A stretch of 54,412 nt of DNA. Source: Bacteroidota bacterium (GTDB lineage Bacteria; Bacteroidota; Bacteroidia; UKL13-3). The notes below the pieces were generated by a model. That model saw nothing but the letters and a program-made list of their open reading frames with translations. It was not told the DNA's origin and ran no database searches. The first letter of the stretch is position 1; each line of letters opens with the position of its first letter. The stretch is from positions 1 through 54,412 of the forward strand of contig CANGGG010000012.1 in the NCBI GenBank assembly GCA_947453415.1, in the 5' to 3' direction. A program made the position numbers and the translations under genes. Positions 1 through 54,412 of this stretch are shown here, in pieces.

Positions 1-1589
1 TCTATTCTAGAAATTGGTTTTGGATAACTTGCAGGAGTTGCTTTCCATCTAATAATAAACGATGCTGAATCGTAGTTTGATGGCAATGCACCAGTTCCTG
101 GTTTGTATTTAAAGCTGATTGAACTTCCTCCTTTGATGGTTGATTGGGCAGTAGTTAAAGGAATTTGTCCTGATGAACTTGCGCCAATGGCAGTAATTCT
201 TGGAGATGAAGTGGTTGGGCCATTGAATATTTCAATACTATCTGTTGGCCACATTTTTATTCTTTCTACATATAATGTAATGGAGTCGGCACAAGGTGCA
301 ATGGTAAATCCGGGACAATTACTTGGCCAGCTGCTACGCGCATAAGTTTGGTAAGGACCACTGATTCCGTATAAAAATCCTTCATCTTTTGTACTTACAA
401 ATCCGCCTGAACCAGAGCACATGTAATTTCCTTCTACTACTTTTATATAATCAGATTTACAAATAGAATCCATGCCTCGTAAATTCCATACACGCAAACA
501 AACTTTAAATTGACCGGGGTCAAAAGCTGCTAGTCGTGGACTTGCTACGTTTTGTCCTGGTTGTCCTGTTCCTGTAATAAAATAATTGGCTATTCCATTA
601 CTTGGATCGGTGATACAACTGATACAAGGTGGATCAATTGTCCAATCCCATTGGGTGGGTCCATTGGTTGATAAATCTACAAATTGAGCTTCTTCTGTTA
701 TACCCATAATTCGCTTAAAGGTAATAAAATCGGCACGAGGTTTTTGACTTGGCGTGTCTACGTATATGTATTTATAAATAGAATCGCGTAATGAATCTCT
801 TTTTAAATTATTTACAGCTAATAATTTTACAAGTTTTAACCCTGGAGAAGTAAATGTATAAGTAATATTATTAAAATATCTTGCAGTGTCAATATAACCA
901 GCCTGACGATAATAGCCAGGTTGTAAAGGATTTTCGCCTGGGAAATCCCAGAAAACCCTGCTTTGGAAACTTGATGTATTGATTAAAGTTGCAGGACTAT
1001 TGATCCAAACGGTATCGGGTGCATAAAAATTAGCAATGGGTGGCTGAGGTGGACCTACTGAAAAATTCCAACCAAATTCCAATGTAATATCTTGAGTTGG
1101 GCCAGAACATGTTGCAGTTCCTACACCTCCCCAATTTGGATTACCAGTATTAATACATGGTCTTAAAGTTCCAATTGATGTTGAATTATCACATGCACAA
1201 GTTCCAGCGGAAGGTTTTACACTAATTTCAATTCCTGAACCACAGGTACCCGATATTGTCCAAACATTACCACCGTCTGTCCATGAAACAGCAGCTGATG
1301 ACACAACACTTGTTCGCATGTAATCTGCCATTGCTTGCACTGATACTGCTGTAGAACAAACAAAAGTAGTGGTACCATTTGTTAACCTACAAATGGTATA
1401 ATCTGTTCTTGTTAAAGTAGCTCTCCATATATTGAAATCAATACATTGTGCGGATGCATCTGAAGCACTTACATATGTTCTAGTAAAAGAACTATAAGCA
1501 TACTGAGCCTTGCTGTTAATATAAAACAAGGACAAAACCAATAATAATAATATTGGCTTAAAAAGATAATTTGTAAATTTAGTTTTCAT
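1..1589 (-). CDS. Large secreted protein with PKD-like and CUB-like domains (partial, 3' end outside window)
   Basis: The minus strand is open from an ATG at 1589 to the window edge, 529 codons without a stop. The protein begins MKTKFTNYLFKPILLLLV and has a signal peptide ending near SKAQ. After a Cys-rich stretch come two PKD-like segments, each with a WDF/WDW core after a PIANF- or RADF-type strand, near residues 180 and 280. Near residues 380-520 is a CUB-like region, with GISGPY, DSIEIFNG and FIIRW marking the typical strands. Bacteroidota proteins of this build are usually long surface or secreted adhesin-like proteins ending in a T9SS tag, but the C-terminus is not visible. The substrate or partner is unknown. 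The repeat-rich gap upstream separates it from the next gene, so it is probably transcribed alone. I found no clear TAnnTTTG box before the start. Confidence 0.85.
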   Translation of the reverse strand, partial: MKTKFTNYLFKPILLLLVLSLFYINSKAQYAYSSFTRTYVSASDASAQCIDFNIWRATLTRTDYTICRLTNGTTTFVCSTAVSVQAMADYMRTSVVSSAAVSWTDGGNVWTISGTCGSGIEISVKPSAGTCACDNSTSIGTLRPCINTGNPNWGGVGTATCSGPTQDITLEFGWNFSVGPPQPPIANFYAPDTVWINSPATLINTSSFQSRVFWDFPGENPLQPGYYRQAGYIDTARYFNNITYTFTSPGLKLVKLLAVNNLKRDSLRDSIYKYIYVDTPSQKPRADFITFKRIMGITEEAQFVDLSTNGPTQWDWTIDPPCISCITDPSNGIANYFITGTGQPGQNVASPRLAAFDPGQFKVCLRVWNLRGMDSICKSDYIKVVEGNYMCSGSGGFVSTKDEGFLYGISGPYQTYARSSWPSNCPGFTIAPCADSITLYVERIKMWPTDSIEIFNGPTTSSPRITAIGASSSGQIPLTTAQSTIKGGSSISFKYKPGTGALPSNYDSASFIIRWKATPASYPKPISRI

Positions 1590-1973
1590 TATTTATTTAG
1601 TTTAATTATTTATTTTTATAGAAAGCAATACGTTTTTCTTTTTTAATTGGTTGGTAAATAAAATAAAATAAATCATAATTTCAAGTAATTTTTTATTTGT
1701 ACATTATTTTTTTATAAAAAGTGAGCATTGAAAGCAGTTTTGTCCTGTTAAAATAGTACAATTATAAATAATCGAATTTGTAAAAATTTATATAGATTAT
1801 AAAGGTTTTTGAATATTGTTGTCAAACATAGAAAAGTAAAAAAAGGTATTTAGAAAAGAGTATTAAACATTAGTAAGAGTAATTTATTAGTCTAAATTTT
1901 TATAAAAATAATTTATAAAAGTTTGTAAGTAAAATATATCAATTACAACTGTTTAAGAGGAGTTAAATTTTAT

Positions 1974-2071
1974 TTTTCTTCCGTTGGCTAAAGCCAACGG
2001 CAATGGATTTTGTTTCAGAACAAGCGCAACTATTGCCGTTTGGCTTTAGCCAACGGATATGAATGCAATGG
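1974..2071. repeat. Palindromic repeat unit, copy 1 (about 98 bp)
   Basis: This 98-bp segment recurs with no difference I can see at 2370-2467, 396 bp downstream. It opens with a perfect 9-bp stem (ccgttggct, loop aa, agccaacgg; 1981-2000). It closes with an imperfect version, gccgtttggct-tt-agccaacgg, around 2034-2055. Two facing hairpins joined by a constant spacer are the layout of REP/BIME-like elements. I infer a mobile or amplified non-coding element. Confidence 0.85.
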
Positions 2072-2369
2072 TTTTTTGCAGAATTATTGTGATTTTATTC
2101 AACTCCTTCAGAGTTGTAAATTTAACAGTTTCATATACCCTGCATTTCATGCAGAGTTATTCAAATTAAACTCCTTCGGAGTTTTTTTGAAATATAATTT
2201 AGTTCAATTGTTTTCATGTACAATTCTGTGCCAATAGCTATCGCTTAGGTGTCAAATTAAGAAACAACAAATTAAAAACTCCGAAGGAGTTTAATGTTAA
2301 TAGCCACCAGTGAAACTGGTGGTGTAATACAAGTTATTCATAAACAACTCTGAAGGAGTTGAATATTTT

Positions 2370-2467
2370 TTTTCTTCCGTTGGCTAAAGCCAACGGCAAT
2401 GGATTTTGTTTCAGAACAAGCGCAACTATTGCCGTTTGGCTTTAGCCAACGGATATGAATGCAATGG
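2370..2467. repeat. Palindromic repeat unit, copy 2 (about 98 bp)
   Basis: This is the second copy of the 1974-2071 unit, with the same two facing TTGGCT/AGCCAA hairpins and the same spacer. A decayed further copy of one arm (cgttgactttagctagcgg) follows at 2499-2517, just before the stop of the next gene. The unit has therefore been amplified locally more than once. Confidence 0.85.
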
Positions 2468-2533
2468 ATTTTGTTGCAGAATTTTTGGATACTTTATCGT
2501 TGACTTTAGCTAGCGGAACTGAGGAACAATAAC

Positions 2534-3748
2534 CTATTTACTATAAACAGAAATAATATTTTTAGTAAATAAAATAACATTTTCCTTGTTAATATAAGTC
2601 CAAAATGGTTTTTGGAAATCAGGAAAGGTATATACGATATTTCTAATTCCCATTTTTAAATCAATGCTATTTATTTGACTTTGATTGGTTTCAAAAATTT
2701 GATTATTTCCAAATTGAAAATTTTGTGAATTTTTAAATTTCACAGTTTTAATATAAGCAGTAAATACATCAAAAAGCAAGCAGATGCTATCATTGCAAAG
2801 CATAATTTGGTTGGTATTATCTGATAAAAGGTTAGGGATAAAATCGGTTTGTGTAAATTGTTTTATGTTGCCACTACTCTGACTTAAAATGCCATCTTTT
2901 GAAATTTTTTTCAATTGTAAATCACCCAAATCAAATACCCAAATTCCATTGTCAAAACTCCTAGCTATGGCAGCTGCTTGGGTAATATTTAGTTTTGTTA
3001 AATCTAATTCACCTCGGTATGCAAGGTTATTATCTAATAAAAGCACCCTATTTATTTCTTTATAAAACACATAAATCTCCATTGGATTACTCACATCTAA
3101 GCTGCTAATATTTCCATTATAATTATAGTTTAAAGTAGCCAAAACTTTTCCTGAATAATTATACTTATACAATTGATTGGTAGGCGAAACAATGTATAAA
3201 TTCCCCATATCATCGGCTTGAACAAACTTAGCATTAACCGAAAATTCTGAAACTAATTTTGAGCTATCGAGTACGGTTTGTGCGATGCAATAAGAGGAAA
3301 TAAAGATGAATGATAAAGTATGAAGTATGAATAGAAATTTTGGATTTTGGATTTTGAATTTTAGATGTTGAATTGTAACTTCATTGCGAGCAAAGCGTGG
3401 CAATCTCAAAAAAAATAATTGTAGGGATTGCTTCGTGCCTCGCAATGACGAATCATTTCGAATTTCATTTACATTTCGCAATTCGTATTCCGCATTCCGC
3501 ACTTCATTTACACTTCGCACTTCGTACTCCGCACTTCGCATTTTGAAAATAACGTCATTGAGAGCAAAGCGTGGCAATCTCAAAAAAAATAATTGTGGTG
3601 ATTGCTTCGTGCCTCGCAATAACGAATCACTTTGAATTTCATTTAAATTCCGCACTTCGTACTCCGCACTTCGCACTTCGTACACATTTACATTTCGCAC
3701 TTCGTACTTCGCATTCCGCATTTCGTTATAGCTATTTTTGATAAACAT
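2534..3748 (-). CDS. Exported propeller-like protein with repeat-derived N-terminal extension
   Basis: The conserved-looking part starts at a hydrophobic leader (FLFILHTLSFIF...YCIAQ, nt about 3285-3350). It continues for roughly 265 residues with repeated strand-rich segments such as GNLYIVSPTNQLYKY and GIWVFDLGDLQLKK, suggesting a beta-propeller or PQQ/NHL-like fold of unknown function. The frame stays open upstream through about 350 nt of intergenic-type repeats. These translate into repeated RGTKQS...LRLPRFA and EVRSAEYEVRN-like runs. The chosen ATG (3748) overlaps the lpxH stop codon, so translation could be coupled. An earlier ATG at 3796 lies inside lpxH. There is no ATG, GTG or TTG directly before the leader. 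Either the repeats inserted in frame inside an old 5' end, or translation begins at a rare codon. Confident that the leader-to-stop part is a gene, unsure of its start. Confidence 0.6.
   Translation of the reverse strand: MFIKNSYNEMRNAKYEVRNVNVYEVRSAEYEVRNLNEIQSDSLLRGTKQSPQLFFLRLPRFALNDVIFKMRSAEYEVRSVNEVRNAEYELRNVNEIRNDSSLRGTKQSLQLFFLRLPRFARNEVTIQHLKFKIQNPKFLFILHTLSFIFISSYCIAQTVLDSSKLVSEFSVNAKFVQADDMGNLYIVSPTNQLYKYNYSGKVLATLNYNYNGNISSLDVSNPMEIYVFYKEINRVLLLDNNLAYRGELDLTKLNITQAAAIARSFDNGIWVFDLGDLQLKKISKDGILSQSSGNIKQFTQTDFIPNLLSDNTNQIMLCNDSICLLFDVFTAYIKTVKFKNSQNFQFGNNQIFETNQSQINSIDLKMGIRNIVYTFPDFQKPFWTYINKENVILFTKNIISVYSK
3381..3735. repeat. Tandem block of two intergenic repeats (174-bp period)
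   Basis: Two copies of a roughly 75-bp element lie at 3381-3456 and 3555-3629. Each starts with cattgcgag or a variant and ends with ctcgcaatg or a variant, which are complementary, so each can fold into a long imperfect hairpin. Between and after them are runs made of the words ttcgcacttcgtac and ccgcacttcgcattt. The copies are exactly 174 bp apart, 58 codons, which keeps the overlapping minus-strand frame open. The element resembles dispersed palindromic repeats that I recall from several bacterial phyla; that is recollection, not a search. Confidence 0.8.
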
Positions 3749-4529
3749 AGTTAGCCGTTTCATCAGTATAACTTTTAAGTTCAGCGCCATTTTCATCTAT
3801 TGAAAAATAGGTATTGTATTCCATCCAATCGCCTAAATTAACATAATTACTTTTTTCATTTAATTCATAAATCATGGGTAAATGACGGTGTCCAAACACA
3901 AATAAATCAATGTGTTCGAGTGCTAAAATATTTCGAGCATGAATAATTAAATGTTCTTCTTCATGGTAAAAAGCATGGTTATCGCTGTAGGTTTTTTCTT
4001 TGCTTTTATGGCTAAACCAATTGGCTATGCCAATACCAATATTTGGATGAAAAAAAGCAAACATTCGTTGGAATAAATAATTACGATAAACAGCTAAAAT
4101 AAATTTGAAAACTATTTGCTTTGGCCCTAATCCATCACCATGACCAATGTATAGTTTTTTGCCTGCTATGGTTTTAATAATTGGTTTAGAATAAACCTTA
4201 CAACCAATTTCGTTTTCTAAATAACCAAATTGCCATAAATCGTGGTTTCCATGAAAAACGTGAACAGGAATTCCCTCATCAACAAATTCTGCAAGTTTGG
4301 CCAATAAGCGTACAAAACCTTTGGGAACAACGGTTTTATATTCAAACCAAAAATCGAAAATATCGCCAACAATATACAGTTCATGGCAATTGTTTTTGAT
4401 AGCATTTAAAAAAGAAATGATTCGTTTTTCTCTAATTAAACTTTCCTCCAAATTAGGAATGCCCAAATGGAAATCAGAAATAAAATAGGTTTTCTTTTGC
4501 ACTTGTTTAGTCTTTTGTAGTATCGTCAA
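3732..4529 (-). CDS. lpxH: UDP-2,3-diacylglucosamine diphosphatase LpxH
   Basis: It cleaves UDP-2,3-diacylglucosamine to lipid X and UMP in lipid A synthesis, as a peripheral enzyme on the inner membrane. The calcineurin-like metal motifs are all present in order: DFHLG near residue 20, GDIFDFWFEY near 55, GNHDLW near 95, GHGDG near 130 and GHRHLP near 215. A GDWMEYNTY end is typical of LpxH. The length of 265 is close to the family norm. Its start overlaps the 3' end of the upstream LUD-domain gene by 23 bases, and its stop overlaps the next candidate start, so the three could be co-transcribed. A second LpxH-like phosphoesterase lies at 15222-16064; this one keeps the FWFEY segment typical of true LpxH. 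Confidence 0.85.
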   Translation of the reverse strand: MTILQKTKQVQKKTYFISDFHLGIPNLEESLIREKRIISFLNAIKNNCHELYIVGDIFDFWFEYKTVVPKGFVRLLAKLAEFVDEGIPVHVFHGNHDLWQFGYLENEIGCKVYSKPIIKTIAGKKLYIGHGDGLGPKQIVFKFILAVYRNYLFQRMFAFFHPNIGIGIANWFSHKSKEKTYSDNHAFYHEEEHLIIHARNILALEHIDLFVFGHRHLPMIYELNEKSNYVNLGDWMEYNTYFSIDENGAELKSYTDETANYVYQK

Positions 4530-5172
4530 CTATAAACACAAATATTTCAGTTGGTCCGTGAGCCCCAATAACTAAAGTACCTTCAATATCAGCAGTTCTG
4601 CTTGGTCCAGTAATAAAACTAAGTAATGAAGGTCCATTTTTTCCATACCTGTTTTTTACTAAAAGCATACCGTCTTTGGTTTCCATAACCAATTGTGATT
4701 TTTTAGCATACACAATATGAACTGGTGGCCAAATGGTAAGCGTTCTGCTATTAGCTGATGAACTCACTAAAACGGTTCCTGTTCTGGCAATTAATGCTTC
4801 GCAAGAAGTAATAGCAGCCTGAATTTTTTCAAGTTGTTCGTTTTTATGGTTAAATATAATGCCCGTATCTTTGAGCATATCTTGCAAATGATGTTCCCAA
4901 CAAAAAAAATGTTTCCATTTTCTTTGTTCTAAGAGCGTAATAAGTTTGTCTAAAAAATCGAATTGATTGCTACAATAAATAAATTCACCATTTACATTGG
5001 TAAATTGCTCCGCAAAAATCTCTATTAAGCTTAAATCACTGCTAGGTTGCACGTAAATATTAGAGTCTAAATCAATATTTGTAAATTGATTTTTACTTTT
5101 AAAAGTAAGCGCTTGGCGTACTTTTTTTAATATTTTTTCTTTAGCCGTTATTAGTTGCTCCACTAAGCGCAA
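4507..5172 (-). CDS. LUD-domain protein (LutC/YkgG-like)
   Basis: It belongs to the LUD (DUF162) family, which includes LutC of the lactate-utilisation complex. The C-terminal half carries the family core: EALIARTGTVLVSS, a PPVHIVYAKKSQLV strand, then GPSRTADIEGTLVIGAHGP close to the C-terminus. The length of 221 residues fits single-domain LutC proteins. No lutA or lutB partner is nearby. In Bacteroidota such stand-alone genes are often next to lpxH-type genes, and their actual role is not settled. It overlaps lpxH by 23 bases and probably heads that transcript. Confidence 0.8.
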   Translation of the reverse strand: MRLVEQLITAKEKILKKVRQALTFKSKNQFTNIDLDSNIYVQPSSDLSLIEIFAEQFTNVNGEFIYCSNQFDFLDKLITLLEQRKWKHFFCWEHHLQDMLKDTGIIFNHKNEQLEKIQAAITSCEALIARTGTVLVSSSANSRTLTIWPPVHIVYAKKSQLVMETKDGMLLVKNRYGKNGPSLLSFITGPSRTADIEGTLVIGAHGPTEIFVFIVDDTTKD

Positions 5173-5431
5173 TGTAATAATTAATTATAATACAAAACAA
5201 GAAGTAAATTTTATTTTGTATGTTGAGTTTTGAAAAATGGAATAATATGTTCCATTTCGACAAGCTCAATTCCGTAGAAAATTAGAAATTCGAAGCACGA
5301 AATAATGCTAACTATTCAATAAATTATTTTTTTGTAGATTCTGTGAATTTTTTGCACCATTTCGTTAGTTAACTAACCGCACAAGCTCAATGAACGAGTA
5401 ATTTAACATTCAACATTCAAAACTCAAAATC
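5173..5431. repeat. Intergenic spacer with repeat-like words
   Basis: This 259-base gap holds two occurrences of the word caagctcaat, at 5261-5270 and 5382-5391, in contexts (catttcga-caagctcaat and caagctcaat-gaacgag) that look like fragments of dispersed intergenic repeats. It also has AT-rich runs of the type aacattcaaaactcaaaat. No gene or strong terminator hairpin is seen. Confidence 0.4.
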
Positions 5432-6235
5432 TTATTTCCAGGCTTTTACAATTAAACCAGTTCCCGTTTTGTGGGTAGCATTGGTATCAAAATAATTTAA
5501 AATATAGCTAATAGGGAAAGTAATTATATAATAAAAAGGTAAAATCAGGAAGAATATTTTGCTAGCATTTAGCATTTGCATTGGATATTTCATGCTTAGT
5601 TTCCAAGCAATTTTTCCTGGATTTCCATAACTGTATAAAATTTCCATTTTCTCAAAACCAGCAGTTTTTAGTTTTTCTGCCATTTCAGCTACTGGATATC
5701 CATCGCGAACATGTTCGCCAATAAAACTTTCACCCGTTTCTTCGTGCACATCGCTTCCACCTTGGTCGCTAGGAGTGGAAATGAGTAACATAGCGCCAGG
5801 TTTTAATGCTTGATGGTAATTAGTAAACACATCTACATCTTCTAAAATATGTTCCATTACATCTACACAAAGAATTAAATCGTATTTGTTAGTGGCAAAT
5901 GGTTTTGTTAAATCGGCAAACTGAAATTTGGCATTATTTAAACCAACTTTACCAAAAAACTCATTGCAATCAGCAATTTGTTTTTCCATTACATCTAATG
6001 AATCAATGGTGTAATGATTTTTATGTTTGGCTAAAAAGTAACTGTATTGTCCAAAACCCGAACCAGCATCGCAAATCAATGCTTTTGGATTATTATTAAT
6101 CCAAGTTTTTAGTTCACGGTGAATGTGCCATGAACGCAGTAACAATAAATCTAAAAGGCTGTAAAATATTTTACGTAAAATGGTGAATTTGTTAAATACA
6201 ATTCCTAGGTCTTTTTTAATTGGATCGTAATTCAT
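5432..6235 (-). CDS. Class I SAM-dependent methyltransferase with C-terminal membrane segment
   Basis: The SAM-binding motif I is DAGSGFGQYSYFLAKH near residue 55. It is followed by a DSLDVMEKQI acidic loop and by DLILCVDVMEHI as motif II/post-II, the usual Methyltransf_11/UbiG-type core. A hydrophobic stretch (FFLILPFYYIITFPISYIL) near residues 228-247 could anchor the enzyme to the membrane, pointing to a lipid or quinone-like substrate. It lies 38 bases downstream of rbfA on the same strand and may share its transcript. The substrate cannot be read from the sequence. Confidence 0.8.
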   Translation of the reverse strand: MNYDPIKKDLGIVFNKFTILRKIFYSLLDLLLLRSWHIHRELKTWINNNPKALICDAGSGFGQYSYFLAKHKNHYTIDSLDVMEKQIADCNEFFGKVGLNNAKFQFADLTKPFATNKYDLILCVDVMEHILEDVDVFTNYHQALKPGAMLLISTPSDQGGSDVHEETGESFIGEHVRDGYPVAEMAEKLKTAGFEKMEILYSYGNPGKIAWKLSMKYPMQMLNASKIFFLILPFYYIITFPISYILNYFDTNATHKTGTGLIVKAWK

Positions 6236-6273
6236 GAATACTTATTATGCTATGTAATTATAATTTATAAAAT

Positions 6274-6636
6274 TTATTTTCCTTTATTTTCGTCTTCTTC
6301 TTTTACTTTTTTCATCACTTCTTCCATATGAAAAACGTAATCTAAACTTTCATCTACCAAAAAAGTAAGTTCAGGAACTATGCGTGCTTGATTCTTTATT
6401 TTTATGGCCAATTTATGTCTTATTTCTTTGTTATGAACGTTTATTAATTTCAATAATTCCAATTTATTGGTGGCATTTAAAAAGCTTAAAAACACTTTTG
6501 CAAAACCTAAATCAGGCGAAATTTCTACCTTGCTTATGGTAATAAATGCATTGTTAAAAGTGTTTCCTTCTCTTAAAAATATATCAGACAAATGTTGTTG
6601 AATGATGCCTGCAAACTTTTCCTGACGAATACTCAT
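6274..6636 (-). CDS. rbfA: Ribosome-binding factor A
   Basis: RbfA binds the 30S subunit and helps mature the 5' end of 16S rRNA, notably in the cold. The protein starts MSIRQEKFAGIIQQHLSDIF and continues through the KH-like fold with ITISKVEISPDLGFAKVFLS and KNQARIVPELTFLVDESLDY, all typical of RbfA. The length of 120 residues is normal. An ATG 21 bases upstream exists but falls inside a TATATTTG promoter box (6655-6662), so I chose the ATG at 6636. The C-terminal tail is charged and lysine-rich. Confidence 0.92.
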   Translation of the reverse strand: MSIRQEKFAGIIQQHLSDIFLREGNTFNNAFITISKVEISPDLGFAKVFLSFLNATNKLELLKLINVHNKEIRHKLAIKIKNQARIVPELTFLVDESLDYVFHMEEVMKKVKEEDENKGK

Positions 6637-6654
6637 TTTATTTTTTAATAGCCG

Positions 6655-6662
6655 CAAATATA
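6655..6662 (-). promoter_or_regulatory. Candidate -7 promoter box of rbfA
   Basis: TATATTTG on the minus strand fits the Bacteroidota -7 consensus TAnnTTTG. It lies 18 bases before the rbfA ATG. A second box, TACATTTG, sits just upstream (about 6670-6677). No clear -33 TTTG is found at the standard distance. Confidence 0.45.
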
Positions 6663-6732
6663 AGCGGGCAAATGTAAAATAGCTATTTATGTAGTAAGTT
6701 TTTAGAAAAAGGCTTGCTCTTTATTCATTTTA

Positions 6733-7383
6733 CTAAAGTTTTCTTACCAACATTAACCCATCGCGAATCGGTAATAAAATATTTTCAACTCTATTGTCTT
6801 TAGTAATTTTCATATTGAGTTCATGTAAAATTTTGGTGTCTCTGTTTTTTTCAATGGCAGTATTGTCCAAAACTTTTCCGCTCCAAAGTACATTGTCTAA
6901 TAATATAAAAGCCCCAGCAGGAATTATTTCCATGACCAATTCGTAATATTTTTCGTAATTTGGTTTGTCCGCATCTATAAAAACTAAATCGAAAGATTGT
7001 TTTAGCGTTCTAATTATTTGGTAAGCATCACCTATTATAGGTAATATTTTTTCAGTATTACCAGATTGAACAATATAATCATTCACCAATTCTTCATTTT
7101 CAGGATTTACATCTATGGTAAAAAGTTTTCCATCATTTTGCAATCCTTCGGCTAAGCAAATGGCCGAATATCCGGTGTAGGTTCCTATTTCTAATATGTA
7201 TTTAGGTTTTATCATGTGGCTTATCATGCTTAAAAACCTGCCCTGAAAATGTCCGCTAATCATTCTTGGTTGTAAAATATTGGCATTTGTATGTCTATCC
7301 AAACTTTTCAAAACTTCATTTTCAGAAGTTGAAAAAGTGTTACAATAGTGTTGTAAATTTTCAGGAACTATGTTAAAACTCAT
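6733..7383 (-). CDS. O-methyltransferase (caffeoyl-CoA/catechol type)
   Basis: It transfers a methyl group from SAM to a hydroxyl group, with a metal-dependent Methyltransf_3 fold. Seen are the SAM motif ILEIGTYTGYSAICLAEGL near residue 63, DLVFIDADKPNYEKYYEL with the metal-binding Asp near residue 135, and LLDNVLWSGKV near residue 163. The length of 216 is typical. The natural substrate in Bacteroidota is unknown. A TACTTTTG box at 7388-7395 ends only four bases before the ATG, so the transcript could be nearly leaderless. Confidence 0.88.
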   Translation of the reverse strand: MSFNIVPENLQHYCNTFSTSENEVLKSLDRHTNANILQPRMISGHFQGRFLSMISHMIKPKYILEIGTYTGYSAICLAEGLQNDGKLFTIDVNPENEELVNDYIVQSGNTEKILPIIGDAYQIIRTLKQSFDLVFIDADKPNYEKYYELVMEIIPAGAFILLDNVLWSGKVLDNTAIEKNRDTKILHELNMKITKDNRVENILLPIRDGLMLVRKL

Positions 7384-7620
7384 GAGACAAAAGTAATATT
7401 TACTAAAAATTTATCATTAAATTTAATTTTAAAATAATGTCATTTCGAAAAAAAGCCATGAAAATCCAACAATTGTCATGTTCACTTTTGATGCTGCTCA
7501 GAATTATAAAATTTAGTGTCAAAAAACTGTCATAAGCAAAGTATTTGATTTGCATCATGCTATATATCTCTCAAGTGTATCGACTTTCGCAGTCTTAAAA
7601 TTAATAAACAAAATACCACA

Positions 7621-8919
7621 ATGAAGAAAAACTTATTTACAATTTTATTTTTAGCAAGTATTGCTTCAAAATTATTTGCTCAAAGCATCACCACCACTGA
7701 TTCACTTAGTATGACCATAGGAACAGCTGTAGATGTATACTACAATTTACAAACAGGAAAAAAAGATACTGTTAATAATAGAAATTGGCATTTAGCCTTT
7801 GCCGTTAGGAACGCACAACCACCCACCAAAACGATGCAAGCTGCTACCGTTTTAATTAATGAAGGCAGAGGCGTTTCGTTATTTGAAACCAACAAAACTT
7901 TAGCTGATTGGAACACCTTTGATACCACAGGTTGGAATACATGGAAGCCAGCTTATAACAGCGATTCAAGTTGGGATGTTGGTGCATTTAACAAAAACAG
8001 AGACACCGCTCAATCATTTGATTACGGTTGGGGAATGTATAATATGACATCTCGCAATGTAAGTGGTTCTAAAATATATTTAATAGCAGTAGATAACGCG
8101 CAAAATCCATTTGGAACGCCAACTAATTTCAGAAAAATTTGTATTCAAAAAATAGTTTATGATACGCAATGGGTTTTTACCATCAGTAAATTAGACGGAA
8201 CTGATAGCAACACTGTTACCATTAATAAAAAAGATTTCGCTGGTAAATTATTTGCGTATTATAATATGAATTCCAATATTGTAATTGATAGAGAACCAAT
8301 TCCTGCTAACCAATGGAATTTATTATTTACACGTTACAAAGCATTAGTAACTCTTGGACCTACTACTATTATGTATCCAGTTATGGGTGTTTTACAAAAC
8401 ATGAACACAAAGGCATATAAATTAACTGGGTCATCTGCATTTACTGCAAACTACGATACCATGAAATTTATTCCTAAAATTAGAACGATAGATTGGGATT
8501 GGAAAGTAATTACTACATCTCCTGGCGAATGGCCAATAGTAGATACAACCGTGTTTTTCACTAAAAATGCGAACCAAATAAACAAAATTAAATTTACAAG
8601 ATATTATGCTGCTAGCGATAGACAAGTGATAGTATTTAATAAAACTAAATATGATGCATTGGCTGTAAATGAAGCCATAAAAAACAAATTACAAGTGAGC
8701 GTTTATCCAAATCCAGCTAATGAAAATTTGTTTGTAGCATTAGATTCAAAAACTAAAATTGCACAAATAACAATTAGTGATTTAAGTGGTAAAACAATTA
8801 TAAATACCAATTTATTAAATCAAAATAACATTGACATCAGTGGTTTAAAAGTGGGAATGTATATGCTTACCGTTTCTACCGAAAATGGCAGCGAAACAGT
8901 GAAGTTTATTAAACAATAA
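7621..8919 (+). CDS. HmuY-like secreted protein with T9SS sorting domain
   Basis: The protein has a signal peptide (cleavage near LFAQ) followed by about 340 residues resembling HmuY-type heme-binding proteins. An NRNWHLAFAV segment near residue 53 resembles the family's WDLAF core, and IDWDWKV near residue 290 precedes a strand-rich end. The last 80 residues (VYPNPANENLFV...GLKVGMYMLTV...VKFIKQ) are a T9SS type A sorting domain, so the protein should leave the cell through SprA and be attached to the surface or released. It lies 18 bases before a TonB-dependent receptor, and a second HmuY-like protein follows. I infer a role in presenting heme or another iron ligand to that receptor. The HmuY assignment rests on motif resemblance only. 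Confidence 0.72.
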   Translation: MKKNLFTILFLASIASKLFAQSITTTDSLSMTIGTAVDVYYNLQTGKKDTVNNRNWHLAFAVRNAQPPTKTMQAATVLINEGRGVSLFETNKTLADWNTFDTTGWNTWKPAYNSDSSWDVGAFNKNRDTAQSFDYGWGMYNMTSRNVSGSKIYLIAVDNAQNPFGTPTNFRKICIQKIVYDTQWVFTISKLDGTDSNTVTINKKDFAGKLFAYYNMNSNIVIDREPIPANQWNLLFTRYKALVTLGPTTIMYPVMGVLQNMNTKAYKLTGSSAFTANYDTMKFIPKIRTIDWDWKVITTSPGEWPIVDTTVFFTKNANQINKIKFTRYYAASDRQVIVFNKTKYDALAVNEAIKNKLQVSVYPNPANENLFVALDSKTKIAQITISDLSGKTIINTNLLNQNNIDISGLKVGMYMLTVSTENGSETVKFIKQ

Positions 8920-8937
8920 TTTTATTATTCAAAAAAA

Positions 8938-11028
8938 TTGAACACTTTCCAACACATTTTTATTAAAGGCATCAACAAGGTATTTTTTACCTTGTTGATG
9001 TTTGGATGTGTTTGTTTGGTAAATGCACAAACCGCCATTGACACTGTAAAAAGCAGAGGTTTAAATGAAATAATTGTTACTGGTCAAATTGGAGAAACAA
9101 CGCAAAAGAATTCAGTTTTAAAAGTAAAAGTGATTGATATAAAACGCATCAATTTACAAGGAGCATATAACTTACCATCGCTTTTAGCTAATGAGTTAAA
9201 TGTAAGAATAAATTATGACCCAATGCTTGGAAATAGCATTAGTTTACAAGGAATTTCAGGTCAAAACATTAAAGTGATGATTGATGGAGTTCCAGTGATA
9301 GGACGTGAAGGTGGAAGTGTTGATTTATCGCAAATAAACCTTTCGAGTGTGGAAAGGATAGAAATGATAGAAGGACCAATGGGTGTGAATTTTGGTTCCG
9401 ATGCAATGGGCGGAGTCATTAATATTATTACAAAAAAATCGGTAAAAAATCATTCAAGAATGAGTGCTGGTTCTTATGCTGAAAGTATTGGTCAATATAA
9501 TTTTGATATACAAGCAAGCACAGGATTTAAAAAGTTTGGTATTCAAGCTAATTTTCAAAGAAATTTTTTCCAAGGATTCTCCACTGATGAATCATCAAGA
9601 GCTAAAACTTGGAAGCCAAGAACACAATATTTAGCCGATTTAAATTTTTCGTACTTCCTGAAAAATGGAACATTAAGATTTAACAACAGTTTTTTTGATG
9701 AAAAAACTACAGATAAAGGTGTATCAACCATCAACTCATTTGAAGGTACTGCTACTGATCAATATTATTTAACAAGAAGAATTGGTTCTAGTTTATTTTA
9801 CGATAAAAAACTTAACAACAAATGGAGTTTAAACATAATTGCAACTTATCAAAATTACAGAAGAATTCGCAGGTCGGTATTTATTGACCTTACTACTTTA
9901 GATGAACATTTGGTAAATGATGCCGATGTTCAAGATACCAATTACTTTAATTTATATATGAGCAGAGGAATTTTAACCAATAGAACTGCACATAAAAAAT
10001 TAAATTATCAGTTGGGTTATGAAGTAAATATAGATGAAGTTACAGGTTCTAAAATTCAAAATGGATATGCTTCCATTGGTGATTATGGATTGTTTGGTAG
10101 TGCTGAATTGAAAGTAAATAAACAGTTAGTAGTTAGGCCTGCCGTTCGATATATATACAATACTCAATTTGCCGCACCTATTATTCCATCGTTAAATATA
10201 AAATTTGATTTGAATACCAATTGGGCCATGAGGGCTTCGTATGCCAGAGGATTTAGAGCCCCATCGTTAAAGGAATTGCATTTAGCTTTTGTAGATCCAA
10301 ATCATAATTTACATGGAAATGAAAATTTAAAAGCTGAAACAGGGCATAATTTCCAATTGGCTTTTACCCGAATTGCTAAAATTTATAAAAACTATACATT
10401 AACCATTGAACCCATGTTATTTTACAATAAAATAAATAACATGATTGATTTGGTAAGGTTAAATGCTAATACTGTTGCTGCGCAATATAATAACATTACT
10501 AATTTTGAAAATGCAGGTTTTAATTTAAACACATCTGTGGCAAGTAATACTGTTACTATGCAAATTGGTTATGCATATAGTGCAAAGCAAAATTCAATTA
10601 TGGCGCAAGTAAATACAAATACTTACTTTTATACCAACGAATTTAGAGCCAATACAAGTTATACTTTTACCAAAACTGAAACGAGCATAAGTTTGTTTTA
10701 TAAATACAATGGTGCTTTGCAAAATTACCAATACAATTTGGGCGATAATACCATTATACTTGGTAATATTGCCGCTTTTAGTTTGCTTGATTTTACTGTA
10801 AATAAATATTTTTTAAAGCGTAAAGTAAATGTAACATTTGGTTCAAAAAACATTTTAAATACAACCAATGTGCAAGCTAATTTAGTAACTGGTCCTCATG
10901 GAAGTGCTGGAAATAGTGCTTTAATTGCCATGGGCAGAACTTATTTTGCAACACTTAAAATCAATTTAGATTTTATTTATTCAGATAAAAATTCAACAAA
11001 TAATAAAGAAAAAGCCGTTTCTAAATAG
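8938..11028 (+). CDS. TonB-dependent outer-membrane receptor, probably heme/iron related
   Basis: It starts at TTG 18 bases after the upstream gene. The signal peptide ends near VNAQ. The plug domain covers about residues 40-155, with NEIIVTG, a long LRVQG-like stretch (ISLQGISGQNIKVMIDGVPV), VERIEMIEGPMGVNFGSDAMGGVINIITKK. A 22-strand-type barrel follows, including the FRAPSLKELHLAFVDPNHNLHGNENLKAE-type region near residue 440 common to HmuR/BtuB-like receptors (the RAPSLKELH motif is visible). The length of 696 is typical. The flanking HmuY-like genes make heme the best guess for the cargo. No tonB, exbB or heme-permease genes are in the window. Confidence 0.85.
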   Translation: MNTFQHIFIKGINKVFFTLLMFGCVCLVNAQTAIDTVKSRGLNEIIVTGQIGETTQKNSVLKVKVIDIKRINLQGAYNLPSLLANELNVRINYDPMLGNSISLQGISGQNIKVMIDGVPVIGREGGSVDLSQINLSSVERIEMIEGPMGVNFGSDAMGGVINIITKKSVKNHSRMSAGSYAESIGQYNFDIQASTGFKKFGIQANFQRNFFQGFSTDESSRAKTWKPRTQYLADLNFSYFLKNGTLRFNNSFFDEKTTDKGVSTINSFEGTATDQYYLTRRIGSSLFYDKKLNNKWSLNIIATYQNYRRIRRSVFIDLTTLDEHLVNDADVQDTNYFNLYMSRGILTNRTAHKKLNYQLGYEVNIDEVTGSKIQNGYASIGDYGLFGSAELKVNKQLVVRPAVRYIYNTQFAAPIIPSLNIKFDLNTNWAMRASYARGFRAPSLKELHLAFVDPNHNLHGNENLKAETGHNFQLAFTRIAKIYKNYTLTIEPMLFYNKINNMIDLVRLNANTVAAQYNNITNFENAGFNLNTSVASNTVTMQIGYAYSAKQNSIMAQVNTNTYFYTNEFRANTSYTFTKTETSISLFYKYNGALQNYQYNLGDNTIILGNIAAFSLLDFTVNKYFLKRKVNVTFGSKNILNTTNVQANLVTGPHGSAGNSALIAMGRTYFATLKINLDFIYSDKNSTNNKEKAVSK

Positions 11029-11052
11029 ATACAAGTTTTAATATATAATAAC

Positions 11053-12030
11053 GTGATAAAATATAAATATATAATACTAATAATTTTTGCTTCATTGCTT
11101 ACGCTCACATCATGCGAAAAAGCAGAAGTTCCAATTAAATTGCCTCCGCGTGGCAATACTTCATTTGTATCAATTACGCTTGGAAAAGAATTTGAAAAGC
11201 AAGCTTTTTATAATTTAAAAGATAGCCAAATAACTTTGGTTGATAATAATTGTTGGGATTTAGCTTTTGAAGCAGCGCCATTTGGAACTAAAATTACTTT
11301 AAATGGTGGTAAGGATATGTATGCTGCTAGAACCAATAGTAAAACTTTTTTCAAAACCGATAAACCAGATACCTTTAACTATAAATGGGATGCACCTTGT
11401 GGTTGTTTTGATTCATTAGCTATTATGTCCAATAGTAGTTTTGTTTATATCATTGACAGGGGTTACTTATATACCACAGACAGGTATTTTCAAATTAAAC
11501 TTTTAAGTATTTATAATACTCAATATTATTTTGAATACGCTAGCTTAACTAATCCAAGTATAATAACTCAAAAGTTAGTAGATAAAAATCCCAAAAAGAT
11601 CAATGTGTATTTTAGCTTTTCAACGCCATATACAAACTTAGACTTTGAACCAAATAAAGAAGATTGGGATTTTTGTTTTTTAAAATACAGATATGTTTTT
11701 TATGAAACTACCCCAATTACAAAATATGTGGTGAAGGGAATTTTTATAAATACATCAAAAATAGTAGTAGCAGTTGATAGTAATCAAAAATTTGAAGCAA
11801 TAACTCCAACTTATGCAAATGAAAAGTGTAAATATTCTAGTGAAAGGGATGCAATGGGATATGATTGGAAAGTTTATAATTTTACAACGGGCCAGTATAA
11901 CGCTAGAACATACGTAAATTACATGATTAAGGATAAACACGAAGATTTTACTTACAAACTACATTTCCTCGATTTTAATGACAATGGTATAAAAGGTACT
12001 CCTAAGTTTGAATACGTTTTATTGAAATAA
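11053..12030 (+). CDS. HmuY-like lipoprotein
   Basis: The GTG start is 24 bases after the receptor. The leader IKYKYIILIIFASLLTLTSC ends in a lipobox with Cys21, so it is an anchored lipoprotein. NCWDLAFEAAPFGTKI near residue 67 matches the HmuY family's WDLAF segment. The C-terminal region RDAMGYDWKVYNF, NYMIKDKHEDFTYKLHFLDF and GIKGTPKFEYVLL follows the usual end of HmuY proteins, where the last strands read G.KG.P.F.Y. HmuY captures heme and passes it to its HmuR receptor in Porphyromonas; the same role is inferred here. It closes a three-gene unit. Confidence 0.75.
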   Translation: MIKYKYIILIIFASLLTLTSCEKAEVPIKLPPRGNTSFVSITLGKEFEKQAFYNLKDSQITLVDNNCWDLAFEAAPFGTKITLNGGKDMYAARTNSKTFFKTDKPDTFNYKWDAPCGCFDSLAIMSNSSFVYIIDRGYLYTTDRYFQIKLLSIYNTQYYFEYASLTNPSIITQKLVDKNPKKINVYFSFSTPYTNLDFEPNKEDWDFCFLKYRYVFYETTPITKYVVKGIFINTSKIVVAVDSNQKFEAITPTYANEKCKYSSERDAMGYDWKVYNFTTGQYNARTYVNYMIKDKHEDFTYKLHFLDFNDNGIKGTPKFEYVLLK

Positions 12031-12089
12031 TACTTCTTATTCTATTGGCAAACGCTAACGTTTCTAATTCTTTACCAATTGCCTGTTGC

Positions 12090-12107
12090 CTCCCGATGCA
12101 TCGGGAG
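12090..12107. repeat. 18-bp perfect palindrome (ctcccgatgcatcgggag)
   Basis: It lies in the 93-base gap between the HmuY-like lipoprotein and murQ, whose genes converge. The same 16-bp core, tcccgatgcatcggga, recurs at 24974-24989 after marR. It has no T run, so it is a poor terminator and looks more like a dispersed palindromic repeat. Confidence 0.75.
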
Positions 12108-12123
12108 CAAATTGCAAATTCTC

Positions 12124-12936
12124 TTAATAATTATCAATAGCATTCCTCACATTTCCGTGCTTTTTAAGCAATTGTTTTGCTTTAGCCTCAGTAATATTTA
12201 GTTCATCCATGATCATTTTTTTGCCACGGTCTATTAACTTATGATTGCTTAACTGCATATCCACCATTTTATTGCCTTTAACTTTTCCTAATTTTATCAT
12301 AACACTTGTGCTAATCAAATTCAAAACTAGTTTTTGTGCGGTTCCAGCTTTCATTCTTGTACTTCCCGTAACAAACTCTGGCCCAACAATTACTTCTATG
12401 GGAAATTGAGCCTCAGAAGCTATTGAACTATTTTTATTACAAACTATACAAGCAGTTTTATTGCCATTTTTATTAGCTTTTTGCAATGCCCCCAATACAT
12501 AAGGAGTAGAACCGCTTGCGGCTATTCCAATAATAAAATCGTTTGGCGTAACTTGATAATTTTCTAAATCTTTCCAACCTTGTTTGGTATCGTCTTCGGC
12601 AAATTCTACCGCTTTTCTAATGGCTTGGTCGCCACCTGCAATAATGCCAATTACCAAACCCTGAGGAACTCCAAAAGTAGGCGGGCATTCACTTGCATCT
12701 ACTATACCTAAGCGGCCACTAGTGCCCGCACCTAAGTAAAATAACCTGCCACCTTTTTGCATTTGAACATGTGCTTCGTTGATTACTTTTTTTATTTTTG
12801 GCAATACTTTCTTTATTGCTAACGGAACAGTTTGGTCTTGTTCGTTCATACTTTTTAGTAATTCGTCAGTGCTCATTTTTTCTAGGTTATTATAAAGCGA
12901 GCTTTGTTCTGTAGTTCTTGAATTTTTTATGGCCAT
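12124..12936 (-). CDS. murQ: N-acetylmuramic acid 6-phosphate etherase
   Basis: MurQ splits the lactyl ether of MurNAc-6-phosphate to give GlcNAc-6-phosphate and lactate during cell-wall recycling in the cytoplasm. The SIS-domain signature FYLGAGTSGRLGIVDASECP is near residue 66, and the substrate-binding GSTRMKAGTAQKLVLN near residue 193 is intact. The C-terminal helical part NKMVDMQLSNHKL also matches. At 270 residues it is some 30 shorter than the E. coli enzyme, mainly at the C-terminus, which is common in Bacteroidota. No murP or anmK neighbour is seen, so it probably stands alone. Confidence 0.93.
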   Translation of the reverse strand: MAIKNSRTTEQSSLYNNLEKMSTDELLKSMNEQDQTVPLAIKKVLPKIKKVINEAHVQMQKGGRLFYLGAGTSGRLGIVDASECPPTFGVPQGLVIGIIAGGDQAIRKAVEFAEDDTKQGWKDLENYQVTPNDFIIGIAASGSTPYVLGALQKANKNGNKTACIVCNKNSSIASEAQFPIEVIVGPEFVTGSTRMKAGTAQKLVLNLISTSVMIKLGKVKGNKMVDMQLSNHKLIDRGKKMIMDELNITEAKAKQLLKKHGNVRNAIDNY

Positions 12937-13050
12937 AATTTGTAAAATAAATACTTTTATAGGTTTAATAGCTAATAATACTGCAAAAGCAGCTTATCAC
13001 TTTTGTCTTTATAAATCTTTTTTAAAACAATTTATCTATACAAATGCTAT

Positions 13051-13058
13051 TATATTTG
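13051..13058 (+). promoter_or_regulatory. Candidate -7 promoter box of the S41 protease
   Basis: TATATTTG matches TAnnTTTG and ends 24 bases before the ATG at 13083. The expected -33 TTTG is only weakly represented, by TTTA at 13031 (spacing 16). Confidence 0.45.
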
Positions 13059-13082
13059 CGCAGCAATTTAAAAAAATAATAC

Positions 13083-14675
13083 ATGAATAACAGTTTTCAA
13101 AAATGGCAACCATTTATTTACGGAACATTAATAGCTTTAGGAATTGGAATTGGATTCATTCTCAGACCATCAGGTGCGGCAAAAATGATTGGTTCGCAAA
13201 ACAAATTCAATGAATTATTAGGAATTATTCAAAGCGAATATGTTGACACCGTAAATTTAGAGGAAATTGAAACTGAAACTTTCAATGAATTATTGAATAA
13301 ACTAGATCCACATTCAGTATATATTCCTGCCAAAGATTTACAGGCAGCAAACGAACCCTTAGACGGGAATTTTGAGGGAATAGGAGTGGAGTTTAATATA
13401 GTAAACGATACCATTATGGTGGTGTCGGCTATTAGTGGCGGTCCTTCGGCCGATTTAGGAATTCAAAGTGGCGATAGAATAATAAAAGCCGATACAACGA
13501 ATTTGGCAGGTGTAAAAATTACCAATGAACAAGTAGTAAAAAACCTGAGGGGAAAAAAAGGTAGCAGTGTTTTGCTTACCATTTACAGGCCAAGTAATAA
13601 ACAAAAAATTGAATATAATATTACCCGAAATACCATTCCTATTTATAGCATCGATGCTAGTTTTATGTTAGATAATAAAACTGGTTATTTAAAAATAAGC
13701 AGATTTGGAGCTACTACACACCAAGAGTTTTTAGATGCCATTGCAAAGCTAAAAAAAGAAAATATGCAAAGTTTGGTTTTAGATTTAAGAGGCAATCCTG
13801 GTGGTTATTTAAAAGCTGCGAATGACATTGTAGATGAATTACTAAGCGATGGAAAGCTAATAGTTTATACGCAAGGACGTGCCAAACCAAAGCAAACTTA
13901 TTTAACTGAAAAAGAAGGAATTTTTGAAGAAGGAAAGTTAGCAGTATTAATTGATGAAGGCTCTGCTAGTGCCAGCGAAATAGTAAGTGGCGCTATTCAG
14001 GATTGGGATCGTGGATTAATTATAGGCCGTAGAAGTTTTGGTAAAGGATTAGTGCAAGAACCTTTTGAATTAAGTGATGGCAGTGCCATTAGGTTAACTA
14101 TAGCTAGGTATTATACACCTAGTGGACGCTGTATTCAAAAAAAATACAGCGATGGTTACGATAAATATGAAGAAGATTTATTGAACAGATTTGAAAATGG
14201 TGAGTTAGAAAACGAACTAAAAAACACCATTAACGATACTACAAAATATTATACTAAAATAAAAAACAGAGTGGTTTATAGTGGTGGTGGTATATCGCCC
14301 GACTATAAAGTAACCATTGATACTTCATTCAACACAAGGTTTTTAACGCATGTGGCCGCTTCGGGCTTGTTAAATAAAGTAGCTTACCAATATGTAGATG
14401 CCAATAGAAACAATTTGAACAATTATAAATCAGTTGAAAACTTTATTACCAAGTTTGAAGTGAGTAATGAATTAATAAACCAGTTAATTACAATGGCACA
14501 AAACGATAAAATTACTCAACCTACTGAGGCAGACATGGCACGTTCTGGTGCATTTATAAAGCAACAGTTAAAAGCCCTTATTGCTCGCCAAATATGGCGA
14601 GATGGTGGTTATTTTAAAGTAATTAGTATGAAAGATAAAACCATTCAAAAAGCTATTTTGGAATTAGGTAAATAA
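13083..14675 (+). CDS. C-terminal processing peptidase, S41 family
   Basis: This is a periplasmic Ser/Lys protease of the Prc/CtpA family that trims C-termini of exported proteins. An uncleaved-looking N-terminal membrane segment (residues about 12-28) precedes a helical region. A PDZ domain follows at about residues 95-170 (GIGVEFNIV, SGGPSADLGIQSGDRI). The peptidase core includes LDLRGNPGG, then DEGSASASEIVSG with the predicted nucleophile Ser296, and RRSFGKGLVQ with the general base Lys321. A 25-residue spacing between Ser and Lys is what the family shows. The length of 530 is normal. A strong hairpin follows the stop. Confidence 0.92.
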   Translation: MNNSFQKWQPFIYGTLIALGIGIGFILRPSGAAKMIGSQNKFNELLGIIQSEYVDTVNLEEIETETFNELLNKLDPHSVYIPAKDLQAANEPLDGNFEGIGVEFNIVNDTIMVVSAISGGPSADLGIQSGDRIIKADTTNLAGVKITNEQVVKNLRGKKGSSVLLTIYRPSNKQKIEYNITRNTIPIYSIDASFMLDNKTGYLKISRFGATTHQEFLDAIAKLKKENMQSLVLDLRGNPGGYLKAANDIVDELLSDGKLIVYTQGRAKPKQTYLTEKEGIFEEGKLAVLIDEGSASASEIVSGAIQDWDRGLIIGRRSFGKGLVQEPFELSDGSAIRLTIARYYTPSGRCIQKKYSDGYDKYEEDLLNRFENGELENELKNTINDTTKYYTKIKNRVVYSGGGISPDYKVTIDTSFNTRFLTHVAASGLLNKVAYQYVDANRNNLNNYKSVENFITKFEVSNELINQLITMAQNDKITQPTEADMARSGAFIKQQLKALIARQIWRDGGYFKVISMKDKTIQKAILELGK

Positions 14676-14701
14676 TTATAATTATCCACAGTTTAATAAA
14701 C

Positions 14702-14732
14702 AAAAAAGCATCTACATGGATGCTTTTTTTTA
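14702..14732. terminator. Bidirectional intrinsic terminator
   Basis: The stem AAAAAGCATC/GATGCTTTTT with loop tacatg is flanked by A and T runs. It separates the convergent S41 protease gene and the VanZ-like gene and can serve both strands. Confidence 0.85.
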
Positions 14733-14743
14733 TACCAATGATG

Positions 14744-15127
14744 TTATTTTTTATTAAATTTCCATGTTAATATTAACCAAGCCAAAGCACACCCAATGGT
14801 ATTAGCGAGCATGTCTAAATAATCGAAACTACGATTTGCAAACACAGTGGCCTGAAGTATTTCAATAATAATTCCAAACCCTGTTCCGATTAAAAATGCT
14901 GAAAAAATTAATTTGAAACTGTTTTTATCATCATCAAGTTTTTTGGTAGCTATGGCAATTAAAAACGTTTCTGTTCCAAATAATAGCATATGAGCTAATT
15001 TATCAATTCCAATTAAGTTTGTAAACGAAAATTGAGGAATATTATTTCCGTTAGTTCCGCATAAAAAAGTGGCTAATATTGCCCATAAATAGGCGTATTT
15101 GTATATTTTAAGATGCTGAAATACCAT
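14744..15127 (-). CDS. VanZ-like membrane protein
   Basis: This small membrane protein of the VanZ family has about four hydrophobic segments. The family's conserved spots are present: DKLAHMLLFG in the first half, GFGIIIEILQ in the third segment and RSFDYLDMLANTIG before the last helix. VanZ relatives are linked to low-level glycopeptide resistance in some Firmicutes; the function in Bacteroidota is not known. The length of 127 is typical. On the minus strand a TACATTTG box (15133-15140) lies only five bases before the ATG, so transcription may start almost at the start codon. Confidence 0.82.
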   Translation of the reverse strand: MVFQHLKIYKYAYLWAILATFLCGTNGNNIPQFSFTNLIGIDKLAHMLLFGTETFLIAIATKKLDDDKNSFKLIFSAFLIGTGFGIIIEILQATVFANRSFDYLDMLANTIGCALAWLILTWKFNKK

Positions 15128-15221
15128 GGCTTCAAATGTATTTGTTTAAATAAATAACTTAACAATTTATTTATTTAAAAATGAAATAATAAATGCAAGT
15201 TTGCAAAACCTTTATATTATA

Positions 15222-16064
15222 ATGAGTAAACGTAAACTTAAATTAGCAGTGTTGTCCGATATTCACTTAGGAACGTATGGTTGTCAGGCTAAAGCTGTAA
15301 ATAAATATTTAAAATCAATAGAACCAGAAATATTGGTTTTAAATGGCGATATTATAGATATATGGCAATTTAGCAAGCATTATTGGCCCAAAAGCCACAT
15401 GAAAGTGGTTCAACGAATTTTTAAAATGTTGGGCAACGGAACTAAAATTTATTACTTAACAGGTAACCACGATGAAATGCTGCGAAAATTTACCGATTTT
15501 AACTTAGGGAATTTAGAAGTATTAAATAAATTGGTATTAGAGTTAGATGGCAAAAAAGCATGGTTTTTTCATGGCGATGTTTTTGATATAACCATGAAAC
15601 ATAGCAAATGGTTGGCTAAATTAGGTGCCGTTGGATACGATTTTTTGATCATATTAAATAGCATTGCTAATTTTATTTCCGAAAAAATACTGAGAAGAGG
15701 AAGGTTGTCATTTTCACAAAAAGTAAAACAAGGTTTTAAAAGTGCCATTAAGTTTATTGATGATTTTGAGGAAACAGCCGTTCAAGTAGCCATTGAAAAG
15801 AAATACGATTATGTAGTTTGCGGTCATATTCACCACCCAATTATTAAACATTTTCCCACCAATTATGGAACTATTACCTATTTAAACAGTGGCGATTGGG
15901 TAGAAAACCTAACGGCTTTAGAATATAATAATGGCAATTGGAGTTTATACCATCATATAGTGGAGCCAGAAACAGAACAAGAATTATTAGAACAAAAAGA
16001 GGAAGAATTAACAGAAAACGCTATGCTAAACATGGATGAGCTGTTAAAAAATATAGTAAAATAA
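15222..16064 (+). CDS. LpxH-like metallophosphoesterase
   Basis: This is a calcineurin-type phosphoesterase related to UDP-2,3-diacylglucosamine pyrophosphatases. Motifs in order are LSDIHLGTYG, NGDIIDIWQF, TGNHDEMLRKF, FHGDVFD, CGHIHHP and LNSGDWVENLTAL. The set supplies two-metal coordination. Compared with the enzyme at 3732-4529 it lacks the FWFEY segment and carries a longer middle part, so it belongs to a second subgroup whose substrate may differ. I start it at ATG 15222 (MSKRKLKLAVLSD); an in-frame ATG-like start seven codons earlier gives an atypical leader. It ends in an acidic glutamate-rich tail. Confidence 0.82.
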   Translation: MSKRKLKLAVLSDIHLGTYGCQAKAVNKYLKSIEPEILVLNGDIIDIWQFSKHYWPKSHMKVVQRIFKMLGNGTKIYYLTGNHDEMLRKFTDFNLGNLEVLNKLVLELDGKKAWFFHGDVFDITMKHSKWLAKLGAVGYDFLIILNSIANFISEKILRRGRLSFSQKVKQGFKSAIKFIDDFEETAVQVAIEKKYDYVVCGHIHHPIIKHFPTNYGTITYLNSGDWVENLTALEYNNGNWSLYHHIVEPETEQELLEQKEEELTENAMLNMDELLKNIVK

Positions 16065-16074
16065 TTTCACACCT

Positions 16075-16117
16075 GTCAGACGATTAGTTGGCTTAAGCAA
16101 AGCCAAGGCGTCAGACG
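16075..16117. repeat. Hairpin framed by an 8-bp direct repeat
   Basis: The stem ttggctt-aagca-aagccaa (16088-16106) lies between two copies of gtcagacg at 16075-16082 and 16110-16117. It sits in the short gap between two converging genes. The stem shares the TTGGCT/AGCCAA core with the repeats at 1981-2055 and 2377-2451. There is no T run, so it looks like a dispersed repeat and not a terminator. Confidence 0.6.
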
Positions 16118-16132
16118 GTTTAATAAATTTTT

Positions 16133-16447
16133 TTAACAACCGCAGCCTTTTAATTTTTTTACTGTTCCGTCTTTATAAATAATTTCACTGGCTTTTACTT
16201 TTTCATTGTATAAAATAGTAAATTTTAAATCACCGTTTTTCCAACGTTCCTTTTTAGTTAATTTACCATTGTTGGCATAATAAAACCAAGTACCAATTTT
16301 AGCGTTATTTATTTTCTTTCCTTTCATTTTTATTATACCATTTGTATAATAATCTTTTACTTTTTGCGTTTGTTTTTGGGCAATTGTAATTTCAAAACAG
16401 CACAATAAAAAGGTTAAAAGAATAAATTGTTTGATTGTTAGGTACAT
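16133..16447 (-). CDS. Small exported MORN-repeat (YwqK-like) protein
   Basis: A signal peptide (about residues 1-23, cleavage after TIAQ) is followed by short repeated strands of the MORN/YwqK type: YYTNGIIKMKGKKIN, KIGTWFYYANNGKLTKKERWKNG, IIYKDGTVKKLKG. The protein ends in GCGC. Related Bacteroidota proteins are annotated as YwqK family or MORN proteins with no established role. It is 104 residues long. A TAATTTTG box on the minus strand (16468-16475) is a reasonable -7 element 20 bases before the ATG. Confidence 0.7.
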   Translation of the reverse strand: MYLTIKQFILLTFLLCCFEITIAQKQTQKVKDYYTNGIIKMKGKKINNAKIGTWFYYANNGKLTKKERWKNGDLKFTILYNEKVKASEIIYKDGTVKKLKGCGC

Positions 16448-16517
16448 ATATTATATTATTTACACTGCAAAATTAAAAACATTTTATATTTTAGCACCCT
16501 TATTTTAAAAAGATTTA

Positions 16518-17105
16518 GTGATAGCACATATTCAAGGAAAAATTAGCGAAAAAACGCCAGCATATATCGTGATAGATTGCAATGGGGTAGGATATGGAAT
16601 TCAAATTTCGTTAAATACTTTTGAGCAAATTAGTACTTTAAGCGAAGTAAAACTATTAACCCACTTAAGTATTAAAGAAGATTCGCATACACTTTATGGT
16701 TTTGCAGACGATGAGGAAAAACAACTTTTTCTTCAATTAATATCAGTAAGTGGTGTGGGAACAAATACTGCCCGAATGATATTGTCATCGTTAAAACCAG
16801 CCGAGGTAAAACATGCTATAGGAAGCGGAAATTGGACTTTGTTAAAATCAATAAAAGGAATTGGGCCAAAAACAGCCCAAAGATTAGTCATTGATTTACA
16901 AGATAAAATTAAGTTAATCAATCTAAATGAACCTCAAAACACCACAAGCGGTGTTAGGAATACCATGATAGAGCAAGCATTATCGGCTTTAATATCCTTA
17001 GGGTTTTCTAAAAATGAAGCTGAAAAAGTATTGATAAAAATAAGACAATCTAATCCAGAGTTTACCGTTGAACAATTGGTAAAACAATCGTTAAAACAAT
17101 TATAG
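16518..17105 (+). CDS. ruvA: Holliday junction branch migration subunit RuvA
   Basis: RuvA binds four-way junctions and loads the RuvB helicase. The GTG start gives MIAHIQGKISEKTPAYIVIDCNG, the OB-fold domain I. Domain II has two helix-hairpin-helix motifs, ISVSGVGTNTARMIL and IKGIGPKTAQRLVIDL. Domain III at about residues 147-195 is the flexible RuvB-binding part (ALSALISLGFSKNEAEKVL). The length of 195 is normal. It directly precedes sprA with a gap of about 96 bases, an arrangement that I recall from other Bacteroidota. Confidence 0.95.
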   Translation: MIAHIQGKISEKTPAYIVIDCNGVGYGIQISLNTFEQISTLSEVKLLTHLSIKEDSHTLYGFADDEEKQLFLQLISVSGVGTNTARMILSSLKPAEVKHAIGSGNWTLLKSIKGIGPKTAQRLVIDLQDKIKLINLNEPQNTTSGVRNTMIEQALSALISLGFSKNEAEKVLIKIRQSNPEFTVEQLVKQSLKQL

Positions 17106-17201
17106 TTTGCATCTAAAATATTGGTTTTAACAACAAATTTCCATATAATTTCACATAAACAATAAAAAAAACAGACAAAAGCCTATTCTTAAAAAAATAC
17201 A

Positions 17202-20200
17202 TTGATAATTAAAAGAAAACAACCGTTTATATTTCAATTAAGTATAGTTACTATTTTAAGTAGCATGGCCTTGGCATTGGTTTCGACCAATGATGTTAGA
17301 GCTATGCGCCTTCATAAAAGCTTTTATACGTCTCCGCCCGATAGTACAAAAAGGAAAGATACAATTATTAAAATGCCATTTCCTATTAAGGATAAAAAAC
17401 CTTGGGAAACATCGGGAAGTAAAAATCCTTTCGATTTAAATGATCCACCAAATATTAAAACCAAATATGAACTGGATGCTGAAAAAAACCAATACAATGT
17501 TTCGTCAAAAATAGGAAGTTATAACACAAAACTACCCGCAAGCGAAGGATTTAAAGAACGAATGGCTAATGAAAATAAAGTAGCTAATAAAAAATACTTT
17601 AACCAAAGAAGTCAAGCAAATAATTTTGCCAAAGGCAGTAATTTAATTCCCCCAATTATAGTTCCAAGTAAAATATTTGATAAAATATTTGGTAGTTCTA
17701 TCATTGACATTAGACCTAGAGGAAATGCTGAACTTATATTCTCATATAATGGAAACGAAGTTCGTAATCCTGCATTTTCATTGCGTCAGCAAAGTACTTC
17801 ACAATTTGATTTTAAGCAAAAAATACAGTTAAATGTAGCGGGTTCGGTTGGCGATAAGGTTAAAGTAAATATGAATTACGATACCGAAGCTACTTTTGAA
17901 TTTGAAAATCAAATGAAGTTAGATTATGCGGGCAAGGAAGATGATATTATAAAAAAAATAGAATTAGGAAACGTAAGTTTACCGTTAAACTCTACGCTAA
18001 TTCAAGGAAGTCAGAGTTTGTTTGGTGTAAAAGCCACCATGCAGTTTGGCAGATTAACAGCTACAACTGTTGTATCACAACAAAGAGGAAAAAGTTCAGA
18101 AACAACTTTACAAGGAGGTGCTACTAGTACCAAGTTTGAAATTCAGTCAAGTGCATACGACATGAATCGTCACTTTTTTTTAGCACAACATTTTTATCAA
18201 AGTTTTGACAATGCTGTAGGAAGATTACCAATTATTAATAGCAATGTAAATATTACACGTATAGAAGTTTGGGTTACTAATAGAACCAATGCTTTTGATA
18301 ATACCAGAAACATATTGGCTTTAGCCGATTTAGGAGAGGCAAGCCAAAGAATTAATAAATATTGGAGTGTAAATACAAGTCCTTTTGATACTGTATTAGG
18401 TAATCAGGTGAATGGATTATGGGGTTATTTAAAAGGAAGAGGAAATGTGGCTACTACTACAGGTGCTATTACTTATCCTTCTGTTTCAGGTAATTTAAGC
18501 CAAGAAAAAAATGTATTGAATCAATTAAAATTTGATGAGTCAGTAACTGGTTTAAAGGCACAGAGTCAGTACATGTTTGTGGGCCAGTCTAGGCTATTAA
18601 ATCCAACTGAATACACTTATAATGCTCGTTTAGGCTTTATTTCATTGAACCAAGCCTTAAACAATGACGATGTATTAATGGTGGCTTATTCTGGTAATGT
18701 TGGTGGCGTTGATTTTCAAATTGGAGAATTTAGTTCCGATAAAGCACCAGATGCGGTCAATCCAAATGTGTTGTTTTTAAAAATGTTAAAAGGGCCATCG
18801 CAACGACCAGATTTACCCACTTGGAAGTTAATGATGAAGAATGTATATTCACTTAATTCATTTGGAATTCAACCAACAAATTTTAAATTAAATGTAATTT
18901 ATGCCGATGATCCGTCAGGAGCCGATTTAAACTATTTGCCAGTTAAAAATGAACCCTTGATTAATAACCAAGCATTGCTAAATGTATTTAATTTAGACAA
19001 TATGAACTTGCAGCAAGAGCGAGTTCAAGATGGAGTTTTTGATTATGTAGAAGGCATCACTGTGATATCGCAAACAGGTAGAATTATATTGCCATCGGTA
19101 GAGCCGTTTGGGAAATATTTGAAAAGTAAGTTTGTAAATAATCCCACCTTAGCCGATTATTATTGCTTTCATGCATTGTATGATAGTACAAAATTTGCGG
19201 CCATTCAATTACCACAATATGATAAATTTTATTTATCGGGCTCATTTCAAGGCCAATCAAACAATGAAATTTCAGTTGGTTCTACTAATTTGCAACCTGG
19301 CTCTGTAAGGGTTACCGCCAATGGCGCTCCTTTAACAGAAAACGTTGACTATACCGTTGATTACAGTTTGGGAAGAGTAAGAATTGTAAATACTGCTTTG
19401 TTAAACTCAGGTGCGGCTATTAAAGTTTCTAGTGAAGGAAATAGTTTGTTTAATGTGCAGCAAAAAACATTAGTAGGAGCTAGGTTAGATTATAAAGTTC
19501 ACAAGGATTTGATGTTTGGTTCCACATTGATTTATATGAATGAAAAACCATTGACACAAATAGTGAACGTGGGAGAAGAACCCATTTCAAATATGGTGGT
19601 TGGTTTTGATGGAACTTATAGAAAAGATTCAAGATTTTTAACAAAAATGGTAGATAGATTGCCATTTATTTCCACCAAAGTACCTTCATCTATAGCTGTA
19701 ACTGGTGAATATGCACAGTTAATTCCTGGAGTAAATAGCGCTTTAAGTCAGGGTGGAACTGGTTATATTGATAATTTTGAAAATGCAGAAATTCCTTTTG
19801 ATTTAAAAACTCAAAACAGTTGGTTTTTAGCTAGTACACCACAAGGACAATCTGATTTGTTTCCTGAAGGAAATTTATTTAACACTTTAGAAAATGGCAC
19901 AAAGCGAGCAAAATTAGCTTGGTACTCTATATCTACAAGTTTTCAAAATACGAGTGATCCTTATATGCCTCAACATATAAAGGACAATCCGGCATCAATA
20001 TCAAAACATAATGTTCGTCAAATTTATGTGAAAGATATTTTTAAAGGGAAACAAATTCAAGCTGGTTTACCAAATACACAACCTACATTTGATTTGTCAT
20101 TTTATCCAAAAGAAAGAGGTCCATATAATTTTAATGTAAAAGATTTATTAGACAATGGAAAGTTAAACAATCCTCAAAATAATTGGGGAGGGATCATGAG

Positions 20201-23200
20201 AAGAATTGATCAAAACGATTTTGAACAATCAAATATTGATTACATTGAAATTTGGATGCAAAATCCTTATGAAGACAATCCGAATAGCAACGATAAAGGA
20301 GAACTTTTTATAAACCTTGGGAATGTAAGTGAAGATGTTTTAAGGGATAACAGGCGTTCTGCCGAAAATGGTTTGAGTAAGGAAACAGATACAACTGTTT
20401 GGGGTAGAGTACCTAAACAACCTGTTATAAATTTTGCGTTTGATGCTGATGCCAATCAAAGATTACAACAAGATGTTGGGTTAGATGGTTTAAATGATGA
20501 TGGGGAAAGAGCATTTTTTGATAGCTTATATGTAAAAGAAGTTGCAAAAAAATTTGGTCCTACTACTACTGCCTATAAACAAGCCGTTGATGATCCATCG
20601 GGAGATAATTACCATTTTTATTTAGGTGGCGATTTTGATGCTGCGCAATTAGATGTTTTGCAACGTTATAAAGACTTTAACCAAACTCAAGGAAACTCAC
20701 CTGTGATCGGGCAAGGTAGGGAAACTGCTTATCCAACTGCAGCTACTAACCAACCCGATGTAGAAGATTTAAACAAGGATTTTACTACCAATGACATTGA
20801 AGCTTATTTTCAGTATAAAATTGATATTGGTAAAGATAAATTTGTAATTGGAAAAAATTATGTAACCGACAGTGTAAGAAGTTCTGTTCAGTTTGCTAAT
20901 AACGATGTAGCTGAAGAAACTTGGTATCAATTAAAAATTCCAATTAAAGAGTTTCAAAAGCAAGTTGGTGATATTACTGATTTTAAATCGGTGAGATTCA
21001 TGCGGATGTTCATGAGAGGATTTCAGGATAGTACAGTTTTACGTTTTGCCTATTTGCAATTAGTAAGAGCCGATTGGAGAAAATATACTGGAAACCTAGA
21101 AGCTGGTGGAGAACACAAACCAGTGGATCCAACTGATAATACCCAGTTTGTTGTTTCTACTGTAAATATTGAAAAAAATAGTGGCAGAACTCCTGTAGCT
21201 TATACCACTCCTCCAGGTATTAGTAGACAAACAGATTTTAGTTCGCCACAAGCTGTTAAACAAAATGAGCAAGCAATTTCATTATTGGTTTGTAACCTAA
21301 AAGATGGAGATGCGAGGGCTGCATTTAAAAATGCAACTGTTGACATGCGTCAATATTCCAAACTTCGTGTATTTGTTCATGCTGAAAGTTATCAATCAAA
21401 AAGTGGTGATTTACGCGCGTTTGTTCGTTTTGGAACCGACATGATTAATAATTATTATGAATATGAAATACCTTTAAATTTAACAACTTTAATGGGAACT
21501 AGCGATCCAAATGAAGTTTGGGCAAACGAAATTGTAATAACATTAGAAGATTTAATAGATGCTAAAATTGCAAGGAACAATGCCAATTGGGCTTTTACTC
21601 TTCCTTTTTCTATTCAAAAAGGAAATGGTAAAGTAACTGTAGTTGGTATGCCCGATTTTAGTCAATGTAAAGTATTTATGTTAGGTATTAGAAATCCTAA
21701 AAAAGAAAGTGGTAGTTTAACTGATAATGGACTTCCAGTTTGTGGTGAAGTTTGGTTCAATGAACTTAGAATGACAGAGTTTAATACACGTGGTGGATGG
21801 GCTGCTACCGGAAGGTTGCAAGCAAAATTAGCCGATTTCGGAAATGTTCAATTGTCGGGAAGTGTAATTACAAATGGTTGGGGTGGAGTTGATAAAAAAC
21901 TACAACAACGCGCCATGGATGATACTTACAAATATGATGTGAGTTCAAACTTTGAATTAGGTAAATTCTTTCCAGTAAAGTCAGGTTTAACAATTCCGTT
22001 TTTCTTTTCTTATGGTAATACTTTAATCCGACCATTGTATAATCCGCTTAATTTAGATACTAAATTACAAAAAGAGTTAACTCAAACAACCAATCAGGAA
22101 CGGAAAGATTATATTTCAAGGGCCTCAGATGATATTACAACACAGCGCGCTTTGAACTTTACCAATGTTAGAAAAAATATAGTTGGCGGAAAAAAAATGT
22201 ATCCTTGGAGTGTAGAAAATTTATCAGCAACTTTTTCATTCAATGAAACCTATAGAAGAAACCAGCAGTATGCAAGTTATATGCTTCAAATTTATCAATC
22301 TGTTTTAGCCTATAATTATACATTTACCAATAAACCAATTGAGCCTTTTGCTAAGCTTATAAAATCGAAACATTTGGCTTTGATAAAAGACATTAACTTT
22401 AATTATTTGCCATCAAGTTGGGGTTTAAGGTTTCAATTAGATAGGCGTTATGGAGAAACGATCAATAGAACCAATGACAATACTGGTGGTTCAGTTTTTA
22501 TTCCTGCCTATTACGATAAACTTTATACCATGAAAAGAACCTACGATTTGGGTTGGAACTTAACTAAAAGTATAAAGCTAGATTATAATGCAATTGCAGA
22601 TGCTAGGATTGACGAACCAAATGGTAGAATTGATGAATCGACTCAGGATAAACGCGATACTATAAGTAATAATTTACTAAAAGGAGGAAGACTTACACAG
22701 TTTAACCAAACCATTAGGGGAACCTATACTATTCCAATTAACAAATTACCACTTTTAGATTTTATCAATCAATCAACCTATAGTTATTCTGTAAATTACC
22801 AATGGAAGCAAGCGCCACCTGCTGCAGATAGTTTAGGAAATACTATTCAAAATTCTCGTCAGCAACAAATAAATATTGGTGCTAATTTAATCACATTATA
22901 TAATAAAGTAAAGTTTTTAAAAGATATAAATACTCCAACTACTGCTAAAAAAAGTATTCCAAGACCAAAACAGCCAACTGGGCCAAAAGGTAAAAATGGA
23001 AAAGCTTTGCAGCCTGAAGAAGATCAAGAAAAAGAAGCAAGAGAAATTCCCGTTTTGGCCAAAACTTTTTTCAAAATGTTAATGGGAGTTAAGAATGTAA
23101 CTGGTGCATATAGTTTAACAGAAGGAACAATGTTGCCAGGCTTTAAACCAAAACCAGATATTTTAGGTAATAATTCTGATTTATCAGCTCCAGGTTATGG

Positions 23201-24410
23201 TTTTATTTTAGGAGATCAAAATTCTAGTTTCAGGTATGATGCAGCCAAAAATGGTTGGTTGGCCAATGATTCTAGAATGAATAATGCCTTTGCCCAAAAT
23301 ATTCAAGAACGTATAAACGGAACAATAACTATAGATCCAGTTGAGGATTTAAGAATTGTATTATCATTTGAAAGGTCAAATCAAAGGAATATCACTTCTA
23401 TTTTTAGGTATAATGATTTAGACAGTTCTTTCAAAGATTTTGGTTTTCAAGAAAGTGGTACATTTAGTACCAGCTATGGAACTTGGAATACAGCTTTTTC
23501 ACCCGAAAATAGTGATGGAATTTCTCAAGTTTTTAGACAATTTGAACAAAATAGAAAAGAAATATCTGAACGTTTAGCTATTGAAAAATTTGGTTCTACA
23601 CAAGGCCTAGCTCGTGATACTTTTGGATATGTTGTTGGTTATAGCAAAACAAGTCAAGATGTATTGATTCCAGCATTTTTAGCTGCCTACAGCGGAACTA
23701 ATGTAAATGCTGTTGATTTGTCACCTTTCCCTAAATTACCTATTCCAAATTGGTCTGTAAATTATAATGGTTTATCAAAACTTAAATTTGTTAAAAATTG
23801 GGCATCAAATATTGCCTTAAGTCATCGCTATTCGTCTACTTATACCGTTGGAAATTTTTTAACCCCTTCAGCTATTAATAGAGATACTGCCGCTGGTGTT
23901 ACTGATTTTCTTTCACAATTTATTATTAGAACCGTAAGTATTACAGAACGTTTTGCTCCTTTATTTGGAGTGGAAGTAACCTTGGTAAATAATGTAACAG
24001 CATCGGTAAAATATAATAAAGATAGAACTGTAAATTTGGCCTTGGGTAATCGCCAGTTAAATGAACAATTAGGCGAAGAATTTACTTTTGGAATGGGTTA
24101 CAGAACAAAAAAGCTTAAAATACCTATTGGTAAAACACGTCAATTAGTGTTAGACAATGATATCAATTTTAGGCTTGATTTTTCTTATAGGGAAAACGTT
24201 ACTAAAGTTAGAAACATAGATGTTGAAACCAATATTCCAGTTCTTGGTCAAACAATTTATAGTTTTAGACCAAGTGTAGAATACCAAATAAATACCAAGC
24301 TTATGCTGCGTATTTTCTATGACAGACGCCAAACAAATCCTTTAACATCGAACCAATACCCAACTGTTATATCTAGTGGTGGGTTTAGTTTAAGGTACAC
24401 CATCCAATAA
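17202..24410 (+). CDS. sprA: Type IX secretion outer-membrane translocon SprA (Sov)
   Basis: SprA is the giant beta-barrel channel of the T9SS; it passes folded proteins carrying C-terminal sorting domains across the outer membrane. The protein is 2402 residues, about the size of the Flavobacterium protein. It opens with a signal-like hydrophobic segment and a Pro/Lys-rich region. The N-terminal SprA region (IDIRPRGNAELIFSYNGNEV, VNMNYDTEATFEFENQMKLDY) follows, then a very long strand-rich barrel with GGWAATGRLQAKLADFGNVQLSGS-type elements (WAATGRL near residue 1530) and a final aromatic-ended strand (GGFSLRYTIQ). The start is TTG (17202), chosen because it gives the basic leader IIKRKQPF. 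At least three putative clients are encoded in this window (7621, 25828, 37990). Confidence 0.95.
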   Translation: MIIKRKQPFIFQLSIVTILSSMALALVSTNDVRAMRLHKSFYTSPPDSTKRKDTIIKMPFPIKDKKPWETSGSKNPFDLNDPPNIKTKYELDAEKNQYNVSSKIGSYNTKLPASEGFKERMANENKVANKKYFNQRSQANNFAKGSNLIPPIIVPSKIFDKIFGSSIIDIRPRGNAELIFSYNGNEVRNPAFSLRQQSTSQFDFKQKIQLNVAGSVGDKVKVNMNYDTEATFEFENQMKLDYAGKEDDIIKKIELGNVSLPLNSTLIQGSQSLFGVKATMQFGRLTATTVVSQQRGKSSETTLQGGATSTKFEIQSSAYDMNRHFFLAQHFYQSFDNAVGRLPIINSNVNITRIEVWVTNRTNAFDNTRNILALADLGEASQRINKYWSVNTSPFDTVLGNQVNGLWGYLKGRGNVATTTGAITYPSVSGNLSQEKNVLNQLKFDESVTGLKAQSQYMFVGQSRLLNPTEYTYNARLGFISLNQALNNDDVLMVAYSGNVGGVDFQIGEFSSDKAPDAVNPNVLFLKMLKGPSQRPDLPTWKLMMKNVYSLNSFGIQPTNFKLNVIYADDPSGADLNYLPVKNEPLINNQALLNVFNLDNMNLQQERVQDGVFDYVEGITVISQTGRIILPSVEPFGKYLKSKFVNNPTLADYYCFHALYDSTKFAAIQLPQYDKFYLSGSFQGQSNNEISVGSTNLQPGSVRVTANGAPLTENVDYTVDYSLGRVRIVNTALLNSGAAIKVSSEGNSLFNVQQKTLVGARLDYKVHKDLMFGSTLIYMNEKPLTQIVNVGEEPISNMVVGFDGTYRKDSRFLTKMVDRLPFISTKVPSSIAVTGEYAQLIPGVNSALSQGGTGYIDNFENAEIPFDLKTQNSWFLASTPQGQSDLFPEGNLFNTLENGTKRAKLAWYSISTSFQNTSDPYMPQHIKDNPASISKHNVRQIYVKDIFKGKQIQAGLPNTQPTFDLSFYPKERGPYNFNVKDLLDNGKLNNPQNNWGGIMRRIDQNDFEQSNIDYIEIWMQNPYEDNPNSNDKGELFINLGNVSEDVLRDNRRSAENGLSKETDTTVWGRVPKQPVINFAFDADANQRLQQDVGLDGLNDDGERAFFDSLYVKEVAKKFGPTTTAYKQAVDDPSGDNYHFYLGGDFDAAQLDVLQRYKDFNQTQGNSPVIGQGRETAYPTAATNQPDVEDLNKDFTTNDIEAYFQYKIDIGKDKFVIGKNYVTDSVRSSVQFANNDVAEETWYQLKIPIKEFQKQVGDITDFKSVRFMRMFMRGFQDSTVLRFAYLQLVRADWRKYTGNLEAGGEHKPVDPTDNTQFVVSTVNIEKNSGRTPVAYTTPPGISRQTDFSSPQAVKQNEQAISLLVCNLKDGDARAAFKNATVDMRQYSKLRVFVHAESYQSKSGDLRAFVRFGTDMINNYYEYEIPLNLTTLMGTSDPNEVWANEIVITLEDLIDAKIARNNANWAFTLPFSIQKGNGKVTVVGMPDFSQCKVFMLGIRNPKKESGSLTDNGLPVCGEVWFNELRMTEFNTRGGWAATGRLQAKLADFGNVQLSGSVITNGWGGVDKKLQQRAMDDTYKYDVSSNFELGKFFPVKSGLTIPFFFSYGNTLIRPLYNPLNLDTKLQKELTQTTNQERKDYISRASDDITTQRALNFTNVRKNIVGGKKMYPWSVENLSATFSFNETYRRNQQYASYMLQIYQSVLAYNYTFTNKPIEPFAKLIKSKHLALIKDINFNYLPSSWGLRFQLDRRYGETINRTNDNTGGSVFIPAYYDKLYTMKRTYDLGWNLTKSIKLDYNAIADARIDEPNGRIDESTQDKRDTISNNLLKGGRLTQFNQTIRGTYTIPINKLPLLDFINQSTYSYSVNYQWKQAPPAADSLGNTIQNSRQQQINIGANLITLYNKVKFLKDINTPTTAKKSIPRPKQPTGPKGKNGKALQPEEDQEKEAREIPVLAKTFFKMLMGVKNVTGAYSLTEGTMLPGFKPKPDILGNNSDLSAPGYGFILGDQNSSFRYDAAKNGWLANDSRMNNAFAQNIQERINGTITIDPVEDLRIVLSFERSNQRNITSIFRYNDLDSSFKDFGFQESGTFSTSYGTWNTAFSPENSDGISQVFRQFEQNRKEISERLAIEKFGSTQGLARDTFGYVVGYSKTSQDVLIPAFLAAYSGTNVNAVDLSPFPKLPIPNWSVNYNGLSKLKFVKNWASNIALSHRYSSTYTVGNFLTPSAINRDTAAGVTDFLSQFIIRTVSITERFAPLFGVEVTLVNNVTASVKYNKDRTVNLALGNRQLNEQLGEEFTFGMGYRTKKLKIPIGKTRQLVLDNDINFRLDFSYRENVTKVRNIDVETNIPVLGQTIYSFRPSVEYQINTKLMLRIFYDRRQTNPLTSNQYPTVISSGGFSLRYTIQ

Positions 24411-24433
24411 AAATTATTTACCTGACTATTAAT

Positions 24434-24486
24434 TACATGTATATACATATAAAATAGTTCTTGTATATTGTATGTATATACATGTA
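24434..24486 (+). promoter_or_regulatory. Twin-palindrome operator upstream of marR
   Basis: A 16-bp sequence, tacatgtatatacata, at 24434-24449 recurs as its exact reverse complement at 24471-24486. Each copy contains the 12-bp perfect palindrome ATGTATATACAT (24437-24448 and 24472-24483), with centres 35 bp apart. MarR dimers bind such inverted repeats, so self-repression by the next gene is a direct inference. I do not see the motif before yceI. Confidence 0.7.
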
Positions 24487-24509
24487 TTTTGCATCAGCAT
24501 TTGAAAGCA

Positions 24510-24971
24510 ATGGGATTAGAAGAAGAAATAAAGCAGAAAGAATTTAAAAATAAACAGCAAAGGGCTTTTTTAAATTTGATTTTTACTGCCGGACATTTAA
24601 ATTTAGCTCAAACCCGTTTTTTCAAACCATACAGTTTAAGTGCGCAGCAATACAATGTATTGAGAATATTAAGAGGCCAAAATGGAAATCCTGTTACCAT
24701 AGGATTGATTCAAGAAAGAATGTTAGACATTCAATCAAATGCTTCAAGATTAATAGATAAATTAGAAGAAAAAAAATTAGTTCTGCGAATTGTTTGTCCA
24801 AAAGATAAACGCCAAATGGACATTACAATTACCCAGGATGGTTTGGAAATTTTAAAAGAATTAGATGACAAACTTGACAGTAATGAAAATCGAATCATAT
24901 TAACAGATGAAGAGTCAGATTTGTTAAACGACTTGCTTAATAAAATAAGAGAAAAAAGCAATAGGCAATAA
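24510..24971 (+). CDS. MarR-family transcriptional regulator
   Basis: This is a winged-helix dimeric regulator. The core reads LSAQQYNVLRILRGQ, VTIGLIQERMLDIQSNASRLIDKLEEKKLVLR and CPKDKRQMDITITQDGLEIL, matching the MarR helix-turn-helix and wing. An earlier ATG at 24468 is in frame but would place the start inside the second operator palindrome, so I chose ATG 24510, giving 153 residues. The two palindromes upstream suggest autoregulation. The YceI gene 78 bases downstream, with only AT-rich DNA and a palindrome between, is a common partner and a likely target. The inducer is unknown. Confidence 0.88.
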   Translation: MGLEEEIKQKEFKNKQQRAFLNLIFTAGHLNLAQTRFFKPYSLSAQQYNVLRILRGQNGNPVTIGLIQERMLDIQSNASRLIDKLEEKKLVLRIVCPKDKRQMDITITQDGLEILKELDDKLDSNENRIILTDEESDLLNDLLNKIREKSNRQ

Positions 24972-24998
24972 GCTCCCGATGCATCGGGATGCAATAAG
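24965..24998. mobile_element. 18-bp palindromic insert flanked by 8-bp direct repeats
   Basis: The segment ctcccgatgcatcgggat (24973-24990) sits exactly between two copies of gcaataag (24965-24972 and 24991-24998). The left copy contains the marR stop codon. This is what a small palindromic element with an 8-bp target duplication would look like. The same 16-bp core occurs at 12091-12106 but without such flanking repeats. Confidence 0.5.
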
Positions 24999-25049
24999 TA
25001 ATAAAATAATAAAAATAAACAAAAAACAATTTAAACAAAAAAAACAAAC

Positions 25050-25664
25050 ATGAAAAAGTTAATCATCGCTGCAGTAGCAGTATTATCATTAGTTGCAGTA
25101 GCATTTAAGCCAGCAACAAAAAACGCAACTTCTTACAAAGTAAATGCGGAGCAATCAAGCTTTAATTGGGTAGCTAAAAAAGTAACGGGCGACCACAAGG
25201 GTTTAGTGAAAATTGCTGCGGGTTCAATTGAAACTGACGGAAAAAATTTAACAGGTGGCAATTTTGATATTGACATGACAACTATTACTTGTACAGATTT
25301 AACTGGCGAATGGAATGAAAAATTGATTGGTCATTTAAACTCTCCAGATTTTTTTAGTGTTGATAATTTCAAAACAGCTAATTTGAAAATTAAATCTGCG
25401 AATGAAATTAAAGGTGTTAAAGCTGGTGCTGATAATTACAATGTAGTAGCTGATTTAACAATTAAAGGAATTACTAAAGAAATTACCTTTCCTGCATTTG
25501 TAGTTATTAAAAAAACGGGTGAAGTTGTAGCAAACGCCAGCTTTGATATTGACAGAACTGCTTATGATATTAAGTATGGTTCTAAAAGTTTCTTCGAGGG
25601 AATTGGCGACAAAGCTATTGATGATAAATTCAATGTAAAAGTTAGAATTGTAGCAACTAAATAA
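25050..25664 (+). CDS. YceI-family periplasmic protein
   Basis: It is a lipocalin-like protein of the YceI family that binds isoprenoid-type lipids in characterised members. The signal peptide is MKKLIIAAVAVLSLVAVAF. The mature part has the family pattern: YKVNAEQSSFNWVAKKVTGDHKG, GGNFDIDMTTI, LIGHLNSPDFFSV, DLTIKGITKEITFP, SFDIDRTAYDIKYG. The length of 204 is typical. It follows a MarR-type gene, which probably controls it. An intrinsic terminator follows the stop. Confidence 0.9.
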   Translation: MKKLIIAAVAVLSLVAVAFKPATKNATSYKVNAEQSSFNWVAKKVTGDHKGLVKIAAGSIETDGKNLTGGNFDIDMTTITCTDLTGEWNEKLIGHLNSPDFFSVDNFKTANLKIKSANEIKGVKAGADNYNVVADLTIKGITKEITFPAFVVIKKTGEVVANASFDIDRTAYDIKYGSKSFFEGIGDKAIDDKFNVKVRIVATK

Positions 25665-25684
25665 TATTAATTTGTTTTGCACGT

Positions 25685-25718
25685 AAAGCTCGTTTCAGTA
25701 ATGAAGCGGGCTTTTTTT
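25685..25718 (+). terminator. Intrinsic terminator after yceI
   Basis: The stem AAAGCTCGTTTC/GAAGCGGGCTTT (two wobble pairs, short loop) is followed by seven Ts, about 20 bases after the stop codon. Confidence 0.85.
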
Positions 25719-25827
25719 GTTCATACTATATTGATTTGGTGATTTATTATAACATTCAAATAATGTAAATAATAAAGTGTTTATTTGATGAAATTTATTT
25801 ACAAAAGTTTTTAAAATTAAATCATAA

Positions 25828-27795
25828 ATGATCAATAAACAAACCATATTATTCATAATTGTTTTACTATTTTCTTTAAATAATAATAAAATAATTGCAC
25901 AACATTCATGTGCCAATTCAAAAATAAAATCAAGTATTACCAACTTAAGTAAAGCCAATGCTACCAACGAGCAAATGGATTTTATGGAAAAATATGATGT
26001 AATTTTCCATGATTTAAATTTAAATGTAGAACGTACTTCAACCTATATTGCTGGAAGTGTAAAAACAGTGGCCAAATCAAAAATTTCTGCACTCGATACT
26101 TTTATGTTTCAATTGCATGCAAACTTAACTGTTGATTCAGTTTTTGGCTATAAAAATCAAAAATTATCAGTAATCAGACAAGGCGATATTGCTTTAGTTT
26201 TATTGGATTCAGTTTATACTTTTAATCAATTGATAGAAGTAAAAATTTATTATCATGGAACACCGCCAAGTGCTGCAAGTGCAGCCATAGGAAACGGATT
26301 TAGCAATAAAGCATCTCCAACATATTCAAATCAAATTACATGGAGTTTAAGTCAGCCATACAGTGCCTACGAATGGTGGCCTTGTAAGCAATCATTGCAA
26401 GATAAAATTGATTCAGTTTTTATTGCAGTGACCACCGATACTTCCAATAAAGTGGGTTCAAATGGATTGCTAAAAAGCATTACGCCAATGGGAAATGGAA
26501 AACACAAATTTAAGTGGGAAACGCGTTATAAAATGGACTATTATTTAGTAGCAGTTACGGTGGGTCAATACACGGAATATTTGCAATATGCCAAACCCAA
26601 ACAACTAGCTGATAGCATTTTGATTCAACATTATATTTACAATAATCCATTGGCTTATTCAAACAATGCCACAAGCATAAACGCTACAAAATCATTGGTT
26701 GAATTGTTTTCTGATTTGTATGGTTTATATCCTTTTTATAAAGAAAAATACGGACATGTAATGGCACCTTTTTCGGGTGGAATGGAACATCAAACCATGA
26801 CCAGTTTAGGAATATTTAATTTTGGAATTGTAGCCCACGAATTAGCTCATCAATGGTTTGGCGACAATGTAACATGTGCCACATGGAAAGACATTTGGCT
26901 GAACGAAAGTTTTGCTACTTACTCGGAATATATAGCTGCCAAATACCTAACAACGGCAAGTAATACAGCTACGGTTTTAACTACCATGCACAATACTGCA
27001 AAAAAAATTGACGGTTCTGTGTTCTTTACCGATACTGCTGATGTATCAAGAATTTTTTCGAGTGAAATAACCTACAACAAAGGTGGTTCAGCTGTTAGAG
27101 TTTTACATTATTTATTAGGCGATAGTTTGTTCTTTAGAGTATGTAAAACGTATCAAGTTCAGTTTGCCAATGGCAATGCTACTACCAATGATTTAAGACT
27201 TTTGGTAAATAGTTTGTCAGGTAAAAACTATGACTACTTTTTTAATCAATGGATATATGGATTGGGTTACCCAAATTATGCTTTAAAATGGAATCAAATA
27301 GGTAATCAGTTATTCATTAATATTGACCAGAGTAATTTGAAATCTGCCAATAATTTGTTTCAATTGTCATTGCCAATTGTTGTAAAAACAGCCAATAGCG
27401 ACACCACCATTTATGTAATTCAAGGTGACGCAAAAAATAGTTATCTATTTAGTTTAGCCACTCCAATTATATCCGTTGTGTTAGATCCTGAAAATTGGAT
27501 TTTAAAATCGTCAACTGTTACTAAAGATGCAAGTATTGGCAATGAAGAGCACCTATTTTCAAAAGAAAATATAATAGTTTATCCGAATCCAACAAACGGA
27601 AATGTGATGGTGAATACCAATAAAAACGAGACAGTAACACTATTTGTATACAACATGCAGGGAAAATTATGCCTAACAAAAGAATCGTTTAAAAGTGGAG
27701 TTTTGGAAACAAGTATTTTGCAAAAAGGAATTTATTTGTTGGTCATCAAAACCAATGAAGGATTGGTTTATAATGAGAAATTGGTTTTGAATTGA
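25828..27795 (+). CDS. M1-family metallopeptidase with T9SS sorting domain
   Basis: This is a secreted zinc aminopeptidase-like protein. The signal peptide ends near IIAQ. The N-terminal beta domain is followed by the catalytic domain. HELAHQWFGDNVTCATWKDIWLNESFATY carries the HExxH-18-E zinc site, split here as HELAHQ and NESFATY. The substrate-binding loop reads GGMEHQTM where classical members have GxMEN. The candidate transition-state Tyr is in ITYNKGGSAV. The last 75 residues (VYPNPTNGNVMV...GIYLLVIKTNEGLVYNEKLVL) form a T9SS type A sorting domain, so export by SprA is expected. The protein lacks the C-terminal helical domain of large M1 enzymes, which is normal for this subgroup. Confidence 0.9.
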   Translation: MINKQTILFIIVLLFSLNNNKIIAQHSCANSKIKSSITNLSKANATNEQMDFMEKYDVIFHDLNLNVERTSTYIAGSVKTVAKSKISALDTFMFQLHANLTVDSVFGYKNQKLSVIRQGDIALVLLDSVYTFNQLIEVKIYYHGTPPSAASAAIGNGFSNKASPTYSNQITWSLSQPYSAYEWWPCKQSLQDKIDSVFIAVTTDTSNKVGSNGLLKSITPMGNGKHKFKWETRYKMDYYLVAVTVGQYTEYLQYAKPKQLADSILIQHYIYNNPLAYSNNATSINATKSLVELFSDLYGLYPFYKEKYGHVMAPFSGGMEHQTMTSLGIFNFGIVAHELAHQWFGDNVTCATWKDIWLNESFATYSEYIAAKYLTTASNTATVLTTMHNTAKKIDGSVFFTDTADVSRIFSSEITYNKGGSAVRVLHYLLGDSLFFRVCKTYQVQFANGNATTNDLRLLVNSLSGKNYDYFFNQWIYGLGYPNYALKWNQIGNQLFINIDQSNLKSANNLFQLSLPIVVKTANSDTTIYVIQGDAKNSYLFSLATPIISVVLDPENWILKSSTVTKDASIGNEEHLFSKENIIVYPNPTNGNVMVNTNKNETVTLFVYNMQGKLCLTKESFKSGVLETSILQKGIYLLVIKTNEGLVYNEKLVLN

Positions 27796-27831
27796 TAGAA
27801 TGATACGACAATTTTGAGTGGTTTTTTGTGT

Positions 27832-27861
27832 TTTTATTCTAAAATCAATCATTTACATTTG
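27832..27861 (+). promoter_or_regulatory. Candidate promoter of the mntA-hepT pair
   Basis: TACATTTG at 27854-27861 is a perfect TAnnTTTG box 11 bases before the mntA ATG. The -33 element is imperfect (TTTT at 27832-27835, spacing 18; a true TTTG occurs at 27825 with spacing 25). Confidence 0.5.
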
Positions 27862-27872
27862 AATTTTAAATT

Positions 27873-28157
27873 ATGCAATTAGAAGATAGAAATAAAATAA
27901 TTGAGCCAATTAAGAATTTGCTTTTAAAAAGTAACATTACTAAAGCTGCTTTATTTGGTTCATTTGCTCGAAATGAAGATGACTATAATGACATAGATAT
28001 TTTGATTGAAACCAATAATCACACGTTCTTCGATTTGTTAAAACTAGAAACCGAATTAGGTAAATTATTAAATATTAAAGTTGATTTGGTAGAATACAAT
28101 GCTTTGAAAAATTCAATGAAAGAAAGTGTAATCAAGGATTCTATTGTAATTATATGA
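27873..28157 (+). CDS. mntA: MntA-like nucleotidyltransferase antitoxin
   Basis: This minimal nucleotidyltransferase is the antitoxin of a HEPN/MNT system. The motif is LFGSFARNEDDYNDIDILIE at about residues 27-46, giving GS-X9-DxD with Ser30, Asp40 and Asp42. In characterised pairs MntA polyAMPylates a Tyr in the HepT active site and so disarms it. The length of 94 is typical. It overlaps hepT by four bases (ATGA), so the pair is translationally coupled. Confidence 0.88.
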   Translation: MQLEDRNKIIEPIKNLLLKSNITKAALFGSFARNEDDYNDIDILIETNNHTFFDLLKLETELGKLLNIKVDLVEYNALKNSMKESVIKDSIVII

Positions 28158-28492
28158 GCAAAAGAAGTGACCAAGTTTATATTCAAGATATTGCTGAAAG
28201 TATAGATGCAATTTTGAATTATGTAGGAGAAACTACAGAATATGAATATTGTACAAACATGATGATGCAAGATGCCGTTAACAGAAGATTTGAAATAATT
28301 GGGGAAGCGGCAAAAAATATTACCGAAGTTTATAAAAATGAACATCCCCATATTGAATGGCAGTTAATAAAAGCAATGAGAAATAAATTAGCACATGAGT
28401 ATTTTGGAATATCAAATTCCACCATATACAAAACCATTATTGCTGATTTGCCTATTCTAAAAGAAAAAATAGATAAGTTGATTTTGAATTGA
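28154..28492 (+). CDS. hepT: HepT-like HEPN-domain RNase toxin
   Basis: This is an all-helical DUF86/HepT protein. The active-site motif is R76-NKLA-H81-E-Y83, exactly the R-X4-H-X-Y pattern, in which Arg and His cut RNA and Tyr is the AMPylation target of MntA. RRFEIIGEAAKNI near residue 44 is also a family hallmark. The length of 112 is typical. An intrinsic terminator follows, shared with the converging E2 gene. The known members cleave tRNA or mRNA; the target here is unknown. Confidence 0.9.
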   Translation: MSKRSDQVYIQDIAESIDAILNYVGETTEYEYCTNMMMQDAVNRRFEIIGEAAKNITEVYKNEHPHIEWQLIKAMRNKLAHEYFGISNSTIYKTIIADLPILKEKIDKLILN

Positions 28493-28510
28493 TGGAAATT
28501 TAAAAAATAA

Positions 28511-28548
28511 AAAAACCTGCTTCAAAAATCATTGAAGCAGGTTTTTTT
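28511..28548. terminator. Bidirectional intrinsic terminator
   Basis: A long stem AAAAACCTGCTTCA/TGAAGCAGGTTTTT with an 8-base loop lies between hepT and the converging PDH E2 gene. Confidence 0.9.
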
Positions 28549-28567
28549 GTGTATTTACTGATAGTTT

Positions 28568-29812
28568 TTATACCAATAATTTAACTGGATTTTCCAATAA
28601 ATCTTTCAATGTTTGAAGGAAAGCGGAACCAACTGCTCCATCAACTACTCGATGGTCGCAGCTTAAAGTTACTTTCATTACGGTGGCTACTTTCATTTGT
28701 CCATTTTCTACAATCACTGTTTCTTTGCTTCCGCCTACTGCTAAAATACAAGCATCAGGCGCATTAATAATGGCAGTAAATTGGTCAATTCCATACATAC
28801 CTAAATTAGAAATGGTAAAAGTGTTACCTTCAAATTCGGTTGGTTGTAATTTTTTGTTTTTAGCTTTATCGGCCAATTGTTTTACTTCCGCACTGATATG
28901 TGAAAGTGATTTGTTATCGGCAAATTTTACCACAGGAACAATCAATCCATCTTCAATGGCTACTGCTACACCAATATGAATATGGTGATTATATCTAATT
29001 TTATCGCCTAACCAACTTGAGTTAGCCTTAGGATTTTTGCGCAATGAAGCAGCAACTGCTTTTACTATAAAATCGTTCACCGAAATTTTTACATCACCAG
29101 CAGCGTTAATGATTTTGCGAGCGGCATTTACATTATCCATCACAATTTCCATGGTTAGGAAAAAATGTGGTGCTGTAAACAAACTATCGCTTAACCTGCG
29201 AGCAATTACTTTACGCATTTGCGAAACTGGAACTTCATCGTAACTTTCAGTTCCTACTATGGCAGGAATTGAAATCATTGGCGCAGCCACAGTATTATTT
29301 GATGTTTGAGCAGTTGGCGTAAATGTTTCTACATCGCGTTTTACTATTCTTCCACCATCGCCACTACCAGCCACTTGGTTCAATGAAATGCCTTTTTCTT
29401 CTGCTATTTTTTTAGCCAAAGGTGAAGCTTTTACTCTTCCTTCATCGTGAGTATTTGTAACTTCTAATGAAGTTTCAGCTACTGTTTCATTCGTTGCAGT
29501 TGGAGTTTCAGTTTTTGGAGCATCAGCTTTTGCAGGCGCATTAGCATTGCTTAATAAAGCAGAAATATCTTCTCCTTTTTGTCCAACTACAGCTATTAAA
29601 GCATCCACAGGAACACTTCCTCCTGCTTCAATTCCAATATGAAGTAAAGTACCTTTTACAAAATTTTCTAATTCCATGGTAGCTTTATCGGTTTCCACCT
29701 CAGCTAAAATATCACCTGGTTTTATGTCATCGCCCACTTTTTTAAGCCATGATACAATAACACCTTCGGTCATTGTATCGCTCATTTTGGGCATGCGGAT
29801 AGCTTCTGCCAT
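28568..29812 (-). CDS. Pyruvate dehydrogenase E2, dihydrolipoamide acetyltransferase
   Basis: E2 accepts the acetyl group from E1 on a lipoyl arm and passes it to CoA, forming the core of the cytoplasmic PDH complex. The single N-terminal lipoyl domain carries EVETDKATMELENF (lipoyl Lys near residue 44). After an Ala/Thr/Pro linker comes the E3-binding domain ASPLAKKIAEEKGISL...GSGDGGRIVKRDV near residues 131-165. The catalytic domain ends with LSCDHRVVDGAVGSAFL, containing the active His and Asp. At 414 residues with one lipoyl domain it is a standard Bacteroidota form. E1 and E3 are not in the window. A TTATTTTCGC sequence upstream (about 29838-29847) may be its -7 element. Confidence 0.92.
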   Translation of the reverse strand: MAEAIRMPKMSDTMTEGVIVSWLKKVGDDIKPGDILAEVETDKATMELENFVKGTLLHIGIEAGGSVPVDALIAVVGQKGEDISALLSNANAPAKADAPKTETPTATNETVAETSLEVTNTHDEGRVKASPLAKKIAEEKGISLNQVAGSGDGGRIVKRDVETFTPTAQTSNNTVAAPMISIPAIVGTESYDEVPVSQMRKVIARRLSDSLFTAPHFFLTMEIVMDNVNAARKIINAAGDVKISVNDFIVKAVAASLRKNPKANSSWLGDKIRYNHHIHIGVAVAIEDGLIVPVVKFADNKSLSHISAEVKQLADKAKNKKLQPTEFEGNTFTISNLGMYGIDQFTAIINAPDACILAVGGSKETVIVENGQMKVATVMKVTLSCDHRVVDGAVGSAFLQTLKDLLENPVKLLV

Positions 29813-30008
29813 TTATTTTATATAATTATTTTATTTGTTGCGAAAATAACATTTGCTGTGATATATACCAATGGTAAATAAAATTGCAAAAAAAAACTTT
29901 GCTGCTAGTATTTTTAAATCGGTATTTCAGTTTGTTTTCTGCCCCACAGATTAATATGAAAACAGCGGGAAAATCTGCGAATATCTGCGAAATTTGTGGG
30001 AAATAAAT

Positions 30009-31013
30009 TTAAACTGTTAGCAAACTACAGCCTCTCACATCACTATAATCAATCCTTCCAAGCACTTCAAATTGATTTTTTTCATTTGAAGAAGGGATTA
30101 TTTTTCCAATATCTTGTGTTTGAATAAAGCAACATGAATTAATATTTGCTAAATCTATTACATTGATAACACCACTTTTGTTTTGGTTTACAAAACTAAA
30201 AGGATCTGTATTATCACTAATTTTTATTTTCATCCAAGGGGCACATTCAAATATTCCATCGCCATAGCTGTATGCCTGACTTAATAACTCTGTCATGCCA
30301 TATTCCGAATGAATTTTATTTACTCCAAAACCATTTTGTAAAATTGCATGAATTTCTGATCGAATCATTTCTTTTTTTCTTCCTTTCATTCCGCCAGTTT
30401 CCATCACTATTAATTCTGGAAAATTTATTTGAAATTCATGTGCAAAATCCAATAATCCAAAAGTTGCACCTAGTAGAATTGTTTTTTGATTTTTTGATTT
30501 TAGTTCATTCAAAACATCAAATAATTGTGCATGATTGTGCAAATAAAAATTACTTAATGAATGTTCACTTGCTTTTATTAATTCGTCACACATCAAAATC
30601 AATGAGGAGCCATTTCGTTCCAAATAGGAGGGTAGTAATGCTAAAAAACAGTAATCTTTTATGGGTCCGTAAAAAATTTCGAATGCTGTAAAAAACGATT
30701 TTTGGTAAATTGTTAAGTCAGTTACAAAGTGTTTGCTTTCGCCTTGTCCGCTTGTACTACTGCTATAAAATACTATTTCTTCATTGGCAGCGCCACAAAT
30801 AATTTTTTTAGATTTAAAAAACTGAATGGGTAAAAAAGGTATTTGTGCTAAATTGGTAACGCTTTTATTATGGAATATATTATTAAGTTTGCAATATTGT
30901 TGGTAAACTAAATTAGTGTTGAATTGGTAAGCAAATGCTTGCAATGCTAGTTCATCAAAATTATTAATATTTGATTTGAAAATGGATTTTATAAAATCGT
31001 TTGTATGGAACAT
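30009..31013 (-). CDS. LuxE-like acyl-protein synthetase
   Basis: The protein belongs to the LuxE/acyl-protein synthetase group of adenylating enzymes (fatty acid to acyl-AMP, then to a protein thiol). Seen are the ATP-loop-like FYSSSTSGQGESKHF, a GGMKGRKKEMIRSE segment and HSEYGMTELLSQAYS near the adenylation core. The end GRIDYSDVRGCSLL resembles the usual LuxE end. Bacteroidota have many such genes without lux partners, some in polysaccharide or lipid-modification clusters. I start it at ATG 31013 (MFHTNDFIKS), where family members usually begin. A start 99 bases upstream would overlap the whole leader of the opposite gene. The chosen ATG overlaps the divergent start codon at 31012 (CATG). 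Confidence 0.75.
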   Translation of the reverse strand: MFHTNDFIKSIFKSNINNFDELALQAFAYQFNTNLVYQQYCKLNNIFHNKSVTNLAQIPFLPIQFFKSKKIICGAANEEIVFYSSSTSGQGESKHFVTDLTIYQKSFFTAFEIFYGPIKDYCFLALLPSYLERNGSSLILMCDELIKASEHSLSNFYLHNHAQLFDVLNELKSKNQKTILLGATFGLLDFAHEFQINFPELIVMETGGMKGRKKEMIRSEIHAILQNGFGVNKIHSEYGMTELLSQAYSYGDGIFECAPWMKIKISDNTDPFSFVNQNKSGVINVIDLANINSCCFIQTQDIGKIIPSSNEKNQFEVLGRIDYSDVRGCSLLTV

Positions 31014-31560
31014 GAATGGCAAAATTGCTTTTGTGTTTATTGTTTTTTTATTGCTGCTTAACAGCTGCAAAGAAAATGAAATATATGCTAACATTCCGCT
31101 TATTGAATACAAAAGAGTTTATTTTTTGCAAAGTGACGGAAAAGACTCTTTAATGAAATTAGTTTTTTCGTTCAAAGATGGAGATGGAGATATTGGCTTT
31201 GCTGATGCTGACACTTCTGCACCTTTTAACCCATTATTTGATTCAGATGGAAAGTTGTTAAACAAGTATTATTATAACTGTTATGTTGAATATAAAGAGA
31301 AAATAGATGGTGTTTATTGGCCATATATTCCTCCAGGAAAAACCGATACTTTTTGTTATAAATTTAGGGTTCAAAATTTAACACCTGAAGGCCGACATAA
31401 AGCCATTAGGGGTGAATTAGAAATGGATATAAATATTAGTGATGGGCAGCGACTTTCTATGTTTGATACCGATACCATTATATATAATATTTATATATAT
31501 GATAGAGCACTTAATAGGAGCAATATAATAGAAACGCCCCCAATAGTTTGGAGGCGTTAA
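31012..31560 (+). CDS. Lipoprotein of unknown function
   Basis: From ATG 31012 the protein begins MNGKIAFVFIVFLLLLNSCK, a short lipoprotein leader with the lipobox Cys at residue 19. The remaining 160 residues hold a short acidic calcium-loop-like stretch, FKDGDGDIGFADAD, and strand-rich sequence ending in a MDINISDGQR segment. I do not recognise a named family, although GDGDIGF followed by DTSAPFNPLFD is common in Bacteroidota surface lipoproteins. An in-frame ATG at 30976 is less likely because it would put 12 polar residues before the leader. A hairpin (aacgccccc/ggaggcgtt, 31532-31557) covers the last codons but has no T run. Confidence 0.72.
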   Translation: MNGKIAFVFIVFLLLLNSCKENEIYANIPLIEYKRVYFLQSDGKDSLMKLVFSFKDGDGDIGFADADTSAPFNPLFDSDGKLLNKYYYNCYVEYKEKIDGVYWPYIPPGKTDTFCYKFRVQNLTPEGRHKAIRGELEMDINISDGQRLSMFDTDTIIYNIYIYDRALNRSNIIETPPIVWRR

Positions 31561-31584
31561 TTTAAATAAGAAATTTTTTATTGA

Positions 31585-31842
31585 TTAAAAATCGTCATCG
31601 TCATCATCATCTTCGTCATCAAAATCTTCGAATGATGCAGGTTCTTTTACATTAATTTCAGTAATGTCGTCATCGAAATCTCCATCAATGTCATCGTCTT
31701 CTGTAATGTCTAAGTCGTCATCATCATCAAAATCATCATCATCGTCCGATTTTTTTGAAGCACGTGGGGCTGTGTTTAAAGTGTTTGCTCTGCCTGCCGC
31801 TGGTTTTGCAATTGTTTTTGCAGCTACTGAATTTAGTTTCAT
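31585..31842 (-). CDS. Small protein with basic N-terminus and poly-Asp tail
   Basis: It is 85 residues long. The first 33 are Lys/Arg/Ala-rich (MKLNSVAAKTIAKPAAGRAN). The rest is almost entirely Asp and Glu with a few Phe and Ile, ending DDDDDDDF. No domain is recognised. Similar short acidic proteins are found in Bacteroidota, and the highly acidic tail could bind cations or a basic partner. The gene is AT-poor only because of repeated GAT/GAC codons. The frame is long for such a low-complexity stretch, and the ATG has ample room upstream, so I think it is real, but the evidence is modest. Confidence 0.6.
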   Translation of the reverse strand: MKLNSVAAKTIAKPAAGRANTLNTAPRASKKSDDDDDFDDDDDLDITEDDDIDGDFDDDITEINVKEPASFEDFDDEDDDDDDDF

Positions 31843-32043
31843 ATTAAGTGAAATTTATAAATAAAAATTGGTTTTTACTAGTTTGGTTTGTTAACTAATT
31901 GTTACAGCAAATAAATTAGTAGTTTGTCTAAAATCAAACATAAAAATTATTTTTTTTAAAACTTTTTTTATTGCATTTATTCAAAAAAAAGCAGTAGCAA
32001 CTTTTTTGCCTTATTCAAAGGTTTTTTTATCAAAAAACTGACG

Positions 32044-32946
32044 TTAATCAAATAAATCGACTGCGGCTTTAAAAGTATTACAATGTGCATTTACAATATC
32101 TGAAATTTTTGGTGAGTAACCTCCTCCCATTGCGCAAGCAATAGACACTTTATGTTTTTTACACAATTCAAAAACAAAAATATCTCTTAGTTTACATGCT
32201 GATATACTAATATTTAATTTACCATATTTATCAGTTGATAAAATATCTACGCCACATAAATAAAAAACAAAATCGGGTTCATGCTTTTTAAATACTTCCG
32301 ATAAATTATTTTGCATCAGCAATAAATATTCATCATCATTTATTCCGTCAGGTAATTCAATATCCAAATCCGATATTTCTTTATGGAATGGATAATTGTT
32401 TTTTCCGTGCATACTAAAAGTAAAAACATTTTTATTGTTTTGAAAAATTTGTGCAGTTCCATTTCCTTGGTGAACATCCAAATCAACAATAAGAATTCGT
32501 TCTGCAAGTTTGTTTTTTAACAAATAATTGGCAGCTATAGCCATGTCGTTTAACATACAAAAACCTTCGCCTTTATTGGAAAATGCATGGTGTGTGCCTC
32601 CGGCAATATTCATGGCACAACCAAATTGCAAAGCATACAAAGCACAATCAATGGTTCCTTGCATAATGGTAATTTCTCGAGTTATTAATTTTGACGATAG
32701 GGGAAAACCAATCCTACGCATTTCACTTTCTGTGAGTTTTAATTGGTTTAAATTTTTCCAATAATTATAATCATGCGTTAGCAAAATATTTTCTTCCGAA
32801 CATTCATTTGGTTCAAATAAATTTTCATTGCTAATAATTCCTTCATATAATAATTGTTTTGGAATTAATTCATATTTAAGCATAGGAAACCTATGTCCTT
32901 CAGGTAAAGGATGTTGGTAAATTTCTTTATAAGCAATTTTTAACAT
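32044..32946 (-). CDS. Histone-deacetylase-fold (AcuC/APAH-like) deacetylase
   Basis: This zinc amidohydrolase of the HDAC superfamily removes acyl groups from proteins, polyamines or acetoin-pathway enzymes in different branches. Key motifs are NIAGGTHHAF with the tandem His, EGFCMLNDMAIAANYLL, VDLDVHQGNGT with metal-binding Asp and His, and YLCGVDIL with the third metal ligand Asp. GGGYSP near the end corresponds to the usual GGG.Y catalytic Tyr region. I start it at ATG 32946 (MLKIAYKEIY), giving 300 residues, since the upstream extension overlaps the divergent pnt leader. It is divergent from the transhydrogenase genes. Confidence 0.85.
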   Translation of the reverse strand: MLKIAYKEIYQHPLPEGHRFPMLKYELIPKQLLYEGIISNENLFEPNECSEENILLTHDYNYWKNLNQLKLTESEMRRIGFPLSSKLITREITIMQGTIDCALYALQFGCAMNIAGGTHHAFSNKGEGFCMLNDMAIAANYLLKNKLAERILIVDLDVHQGNGTAQIFQNNKNVFTFSMHGKNNYPFHKEISDLDIELPDGINDDEYLLLMQNNLSEVFKKHEPDFVFYLCGVDILSTDKYGKLNISISACKLRDIFVFELCKKHKVSIACAMGGGYSPKISDIVNAHCNTFKAAVDLFD

Positions 32947-33055
32947 TTTAAAGTAGGAAGTCTTTTTTAAATATGATTTTATGTATGATTGCAATAAAAG
33001 CAATCAAGAATTCAAAAAAACATTTATTTTGCCAAAAAATAAAATAATAACTACA

Positions 33056-34156
33056 GTGAATATAGCAGTATTAAAGGAAACCCGTGAAGGTGAAAACAGA
33101 GTAGCTTTAACTCCAGCAGTTTGCACTCAATTAATAAAACAAGGTTACGAATGTTTGGTTGAAAACAATGCCGGTTACCAATCTAACTTTAGCAATGATG
33201 CATATATCAATGTAGGTTGTAAAATTGTTTCAAAAGAAGAAGCGTTGTTAAAAGCTAATATATTAGCAAAAGTAAATGCTCCAAATGATGAAGAAATTAA
33301 TAGTATGCAAGCAGGCTCAGCTTGCATTTCGTTTTTATATGCAGCCAATAATCCAGAGTTAATTCAGAAACTTGCTGCTAAAAACATCAGTGCTTTTAGC
33401 ATGGATGCCATTCCTCGAATTTCGAGAGCGCAAAACATGGATGCTTTAAGTTCTCAAGCTAACTTAGCGGGTTACAAAGCAGTAGTTTTGGGTGCTTCAC
33501 AATTAGGGAAAATATTTCCATTATTAATGACTTCGGCTGGAACAATTACTCCTTCTAGGGTGTTAATTTATGGTGCTGGTGTAGCAGGATTGCAAGCTAT
33601 TGCAACGGCAAAAAGATTAGGTGCCATTGTAGAATGTACCGATGTAAGACCAGAAACCAAAGAACAAATTGAAAGTTTAGGCGGAAAATTTATTGAGGTA
33701 AAAGACGCAGAAGCAGCAAAAGTAGAAGGCGGATATGCCAAAGAAGTTTCGGCCGATTATTTACAAAAACAAAAAGAAGCGGTGAACAAAAGTTTGTTCA
33801 TGGCCGATTTAGTTATAACAACTGCTTTGGTAATGGGCAAAAAAGCGCCTGTATTAATTACTGAAGATCAAGTAAAACAAATGAAATTGGGTGCTGTAAT
33901 AGTTGATATGGCAGTAGAACAAGGTGGAAATTGCGAATTGAGTGAATTAAATAAAACAGTAGTAAAACATGGTGTAAATTTAATTGGTCAAAGTAACTTG
34001 CCAAGTACTTTACCTCAAAATGCCAGTGAATTATATGCTAAAAACATTCAAAATTTGTTAACACATTTGGCTACCAAAGATGGTTTTAAATGGGAAATGG
34101 AAGAAGAAATTACCAAAGGAACTTTGATTACTAAAGATGGGGTGATATTGAAGTAA
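33056..34156 (+). CDS. pntAA: NAD(P) transhydrogenase subunit alpha part 1 (PntAA)
   Basis: The NAD(H)-binding domain I of proton-translocating transhydrogenase is cytoplasmic. The start is taken as GTG 33056, giving the standard VNIAVLKETREGENRVALTP opening. Upstream in-frame codons encode a polar stretch unlike the family. The NAD-binding Rossmann segment is VLIYGAGVAGLQAIATAKRLGA with ECTDVRPETKEQIESLGGKF, and a DMAVEQGGNCELS loop follows. The length of 366 fits the split (three-gene) type. It is followed by a four-helix-bundle gene before pntAB. Confidence 0.92.
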   Translation: MNIAVLKETREGENRVALTPAVCTQLIKQGYECLVENNAGYQSNFSNDAYINVGCKIVSKEEALLKANILAKVNAPNDEEINSMQAGSACISFLYAANNPELIQKLAAKNISAFSMDAIPRISRAQNMDALSSQANLAGYKAVVLGASQLGKIFPLLMTSAGTITPSRVLIYGAGVAGLQAIATAKRLGAIVECTDVRPETKEQIESLGGKFIEVKDAEAAKVEGGYAKEVSADYLQKQKEAVNKSLFMADLVITTALVMGKKAPVLITEDQVKQMKLGAVIVDMAVEQGGNCELSELNKTVVKHGVNLIGQSNLPSTLPQNASELYAKNIQNLLTHLATKDGFKWEMEEEITKGTLITKDGVILK

Positions 34157-34214
34157 TTTTTTTCAATTTATAGATTTTGAGATTTTTCGAATTATTGATT
34201 TAACTATTAAGAAA

Positions 34215-34586
34215 ATGATGAATAATGAAAAAATGACTGCCGATAAATTGAAATTAAGAACAAAAAATTTTGCTGTTGAAATAGTTAAGTATTATAGAAA
34301 TTTACCAAAAACAGAGGAAGCGAAAATTATTGGAAAACAGTTACTTCGTTCTGCAACATCAGTAGCGGCAAATTACAGAGCAGTTTGTAGAGCAAGATCT
34401 GATGCTGAGTTTTTTGCTAAGTTAAGTATTGTTGTAGAAGAAGCTGACGAAACTTTATTGTGGTTAGAAATAATAATAGAATCTGAATTAATAAAAGACG
34501 ACAAAACAAAGCAATTATACCAAGAAGCTCTTGAAATATTATCAATTATGGCTGCTTCAAGAAAAACAATGAAATTAAACAAATAA
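34215..34586 (+). CDS. Four-helix bundle protein (S23 / 23S rRNA intervening-sequence type)
   Basis: The 123-residue all-helical protein has the hallmark QLLRSATSVAANYRAVCRAR near residues 47-66, and FAKLSIVVEEADETLLWLEII. Proteins of this family were first seen encoded in intervening sequences of 23S rRNA genes and form small helical oligomers; their function is unknown. It sits between pntAA and pntAB, 58 bases after one and 62 before the other, and splits a normally compact operon. A tandem 16-bp direct repeat (aaatcaacaaatctct, 34591-34622) follows its stop. A broken second member lies between pntAB and pntB. Confidence 0.88.
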   Translation: MMNNEKMTADKLKLRTKNFAVEIVKYYRNLPKTEEAKIIGKQLLRSATSVAANYRAVCRARSDAEFFAKLSIVVEEADETLLWLEIIIESELIKDDKTKQLYQEALEILSIMAASRKTMKLNK

Positions 34587-34590
34587 TATA

Positions 34591-34622
34591 AAATCAACAA
34601 ATCTCTAAATCAACAAATCTCT
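34591..34622. repeat. Two tandem 16-bp repeats
   Basis: aaatcaacaaatctct occurs twice in direct succession (34591-34606 and 34607-34622) in the spacer before pntAB, with a partial third copy (aaatcaataaat). It is consistent with slippage at the edge of the inserted four-helix-bundle gene. Confidence 0.8.
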
Positions 34623-34648
34623 AAATCAATAAATAATAAATAATAAAT

Positions 34649-34942
34649 ATGCTAGAATTTATCACACAACACATAGAAATGTGCTACCTCATTATCCTTA
34701 TGATATTTGTAGGTATTGAATTAATTGGCCATGTGCCATCAGTTTTACATACTCCATTAATGAGTGGCGCTAATGCTATTCATGGTGTAGTAATTATTGG
34801 TTCTATCATCGTAATGGGACAAGCAGAACACACCCTTTCATTAATATTAGGTTTTTTAGCAGTAGTGCTTGGAACCCTGAATGTAGTTGGTGGTTTTGTG
34901 GTTACTGATAGAATGCTGGAAATGTTTAAAAAGAAGAAATAG
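34649..34942 (+). CDS. pntAB: NAD(P) transhydrogenase subunit alpha part 2 (PntAB)
   Basis: This small membrane subunit supplies the first transmembrane helices of domain II in the proton channel. In its 97 residues I see three hydrophobic helices and the conserved VPSVLHTPLMSGANAIHGVV segment, with GTLNVVGGFVVTDRMLEMFKKK at the end. It is standard for the split transhydrogenase. It is flanked on both sides by four-helix-bundle genes. Confidence 0.93.
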   Translation: MLEFITQHIEMCYLIILMIFVGIELIGHVPSVLHTPLMSGANAIHGVVIIGSIIVMGQAEHTLSLILGFLAVVLGTLNVVGGFVVTDRMLEMFKKKK

Positions 34943-35001
34943 TTGCTTTAAATTCGAATAATTAAATTCGAAATTCGAAAATAATTATTTAAATAAAGCA
35001 A

Positions 35002-35367
35002 ATGGAAGAAGTAATAAATAAAACTTATGATTTAGAAGAAAGAACTTTTCAATTTGCTTTGAAAGTAAGGTCATTTATTAAACGACTTCCTAGAATTATA
35101 AATAATATAGAAGATTGAAAGCAATTAGTTCGTTCATCAGGTTCTGTCGGAGCAAATTATATAGAAGCCAATGACAGTTTAGGTGAAAAGGATAAACTAA
35201 TGAAAGTTAGAATTTGCAGAAAAGAAGCTAAAGAAAGTAAATTTTGGTTACGATTAGTTGATACCGAAAATAATGAAATATTAGAAACTGAAAGAAAAAA
35301 ATTAATACAAGAATCACATGAATTGATGCTGATTTTTGGTTCTATTTTAAAGAATTTAACAAAATAA
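35002..35367 (+). pseudogene. Second four-helix bundle (S23-type) gene with a premature TGA
   Basis: Reading from ATG 35002 gives MEEVINKTYDLEERTFQFAL and so on, then a TGA at 35116-35118 (codon 39). After that the same frame continues with KQLVRSSGSVGANYIEA and KVRICRKEAKESKFWLRL to a TAA at 35365-35367. Both halves match the S23-type family, and the paralogue at 34215 has Gly at the position of the stop, so a single GGA-to-TGA change explains it. Without recoding the product is lost. A sequencing error is the main alternative. Spacers on both sides are rich in ttcgaa/aattcg words. Confidence 0.85.
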
Positions 35368-35393
35368 AAAACATACAAAACAAACAAATAATT

Positions 35394-35469
35394 TTTTTCG
35401 AATTTCGAAATTAGTATTTAGAATTTTTTCTAAATTTCTTTCGAATTTCGAATTTTAAATTTCGAATTT
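35394..35469. repeat. Cluster of TTCGAA/AATTTCG words before pntB
   Basis: The spacer between the broken four-helix-bundle gene and pntB holds four copies of aatttcgaa-like words and an imperfect inverted arrangement (cgaatttcgaaattag and ctaaatttctttcgaat). Similar words flank the gene on its other side at 34949-34985. They resemble low-complexity intergenic repeats; no function is proven. Confidence 0.55.
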
Positions 35470-36885
35470 ATGGAAAACAACATACTACAAATAATCTACT
35501 TAATAGGCTCAGTTACATTTATACTTGGCTTAAAATTTTTAGGAAACCCCGCCACTGCGCGCAAGGGTAATTTAATGGCTGCCTTTGGAATGATCATTTC
35601 CATATTTGGTACCATATTTTTATACACCACCGAAGCGGGTGCACACTTACATAACCTCGGTTTTATATTTGGTGCATTATTAGTTGGAACTGTGGTGGGT
35701 TGGTTAATAGCCAAAAAAGTTCAAATGACTGCCATGCCCGAAATGGTAAGTTTATTTAACGGAATGGGTGGCGCTTGTGCCATGTTAATTTCTGTGATTG
35801 AATTCAAACATTTAAGCGAAACTAACATGTCATTGGTGGAACCTTCTCATTTATTAATTATATTATTAGGATTAATCATTGGTTCGGTTTCATTTGCTGG
35901 AAGTATCATAGCTTGGGGTAAATTAAGCGGAAACGTAAAAGACAAATCATTAGGCATGCAACAAGTAATCAATATTGGTTTGTTGTTAGTGATTTTAGTT
36001 TTAACCACCATTATGATCATGGGTAATGGTGCTTATACCATCGAATTGTTCTATGCAGTTTTTGCTTTATCATTATTATACGGAATATTATTTGTGTTGC
36101 CAATTGGTGGTGCCGATATGCCAGTTGTAATTTCATTATTGAATTCGTTTACGGGTGTAGCGGCAGCTTGTGGCGGATTTTTATACGACAATAAAGTCAT
36201 GTTAGTAGGTGGAATTTTAGTAGGTTCGGCCGGAACATTATTAACCATTGTAATGTGTAAAGCCATGAACCGTTCTTTGTTAAATGTATTAATAGGAAAC
36301 TTTGGTGGCAATGCCAATGCTGAAGGTGCAGTTCCTTCAAACTTTGAAGGTTCAATAAAAGAAGTGACTGCCAGCGATGCAGCTATTTTAATGAAATATG
36401 CTAAAAAAGTAATCATAGTTCCTGGATATGGATTAGCAGTTGCGCAAGCACAACACATTGTTCACGATTTAGAATTATTATTAGAAGCAGAAGGCATTGA
36501 TGTAAAATATGCCATTCATCCTGTTGCCGGACGCATGCCTGGCCACATGAATGTATTGCTTGCCGAAAGTAATGTAAGTTACGATAAGTTAATAGAAATG
36601 GAAGAAGTAAATCCTGAATTTGCTACTACCGATGTAGTATTGGTAGTTGGTGCAAACGATGTGGTAAATCCTGCGGCTAAAACTGATCCCACTTCACCTA
36701 TTTACGGAATGCCAATACTTGATGTAGAAAATGCAGCCAATGTAATTGTAAACAAACGAAGCATGAAAGCGGGTTATGCAGGTATTGAAAACGAATTGTT
36801 CTACAAACCAAAAACCAGCATGTTATTTGGTGATGCCAAAAAAGCTTTGACTCAGTTAGTGAGTGAAATTAAGGCTTTGGGATAG
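35470..36885 (+). CDS. pntB: NAD(P) transhydrogenase subunit beta (PntB)
   Basis: PntB contains the remaining membrane helices and the NADP(H)-binding domain III. The first half has many hydrophobic helices (GLKFLGNPATARKGNLMAAFGM near the start). Domain III near residues 300-471 includes VIIVPGYGLAVAQAQH, HPVAGRMPGHMNVLLAE and VVLVVGANDVVNPAAKTDP, the NADP-binding signatures. The length of 471 is normal. With PntAA and PntAB it couples hydride transfer from NADH to NADP+ to proton inflow. An intrinsic terminator follows. Confidence 0.95.
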   Translation: MENNILQIIYLIGSVTFILGLKFLGNPATARKGNLMAAFGMIISIFGTIFLYTTEAGAHLHNLGFIFGALLVGTVVGWLIAKKVQMTAMPEMVSLFNGMGGACAMLISVIEFKHLSETNMSLVEPSHLLIILLGLIIGSVSFAGSIIAWGKLSGNVKDKSLGMQQVINIGLLLVILVLTTIMIMGNGAYTIELFYAVFALSLLYGILFVLPIGGADMPVVISLLNSFTGVAAACGGFLYDNKVMLVGGILVGSAGTLLTIVMCKAMNRSLLNVLIGNFGGNANAEGAVPSNFEGSIKEVTASDAAILMKYAKKVIIVPGYGLAVAQAQHIVHDLELLLEAEGIDVKYAIHPVAGRMPGHMNVLLAESNVSYDKLIEMEEVNPEFATTDVVLVVGANDVVNPAAKTDPTSPIYGMPILDVENAANVIVNKRSMKAGYAGIENELFYKPKTSMLFGDAKKALTQLVSEIKALG

Positions 36886-36910
36886 ATTTAAGTAATATAA
36901 AAATATGAAG

Positions 36911-36942
36911 AAAAAAGGTTGGCTTAGGCCAGCCTTTTTTTG
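36911..36942 (+). terminator. Intrinsic terminator after pntB
   Basis: The stem ggttggc-ttag-gccagcc is flanked by A6 and T7, about 25 bases after the pntB stop. Confidence 0.85.
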
Positions 36943-37008
36943 TTTAAAAAGAAAATTGCTTTTTAAATAAAGTACAAATTTTGAATGGATTTTTACTAAT
37001 TTCCCTCC

Positions 37009-37977
37009 ATGAAAAAATTCCTTCTATTATTGTTTTTATTCATTGCATTCATGCAATTAAATACTGCTAAAGCAGCTGAAGTAATTGTGCCACCCGATAC
37101 TGTTAAAGTAGGCGTTTATTTTATCAGTTTGCACGATATTGATTTTAGGCAAAAGGAATATACAGTTCGGTTTTGGCTGTGGTTTAGGTATAAAAACAAG
37201 GCTTTCGATTTTGCTAAGAATGTAGAAGTTCCCAATGCCAAATCAATTGAAAATACCGACAACTATACCGATACTGCAAACGGTGAAGTATTTACCCTCA
37301 TGAAAATGAAATGTGTAATGAAAGAATCGTGGGAAGTTCAAAATTATCCATTCGATAAACAGCAGTTAGAAATTCATATTGAAAATTCACAATTCGACTC
37401 CCGTAGTTTGATTTTTGTAGCCGATACTGTGGGCGAACATTTTGATCCAGCTTTAACCATTGCAGGTTGGAATATCAGTAATATCATTGAAAAAACAGGC
37501 TTGCAAACTTATGAAACTACCTTTGGTGATTTAACTTTAAAAGAAGCCAAATCGAGTTATGCATCCTTTAAAGTTGATGTGTTTATAGATAGAAATGCTT
37601 GGGGATTATTCTTTAAATTATTCTTGTGTATGTATGTTTCATTTTTTATTTCATACATGTGCTTTTATATTCATGCCGATAGCATGGAATCACGCTTTGG
37701 ACTCAGCGTAGGTTCACTGTTTGCCGCAGTTGGTAACAAATACATCATCGATTCTATTTTACCTGAATCGTCCACTTTTACCTTGGTCGATTCCTTGCAT
37801 GCTTTTACTTTTATTGCCATTTTAGGCACCATTATTTTAAGTGTTTATTCGTTAAAATTAGCCAACGAAAACCAATTAGAAAGAGCCAATAAATTAGACC
37901 ATAAAGCAGCGCGCATTATGCTAATTACTTATTTGTTTTTAAATATAATCTTCATTTTAAAAGCAATCTTTTTTTAA
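37009..37977 (+). CDS. Pentameric ligand-gated ion channel homologue
   Basis: The protein has a signal peptide (about 22 residues), an extracellular beta domain and four C-terminal transmembrane helices. The ligand-binding-type domain has VKVGVYFISLHDIDF, VRFWLWFRYKN and SWEVQNYPFDKQQLEI, the last matching the loop region WxxxxFPFDxQ that marks Cys-loop receptors. The two loop Cys are absent, as in other bacterial members such as GLIC and ELIC. Predicted helices are M1 near WGLFFKLFLCMYVSFFISY, M2 near RFGLSVGSLFAAVGNKYII, M3 near HAFTFIAILGTIILSVYSL and M4 near RIMLITYLFLNIIFILKAIF. Its length of 322 fits the family. Ligand and ion selectivity are unknown. The S8 protease gene begins 12 bases after its stop. 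Confidence 0.85.
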   Translation: MKKFLLLLFLFIAFMQLNTAKAAEVIVPPDTVKVGVYFISLHDIDFRQKEYTVRFWLWFRYKNKAFDFAKNVEVPNAKSIENTDNYTDTANGEVFTLMKMKCVMKESWEVQNYPFDKQQLEIHIENSQFDSRSLIFVADTVGEHFDPALTIAGWNISNIIEKTGLQTYETTFGDLTLKEAKSSYASFKVDVFIDRNAWGLFFKLFLCMYVSFFISYMCFYIHADSMESRFGLSVGSLFAAVGNKYIIDSILPESSTFTLVDSLHAFTFIAILGTIILSVYSLKLANENQLERANKLDHKAARIMLITYLFLNIIFILKAIFF

Positions 37978-37989
37978 AAATAAAAATCC

Positions 37990-40170
37990 ATGAATAAGCA
38001 TTTTCCTATTTTATTTATTTCTTTTTTTGTTGCGTTGCAATGTATTGCTCAGCAACAAAAATTATCGCCTATAGCACAAATTTATTTGAATAAAAATAGT
38101 GGTTTAAATAAAGCTGAATATAACATCAGCGCATTGGTTCAGGTAAATGAAAACATATCAGAAAATGACTTAAAAGCAAAAGGAATATTGGTGCAAACCA
38201 AAGCCGGAAATATTTGGAGTGTAATGATTCCAATGCATGTTTTAAACGATATTTCAAATATAAAAGGCATTGATTATTTGGAAACTTCATTGGCTGCTAA
38301 GCCACAAATGCAAGACACCGATTGGATTCAAACCAAAACTAATTTAGTGCATCAAGGCTATAATTTGCCAAAGGCATACAAAGGAAATGGAGTAATAGTT
38401 GGCATTATCGACATTGGTTTTGATTATAACCATCCAGCTTTTTACGATGAACAAGGTAATTGTAGAATTATGCGTGTTTGGGAGCAAAACAAAACAGGAA
38501 CGCCACCAATAGGTTATAATTATGGCAATGAATTAACTAATTCTACTAGCATAAAAGCAGCCATCACCGATAGAATTTCTGACTCGCACGGAACCATGGT
38601 GGCAGGTATTGCGGCTGGAACTGGAATATTAAGTAAAGGAAATGCAAACCGAGGAATGGCACCAAATGCAGAGTTGGTTTTGGTGGGTTTGTATTACGGA
38701 CAAGAAACTTTTTTAGATGATAAAAATGTTTCAGCACCTTCATTTGTAGATGCCATGAATTATATTTACAAATACGCTGAATCGGTAAATAAACCTGCGG
38801 TAATCAATATAAGTTGGGGACATCATGGTGGTCCGCACGATGGAACTTCATTGCTTGACAAAGCCATTGAAAATTTAACAGGCGCTGGAAAAATATTGGT
38901 AAATGCTGCAGGTAACGAAGGTAAAACGCAATTGCATTTGCTGCAAAAATTAGCGAACGATACATTTTATACTTATAATTATTTTAACAGAAAAATTTAT
39001 CCATACGAAAAAAATTTAACTGATTTTTGGGGCAGCCCCAACTCAGATTTTGCAGTGCAAATCAGGTTAACAGATACCTTACAAAATGTGTTGGCAGCTA
39101 GTAATTTTATCAGTTCTTCCAGCAATCAATTAACCAGTGGTGTATTGGTAAATGGAATTGATTCATTGACATTTTCGTTTGCTTGCCAAGCAAAAAACAT
39201 CAACAACAACAAACCAAATATTTTTGTAAACTATCATAATACAAACCGTGCAAAGTATTTTGTTTCCTATGCTTTTACTTCCAATAATACTGATTTACAC
39301 GCTTGGAATTGTGGCTACGAATGGTCGAAAGGTTATCCATTATTTTTGGCCAATATTCCAGGACAACCAATCAAATCAAATTATATTAGTGGTGATAATA
39401 AATTTACCATTGGTGAATCAGGTGCCAATAGCAATGCAAGTTTAGCGGTTGGGTCATATAATTCAAATGTGGCTTGGCAAAACTATTGGGGAAATGTAAA
39501 AACGGTGGATGATATTAGTCAAAAAGATACCATTACTGGCTTTTCAAGCAGAGGCCCAACTACTGATAATAGAACCAAGCCCGACATTACCGGACCTGGT
39601 TATTTTGTAGGCGGACCTGCAAGTAGTTTAACTCCATTTAACGATGCAGATATTACCGATACCTTTCAAGTAAATGGAAAACGTTTTGATTATATCATGT
39701 CGGCTGGAACTTCATTTGCTGCACCTTGTGTTACTGGAGCCATAGCGTTAATGCTGCAAGCCGACCACCAATTAACGCCAAGCAAAGTATTAACCATGCT
39801 CAAAAATTCGGCAAGAGTAGATGATAAAACAGGAGTCATTCCAAGCAGTGGAAGTAACAATTGGGGTTGGGGTAAAATAGATACTTATGAAGCTGTAAAA
39901 TTAGCTTTTGCTACCGCAATCAATGAACATGATAATGTTGGAAATAAAACCATTATTTATCCAAATCCTTTTACAAATAGCATTCAATTTTTAAACAATC
40001 AAGAACCCTTGTGGGTGGAGATTTATAGTGTGTCTGGGCAATTACTTTTCGGTAAAAACATATTGCCGAACGAAAGTATATTATTATCACATTTAGCTAC
40101 TGGAATTTATTTGCTAAAAGCAAGCAACGAACAAGGAGGAATTCAAATGAATAAATTGGTAAAGTATTAA
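37990..40170 (+). CDS. Subtilisin-like (S8) serine protease with T9SS sorting domain
   Basis: It is a secreted protease. The signal peptide ends near QCIAQ. The catalytic triad is Asp141 (GIIDIGFDYNHPAF), His200 (DSHGTMVAGIAAG) and Ser575 (AGTSFAAPCVTG). The Asn of the oxyanion hole is in NAAGNEG. A beta insert of about 200 residues separates that site from the Ser, as in many Bacteroidota subtilases. The C-terminal 75 residues (IYPNPFTNSIQF...LATGIYLLKAS) are a T9SS sorting domain, so SprA is the exporter. Only 12 bases separate it from the channel gene upstream, so the two are probably one transcript. A terminator hairpin follows. Confidence 0.9.
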   Translation: MNKHFPILFISFFVALQCIAQQQKLSPIAQIYLNKNSGLNKAEYNISALVQVNENISENDLKAKGILVQTKAGNIWSVMIPMHVLNDISNIKGIDYLETSLAAKPQMQDTDWIQTKTNLVHQGYNLPKAYKGNGVIVGIIDIGFDYNHPAFYDEQGNCRIMRVWEQNKTGTPPIGYNYGNELTNSTSIKAAITDRISDSHGTMVAGIAAGTGILSKGNANRGMAPNAELVLVGLYYGQETFLDDKNVSAPSFVDAMNYIYKYAESVNKPAVINISWGHHGGPHDGTSLLDKAIENLTGAGKILVNAAGNEGKTQLHLLQKLANDTFYTYNYFNRKIYPYEKNLTDFWGSPNSDFAVQIRLTDTLQNVLAASNFISSSSNQLTSGVLVNGIDSLTFSFACQAKNINNNKPNIFVNYHNTNRAKYFVSYAFTSNNTDLHAWNCGYEWSKGYPLFLANIPGQPIKSNYISGDNKFTIGESGANSNASLAVGSYNSNVAWQNYWGNVKTVDDISQKDTITGFSSRGPTTDNRTKPDITGPGYFVGGPASSLTPFNDADITDTFQVNGKRFDYIMSAGTSFAAPCVTGAIALMLQADHQLTPSKVLTMLKNSARVDDKTGVIPSSGSNNWGWGKIDTYEAVKLAFATAINEHDNVGNKTIIYPNPFTNSIQFLNNQEPLWVEIYSVSGQLLFGKNILPNESILLSHLATGIYLLKASNEQGGIQMNKLVKY

Positions 40171-40191
40171 TTAAACAAATCCCCAACAACT

Positions 40192-40218
40192 CGTTAATTT
40201 TTAAATTAACGGGCTTTT
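40192..40218 (+). terminator. Intrinsic terminator after the S8 protease gene
   Basis: The stem CGTTAATTT-tt-AAATTAACG (40192-40211) is followed by ggc and six Ts. It separates two converging genes. Confidence 0.75.
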
Positions 40219-41121
40219 TTATTGATTGTTAGGAGTTACAATTCCATCTTTTAATTTATGTAATTTCATATTTACCAATATTTCATGTAAGGTTTCGGCT
40301 GCTAAACCATGCAATACCAAACGATATGCTGCGCTGTATGTAGTTTCTGGCACCATAGGATGTTTATTATTTACTAAGCCCAAATGTCCAGGTGTGCCTA
40401 AAATTTGAGCAGTATAAATAGCTATTGTTTCATCTAATTGTAATGAATTTGAGGCCCTCACAAAATCGTTTGAGGTTAAAAACAATTGATAAAACGGAGT
40501 AAACAATTCTATTGCAGACCTTAAATCTAAAATATTGGTCCATTTGTCAGGAAACTCAATGTGATTGAATTGATCTTCAGATATCATATCTAAATTAGGT
40601 GGTTTTTTTCCAATAATTGAAATGTTTTTTTCTTTCAATTGTTTGTTAAGTTTTATTACAAAATTGTATAAATTTAAATCATGTTTTAAAAATAAATCAT
40701 CTTTAATGTCTTCAAAATTATAAGGCTTCAGTGGGCTCGTATTAATTTCAATATTTTCAATATTTTTAGCAATAAACTCCATGATTTCTGAACCTACATG
40801 GAAATGACGAAATATAAGTAAATTGGCATCTTTACTCACAAATTTTCTTAAACCCCACGATAATATTAGGTGTAATATTTTTGATGAATTAATCAGTTTT
40901 GGAAAAAAGAATTTGAAAATATGAATAAAGAACATCAATATTTTTGAAAACACTTTGATTACTGGTAATAAATATTGAGTTGACTTTGAGTCATTATCTC
41001 GCATTAAACAAAGTTTGGTGGTATCGTTAATTGGTATACTTAAATCGAGGTACATAGCCAACCAAGGATTTGGATCTCTTTCATCGTGGTCATTAAACTT
41101 TGTATTTTCGTTGTTTTTCAT
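40219..41121 (-). CDS. Unrecognised protein, third gene of the ketosynthase operon
   Basis: It is 300 residues with no family I can name surely; it resembles sequences known only as a DUF (I think DUF6999, from memory). A polar head (PNPWLAMYLDLSIPINDTTK) is followed by a strongly hydrophobic segment (VFSKILMFFIHIFKFFFPKL, about residues 57-76), then a His-rich spot FRHFHVGSE (His106, His108, Glu112). The C-terminal half has SAAYRLVLHGLAAETLHEIL. The His/Glu pattern might bind metal. It lies 33 bases after the ketosynthase gene on the same strand, so it likely works with it on a lipid substrate. Its stop overlaps the base region of the converging terminator. Confidence 0.7.
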   Translation of the reverse strand: MKNNENTKFNDHDERDPNPWLAMYLDLSIPINDTTKLCLMRDNDSKSTQYLLPVIKVFSKILMFFIHIFKFFFPKLINSSKILHLILSWGLRKFVSKDANLLIFRHFHVGSEIMEFIAKNIENIEINTSPLKPYNFEDIKDDLFLKHDLNLYNFVIKLNKQLKEKNISIIGKKPPNLDMISEDQFNHIEFPDKWTNILDLRSAIELFTPFYQLFLTSNDFVRASNSLQLDETIAIYTAQILGTPGHLGLVNNKHPMVPETTYSAAYRLVLHGLAAETLHEILVNMKLHKLKDGIVTPNNQ

Positions 41122-41154
41122 ATTTTTTGTAACAATTTAAATCAATTTATATTA

Positions 41155-43005
41155 CTAATAATTACCAATTTCTTCCAATTGAATTTTATATAATTTTGCT
41201 GTAGTTTTTGCAGTTTTAGCAATTTTTTTAGCAATTTCTAAATTCATACTTGGGTGGTTTAAGGCTTCTTCTAGTTTATGAAAATGGTTTTCATCTGCTA
41301 CTCCATGATAAGTAAAAAATGAAACTTGGTCATCGTTCAAATGAAGTTGTTCTTTTATCATTAATCCCCAATAACTAGCTAATCTCTTTCCTATTCCTTC
41401 AATAATAAACATGGCGCCCAATAAATCAACTGGGTTTTGTTTGCTTGCTTGTTGGAACATAAAAGCTGAAAGTGCCATACTTCCAATATTTTTTTCATTG
41501 GTTTGAATGTTAGCTAATTCCTCCCCTAAGTTAACAAAATTACGTTCTAACATTTGATAATCTTTGTGTTCAGCAGCCGTATGTTTAATAAATGCAGAAC
41601 GCAATTCAAATAATTCAATATCAATATTAGATGCCGCTCTGGAAATCCATTGTGAGCCATCAATTACTTGTTGCCTTAAGTCGTGCAATAGCAATTTATA
41701 GTCAGCTAAACTTAGTTTTCCTGCATGTATTTTTGTAACGATTGGTACTTTTAAAAGTTCAGTTTCAAAGTCAATCCATATTTGAGCCAATTGTCTAATT
41801 AACCACTCCGATGTATCAGATTTATTTACAATTAGTTCGGGTGTTTCTACTTTTCTATAAGGAAAGTTTATTTCATTTTTTATATCAGGAGTTTCAACCT
41901 TAAGCTGCATAAACGAAGTAATAAATCTTCCACTTTCAGGCACCATACATAAAATGGTGTCACCTTGTTTTAATTTGCCAGCATACATTAACTCTTCTAA
42001 CATAATAAAAATTGAAGCTGAACCTGTATTTCCTTTTGTAGTTAAATTATTAAACCATTTTTCTTCGGCAATTGCCCCTCCACCTTTTTCCATTAAATCT
42101 TGAATAGGTTTTTTAAATACTTCTGAAGAGTAATGGCAGCAAAGCCAATCAATTTTATCTTTTTTGATTTTACCTTCGTCAATTAATTCAAAATAATGTG
42201 CTACCCCAGTTTGAACCACTTTGTCTAATATTCTTACATCTTGCTGTAAGTTTATTGCTCCTGCTTTTGAAGCATCTTCATAACTAGGGTAATCAAGCCA
42301 AGTTTTTTCCTGTTCATTTTTATTGTCAGTTTTTCCTGTGTACATGCACAATGGAAATTCATTGGCATGTGATTTAATTTCAATCCATTCAATTTTTAAA
42401 GAAATATTCTTTTGACTTTTTTTATTTTCCAATACAAATGCTCCCGCACCATCAGAAAGCATCCATCTTAAAAATTCAGTATCAAAAGGCAATGATTTTA
42501 CTTCTTGAGCCTCAAACCTTGATGATTTAAACATTCTACTTGCAAATTCACTACCTACACAAACAGCATTTTCTTTTTCATCACTTTTTATTTGAGCAAA
42601 TGCATTTTTTAAAGCCATTACACCGCTTGCACAAACACTTTGGAAACTAGCCAATTCGCATCTGTTAAAATCGAGTCCAGCATGAACCATACTAGCAAAG
42701 CCAGGAATTGGCAAATCGCCTTGAGTTGTACCTGAACATAATAATGAAATTTCTTTAGAACGTAATTCGCTTTTAGCAATTGCAGCTTCAATTGCTTTGA
42801 TGGCAAGTTCTGCATTTGAATGCGTGCTTTCTTGTTTTTTATTTAACGCATAATACCTGCTTTTTATACCATTTTGTTTTAAAATGCGAGCTTTTACAAT
42901 ACTATCTTTTCCATTTAATTTACCTAAATAATCTTCCATTTCATCATTTGAAATAGGATTATTGGGTAAAAAAATACCAGCACTAGTTATAAATACATCT
43001 TTCAT
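41155..43005 (-). CDS. StlD/DarB-like beta-ketosynthase fused to a heme-oxygenase-like domain
   Basis: Residues 1 to about 365 form a KAS III-type thiolase fold. The catalytic triad is intact: Cys125 in QSVCASGVMAL, His291 in CCHYSS, Asn326 in KGNTGSAS. RWMLSDGAGAFVLE and NEFPLCMYTG match what I recall of the StlD/DarB ketosynthases that join two acyl chains in dialkylresorcinol and related pathways. Residues about 400-616 are all helical, with His475, Glu479, Glu536, His567, Asp571 and His574 spaced as in heme-oxygenase-like diiron proteins (TENA/PqqC/UndA type). A two-domain length of about 600-650 fits the DarB group, from memory. A DarA-type aromatase is not seen nearby. Its ATG overlaps the stop of the upstream hydroxylase gene (ATGA). 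Confidence 0.8.
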   Translation of the reverse strand: MKDVFITSAGIFLPNNPISNDEMEDYLGKLNGKDSIVKARILKQNGIKSRYYALNKKQESTHSNAELAIKAIEAAIAKSELRSKEISLLCSGTTQGDLPIPGFASMVHAGLDFNRCELASFQSVCASGVMALKNAFAQIKSDEKENAVCVGSEFASRMFKSSRFEAQEVKSLPFDTEFLRWMLSDGAGAFVLENKKSQKNISLKIEWIEIKSHANEFPLCMYTGKTDNKNEQEKTWLDYPSYEDASKAGAINLQQDVRILDKVVQTGVAHYFELIDEGKIKKDKIDWLCCHYSSEVFKKPIQDLMEKGGGAIAEEKWFNNLTTKGNTGSASIFIMLEELMYAGKLKQGDTILCMVPESGRFITSFMQLKVETPDIKNEINFPYRKVETPELIVNKSDTSEWLIRQLAQIWIDFETELLKVPIVTKIHAGKLSLADYKLLLHDLRQQVIDGSQWISRAASNIDIELFELRSAFIKHTAAEHKDYQMLERNFVNLGEELANIQTNEKNIGSMALSAFMFQQASKQNPVDLLGAMFIIEGIGKRLASYWGLMIKEQLHLNDDQVSFFTYHGVADENHFHKLEEALNHPSMNLEIAKKIAKTAKTTAKLYKIQLEEIGNY

Positions 43006-43736
43006 TTTTGTTTTAATGTTTTAAATTTTGAAATGATATGATCAAAAAGTTGAAGAACAAATCCATAATTATCTTTATTTTTATAATGGTGTTCGTTATG
43101 AATTGTACCAAATAGTTTCCAAGAATTTTTAGAACCATTTCCAAATCGGTAATTACAATGACCTGAATAATTTAATAAAATACTTGTTAAAGGATAAATG
43201 GCAATTGAAATAAATGATAAAGGTAAAAATAGAACAATAGTTAATGGAACTGTACTTAATAAAATAGCCTCCAACCAATGAAAGCTATAAACGGAATAAA
43301 CTGTTGGAACTTTTGATTGGTGATGAATATAATGTACATTTTTCATAAAATAACGCAAATGCATCATACGATGAACTATAAAAAAATGCAATTCGTTCCA
43401 CAAATTTAATATCACCAAACCCATAATTATATTTGAAAAGGTATTTGGTAATAGTTGGATTTTTGCAGTTCGTATTAAATATATTATTGGAATAATTGAA
43501 AATCCAAAAATGATGATTGATTTAAATGAATGTTTTATTTCAAAATAAATTTGTTTAGAGCTTACCTCTTTTAGTTCAATTTTTTGGAGTACTTTATTTT
43601 TAAAAAGTAACTGACATACTTTGTTAAATATTGGAGCAATTCCAAAATACAATAAAAAAAAATAGAAAAAACTCAACATGAATAAAGTTGAATATGAATA
43701 TTGGAAAAGAAAATTATCTAATTGTTCTTGTATCAT
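43002..43736 (-). CDS. Sterol desaturase / fatty acid hydroxylase family protein
   Basis: This integral-membrane non-heme diiron enzyme hydroxylates or desaturates lipid chains. The His boxes are at His122-RMM-His126, His135-YI-His138-His139 and His213-NE-His216-His217, with further His193 in NYSGHCNY. Hydrophobic segments lie before and between the boxes, near residues 15-35, 73-95 and 155-190. The length of 244 is typical. It is the first gene of the three-gene operon, overlapping the ketosynthase start by four bases, and probably modifies the same acyl product or precursor. Confidence 0.87.
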   Translation of the reverse strand: MIQEQLDNFLFQYSYSTLFMLSFFYFFLLYFGIAPIFNKVCQLLFKNKVLQKIELKEVSSKQIYFEIKHSFKSIIIFGFSIIPIIYLIRTAKIQLLPNTFSNIIMGLVILNLWNELHFFIVHRMMHLRYFMKNVHYIHHQSKVPTVYSVYSFHWLEAILLSTVPLTIVLFLPLSFISIAIYPLTSILLNYSGHCNYRFGNGSKNSWKLFGTIHNEHHYKNKDNYGFVLQLFDHIISKFKTLKQK

Positions 43737-43833
43737 GAATTTAATCTTTACTTTTTTAAATTTATTTATGATGTTTTTCGGTAAATTCTAGCATATCAAA
43801 AATTGCAATTTATATTTATAATTTTTTAATTGT

Positions 43834-43864
43834 CAAATATATATAAGTTATTAAATTTAACAAG
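43834..43864 (-). promoter_or_regulatory. Candidate promoter of the hydroxylase-ketosynthase operon
   Basis: On the minus strand CTTG, a 19-base spacer and TATATTTG match the Bacteroidota consensus TTTG-N19-TAnnTTTG except for one base. The start codon lies 97 bases downstream of the -7 box, leaving a leader of roughly 90 bases. Confidence 0.5.
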
Positions 43865-43901
43865 TTTATTTAAAGGTTCAACATTTTGTATTTTTAGTTT
43901 A

Positions 43902-43945
43902 CAAAAAAAAGCCTATTAATGTTTAAATTAATAGGCTTTTTTATT
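43902..43945. terminator. Intrinsic terminator after the cyanophycinase gene
   Basis: The stem aagcctattaat/attaataggctt with loop gtttaa has an A8 run before and a T6 run after. Both strands fit; the minus-strand cyanophycinase gene ends just beyond it. Confidence 0.85.
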
Positions 43946-43955
43946 TTTAATATTT

Positions 43956-44846
43956 TTAAGTAGTAGCTACTAGATAATCAATATTATTTACTTCGGGTAA
44001 AAATTTTCTTTCTTTGAGTAAATACCCATTGCCACGCACTAAAATATTTACTTTTATATTTTCAATACAAATAGGAGAACTTTCACTCACATCTGTTATA
44101 TTAGAAAATTTAATATCTCGTCCGTCCACTATTACAACTGCTCCACTTCCTATAACTTCTAAATAATTGTTATCAATAACTATTACACCTGTATCTTCGC
44201 CAAGGCCAATTCCAGTGCATTGTGGGTTGCTCGCTACTGCTTGTGCCAAACGATTAAATCTGCCACGTTTATCAAAATGAGAGTCAATTATTACATTTGG
44301 AATAAAAGCTAAACCAGTAGTAATTTTCACTTCACCTTTTAAATGGGCTAACTCGCTTTTGCCAGAATAAATCATGGTATTGCTCATGGCCATTGCACCA
44401 GCACTTGTACCCGCTATTACAAATTTTTCTTCATTGAAATACCTATCGTGTAACACTTGGTAAATTTCTGTACCACCAAAAATACTTGTTAAACGTAATT
44501 GGTCGCCACCTGAAAATAAAATGCCGTCACAATCTTTTACACGTTGAATATATTCAGGATTATGAACGTCCTCACGATTTCTAATATTCATCACACCAGC
44601 GCGTTTACATCCTATTTTGCTAAAAGTGTCAATGTAATTTTGACCCACTTCTTGTGGAATAGATGATGCGGTTGTAATGACTTCAATTTTTTTATCAATT
44701 CCGCCAACTTCTTCCACAAAACGTTTTAGAATTGATAAACTGAAAAAATTTAAACTTTTATTTGAATGTACATATCCTTTTTCGGGTTCTGTGCCTTTAT
44801 CTTCAGCACCGCCAATGGATATTAATTTTCCTTTAGGTGTATTCAA
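43956..44846 (-). CDS. Cyanophycinase-like S51 peptidase
   Basis: Cyanophycinase cuts the Asp-Arg storage polymer cyanophycin to dipeptides. The protein has the family opening GKLISIGGAEDK, then FSGGDQLRLTS near residue 111, the nucleophile Ser148 in AGTSAGAMAMSNT, and FIPNVIIDSHFDKRGRFNRL with the His of the catalytic dyad. GIGLGEDTGVIV near residue 212 is also typical. The length of 296 is normal. Cyanophycin synthetase (cphA) is not in the window; many Bacteroidota have cphA and cphB, but some S51 proteins act on other beta-Asp peptides. Confidence 0.88.
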   Translation of the reverse strand: MNTPKGKLISIGGAEDKGTEPEKGYVHSNKSLNFFSLSILKRFVEEVGGIDKKIEVITTASSIPQEVGQNYIDTFSKIGCKRAGVMNIRNREDVHNPEYIQRVKDCDGILFSGGDQLRLTSIFGGTEIYQVLHDRYFNEEKFVIAGTSAGAMAMSNTMIYSGKSELAHLKGEVKITTGLAFIPNVIIDSHFDKRGRFNRLAQAVASNPQCTGIGLGEDTGVIVIDNNYLEVIGSGAVVIVDGRDIKFSNITDVSESSPICIENIKVNILVRGNGYLLKERKFLPEVNNIDYLVATT

Positions 44847-45033
44847 TTGATTTATTTTTTAGAATAAAAACAGTATTCCCCCCGAGTAAAAATGATATTA
44901 TAAGTAAAAAATTAGTTTAAGCTAATTTTAAATACTTGAACCACATAAATACACAAAAAAACTTAGAAATTTGTTTTAAAAAGTATGTATTGATGTGGTA
45001 TTAAATCAAATTTGCGATTTTAAATTTTTAAAA

Positions 45034-45426
45034 TTATTCTTTCGAATCTGTAGGATCTTCCGCTTGTTCTTCGTTCAAGTAATCGTCTTCGCCTTCCCAC
45101 TCTTGGTCAGGGCTAATCCACTCTTCGCCTTCCATCATTTTTCGGTATTCTATTAGTTCTTCTTTGTTGTATTTATTACTGTAATCGCTTAATAAATCTA
45201 ACAAATAATCTAAATTAGCTACCCCATCATCTTCAGTATATTCAAAGGTATAATTACCGTTTACTTGAATGTTTTCGTATGCCAAACGAATCATGCGAAC
45301 ATAACCAGGTTGGTTTAAGTTGTCAATAAAAAATTTACGTAATTCTTTTAACTGATTTACTAGCTTTTCACCTTCAAATCCTTCTTTTGCCAAAGTTACT
45401 TTTATGGCATCTATCAATTGCTTCAT
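45034..45426 (-). CDS. Conserved-looking acidic protein of unknown function
   Basis: It is a 130-residue soluble protein with a helical N-terminus (LIDAIKVTLAKEGFEGEKLVNQLKELRKFF is helical; no single long motif named). Around residue 57 is a short strand pair NYTFEYTEDDGVANLDYLLDLL. The tail is very acidic (GEEWISPDQEWEGEDDYLNEEQAEDPTDSKE, Trp and Glu rich). No family is recognised. A TTATTTTCGC word upstream (about 45446-45455) resembles the possible -7 element before the PDH E2 gene. Confidence 0.72.
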   Translation of the reverse strand: MKQLIDAIKVTLAKEGFEGEKLVNQLKELRKFFIDNLNQPGYVRMIRLAYENIQVNGNYTFEYTEDDGVANLDYLLDLLSDYSNKYNKEELIEYRKMMEGEEWISPDQEWEGEDDYLNEEQAEDPTDSKE

Positions 45427-45580
45427 TGCTTATTTTAAATTATAATGAGGGCGAAAATAAGGTTTTGTTTCAAAATTTACCTACATTTAAAAAAAAAGCT
45501 TTTTGATACTAGTATTTTGTATTTAATATTTAAAAATGGTTAATCTTTCCAATCTTTCAATCTTCTGATTTTTTTAATAC

Positions 45581-46876
45581 TTAAACAAACATGTCATCTT
45601 GTTCCTTGTCAAGGTCTTCTTGTTCTTTATCAATTTGTCGTTTTACTAAAAGTTGTAATGCTGGCCCAGCCATAATTGATGTTATAACAGCCATAATAAC
45701 AATTGCTACAAACAGTTTTTCATTGATTAAATCGGCTTGTAAAGCCAATATTGCTAAAATAATTCCCATTGCCCCACGGGCATTCATTCCAAAACCTACT
45801 GCTAAACTTTCTTGTTTGGTTAATCCACCCCAAAACGCCCCTAAACCCGCTCCAATTAATTTGGTGGCAATGGCTAAAACTAAAACTAATAAAGTAATTT
45901 GTAAATCAAAATTTGCAAAAAAATCGACTTTAAAACCTATGGAAACAAAAAATAATGGAGCAAAAATATTTGTTACAAATTGATTCACTATTTCTCGTGT
46001 TTTTTCTGTTAAATGAACACTATCGCCAAAGGCAATTCCAACTATAAAAGCACCAAATATGGCATGTATGCCTATAAATTCTGTAAAGGCAGCGCCCAAA
46101 AATGCCAAACCAAGTGAAAGACTTAAAAAACCACCTGGCCAACTAAAGTTTTTTTGCGCCCATGGCAATGATTTATTAATAATTATTCGACCAACAGTAA
46201 GCATTGCTACCGAATACAAAATGGTTAAACCAAGTGTAAATAAAAACCCATGACTGTGAGAACTTATTTTTAACATTCCCAAAATTACTGAAAATAAAAG
46301 CCAACCAACAATGTCATCGAACATGGCAGCTACAATTATTATCATTCCTACTTTTGACCTAAATAATCCTAAATCCATTAATGTTCGTGCTATAATTGGT
46401 AAGGCTGAAACAGCCAAAGCAGTCCCAAAAAATAAACTAAACAAAATTAATTTTGAACTACTTGTAAAATATTCTCCAAAAAGTGGATAGTAATAATAGG
46501 CCACTAAAAAACCAATTGCTAAAGGAATAATTAGCCCTAAAAAACTTGTTTTTAAAGCAGTTTTTCCTTGTTGACGAATAATGGATAAATCAACTTCCAT
46601 ACCTGCTACAAATAATAACATGATAACTGAAATGGCAGTAATTCCATTAAATGCAATCATAGAATTACTATGTTGGTTTAAAACTAGCGTACTTATATTT
46701 GGAAAATAATGACCTAATAAACTTGGTCCTAAGCAAATTCCGGCTATTAATTCACCTACAACCAAAGGCATTTTAAACTTCCTGAAAAACTCACCAACTA
46801 GCCTTGCCACTATGAGTAAAACGCCTAAGCTAAAAATTAAACTTATTGTGTCTTGTTGACTTAAAGCGGTGTTCAT
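45581..46876 (-). CDS. Cation:proton antiporter, CPA2 (Kef) type
   Basis: The protein has about 12 transmembrane helices with the CPA2 marks: GELIAGICLGPSLLG near residue 40, FVAGMEVD near residue 90, ALAVSALPIIARTL and FDDIVGWLLFSV with the ion-binding Asp-Asp. GFGMNARGAMGIILA comes later. It exchanges K+ or Na+ for H+ across the inner membrane. At 431 residues it lacks the C-terminal RCK/TrkA-N domain of KefB/C; the tail is short and acidic. It follows the Usp gene with a gap of 59 bases, so control of the transporter through the Usp is a reasonable guess. Confidence 0.88.
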   Translation of the reverse strand: MNTALSQQDTISLIFSLGVLLIVARLVGEFFRKFKMPLVVGELIAGICLGPSLLGHYFPNISTLVLNQHSNSMIAFNGITAISVIMLLFVAGMEVDLSIIRQQGKTALKTSFLGLIIPLAIGFLVAYYYYPLFGEYFTSSSKLILFSLFFGTALAVSALPIIARTLMDLGLFRSKVGMIIIVAAMFDDIVGWLLFSVILGMLKISSHSHGFLFTLGLTILYSVAMLTVGRIIINKSLPWAQKNFSWPGGFLSLSLGLAFLGAAFTEFIGIHAIFGAFIVGIAFGDSVHLTEKTREIVNQFVTNIFAPLFFVSIGFKVDFFANFDLQITLLVLVLAIATKLIGAGLGAFWGGLTKQESLAVGFGMNARGAMGIILAILALQADLINEKLFVAIVIMAVITSIMAGPALQLLVKRQIDKEQEDLDKEQDDMFV

Positions 46877-46935
46877 TGATGTGTAAACTATTTATTTTAT
46901 TGAATTGTTTTAAAATTGCTTATTTTCTACTATAC

Positions 46936-47808
46936 TTATGCTGTATAATCTTCTTTGATGTTTACCAATAATAAATTACAAGGCAAATCTGCTAAAGCAA
47001 ACTCAATGTCTGTTGGGAAAACACGGTCAATTAAATTTAGTTTTCTATCAGGTGAATTTAAAATCAATAAATCTGCATGATGTTCACGTGCATATTTTGA
47101 AATGATATAACCTGGTTTTCCTTCTATTCTATCAATGTTAATTTTTATATCACCACAGTCGTTGCAACTTAAAATATAATTCAATCGTTTATCTTCTTCT
47201 TCTATTAAATTTTCCTTGTGCTTTGCAACTTCATTTTCTTTGAACTCATCGCTTCTAATTAAAACTGCTTTGTTCAAATCTGTTTCTTGAATTACATCTA
47301 CATTTTTAACTTTAAATGCTTTGGCAATTTCAATGGCTACCGCTATGGTATTTTCTGTTTTTGGATTATTTGAACCCTCTACCACTATTGATTTTAATGG
47401 ACTTGATTCTATTTTTGGTTCTGTAAGCATTAGCATGCTGCATTTAATTTTTCGGCTTAATTTACGAGCTACACTACCCATAATATATTTTATTAAACTT
47501 TCTTTTTCTAAAGCACCTGCTACTAATAAATCAAGTTGTTCTTCGTTACAAATATTTAAAATTGTTTCAACGGTTTCACCTTCTTGCCAAATTAGTTTTG
47601 AATTATTTAACAAGTTGTATTTTTCTAAATATTCATTGATAGTTTTTACATCTTCTTCGCTTTTATTTCCAACATGTATAAAAACCATTTCCGATTTTAA
47701 GCCAACTTGCATTTTTCCTGCTTCCGCAATTAGCGCTTCTAACCTTGGCGAAAAGGCAATTGCAATGCCTATTTTTTTAAAAACTAATTCTTTTTTCTCT
47801 CCACTCAT
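46936..47808 (-). CDS. Tandem universal stress protein
   Basis: Two UspA-type domains lie in tandem (about residues 10-140 and 152-290). The first carries LLVAGALEKESLIKYIMGSVARKLSRKIKCSMLML, where GS-X-ARKL near residue 110 fits the ATP-binding pattern G-X9-G-S/T only loosely. The second carries HADLLILNSPD and a degenerate loop (DLPCNLLLV). The glycine-rich signature is weak, so ATP binding is uncertain. Such proteins often pair with antiporters, and here the CPA2 gene follows directly, suggesting a regulatory role in ion balance. Confidence 0.82.
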   Translation of the reverse strand: MSGEKKELVFKKIGIAIAFSPRLEALIAEAGKMQVGLKSEMVFIHVGNKSEEDVKTINEYLEKYNLLNNSKLIWQEGETVETILNICNEEQLDLLVAGALEKESLIKYIMGSVARKLSRKIKCSMLMLTEPKIESSPLKSIVVEGSNNPKTENTIAVAIEIAKAFKVKNVDVIQETDLNKAVLIRSDEFKENEVAKHKENLIEEEDKRLNYILSCNDCGDIKINIDRIEGKPGYIISKYAREHHADLLILNSPDRKLNLIDRVFPTDIEFALADLPCNLLLVNIKEDYTA

Positions 47809-47890
47809 CTTTTTATTTATTAATCAATTTTATAACATGGATCAATCAATCATTGAATTAGTTCCATGTTAATTTACAAATTAAACATTT

Positions 47891-49255
47891 TTATTCGTTA
47901 CAAAGTAACCAAACTAAACTGGTTATTGCGGCAGCACCCAAATGCAACTCGCGTTCGTTTACATTTTCAAAAATATCATTTTCGGTATGATGATAATCAA
48001 AATATCTTTGTGAATCCGGAACATAACCTATTAATGCTTTGCAATTATTTTTCAACGGACCAATATCAGCACCGCCACCGCCTAAGTCTATTTTATCCCA
48101 ACCATAATTTCTGAACAAATGCGCTTTTGCACTGATGTTTTTATAAATAGTAGAATCGCTAATTCCAAAACCACGAGGCACAAATCCGCCTGCGTCAGTT
48201 TCAATGGCAGCATAATGATTTTCATTGTTTTTTTCTGCTAATTCATCATATTTTATTCCTCCACGCAAACCATTTTCTTCGTTCATAAATAATACTGCAC
48301 GCAAAGTTCTTTCATGTTTTAAATTTAAGGTTTTAAACAAACGCAAAACTTCTATACTTTGAACACAACCAGCACCATCATCATGAGCACCTTCGCCCAC
48401 ATCCCAACTATCCAAATGGCCACCAATTAATATTATTTCATTGGCTTTAGTTGTTCCATTTAACTGACCAATGACGTTATAGCTCAAAACACTGTCGATG
48501 GTATTGTTACAATTTAAATTAAAGTAAAACTTAGTTTCTTTATTTTCTTTAATCGATTTACTCAATGCATCTGCATGATGACTGCTGATGGCACATGCTG
48601 GAATTTTTGGAAATGAATCGTTGTAATACATGGCGCCAGTATGTGCAAATTTATCGTGAGCTAAAGTCATGCTTCGAACCACCACACCAATGGCACCAAA
48701 CTTTGCAGCTTCACTTGCTCCTCGTCCACGTTGGTTTACTGCACCGCCATAGGCAGCGCCAGTACTTATAAGTGTTGGATCCATTGGTCTGTTAAAAAAC
48801 ACAATTTTACCTTGTATTTTTTCCTTTCCAAAGCTGCGCAATTCTTCAAAATTTTTTACTTCAATTACGTTGGCAGTAATGCCATCTTTTGGAGTGGAAA
48901 CGGATCCTCCTAATGCTAAAATACTAAATTCATAAGGTTTGTTTTCATTTAATATTTTTCCAATTTCTGTTTTTTTACTTCCTCTAATCCATTTGGGAAC
49001 CATTACAGGTTGTAACCAAACACTATCAAAACCATAGGCTATCATTCGTTTGTACATTAACTGAACGGCTTTTGCAGCTTGCTCGCTTCCGCTAATTCTA
49101 TTGCCAATATGTTTGCACAAATCGTGCAAATCGGCATACGCTTTACCATTGGATAAAACTTCATCCGTAATTTTTTTAATAATAATAGAATCTTGATTTT
49201 GCGCAAAGGATTGAATGCAAAAGAAGGAAAATAATAATAAGAAATATTTGTTCAT
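47891..49255 (-). CDS. M28-family zinc carboxy/aminopeptidase with PA domain
   Basis: This is a secreted dizinc peptidase. The signal peptide ends near SFAQ. A PA insert follows at about residues 105-200 (KIVFFNRPMDP, GAIGVVVRS). Zinc ligands are His in GGHLDSWD, Asp in AHDDGAG, Glu in NEENGLRGG with its base, Asp in ETDAGGFVP and His in DYHHTEND. The layout matches plasma glutamate carboxypeptidase (CPQ)-like proteins, 454 residues. It has no T9SS tag, so it is probably periplasmic. It is minus strand, with a TATATTTG box at 49276-49283. Confidence 0.9.
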   Translation of the reverse strand: MNKYFLLLFSFFCIQSFAQNQDSIIIKKITDEVLSNGKAYADLHDLCKHIGNRISGSEQAAKAVQLMYKRMIAYGFDSVWLQPVMVPKWIRGSKKTEIGKILNENKPYEFSILALGGSVSTPKDGITANVIEVKNFEELRSFGKEKIQGKIVFFNRPMDPTLISTGAAYGGAVNQRGRGASEAAKFGAIGVVVRSMTLAHDKFAHTGAMYYNDSFPKIPACAISSHHADALSKSIKENKETKFYFNLNCNNTIDSVLSYNVIGQLNGTTKANEIILIGGHLDSWDVGEGAHDDGAGCVQSIEVLRLFKTLNLKHERTLRAVLFMNEENGLRGGIKYDELAEKNNENHYAAIETDAGGFVPRGFGISDSTIYKNISAKAHLFRNYGWDKIDLGGGGADIGPLKNNCKALIGYVPDSQRYFDYHHTENDIFENVNERELHLGAAAITSLVWLLCNE

Positions 49256-49275
49256 AGATTTGGCTGATTAGCGTT

Positions 49276-49283
49276 CAAATATA
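49276..49283 (-). promoter_or_regulatory. Candidate -7 promoter box of the M28 peptidase gene
   Basis: TATATTTG on the minus strand lies 20 bases before the ATG. No good -33 TTTG at the usual spacing is seen. Confidence 0.4.
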
Positions 49284-49365
49284 TATTTTGTGTGGGATTT
49301 AAAAAGTAAGAATTTTATAAAAAAATTCCTTCCAATTTTCGTGAAAAGGAGGTTTGATAATACCA

Positions 49366-49905
49366 TTATTTTTTATCAATAATGATTGTATTACCTGATT
49401 TTTGTACTCCATTTAGCTTGTAACCATAGATATTTTGTGAACTACTATATTTGCCTGTGCAACATTTATTTTCATTATTTAAAGTTTCAAGTTGTATAAG
49501 TGTTATTTCATTTACAATTAGAGAATTTGAATTGATAATTTTATAATTATAATCTGATAAGTTCTTTCCTTCTTGTGAGTTATCATAAATTTGTAAATCA
49601 AAATAATATGTCTTTAAAAAATTGGAATCAATAAATTTCATATTTCTTCCGTAAAACAAATAAGTTGTATCAATAACTGTATCAAAAAGGTTTGTAAAGC
49701 TTGATTTGTATTTTATCAAATAAGTTGAATCTAATTCTTTAATTTTGAATCCTTTATTAGTAGAATCCATATTCATTTTTATGAAAATTAGGGTGCTAGC
49801 TTTGTAGTTTGTGCAGTCAATTCCACCACCTACAATTCCTCCACAACATCCATAAAAAAAATTCATAATTATTGTTATAAATCCAACGAATAGTAGTTTT
49901 TTCAT
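49366..49905 (-). CDS. Lipoprotein of unknown function
   Basis: From ATG 49905 the protein begins MKKLLFVGFITIIMNFFYGC, a lipoprotein leader with lipobox Cys20 followed by CGGIVGGG. The remaining 155 residues contain strand-rich segments (STYLIKYKS, FLKTYYFDLQIYDNS) but no recognised domain. A longer start at 50013 would add 36 polar residues before the leader, so I reject it. Its upstream region also holds the glyA terminator. Similar lone lipoproteins are common in Bacteroidota. Confidence 0.7.
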   Translation of the reverse strand: MKKLLFVGFITIIMNFFYGCCGGIVGGGIDCTNYKASTLIFIKMNMDSTNKGFKIKELDSTYLIKYKSSFTNLFDTVIDTTYLFYGRNMKFIDSNFLKTYYFDLQIYDNSQEGKNLSDYNYKIINSNSLIVNEITLIQLETLNNENKCCTGKYSSSQNIYGYKLNGVQKSGNTIIIDKK

Positions 49906-49950
49906 TTGTTCATTATTTACTGACAATATTAACTTATTCTCACAACAATA

Positions 49951-49987
49951 AAAATCCCTTCCAATTATACTTGAAAGGGATTTTTTA
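49951..49987 (-). terminator. Intrinsic terminator after glyA
   Basis: The stem AAAATCCCTT...AAGGGATTTTTT with a loop of about 13 bases and A/T flanks lies about 47 bases beyond the glyA stop. Between the hairpin and the stop (about 49995-50037) is a run of short direct repeats of the type atcaactt-gttaacca. Confidence 0.8.
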
Positions 49988-50033
49988 TTTGAACTAATCA
50001 ACTTGTTAACCAATCAACTTATCAACCAATCAA

Positions 50034-51305
50034 CTATTTGTACAAAGGATATTTACCCATCCAAGTATTGATATTTTTTCTAATATCAGCAAGCATGGCT
50101 TCATTTTCGTTGTTCATTAAGGCTGTGTCTATGTAATCTACTATTTGTTCCATGTCGGCTTCAGCCATTCCACGGGTAGTAATGGCAGCAGTTCCAACAC
50201 GCATTCCACTTGTTACAAATGGCGATTTATCATCGAAAGGAACCATGTTTTTGTTAATGGTAATATCGGCTTTTCCTAAAACAGCTTCGGCTAATTTTCC
50301 TGTTAAGTTTTTGCTGCGCAAATCAATTAACATTAAATGGTTATCAGTACCGCCAGAAATAATTTTATATCCTCTGCTTACAAATGCATTGGCCATTGCT
50401 TGTGCATTTACTGCCACTTGTTTAGTATAGGATTTATAATCATCGCTTAAACATTCGCCAAAAGCTACTGCTTTAGCAGCAATTACGTGTTCTAACGGTC
50501 CGCCTTGAGTACCAGGAAAAACAGCTCCATCCAATAACGCACTCATCATTTTCAATTCACCTTTTAAGGTTTTTTGTCCAAATGGATTTTCAAAATCGTT
50601 ACCTATCATAATAATTCCACCACGTGGTCCACGTAAAGTTTTATGTGTAGTTGAAGTTACAATATGACAATGTTGAATTGGATCGTTTAATAATTTTCCA
50701 ACAATTAATCCAGCAGGATGTGAAATATCGGCCAATAAAATTGCTCCAACACTATCAGCAATGGCACGCAAACGCGCATAATCCCAATCGCGGCTATAAG
50801 CCGATGCACCACAAATAAGCATTTTTGGTTTTTCAGCATGTGCTTTTGCTTCTACTTTATCCCAATCAATTAAACCAGTTTCTTGCTCTACACCGTAAAA
50901 TGATGGAACATATAATTTACCAGAAAAATTAACGGGAGAACCATGTGTTAAATGTCCACCATGTGATAGGTCAAAACCTAAAATTTTATCACCAGGATTT
51001 AAGCAACCTAACATTACAGCTGCATTTGCCTGCGCACCCGAATGAGGCTGAACATTGGCCCAAGTAGCACCAAACATTTGCTTCAAACGATCAATTGCTA
51101 AATTTTCAACAATATCTACCACTTCGCAACCGCCATAATAACGCTTACCTGGTAAGCCTTCAGCATATTTATTAGTAAGCACACTTCCCATGGCTTCCAT
51201 TACTTGTGGACTAGTAAAGTTCTCAGAAGCAATTAACTCTATGCCGTGTTCTTGGCGGCTTTTTTCTTGATTAATTAAATCAAATATAACGGTATCTCTT
51301 TGCAT
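50034..51305 (-). CDS. glyA: Serine hydroxymethyltransferase
   Basis: GlyA interconverts serine and glycine with tetrahydrofolate, PLP-dependent, cytoplasmic. Seen are [20 protein letters not shown] near the N-terminus, [47 protein letters not shown] and the PLP-lysine motif [14 protein letters not shown] near residue 215. The length of 423 is standard. The start is followed by a run typical of SHMT ([18 protein letters not shown]). A TTACTTTCG word about 30 bases upstream may be its -7 element. Confidence 0.96.
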
Positions 51306-51352
51306 GGTATTTAAAAAATATTTTACGAAAGTAAATTTTCAAATACAATAAG

Positions 51353-51973
51353 CTATATGATTTTTTGCACCAATGGCCAAACCAATACAAATGCAACAAT
51401 TACAAACACAATTCCAATAATGTGATTGAGTAATTGTTGTTTTTTTACAGATAGCAAATGTTTCACTTTATTGGCGGAATAACAGATAACAAATTGGTGA
51501 AAAAACATAGCTCCTAATGTTACACTAAAAAATATAACTACTTCAAATAAAGTAGGTAAACTGCTTTTAACAAAAGCTGCTAATCCTAACCAAAATAGTA
51601 AGTTTAAAGGATTTATACTATTAAGCATAATGCCTTTCATAATATAAATAAAATTCCCTCGTGGCTCAATTTGACCTGCTTCAGGATCATTGGCTTTTTT
51701 CAAAAAGGTGCTAACACCCAAAATTACTAAAGCCACAAAACCAATTAATCGAATTTCAGTATCTAATTCCTTTAATTGATTTTCTACAAAGCTAGCGCCA
51801 AAAATACATAGTGCCACAAAAACCAAATCACTTAAAAGCATTCCTAATGCAATTAGTAAACCTTTTTTATAACCTTGTTCTATGCTTGCATGTAGCAACG
51901 AAAAAAAACCAGCACCAAATGATAGTGAAAGAATTAATCCTGTTATGTATCCTTTGATAATAGTTTGAATCAA
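51353..51973 (-). CDS. LysE-family exporter
   Basis: This membrane protein of about six helices belongs to the LysE/RhtB amino-acid exporter family. The opening YITGLILSLSFGAGFFSLLHASIEQGYKKGLLIALGMLLSDL includes the GxxxG-like GFF and the conserved Gly-rich second helix. GIMLNSINPLNLLFWLGLA near residue 115 corresponds to the family's NP-motif. It starts with TTG (51973). It is 206 residues, a normal length. The substrate cannot be told; cationic amino acids or threonine are typical. Confidence 0.85.
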   Translation of the reverse strand: MIQTIIKGYITGLILSLSFGAGFFSLLHASIEQGYKKGLLIALGMLLSDLVFVALCIFGASFVENQLKELDTEIRLIGFVALVILGVSTFLKKANDPEAGQIEPRGNFIYIMKGIMLNSINPLNLLFWLGLAAFVKSSLPTLFEVVIFFSVTLGAMFFHQFVICYSANKVKHLLSVKKQQLLNHIIGIVFVIVAFVLVWPLVQKII

Positions 51974-52079
51974 AATTTTTAAAATGAATATGTTGGCAAA
52001 ATAACATTATCTAACTAAAAATCACAAAGCATTTGAATTAATTATTTAAGAAGCAAATAAATAAATGTTTCATAAAAAA

Positions 52080-52110
52080 TTTGGTGAATATAAAGTAACT
52101 AATACATTTG
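52080..52110 (+). promoter_or_regulatory. Promoter of kup
   Basis: TTTG (52080-52083), a 19-base spacer and TACATTTG (52103-52110) match TTTG-N19-TAnnTTTG with no mismatch. A transcript starting about five to eight bases further would exclude the TTG at 52108 as start codon and favours GTG 52138. Confidence 0.72.
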
Positions 52111-52137
52111 CACTCTTATTTCAAAAAAAATATATAC

Positions 52138-54102
52138 GTGGGAGAGCATCAAAGCATTCATAATAAGCTATCACTAGCAGGTCTTTTAGTAACACTTGGG
52201 ATTATTTTTGGCGATATTGGAACTTCGCCTTTATATGTATTAAATGCAATTGTTGACACAAAAGTCATCACAAAAGATTTAATTTATGGCGGACTTTCTT
52301 GTATTGTTTGGACTTTAACGCTTCAAACAACTTTAAAATATGTACTGATTACTTTAAATGCTGATAATAATGGTGAAGGAGGTATTTTTTCATTGTATGC
52401 ATTGGTTCGTAGACGTAAACCATATTTAATTTTTCCTGCTATAATAGGTGGTTGTGCATTATTGGCCGATGGTGTTATTACTCCTCCAATTTCAGTTTCT
52501 TCAGCTATTGAAGGTTTACGTTTAATAAAATCTGATACCATTAATTTTTCCGAAATTCCTACCGTTCCAATTGTAATTGCCATTATCAGTTTTCTGTTTT
52601 TAATTCAAAGAGTTGGAACTTCTATTGTTGGTAAATCGTTTGGACCAATTATGTTTATTTGGTTTGGAATGATTGCCATTTTGGGAATCAGTAAAATTGG
52701 TTCTCATATTGATGTTTTGAATTGCTTAAACCCCTATTATGCTTATAATTTGTTGTTTAATTACCATGAAGGATTTTGGATTTTAGGAGCTGTTTTTTTA
52801 TGTACAACTGGGGCTGAAGCTTTGTATTCCGATCTTGGTCATTGTGGTAAAAATAATATTAGAGTGAGTTGGTTTTTTGTAAAATCTGCTTTGCTTTTAA
52901 GTTATTTTGGTCAAGGTGCAAATTTATTAGCTCATGAAGGACAAACCTTGGCTCAAACTGGAATTAATCCTTTTTATGATTTGATGTCACTTGAGTTTTT
53001 ACCTTTTGGAATTGCTATAGCTACAATGGCTGCTATTACTGCAAGTCAAGCTTTAATTAGTGGTTCATTTACTCTCATATCGGAGGCAATCAGATTAAAT
53101 GTTTGGCCAAAAGTAGCATTAAAATATCCAAGTGAATTGAAAGGTCAATTATATGTGCCAAGTGCAAATATTATTCTTTGGATTGGTTGTATTGGTGTTG
53201 TATTGTATTTTAGAGAATCAAAAGCTATGGAAGCTGCATATGGATTAGCCATTACCATTGCCATGTTAATGACCACTTTATTATTGGTAAATTATTTAAG
53301 AATCATGAAAGTAAACAAATGGTTAGTAGCTTTATTATTATTGGTTTACCTTGGAATTGAAGGTTCGTTTTTAGCAGCTAATTTGGTTAAATTTTCACAT
53401 GGTGGTTGGGTAAGTTTAGGAATTAGTAGCATATTTATTTTTATCATGTTAATTTGGTATAAAGGTCGAAAAATCAAAAATCGATTAACGGAATTTGTAC
53501 AGCTAAAAACCTATATTCCTATTTTAGAACAATTGAGTAAAGATGAATCGGTTTCAAAATTTGCAACGCATTTAGTTTATTTAACAAGTGCTGATTTAAA
53601 AAATGAAATTGAATCAAAAGTCATGTATTCTATTTTGCAAAAGCAACCCAAACGTGCTGATATTTATTGGTTTGTTCATATTCATGTAGACGATCAGCCT
53701 TATACCATGGAGTATAAAGTGGATCATATTGTTCCAAATGATATTGTAAAAGTGGAGTTTAAATTAGGTTTTAGAGTTGAACAAAAAATTAATTATTACT
53801 TTAGAAGGGTAGTAGAAGAATTAGTTTTAAACAAAGAAGTAGATGTTACCAGTAGATATACTTCATTGCGCGAACAAAATATTACAGGCGATTTTAAATT
53901 TGTAGTTTTACAACGTCATTTATCAACCGAAAATGAATTATCGGAATTTGAACAATGGATTATGGATGTGTATTTTACTTTAGATAAATTAAGTTTGTCG
54001 GAAGCAAAAGCATTTGGACTTGATACCAGTTCCGTATTAATTGAAAAAGTTCCTTTGGTAATTACTCCTTTAAAAGAATTTAAGTTAAAAAGGATGTATT
54101 AA
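52138..54102 (+). CDS. kup: KUP-family potassium uptake permease
   Basis: Kup takes up K+ with protons across the inner membrane. From the GTG at 52138 the protein starts VGEHQSIHNKLSLAGLLVTL and runs into the family signature GIIFGDIGTSPLYVL, then about 12 transmembrane helices (EGGIFSLYALVRRRKPYLI, TGAEALYSDLGHCGK, QGANLLAHEG). A soluble C-terminal domain of about 200 residues ends the protein. The alternative start TTG 52108 would fall in the -7 promoter box. The length of 654 is normal. Its stop overlaps the murF stop by a few bases on the opposite strand. Confidence 0.93.
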   Translation: MGEHQSIHNKLSLAGLLVTLGIIFGDIGTSPLYVLNAIVDTKVITKDLIYGGLSCIVWTLTLQTTLKYVLITLNADNNGEGGIFSLYALVRRRKPYLIFPAIIGGCALLADGVITPPISVSSAIEGLRLIKSDTINFSEIPTVPIVIAIISFLFLIQRVGTSIVGKSFGPIMFIWFGMIAILGISKIGSHIDVLNCLNPYYAYNLLFNYHEGFWILGAVFLCTTGAEALYSDLGHCGKNNIRVSWFFVKSALLLSYFGQGANLLAHEGQTLAQTGINPFYDLMSLEFLPFGIAIATMAAITASQALISGSFTLISEAIRLNVWPKVALKYPSELKGQLYVPSANIILWIGCIGVVLYFRESKAMEAAYGLAITIAMLMTTLLLVNYLRIMKVNKWLVALLLLVYLGIEGSFLAANLVKFSHGGWVSLGISSIFIFIMLIWYKGRKIKNRLTEFVQLKTYIPILEQLSKDESVSKFATHLVYLTSADLKNEIESKVMYSILQKQPKRADIYWFVHIHVDDQPYTMEYKVDHIVPNDIVKVEFKLGFRVEQKINYYFRRVVEELVLNKEVDVTSRYTSLREQNITGDFKFVVLQRHLSTENELSEFEQWIMDVYFTLDKLSLSEAKAFGLDTSSVLIEKVPLVITPLKEFKLKRMY

Positions 54103-54412
54103 TTTATTACTTCTAATAAATCTTCCAAACGCATACTTCTTGATCCTTTCATAAACACATTGGTGTCGGATAATGAATTAGTTTTTAAAAATATTTTACA
54201 CTCATTTGTGGTATTAAAAGTATGAAAATTATTTTTTGTTTTCATAAAGTTTTCACCACATAAGAAAACGTTTTTTAAATTTAAACTCACACATAAATCT
54301 ACCATATTTTGGTGCTCTTCTTCTGCATATTTACCTAATTCAAACATATCGCCAAGTATTACAGTTTTATTGGTAAATGGCATAGCCGAAAAGCTTTTTA
54401 AGGCTACTTCCA
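54099..54412 (-). CDS. murF: UDP-MurNAc-tripeptide D-Ala-D-Ala ligase MurF (C-terminal part)
   Basis: The frame is open from the window edge at 54412 to the stop at 54099, so only the C-terminal 103 codons are visible; an internal ATG at 54383 is not the true start. NKTVILGDMFELGKYAEEEH and GSRSMRLEDLLEVI match the C-terminal domain of MurF, and the leading VALKSFSAM is consistent. The enzyme adds D-Ala-D-Ala to the peptidoglycan precursor in the cytoplasm. Confidence 0.85.
   Translation of the reverse strand, partial: EVALKSFSAMPFTNKTVILGDMFELGKYAEEEHQNMVDLCVSLNLKNVFLCGENFMKTKNNFHTFNTTNECKIFLKTNSLSDTNVFMKGSRSMRLEDLLEVIN

Follow-up and report, generated by a model that had tools for sequence, protein, structure and literature searches.

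A bacterial ketosynthase fused to a heme-oxygenase-like domain and linked to DUF6999: a possible undescribed lipid pathway

Two genes, darA and darB, are sufficient for the formation of a dialkylresorcinol (PMC3992019), and the DarABC pathway proceeds through cyclohexanediones (CHDs) as intermediates (PMC4414361). The heme-oxygenase-like HDO enzymes have a textbook metal ligand set designated 3H/3C (PMC13108848). In the locus described here a ketosynthase of the StlD/DarB type and a domain of the HDO/CADD type are joined in a single polypeptide. The locus lies in the window, which is the whole stretch of Bacteroidota DNA that was analyzed, 54,412 nucleotides in length.

Operon organization and distribution

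The operon occupies positions 43736-40219 and is encoded entirely on the minus strand. Its first gene (43002-43736, minus strand, 244 aa) specifies a fatty-acid hydroxylase and overlaps the second gene, the fusion (41155-43005, minus strand, 616 aa), by an ATGA at 43002-43005; the third gene (40219-41121, minus strand, 300 aa) begins after a gap of 33 nt. On re-examination genes, coordinates and spacing were the same as in an earlier note on this DNA, made from the sequence alone, which had described a three-gene operon. The operon is real and conserved, but the hydroxylase turned out to be accessory, and the obligatory partner of the fusion is the product of the third gene. The note had assigned that product to no recognized family and had remarked on its hydrophobic segment and its histidines; it is a DUF6999 protein (PF22523; 386 bits compared with a cut-off of 27, covering positions 1-275 of 275).

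A strong hairpin with a 16-bp stem (43905-43942, no strand, fold z-score -5.9) sets the upstream peptidase S51 gene apart from the operon. On the 3' side of the DUF6999 gene there is a weak terminator-like hairpin (40190-40213, no strand) that matches the consensus only and has a fold z-score of -0.6. Convergent with the operon is a plus-strand gene (37990-40167) for a subtilase with a C-terminal sorting tail of the type IX secretion system. The plus-strand gene at 37009-37974 encodes a protein of 322 aa with several hydrophobic segments near the C-terminus and a weak match (24.2 bits, just under the cut-off) to PF02931, the ligand-binding domain of neurotransmitter-gated ion channels; it is a candidate bacterial pentameric channel. 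Elsewhere in the window, a nucleotidyltransferase/HepT-like gene pair with a 4-base overlap (27873-28489, plus strand) is likely a toxin-antitoxin module, and a 140-nt direct repeat, 88% identical and containing 43-nt sub-repeats (3376-3727), looks like an intergenic repeat element that is read through as part of the minus-strand ORF 2534-3796.

A scan of GTDB with DUF6999 yielded at least 530 confirmed places, the best 80 of which were analyzed as loci; these come from Bacteroidota, Myxococcota, Bacillota (Paenibacillus) and a single genome of Acidobacteriota. Of the best 80 loci, 77 have the fusion together with DUF6999, which confirms conservation of the gene neighborhood, and neither a chance ORF nor an annotation artefact can account for a pair conserved over four phyla. 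The order hydroxylase-fusion-DUF6999 was found in 43 of these 80 loci, fusion-DUF6999 in 23, hydroxylase-fusion-desaturase-DUF6999 in nine and fusion-desaturase-DUF6999 in one, the remainder being single oddities or truncations, and the genes mostly overlap or are less than 60 nt apart. Three loci are devoid of the fusion. L106 is cut by the end of its contig, and in L096 (9243-10867) and L111 (9992-10681) the DUF6999 match lacks its 5' end; in L096 the hydroxylase gene is broken as well. The latter two exceptions may reflect deletion, pseudogene formation or misassembly. Fusion and DUF6999 also co-occur in samples of genomes. Among 64 genomes of the order, four contain the fusion and the same four contain DUF6999 above cut-off, and in a sample of 396 genomes of the phylum the four with the fusion (G000, G245, G318 and G344) are exactly those with DUF6999. 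A profile of the heme-oxygenase-like domain, run over 297 Bacteroidota genomes, identified those same four genomes and nothing else, with no stand-alone form of this domain outside the fusions. Caulobacter vibrioides, included as a control genome, has matches for both DUF6999 and PF14518.

The loci of Paenibacillus and Myxococcus consist of the fusion and DUF6999 alone, and this pair is the minimal unit. The hydroxylase/desaturase features that had been noticed in the first gene product are those of a membrane protein of the fatty-acid hydroxylase superfamily (PF04116; 70.7 bits, cut-off 31) with the His boxes HFFIVHRMMH, HYIHH and HNEHH. Its gene is located upstream of the fusion in 54 of the 80 loci; it was not found in the other 26, a few of which are cut by contig ends, and it was rejected as an essential partner. 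In some loci a gene for a membrane fatty acid desaturase (PF00487) is inserted between those for the fusion and DUF6999 (L073, 9156-9968; L098, 9190-9960; L120, 9126-9959). Hydroxylase and optional desaturase are accessory.

More than 60 residues are invariant in an alignment of 31 DUF6999 sequences, among them H84, H106, H147, D148, E205, D230, E231, H254, H271, E276 and H279. The conserved His, Asp and Glu residues suggest that DUF6999 is an enzyme, perhaps a metal-dependent one. Its structural model (pLDDT 82) is helical, with a long hydrophobic helix at about residues 46-72, and the protein is probably membrane-associated. A search of the PDB for a solved fold gave no match at an E value below 0.7.

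The ketosynthase half and the DarA-DarB loci

Residues 1-372 of the fusion (41890-43005, minus strand) form a KAS III-type ketosynthase that Pfam and NCBIfam assign to the StlD/DarB type. The closest solved structure is StlD (5gk0, E value 8e-77), and the ketosynthase half of the AlphaFold model, which is built on only five sequences and of low confidence around the catalytic Cys, matches the StlD fold with a TM score of 0.84 on the target. The KAS III triad Cys125/His291/Asn326, to which the earlier note had drawn attention, is intact and unchanged across 75 fusions. These fusions share 54 conserved positions with 25 DarB proteins, including C125, E153, S184-D185-G186, H291 and N326.

The fusion is nevertheless not a plain DarB, which is ruled out by its profile scores, its fused architecture and the missing DarA. 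With NF005293, the profile of the StlD/DarB family (curated cut-off 450 bits), the window protein scores 421 bits and four other fusions score 400-431, whereas two true DarBs reach 556 and 600 bits. NF053539, the profile of the dialkylresorcinol DarB (cut-off 550 bits), gives 391 bits for the window protein and 354-393 for other fusions, compared with 634 and 691 bits for DarBs. In a ketosynthase tree of 66 rows, obtained by a quick search without bootstrap, 40 fusions form one clade with 100% SH-aLRT support and a stem of 1.32 changes per column; DarBs are separate from them (97%) and StlD also stands apart. The fusion clade has a single origin. In the tree, families of Bacteroidota such as Flavobacteriaceae and Cyclobacteriaceae are interleaved with others, which suggests that the fusion may have spread partly by horizontal transfer. 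The scores below cut-off together with the long branch indicate that the substrates of the ketosynthase or the ring-closing step may differ from those of DarB.

Stand-alone DarB loci provide the contrast. None of the 26 examined carries a heme-oxygenase-like domain, and in all 26 DarB adjoins a flavodoxin-like protein of about 304 aa, which is taken to be DarA because it adjoins DarB as expected for the pathway. The domain is therefore not a general property of StlD/DarB proteins; had it been one, the fusion would have lost its novelty. The observation that no DarA is encoded nearby was extended: none lies beside the fusion loci, and a search that picked up four DarA-bearing genomes gave no DarA hit for the window genome, for three congeners with the fusion, or for G318 and G344. 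DarA is thus absent from six of the seven fusion-bearing genomes tested. The seventh, that of Zobellia (G245), has a DarA-DarB pair apart from the fusion; the two systems thus occur together in one genome and are distinct pathways. These findings bear on the proposal that the locus belongs to an ordinary variant of the dialkylresorcinol/flexirubin pathway, in which oxidation and further steps are contributed by genes elsewhere and only the arrangement is new. The StlD-like ketosynthase agrees with such a variant, as does the common occurrence of flexirubins in Bacteroidota (PMC3992019). Arguing against it are the lack of DarA in six fusion genomes, that of the window included, the separate DarA-DarB pair of Zobellia, and the loci of Paenibacillus and Myxococcus, which offer nothing besides fusion and DUF6999; we regard a variant of this kind as quite improbable.

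A second alternative assumes that the ketosynthase yields a linear head-to-head product, a beta-keto acid or ketone as with OleA, which the HDO half converts into a long-chain alkene, ketone or aldehyde by decarboxylation or cleavage in the manner of UndA. HDOs such as UndA do decarboxylate fatty acids (PMC13108848), and loci of just two genes, with no further modifying enzymes, would fit the formation of a simple hydrocarbon. However, the ketosynthase half scores about 260 bits against StlD and about 20 bits against OleA, a distance too great for an OleA-type hydrocarbon synthase as its family, and the core residues of StlD/DarB are retained. Moreover, hydroxylase and desaturase are the only other genes that recur in the best 80 loci, among which no OleBCD-like set was found. 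A linear product is considered unlikely, and formation of a ring by DarB-type condensation is preferred.

The heme-oxygenase-like half

Residues 386-616 (41158-41850, minus strand) were assigned to the heme-oxygenase-like HDO/CADD type by PF14518 (Haem_oxygenas_2), TIGR04305 and hhalign. PF14518 matches all 24 family members at E values up to 0.1, the best being 2.3e-11, and TIGR04305 (CADD) matches 11 of the 24. The window protein itself scores 30.0 bits with the domain alone and 28.0 bits at full length, on either side of the gathering score of 28.9. In hhalign the C-terminal half pairs with CADD-like and other Bacteroidota PF14518 proteins at 94% probability. The AlphaFold model of this half is all-helical, as predicted in the earlier note, with pLDDT values of the block mostly between 76 and 94.

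Ten residues never vary in 75 of 75 fusions: E414, H475, E479, H480, D482, E487, E536, H567, D571 and H574. Columns were assigned by reference to the ligand residues of UndA, CADD and SznF. Of the six ligand positions that are canonical for a diiron site, five are kept. E536 corresponds to the Glu of alpha2, H567-x3-D571-x2-H574 to the HxxxDxxH of alpha3, and E479 to the Glu of alpha1; all of these assignments were the same under three MAFFT settings. The alpha1 His column holds Asp482 in the fusions and His in the aligned PF14518 proteins (NHPELW/SHFELY), and the fusions lack the intervening alpha1 loop of these proteins, as judged from the hhalign pairing and the placement of gaps by MAFFT. 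The diiron-like pattern that had been read from the single sequence is thus largely present, but it departs from the canonical Glu...His of alpha1. The invariant H475 and H480 are close to Asp482, and one of them possibly compensates for the lost His; in the modelled helix 463-492, H475, E479 and D482 (i, i+4, i+7) would share one face. A dimetal site is probable from these residues, though an atypical one that deviates from the 3H/3C set, and the Asp in place of His means that the site may be altered or lost.

The same substitution supports a third alternative, according to which the HDO half is not an oxidase and has a structural, product-binding (TenA/PqqC-like) or cyclase function, while the ketosynthase forms a final or nearly final lipid that is handled by DUF6999. 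The marginal PF14518 scores of the window protein, 28-30 bits, are consistent with this proposal, and the best solved match, 3dde (5e-7), is an uncharacterized protein of heme-oxygenase-like fold. Yet all five retained ligand positions and H475, H480 and D482 are invariant in every fusion, and a merely structural domain would have no need of such invariance. A non-oxidative role seems doubtful, and an oxidase with a modified metal center is favored.

Proposed pathway and comparison with known systems

A pathway with a two-protein core can be proposed, in which DarB-style acyl condensation, oxidation by the HDO domain in place of DarA and an obligatory DUF6999 step are complemented by tailoring through accessory genes; we hold this scheme tentatively, at somewhat less than even chances. 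Substrates, reaction order, product and metal are deduced from gene content and homology. The StlD/DarB-like half would join two acyl thioesters, most likely one beta-ketoacyl and one 2-enoyl unit; since the smallest loci contain only the fusion and DUF6999, the substrates probably come from fatty-acid synthesis. A LuxE-type acyl-protein synthetase (PF04443) is encoded about 9 kb from the operon (30012-31112, minus strand); it could activate acyl chains, and its link to the operon is putative. Condensation of the DarB type would lead to a dialkyl-cyclohexanedione or a related product. The heme-oxygenase-like half, whose dimetal center is probably of the non-heme kind, would then oxidize this product, standing in for the flavodoxin-like aromatase DarA. 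The domain swap is most simply read as an O2-dependent HDO domain, fused to the ketosynthase, having taken over from DarA. DUF6999 would perform the obligatory further step, the hydroxylase and in some loci the desaturase would modify the acyl chains, and the end product would be a resorcinol/quinol-type or otherwise oxidized lipid. In many Bacteroidota tailoring genes are added to the lipid-forming core.

A literature search, with most subscription journals and all preprints outside its coverage, found no ketosynthase-HDO fusion and no mention of DUF6999, and in the 2026 review of HDOs (PMC13108848) neither ketosynthase nor the word "fused" is mentioned. Within that coverage, the lipid pathway for which the earlier note had suggested the operon as a candidate would indeed be undescribed. 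It is conceivable, and only slightly less probable than the contrary, that at least four phyla possess a new lipid pathway that horizontal transfer has helped to distribute. In such a pathway one polypeptide would combine a condensing enzyme with an atypical dimetal HDO, DUF6999 would represent a new family of metal-dependent enzymes, and the product would be an oxidized ring lipid so far unobserved in bacteria. Hundreds of sequenced species carry the locus; their genera include Myxococcus, Paenibacillus, Zobellia and Aquimarina. The locus offers a type of fusion absent from the review and an HDO whose ligand set has been altered in nature, and the minimal two-gene unit is transferable to E. 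coli for direct testing.

Compared with known systems, the ketosynthase half resembles StlD and DarB in its KAS III fold, its Cys/His/Asn triad and the family-conserved positions; it differs in scoring below the curated cut-offs, in the attached heme-oxygenase-like domain, in its own clade of single origin and in the missing DarA partner. Fold and catalytic triad are also common to OleA and FabH-type KAS III enzymes, to which the sequence match is far weaker than to StlD, and OleBCD-like neighbors do not recur. With the HDOs UndA, CADD, SznF and BesC the C-terminal half has in common the all-helical structure, the alpha2 Glu, the alpha3 HxxxDxxH and the matches to PF14518 and TIGR04305, whereas Asp482 in place of the alpha1 His, the additional invariant H475 and H480, and the preceding ketosynthase set it apart. 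The window protein is a full-length member of DUF6999, and what is new is the linkage of this family to a ketosynthase-HDO fusion.
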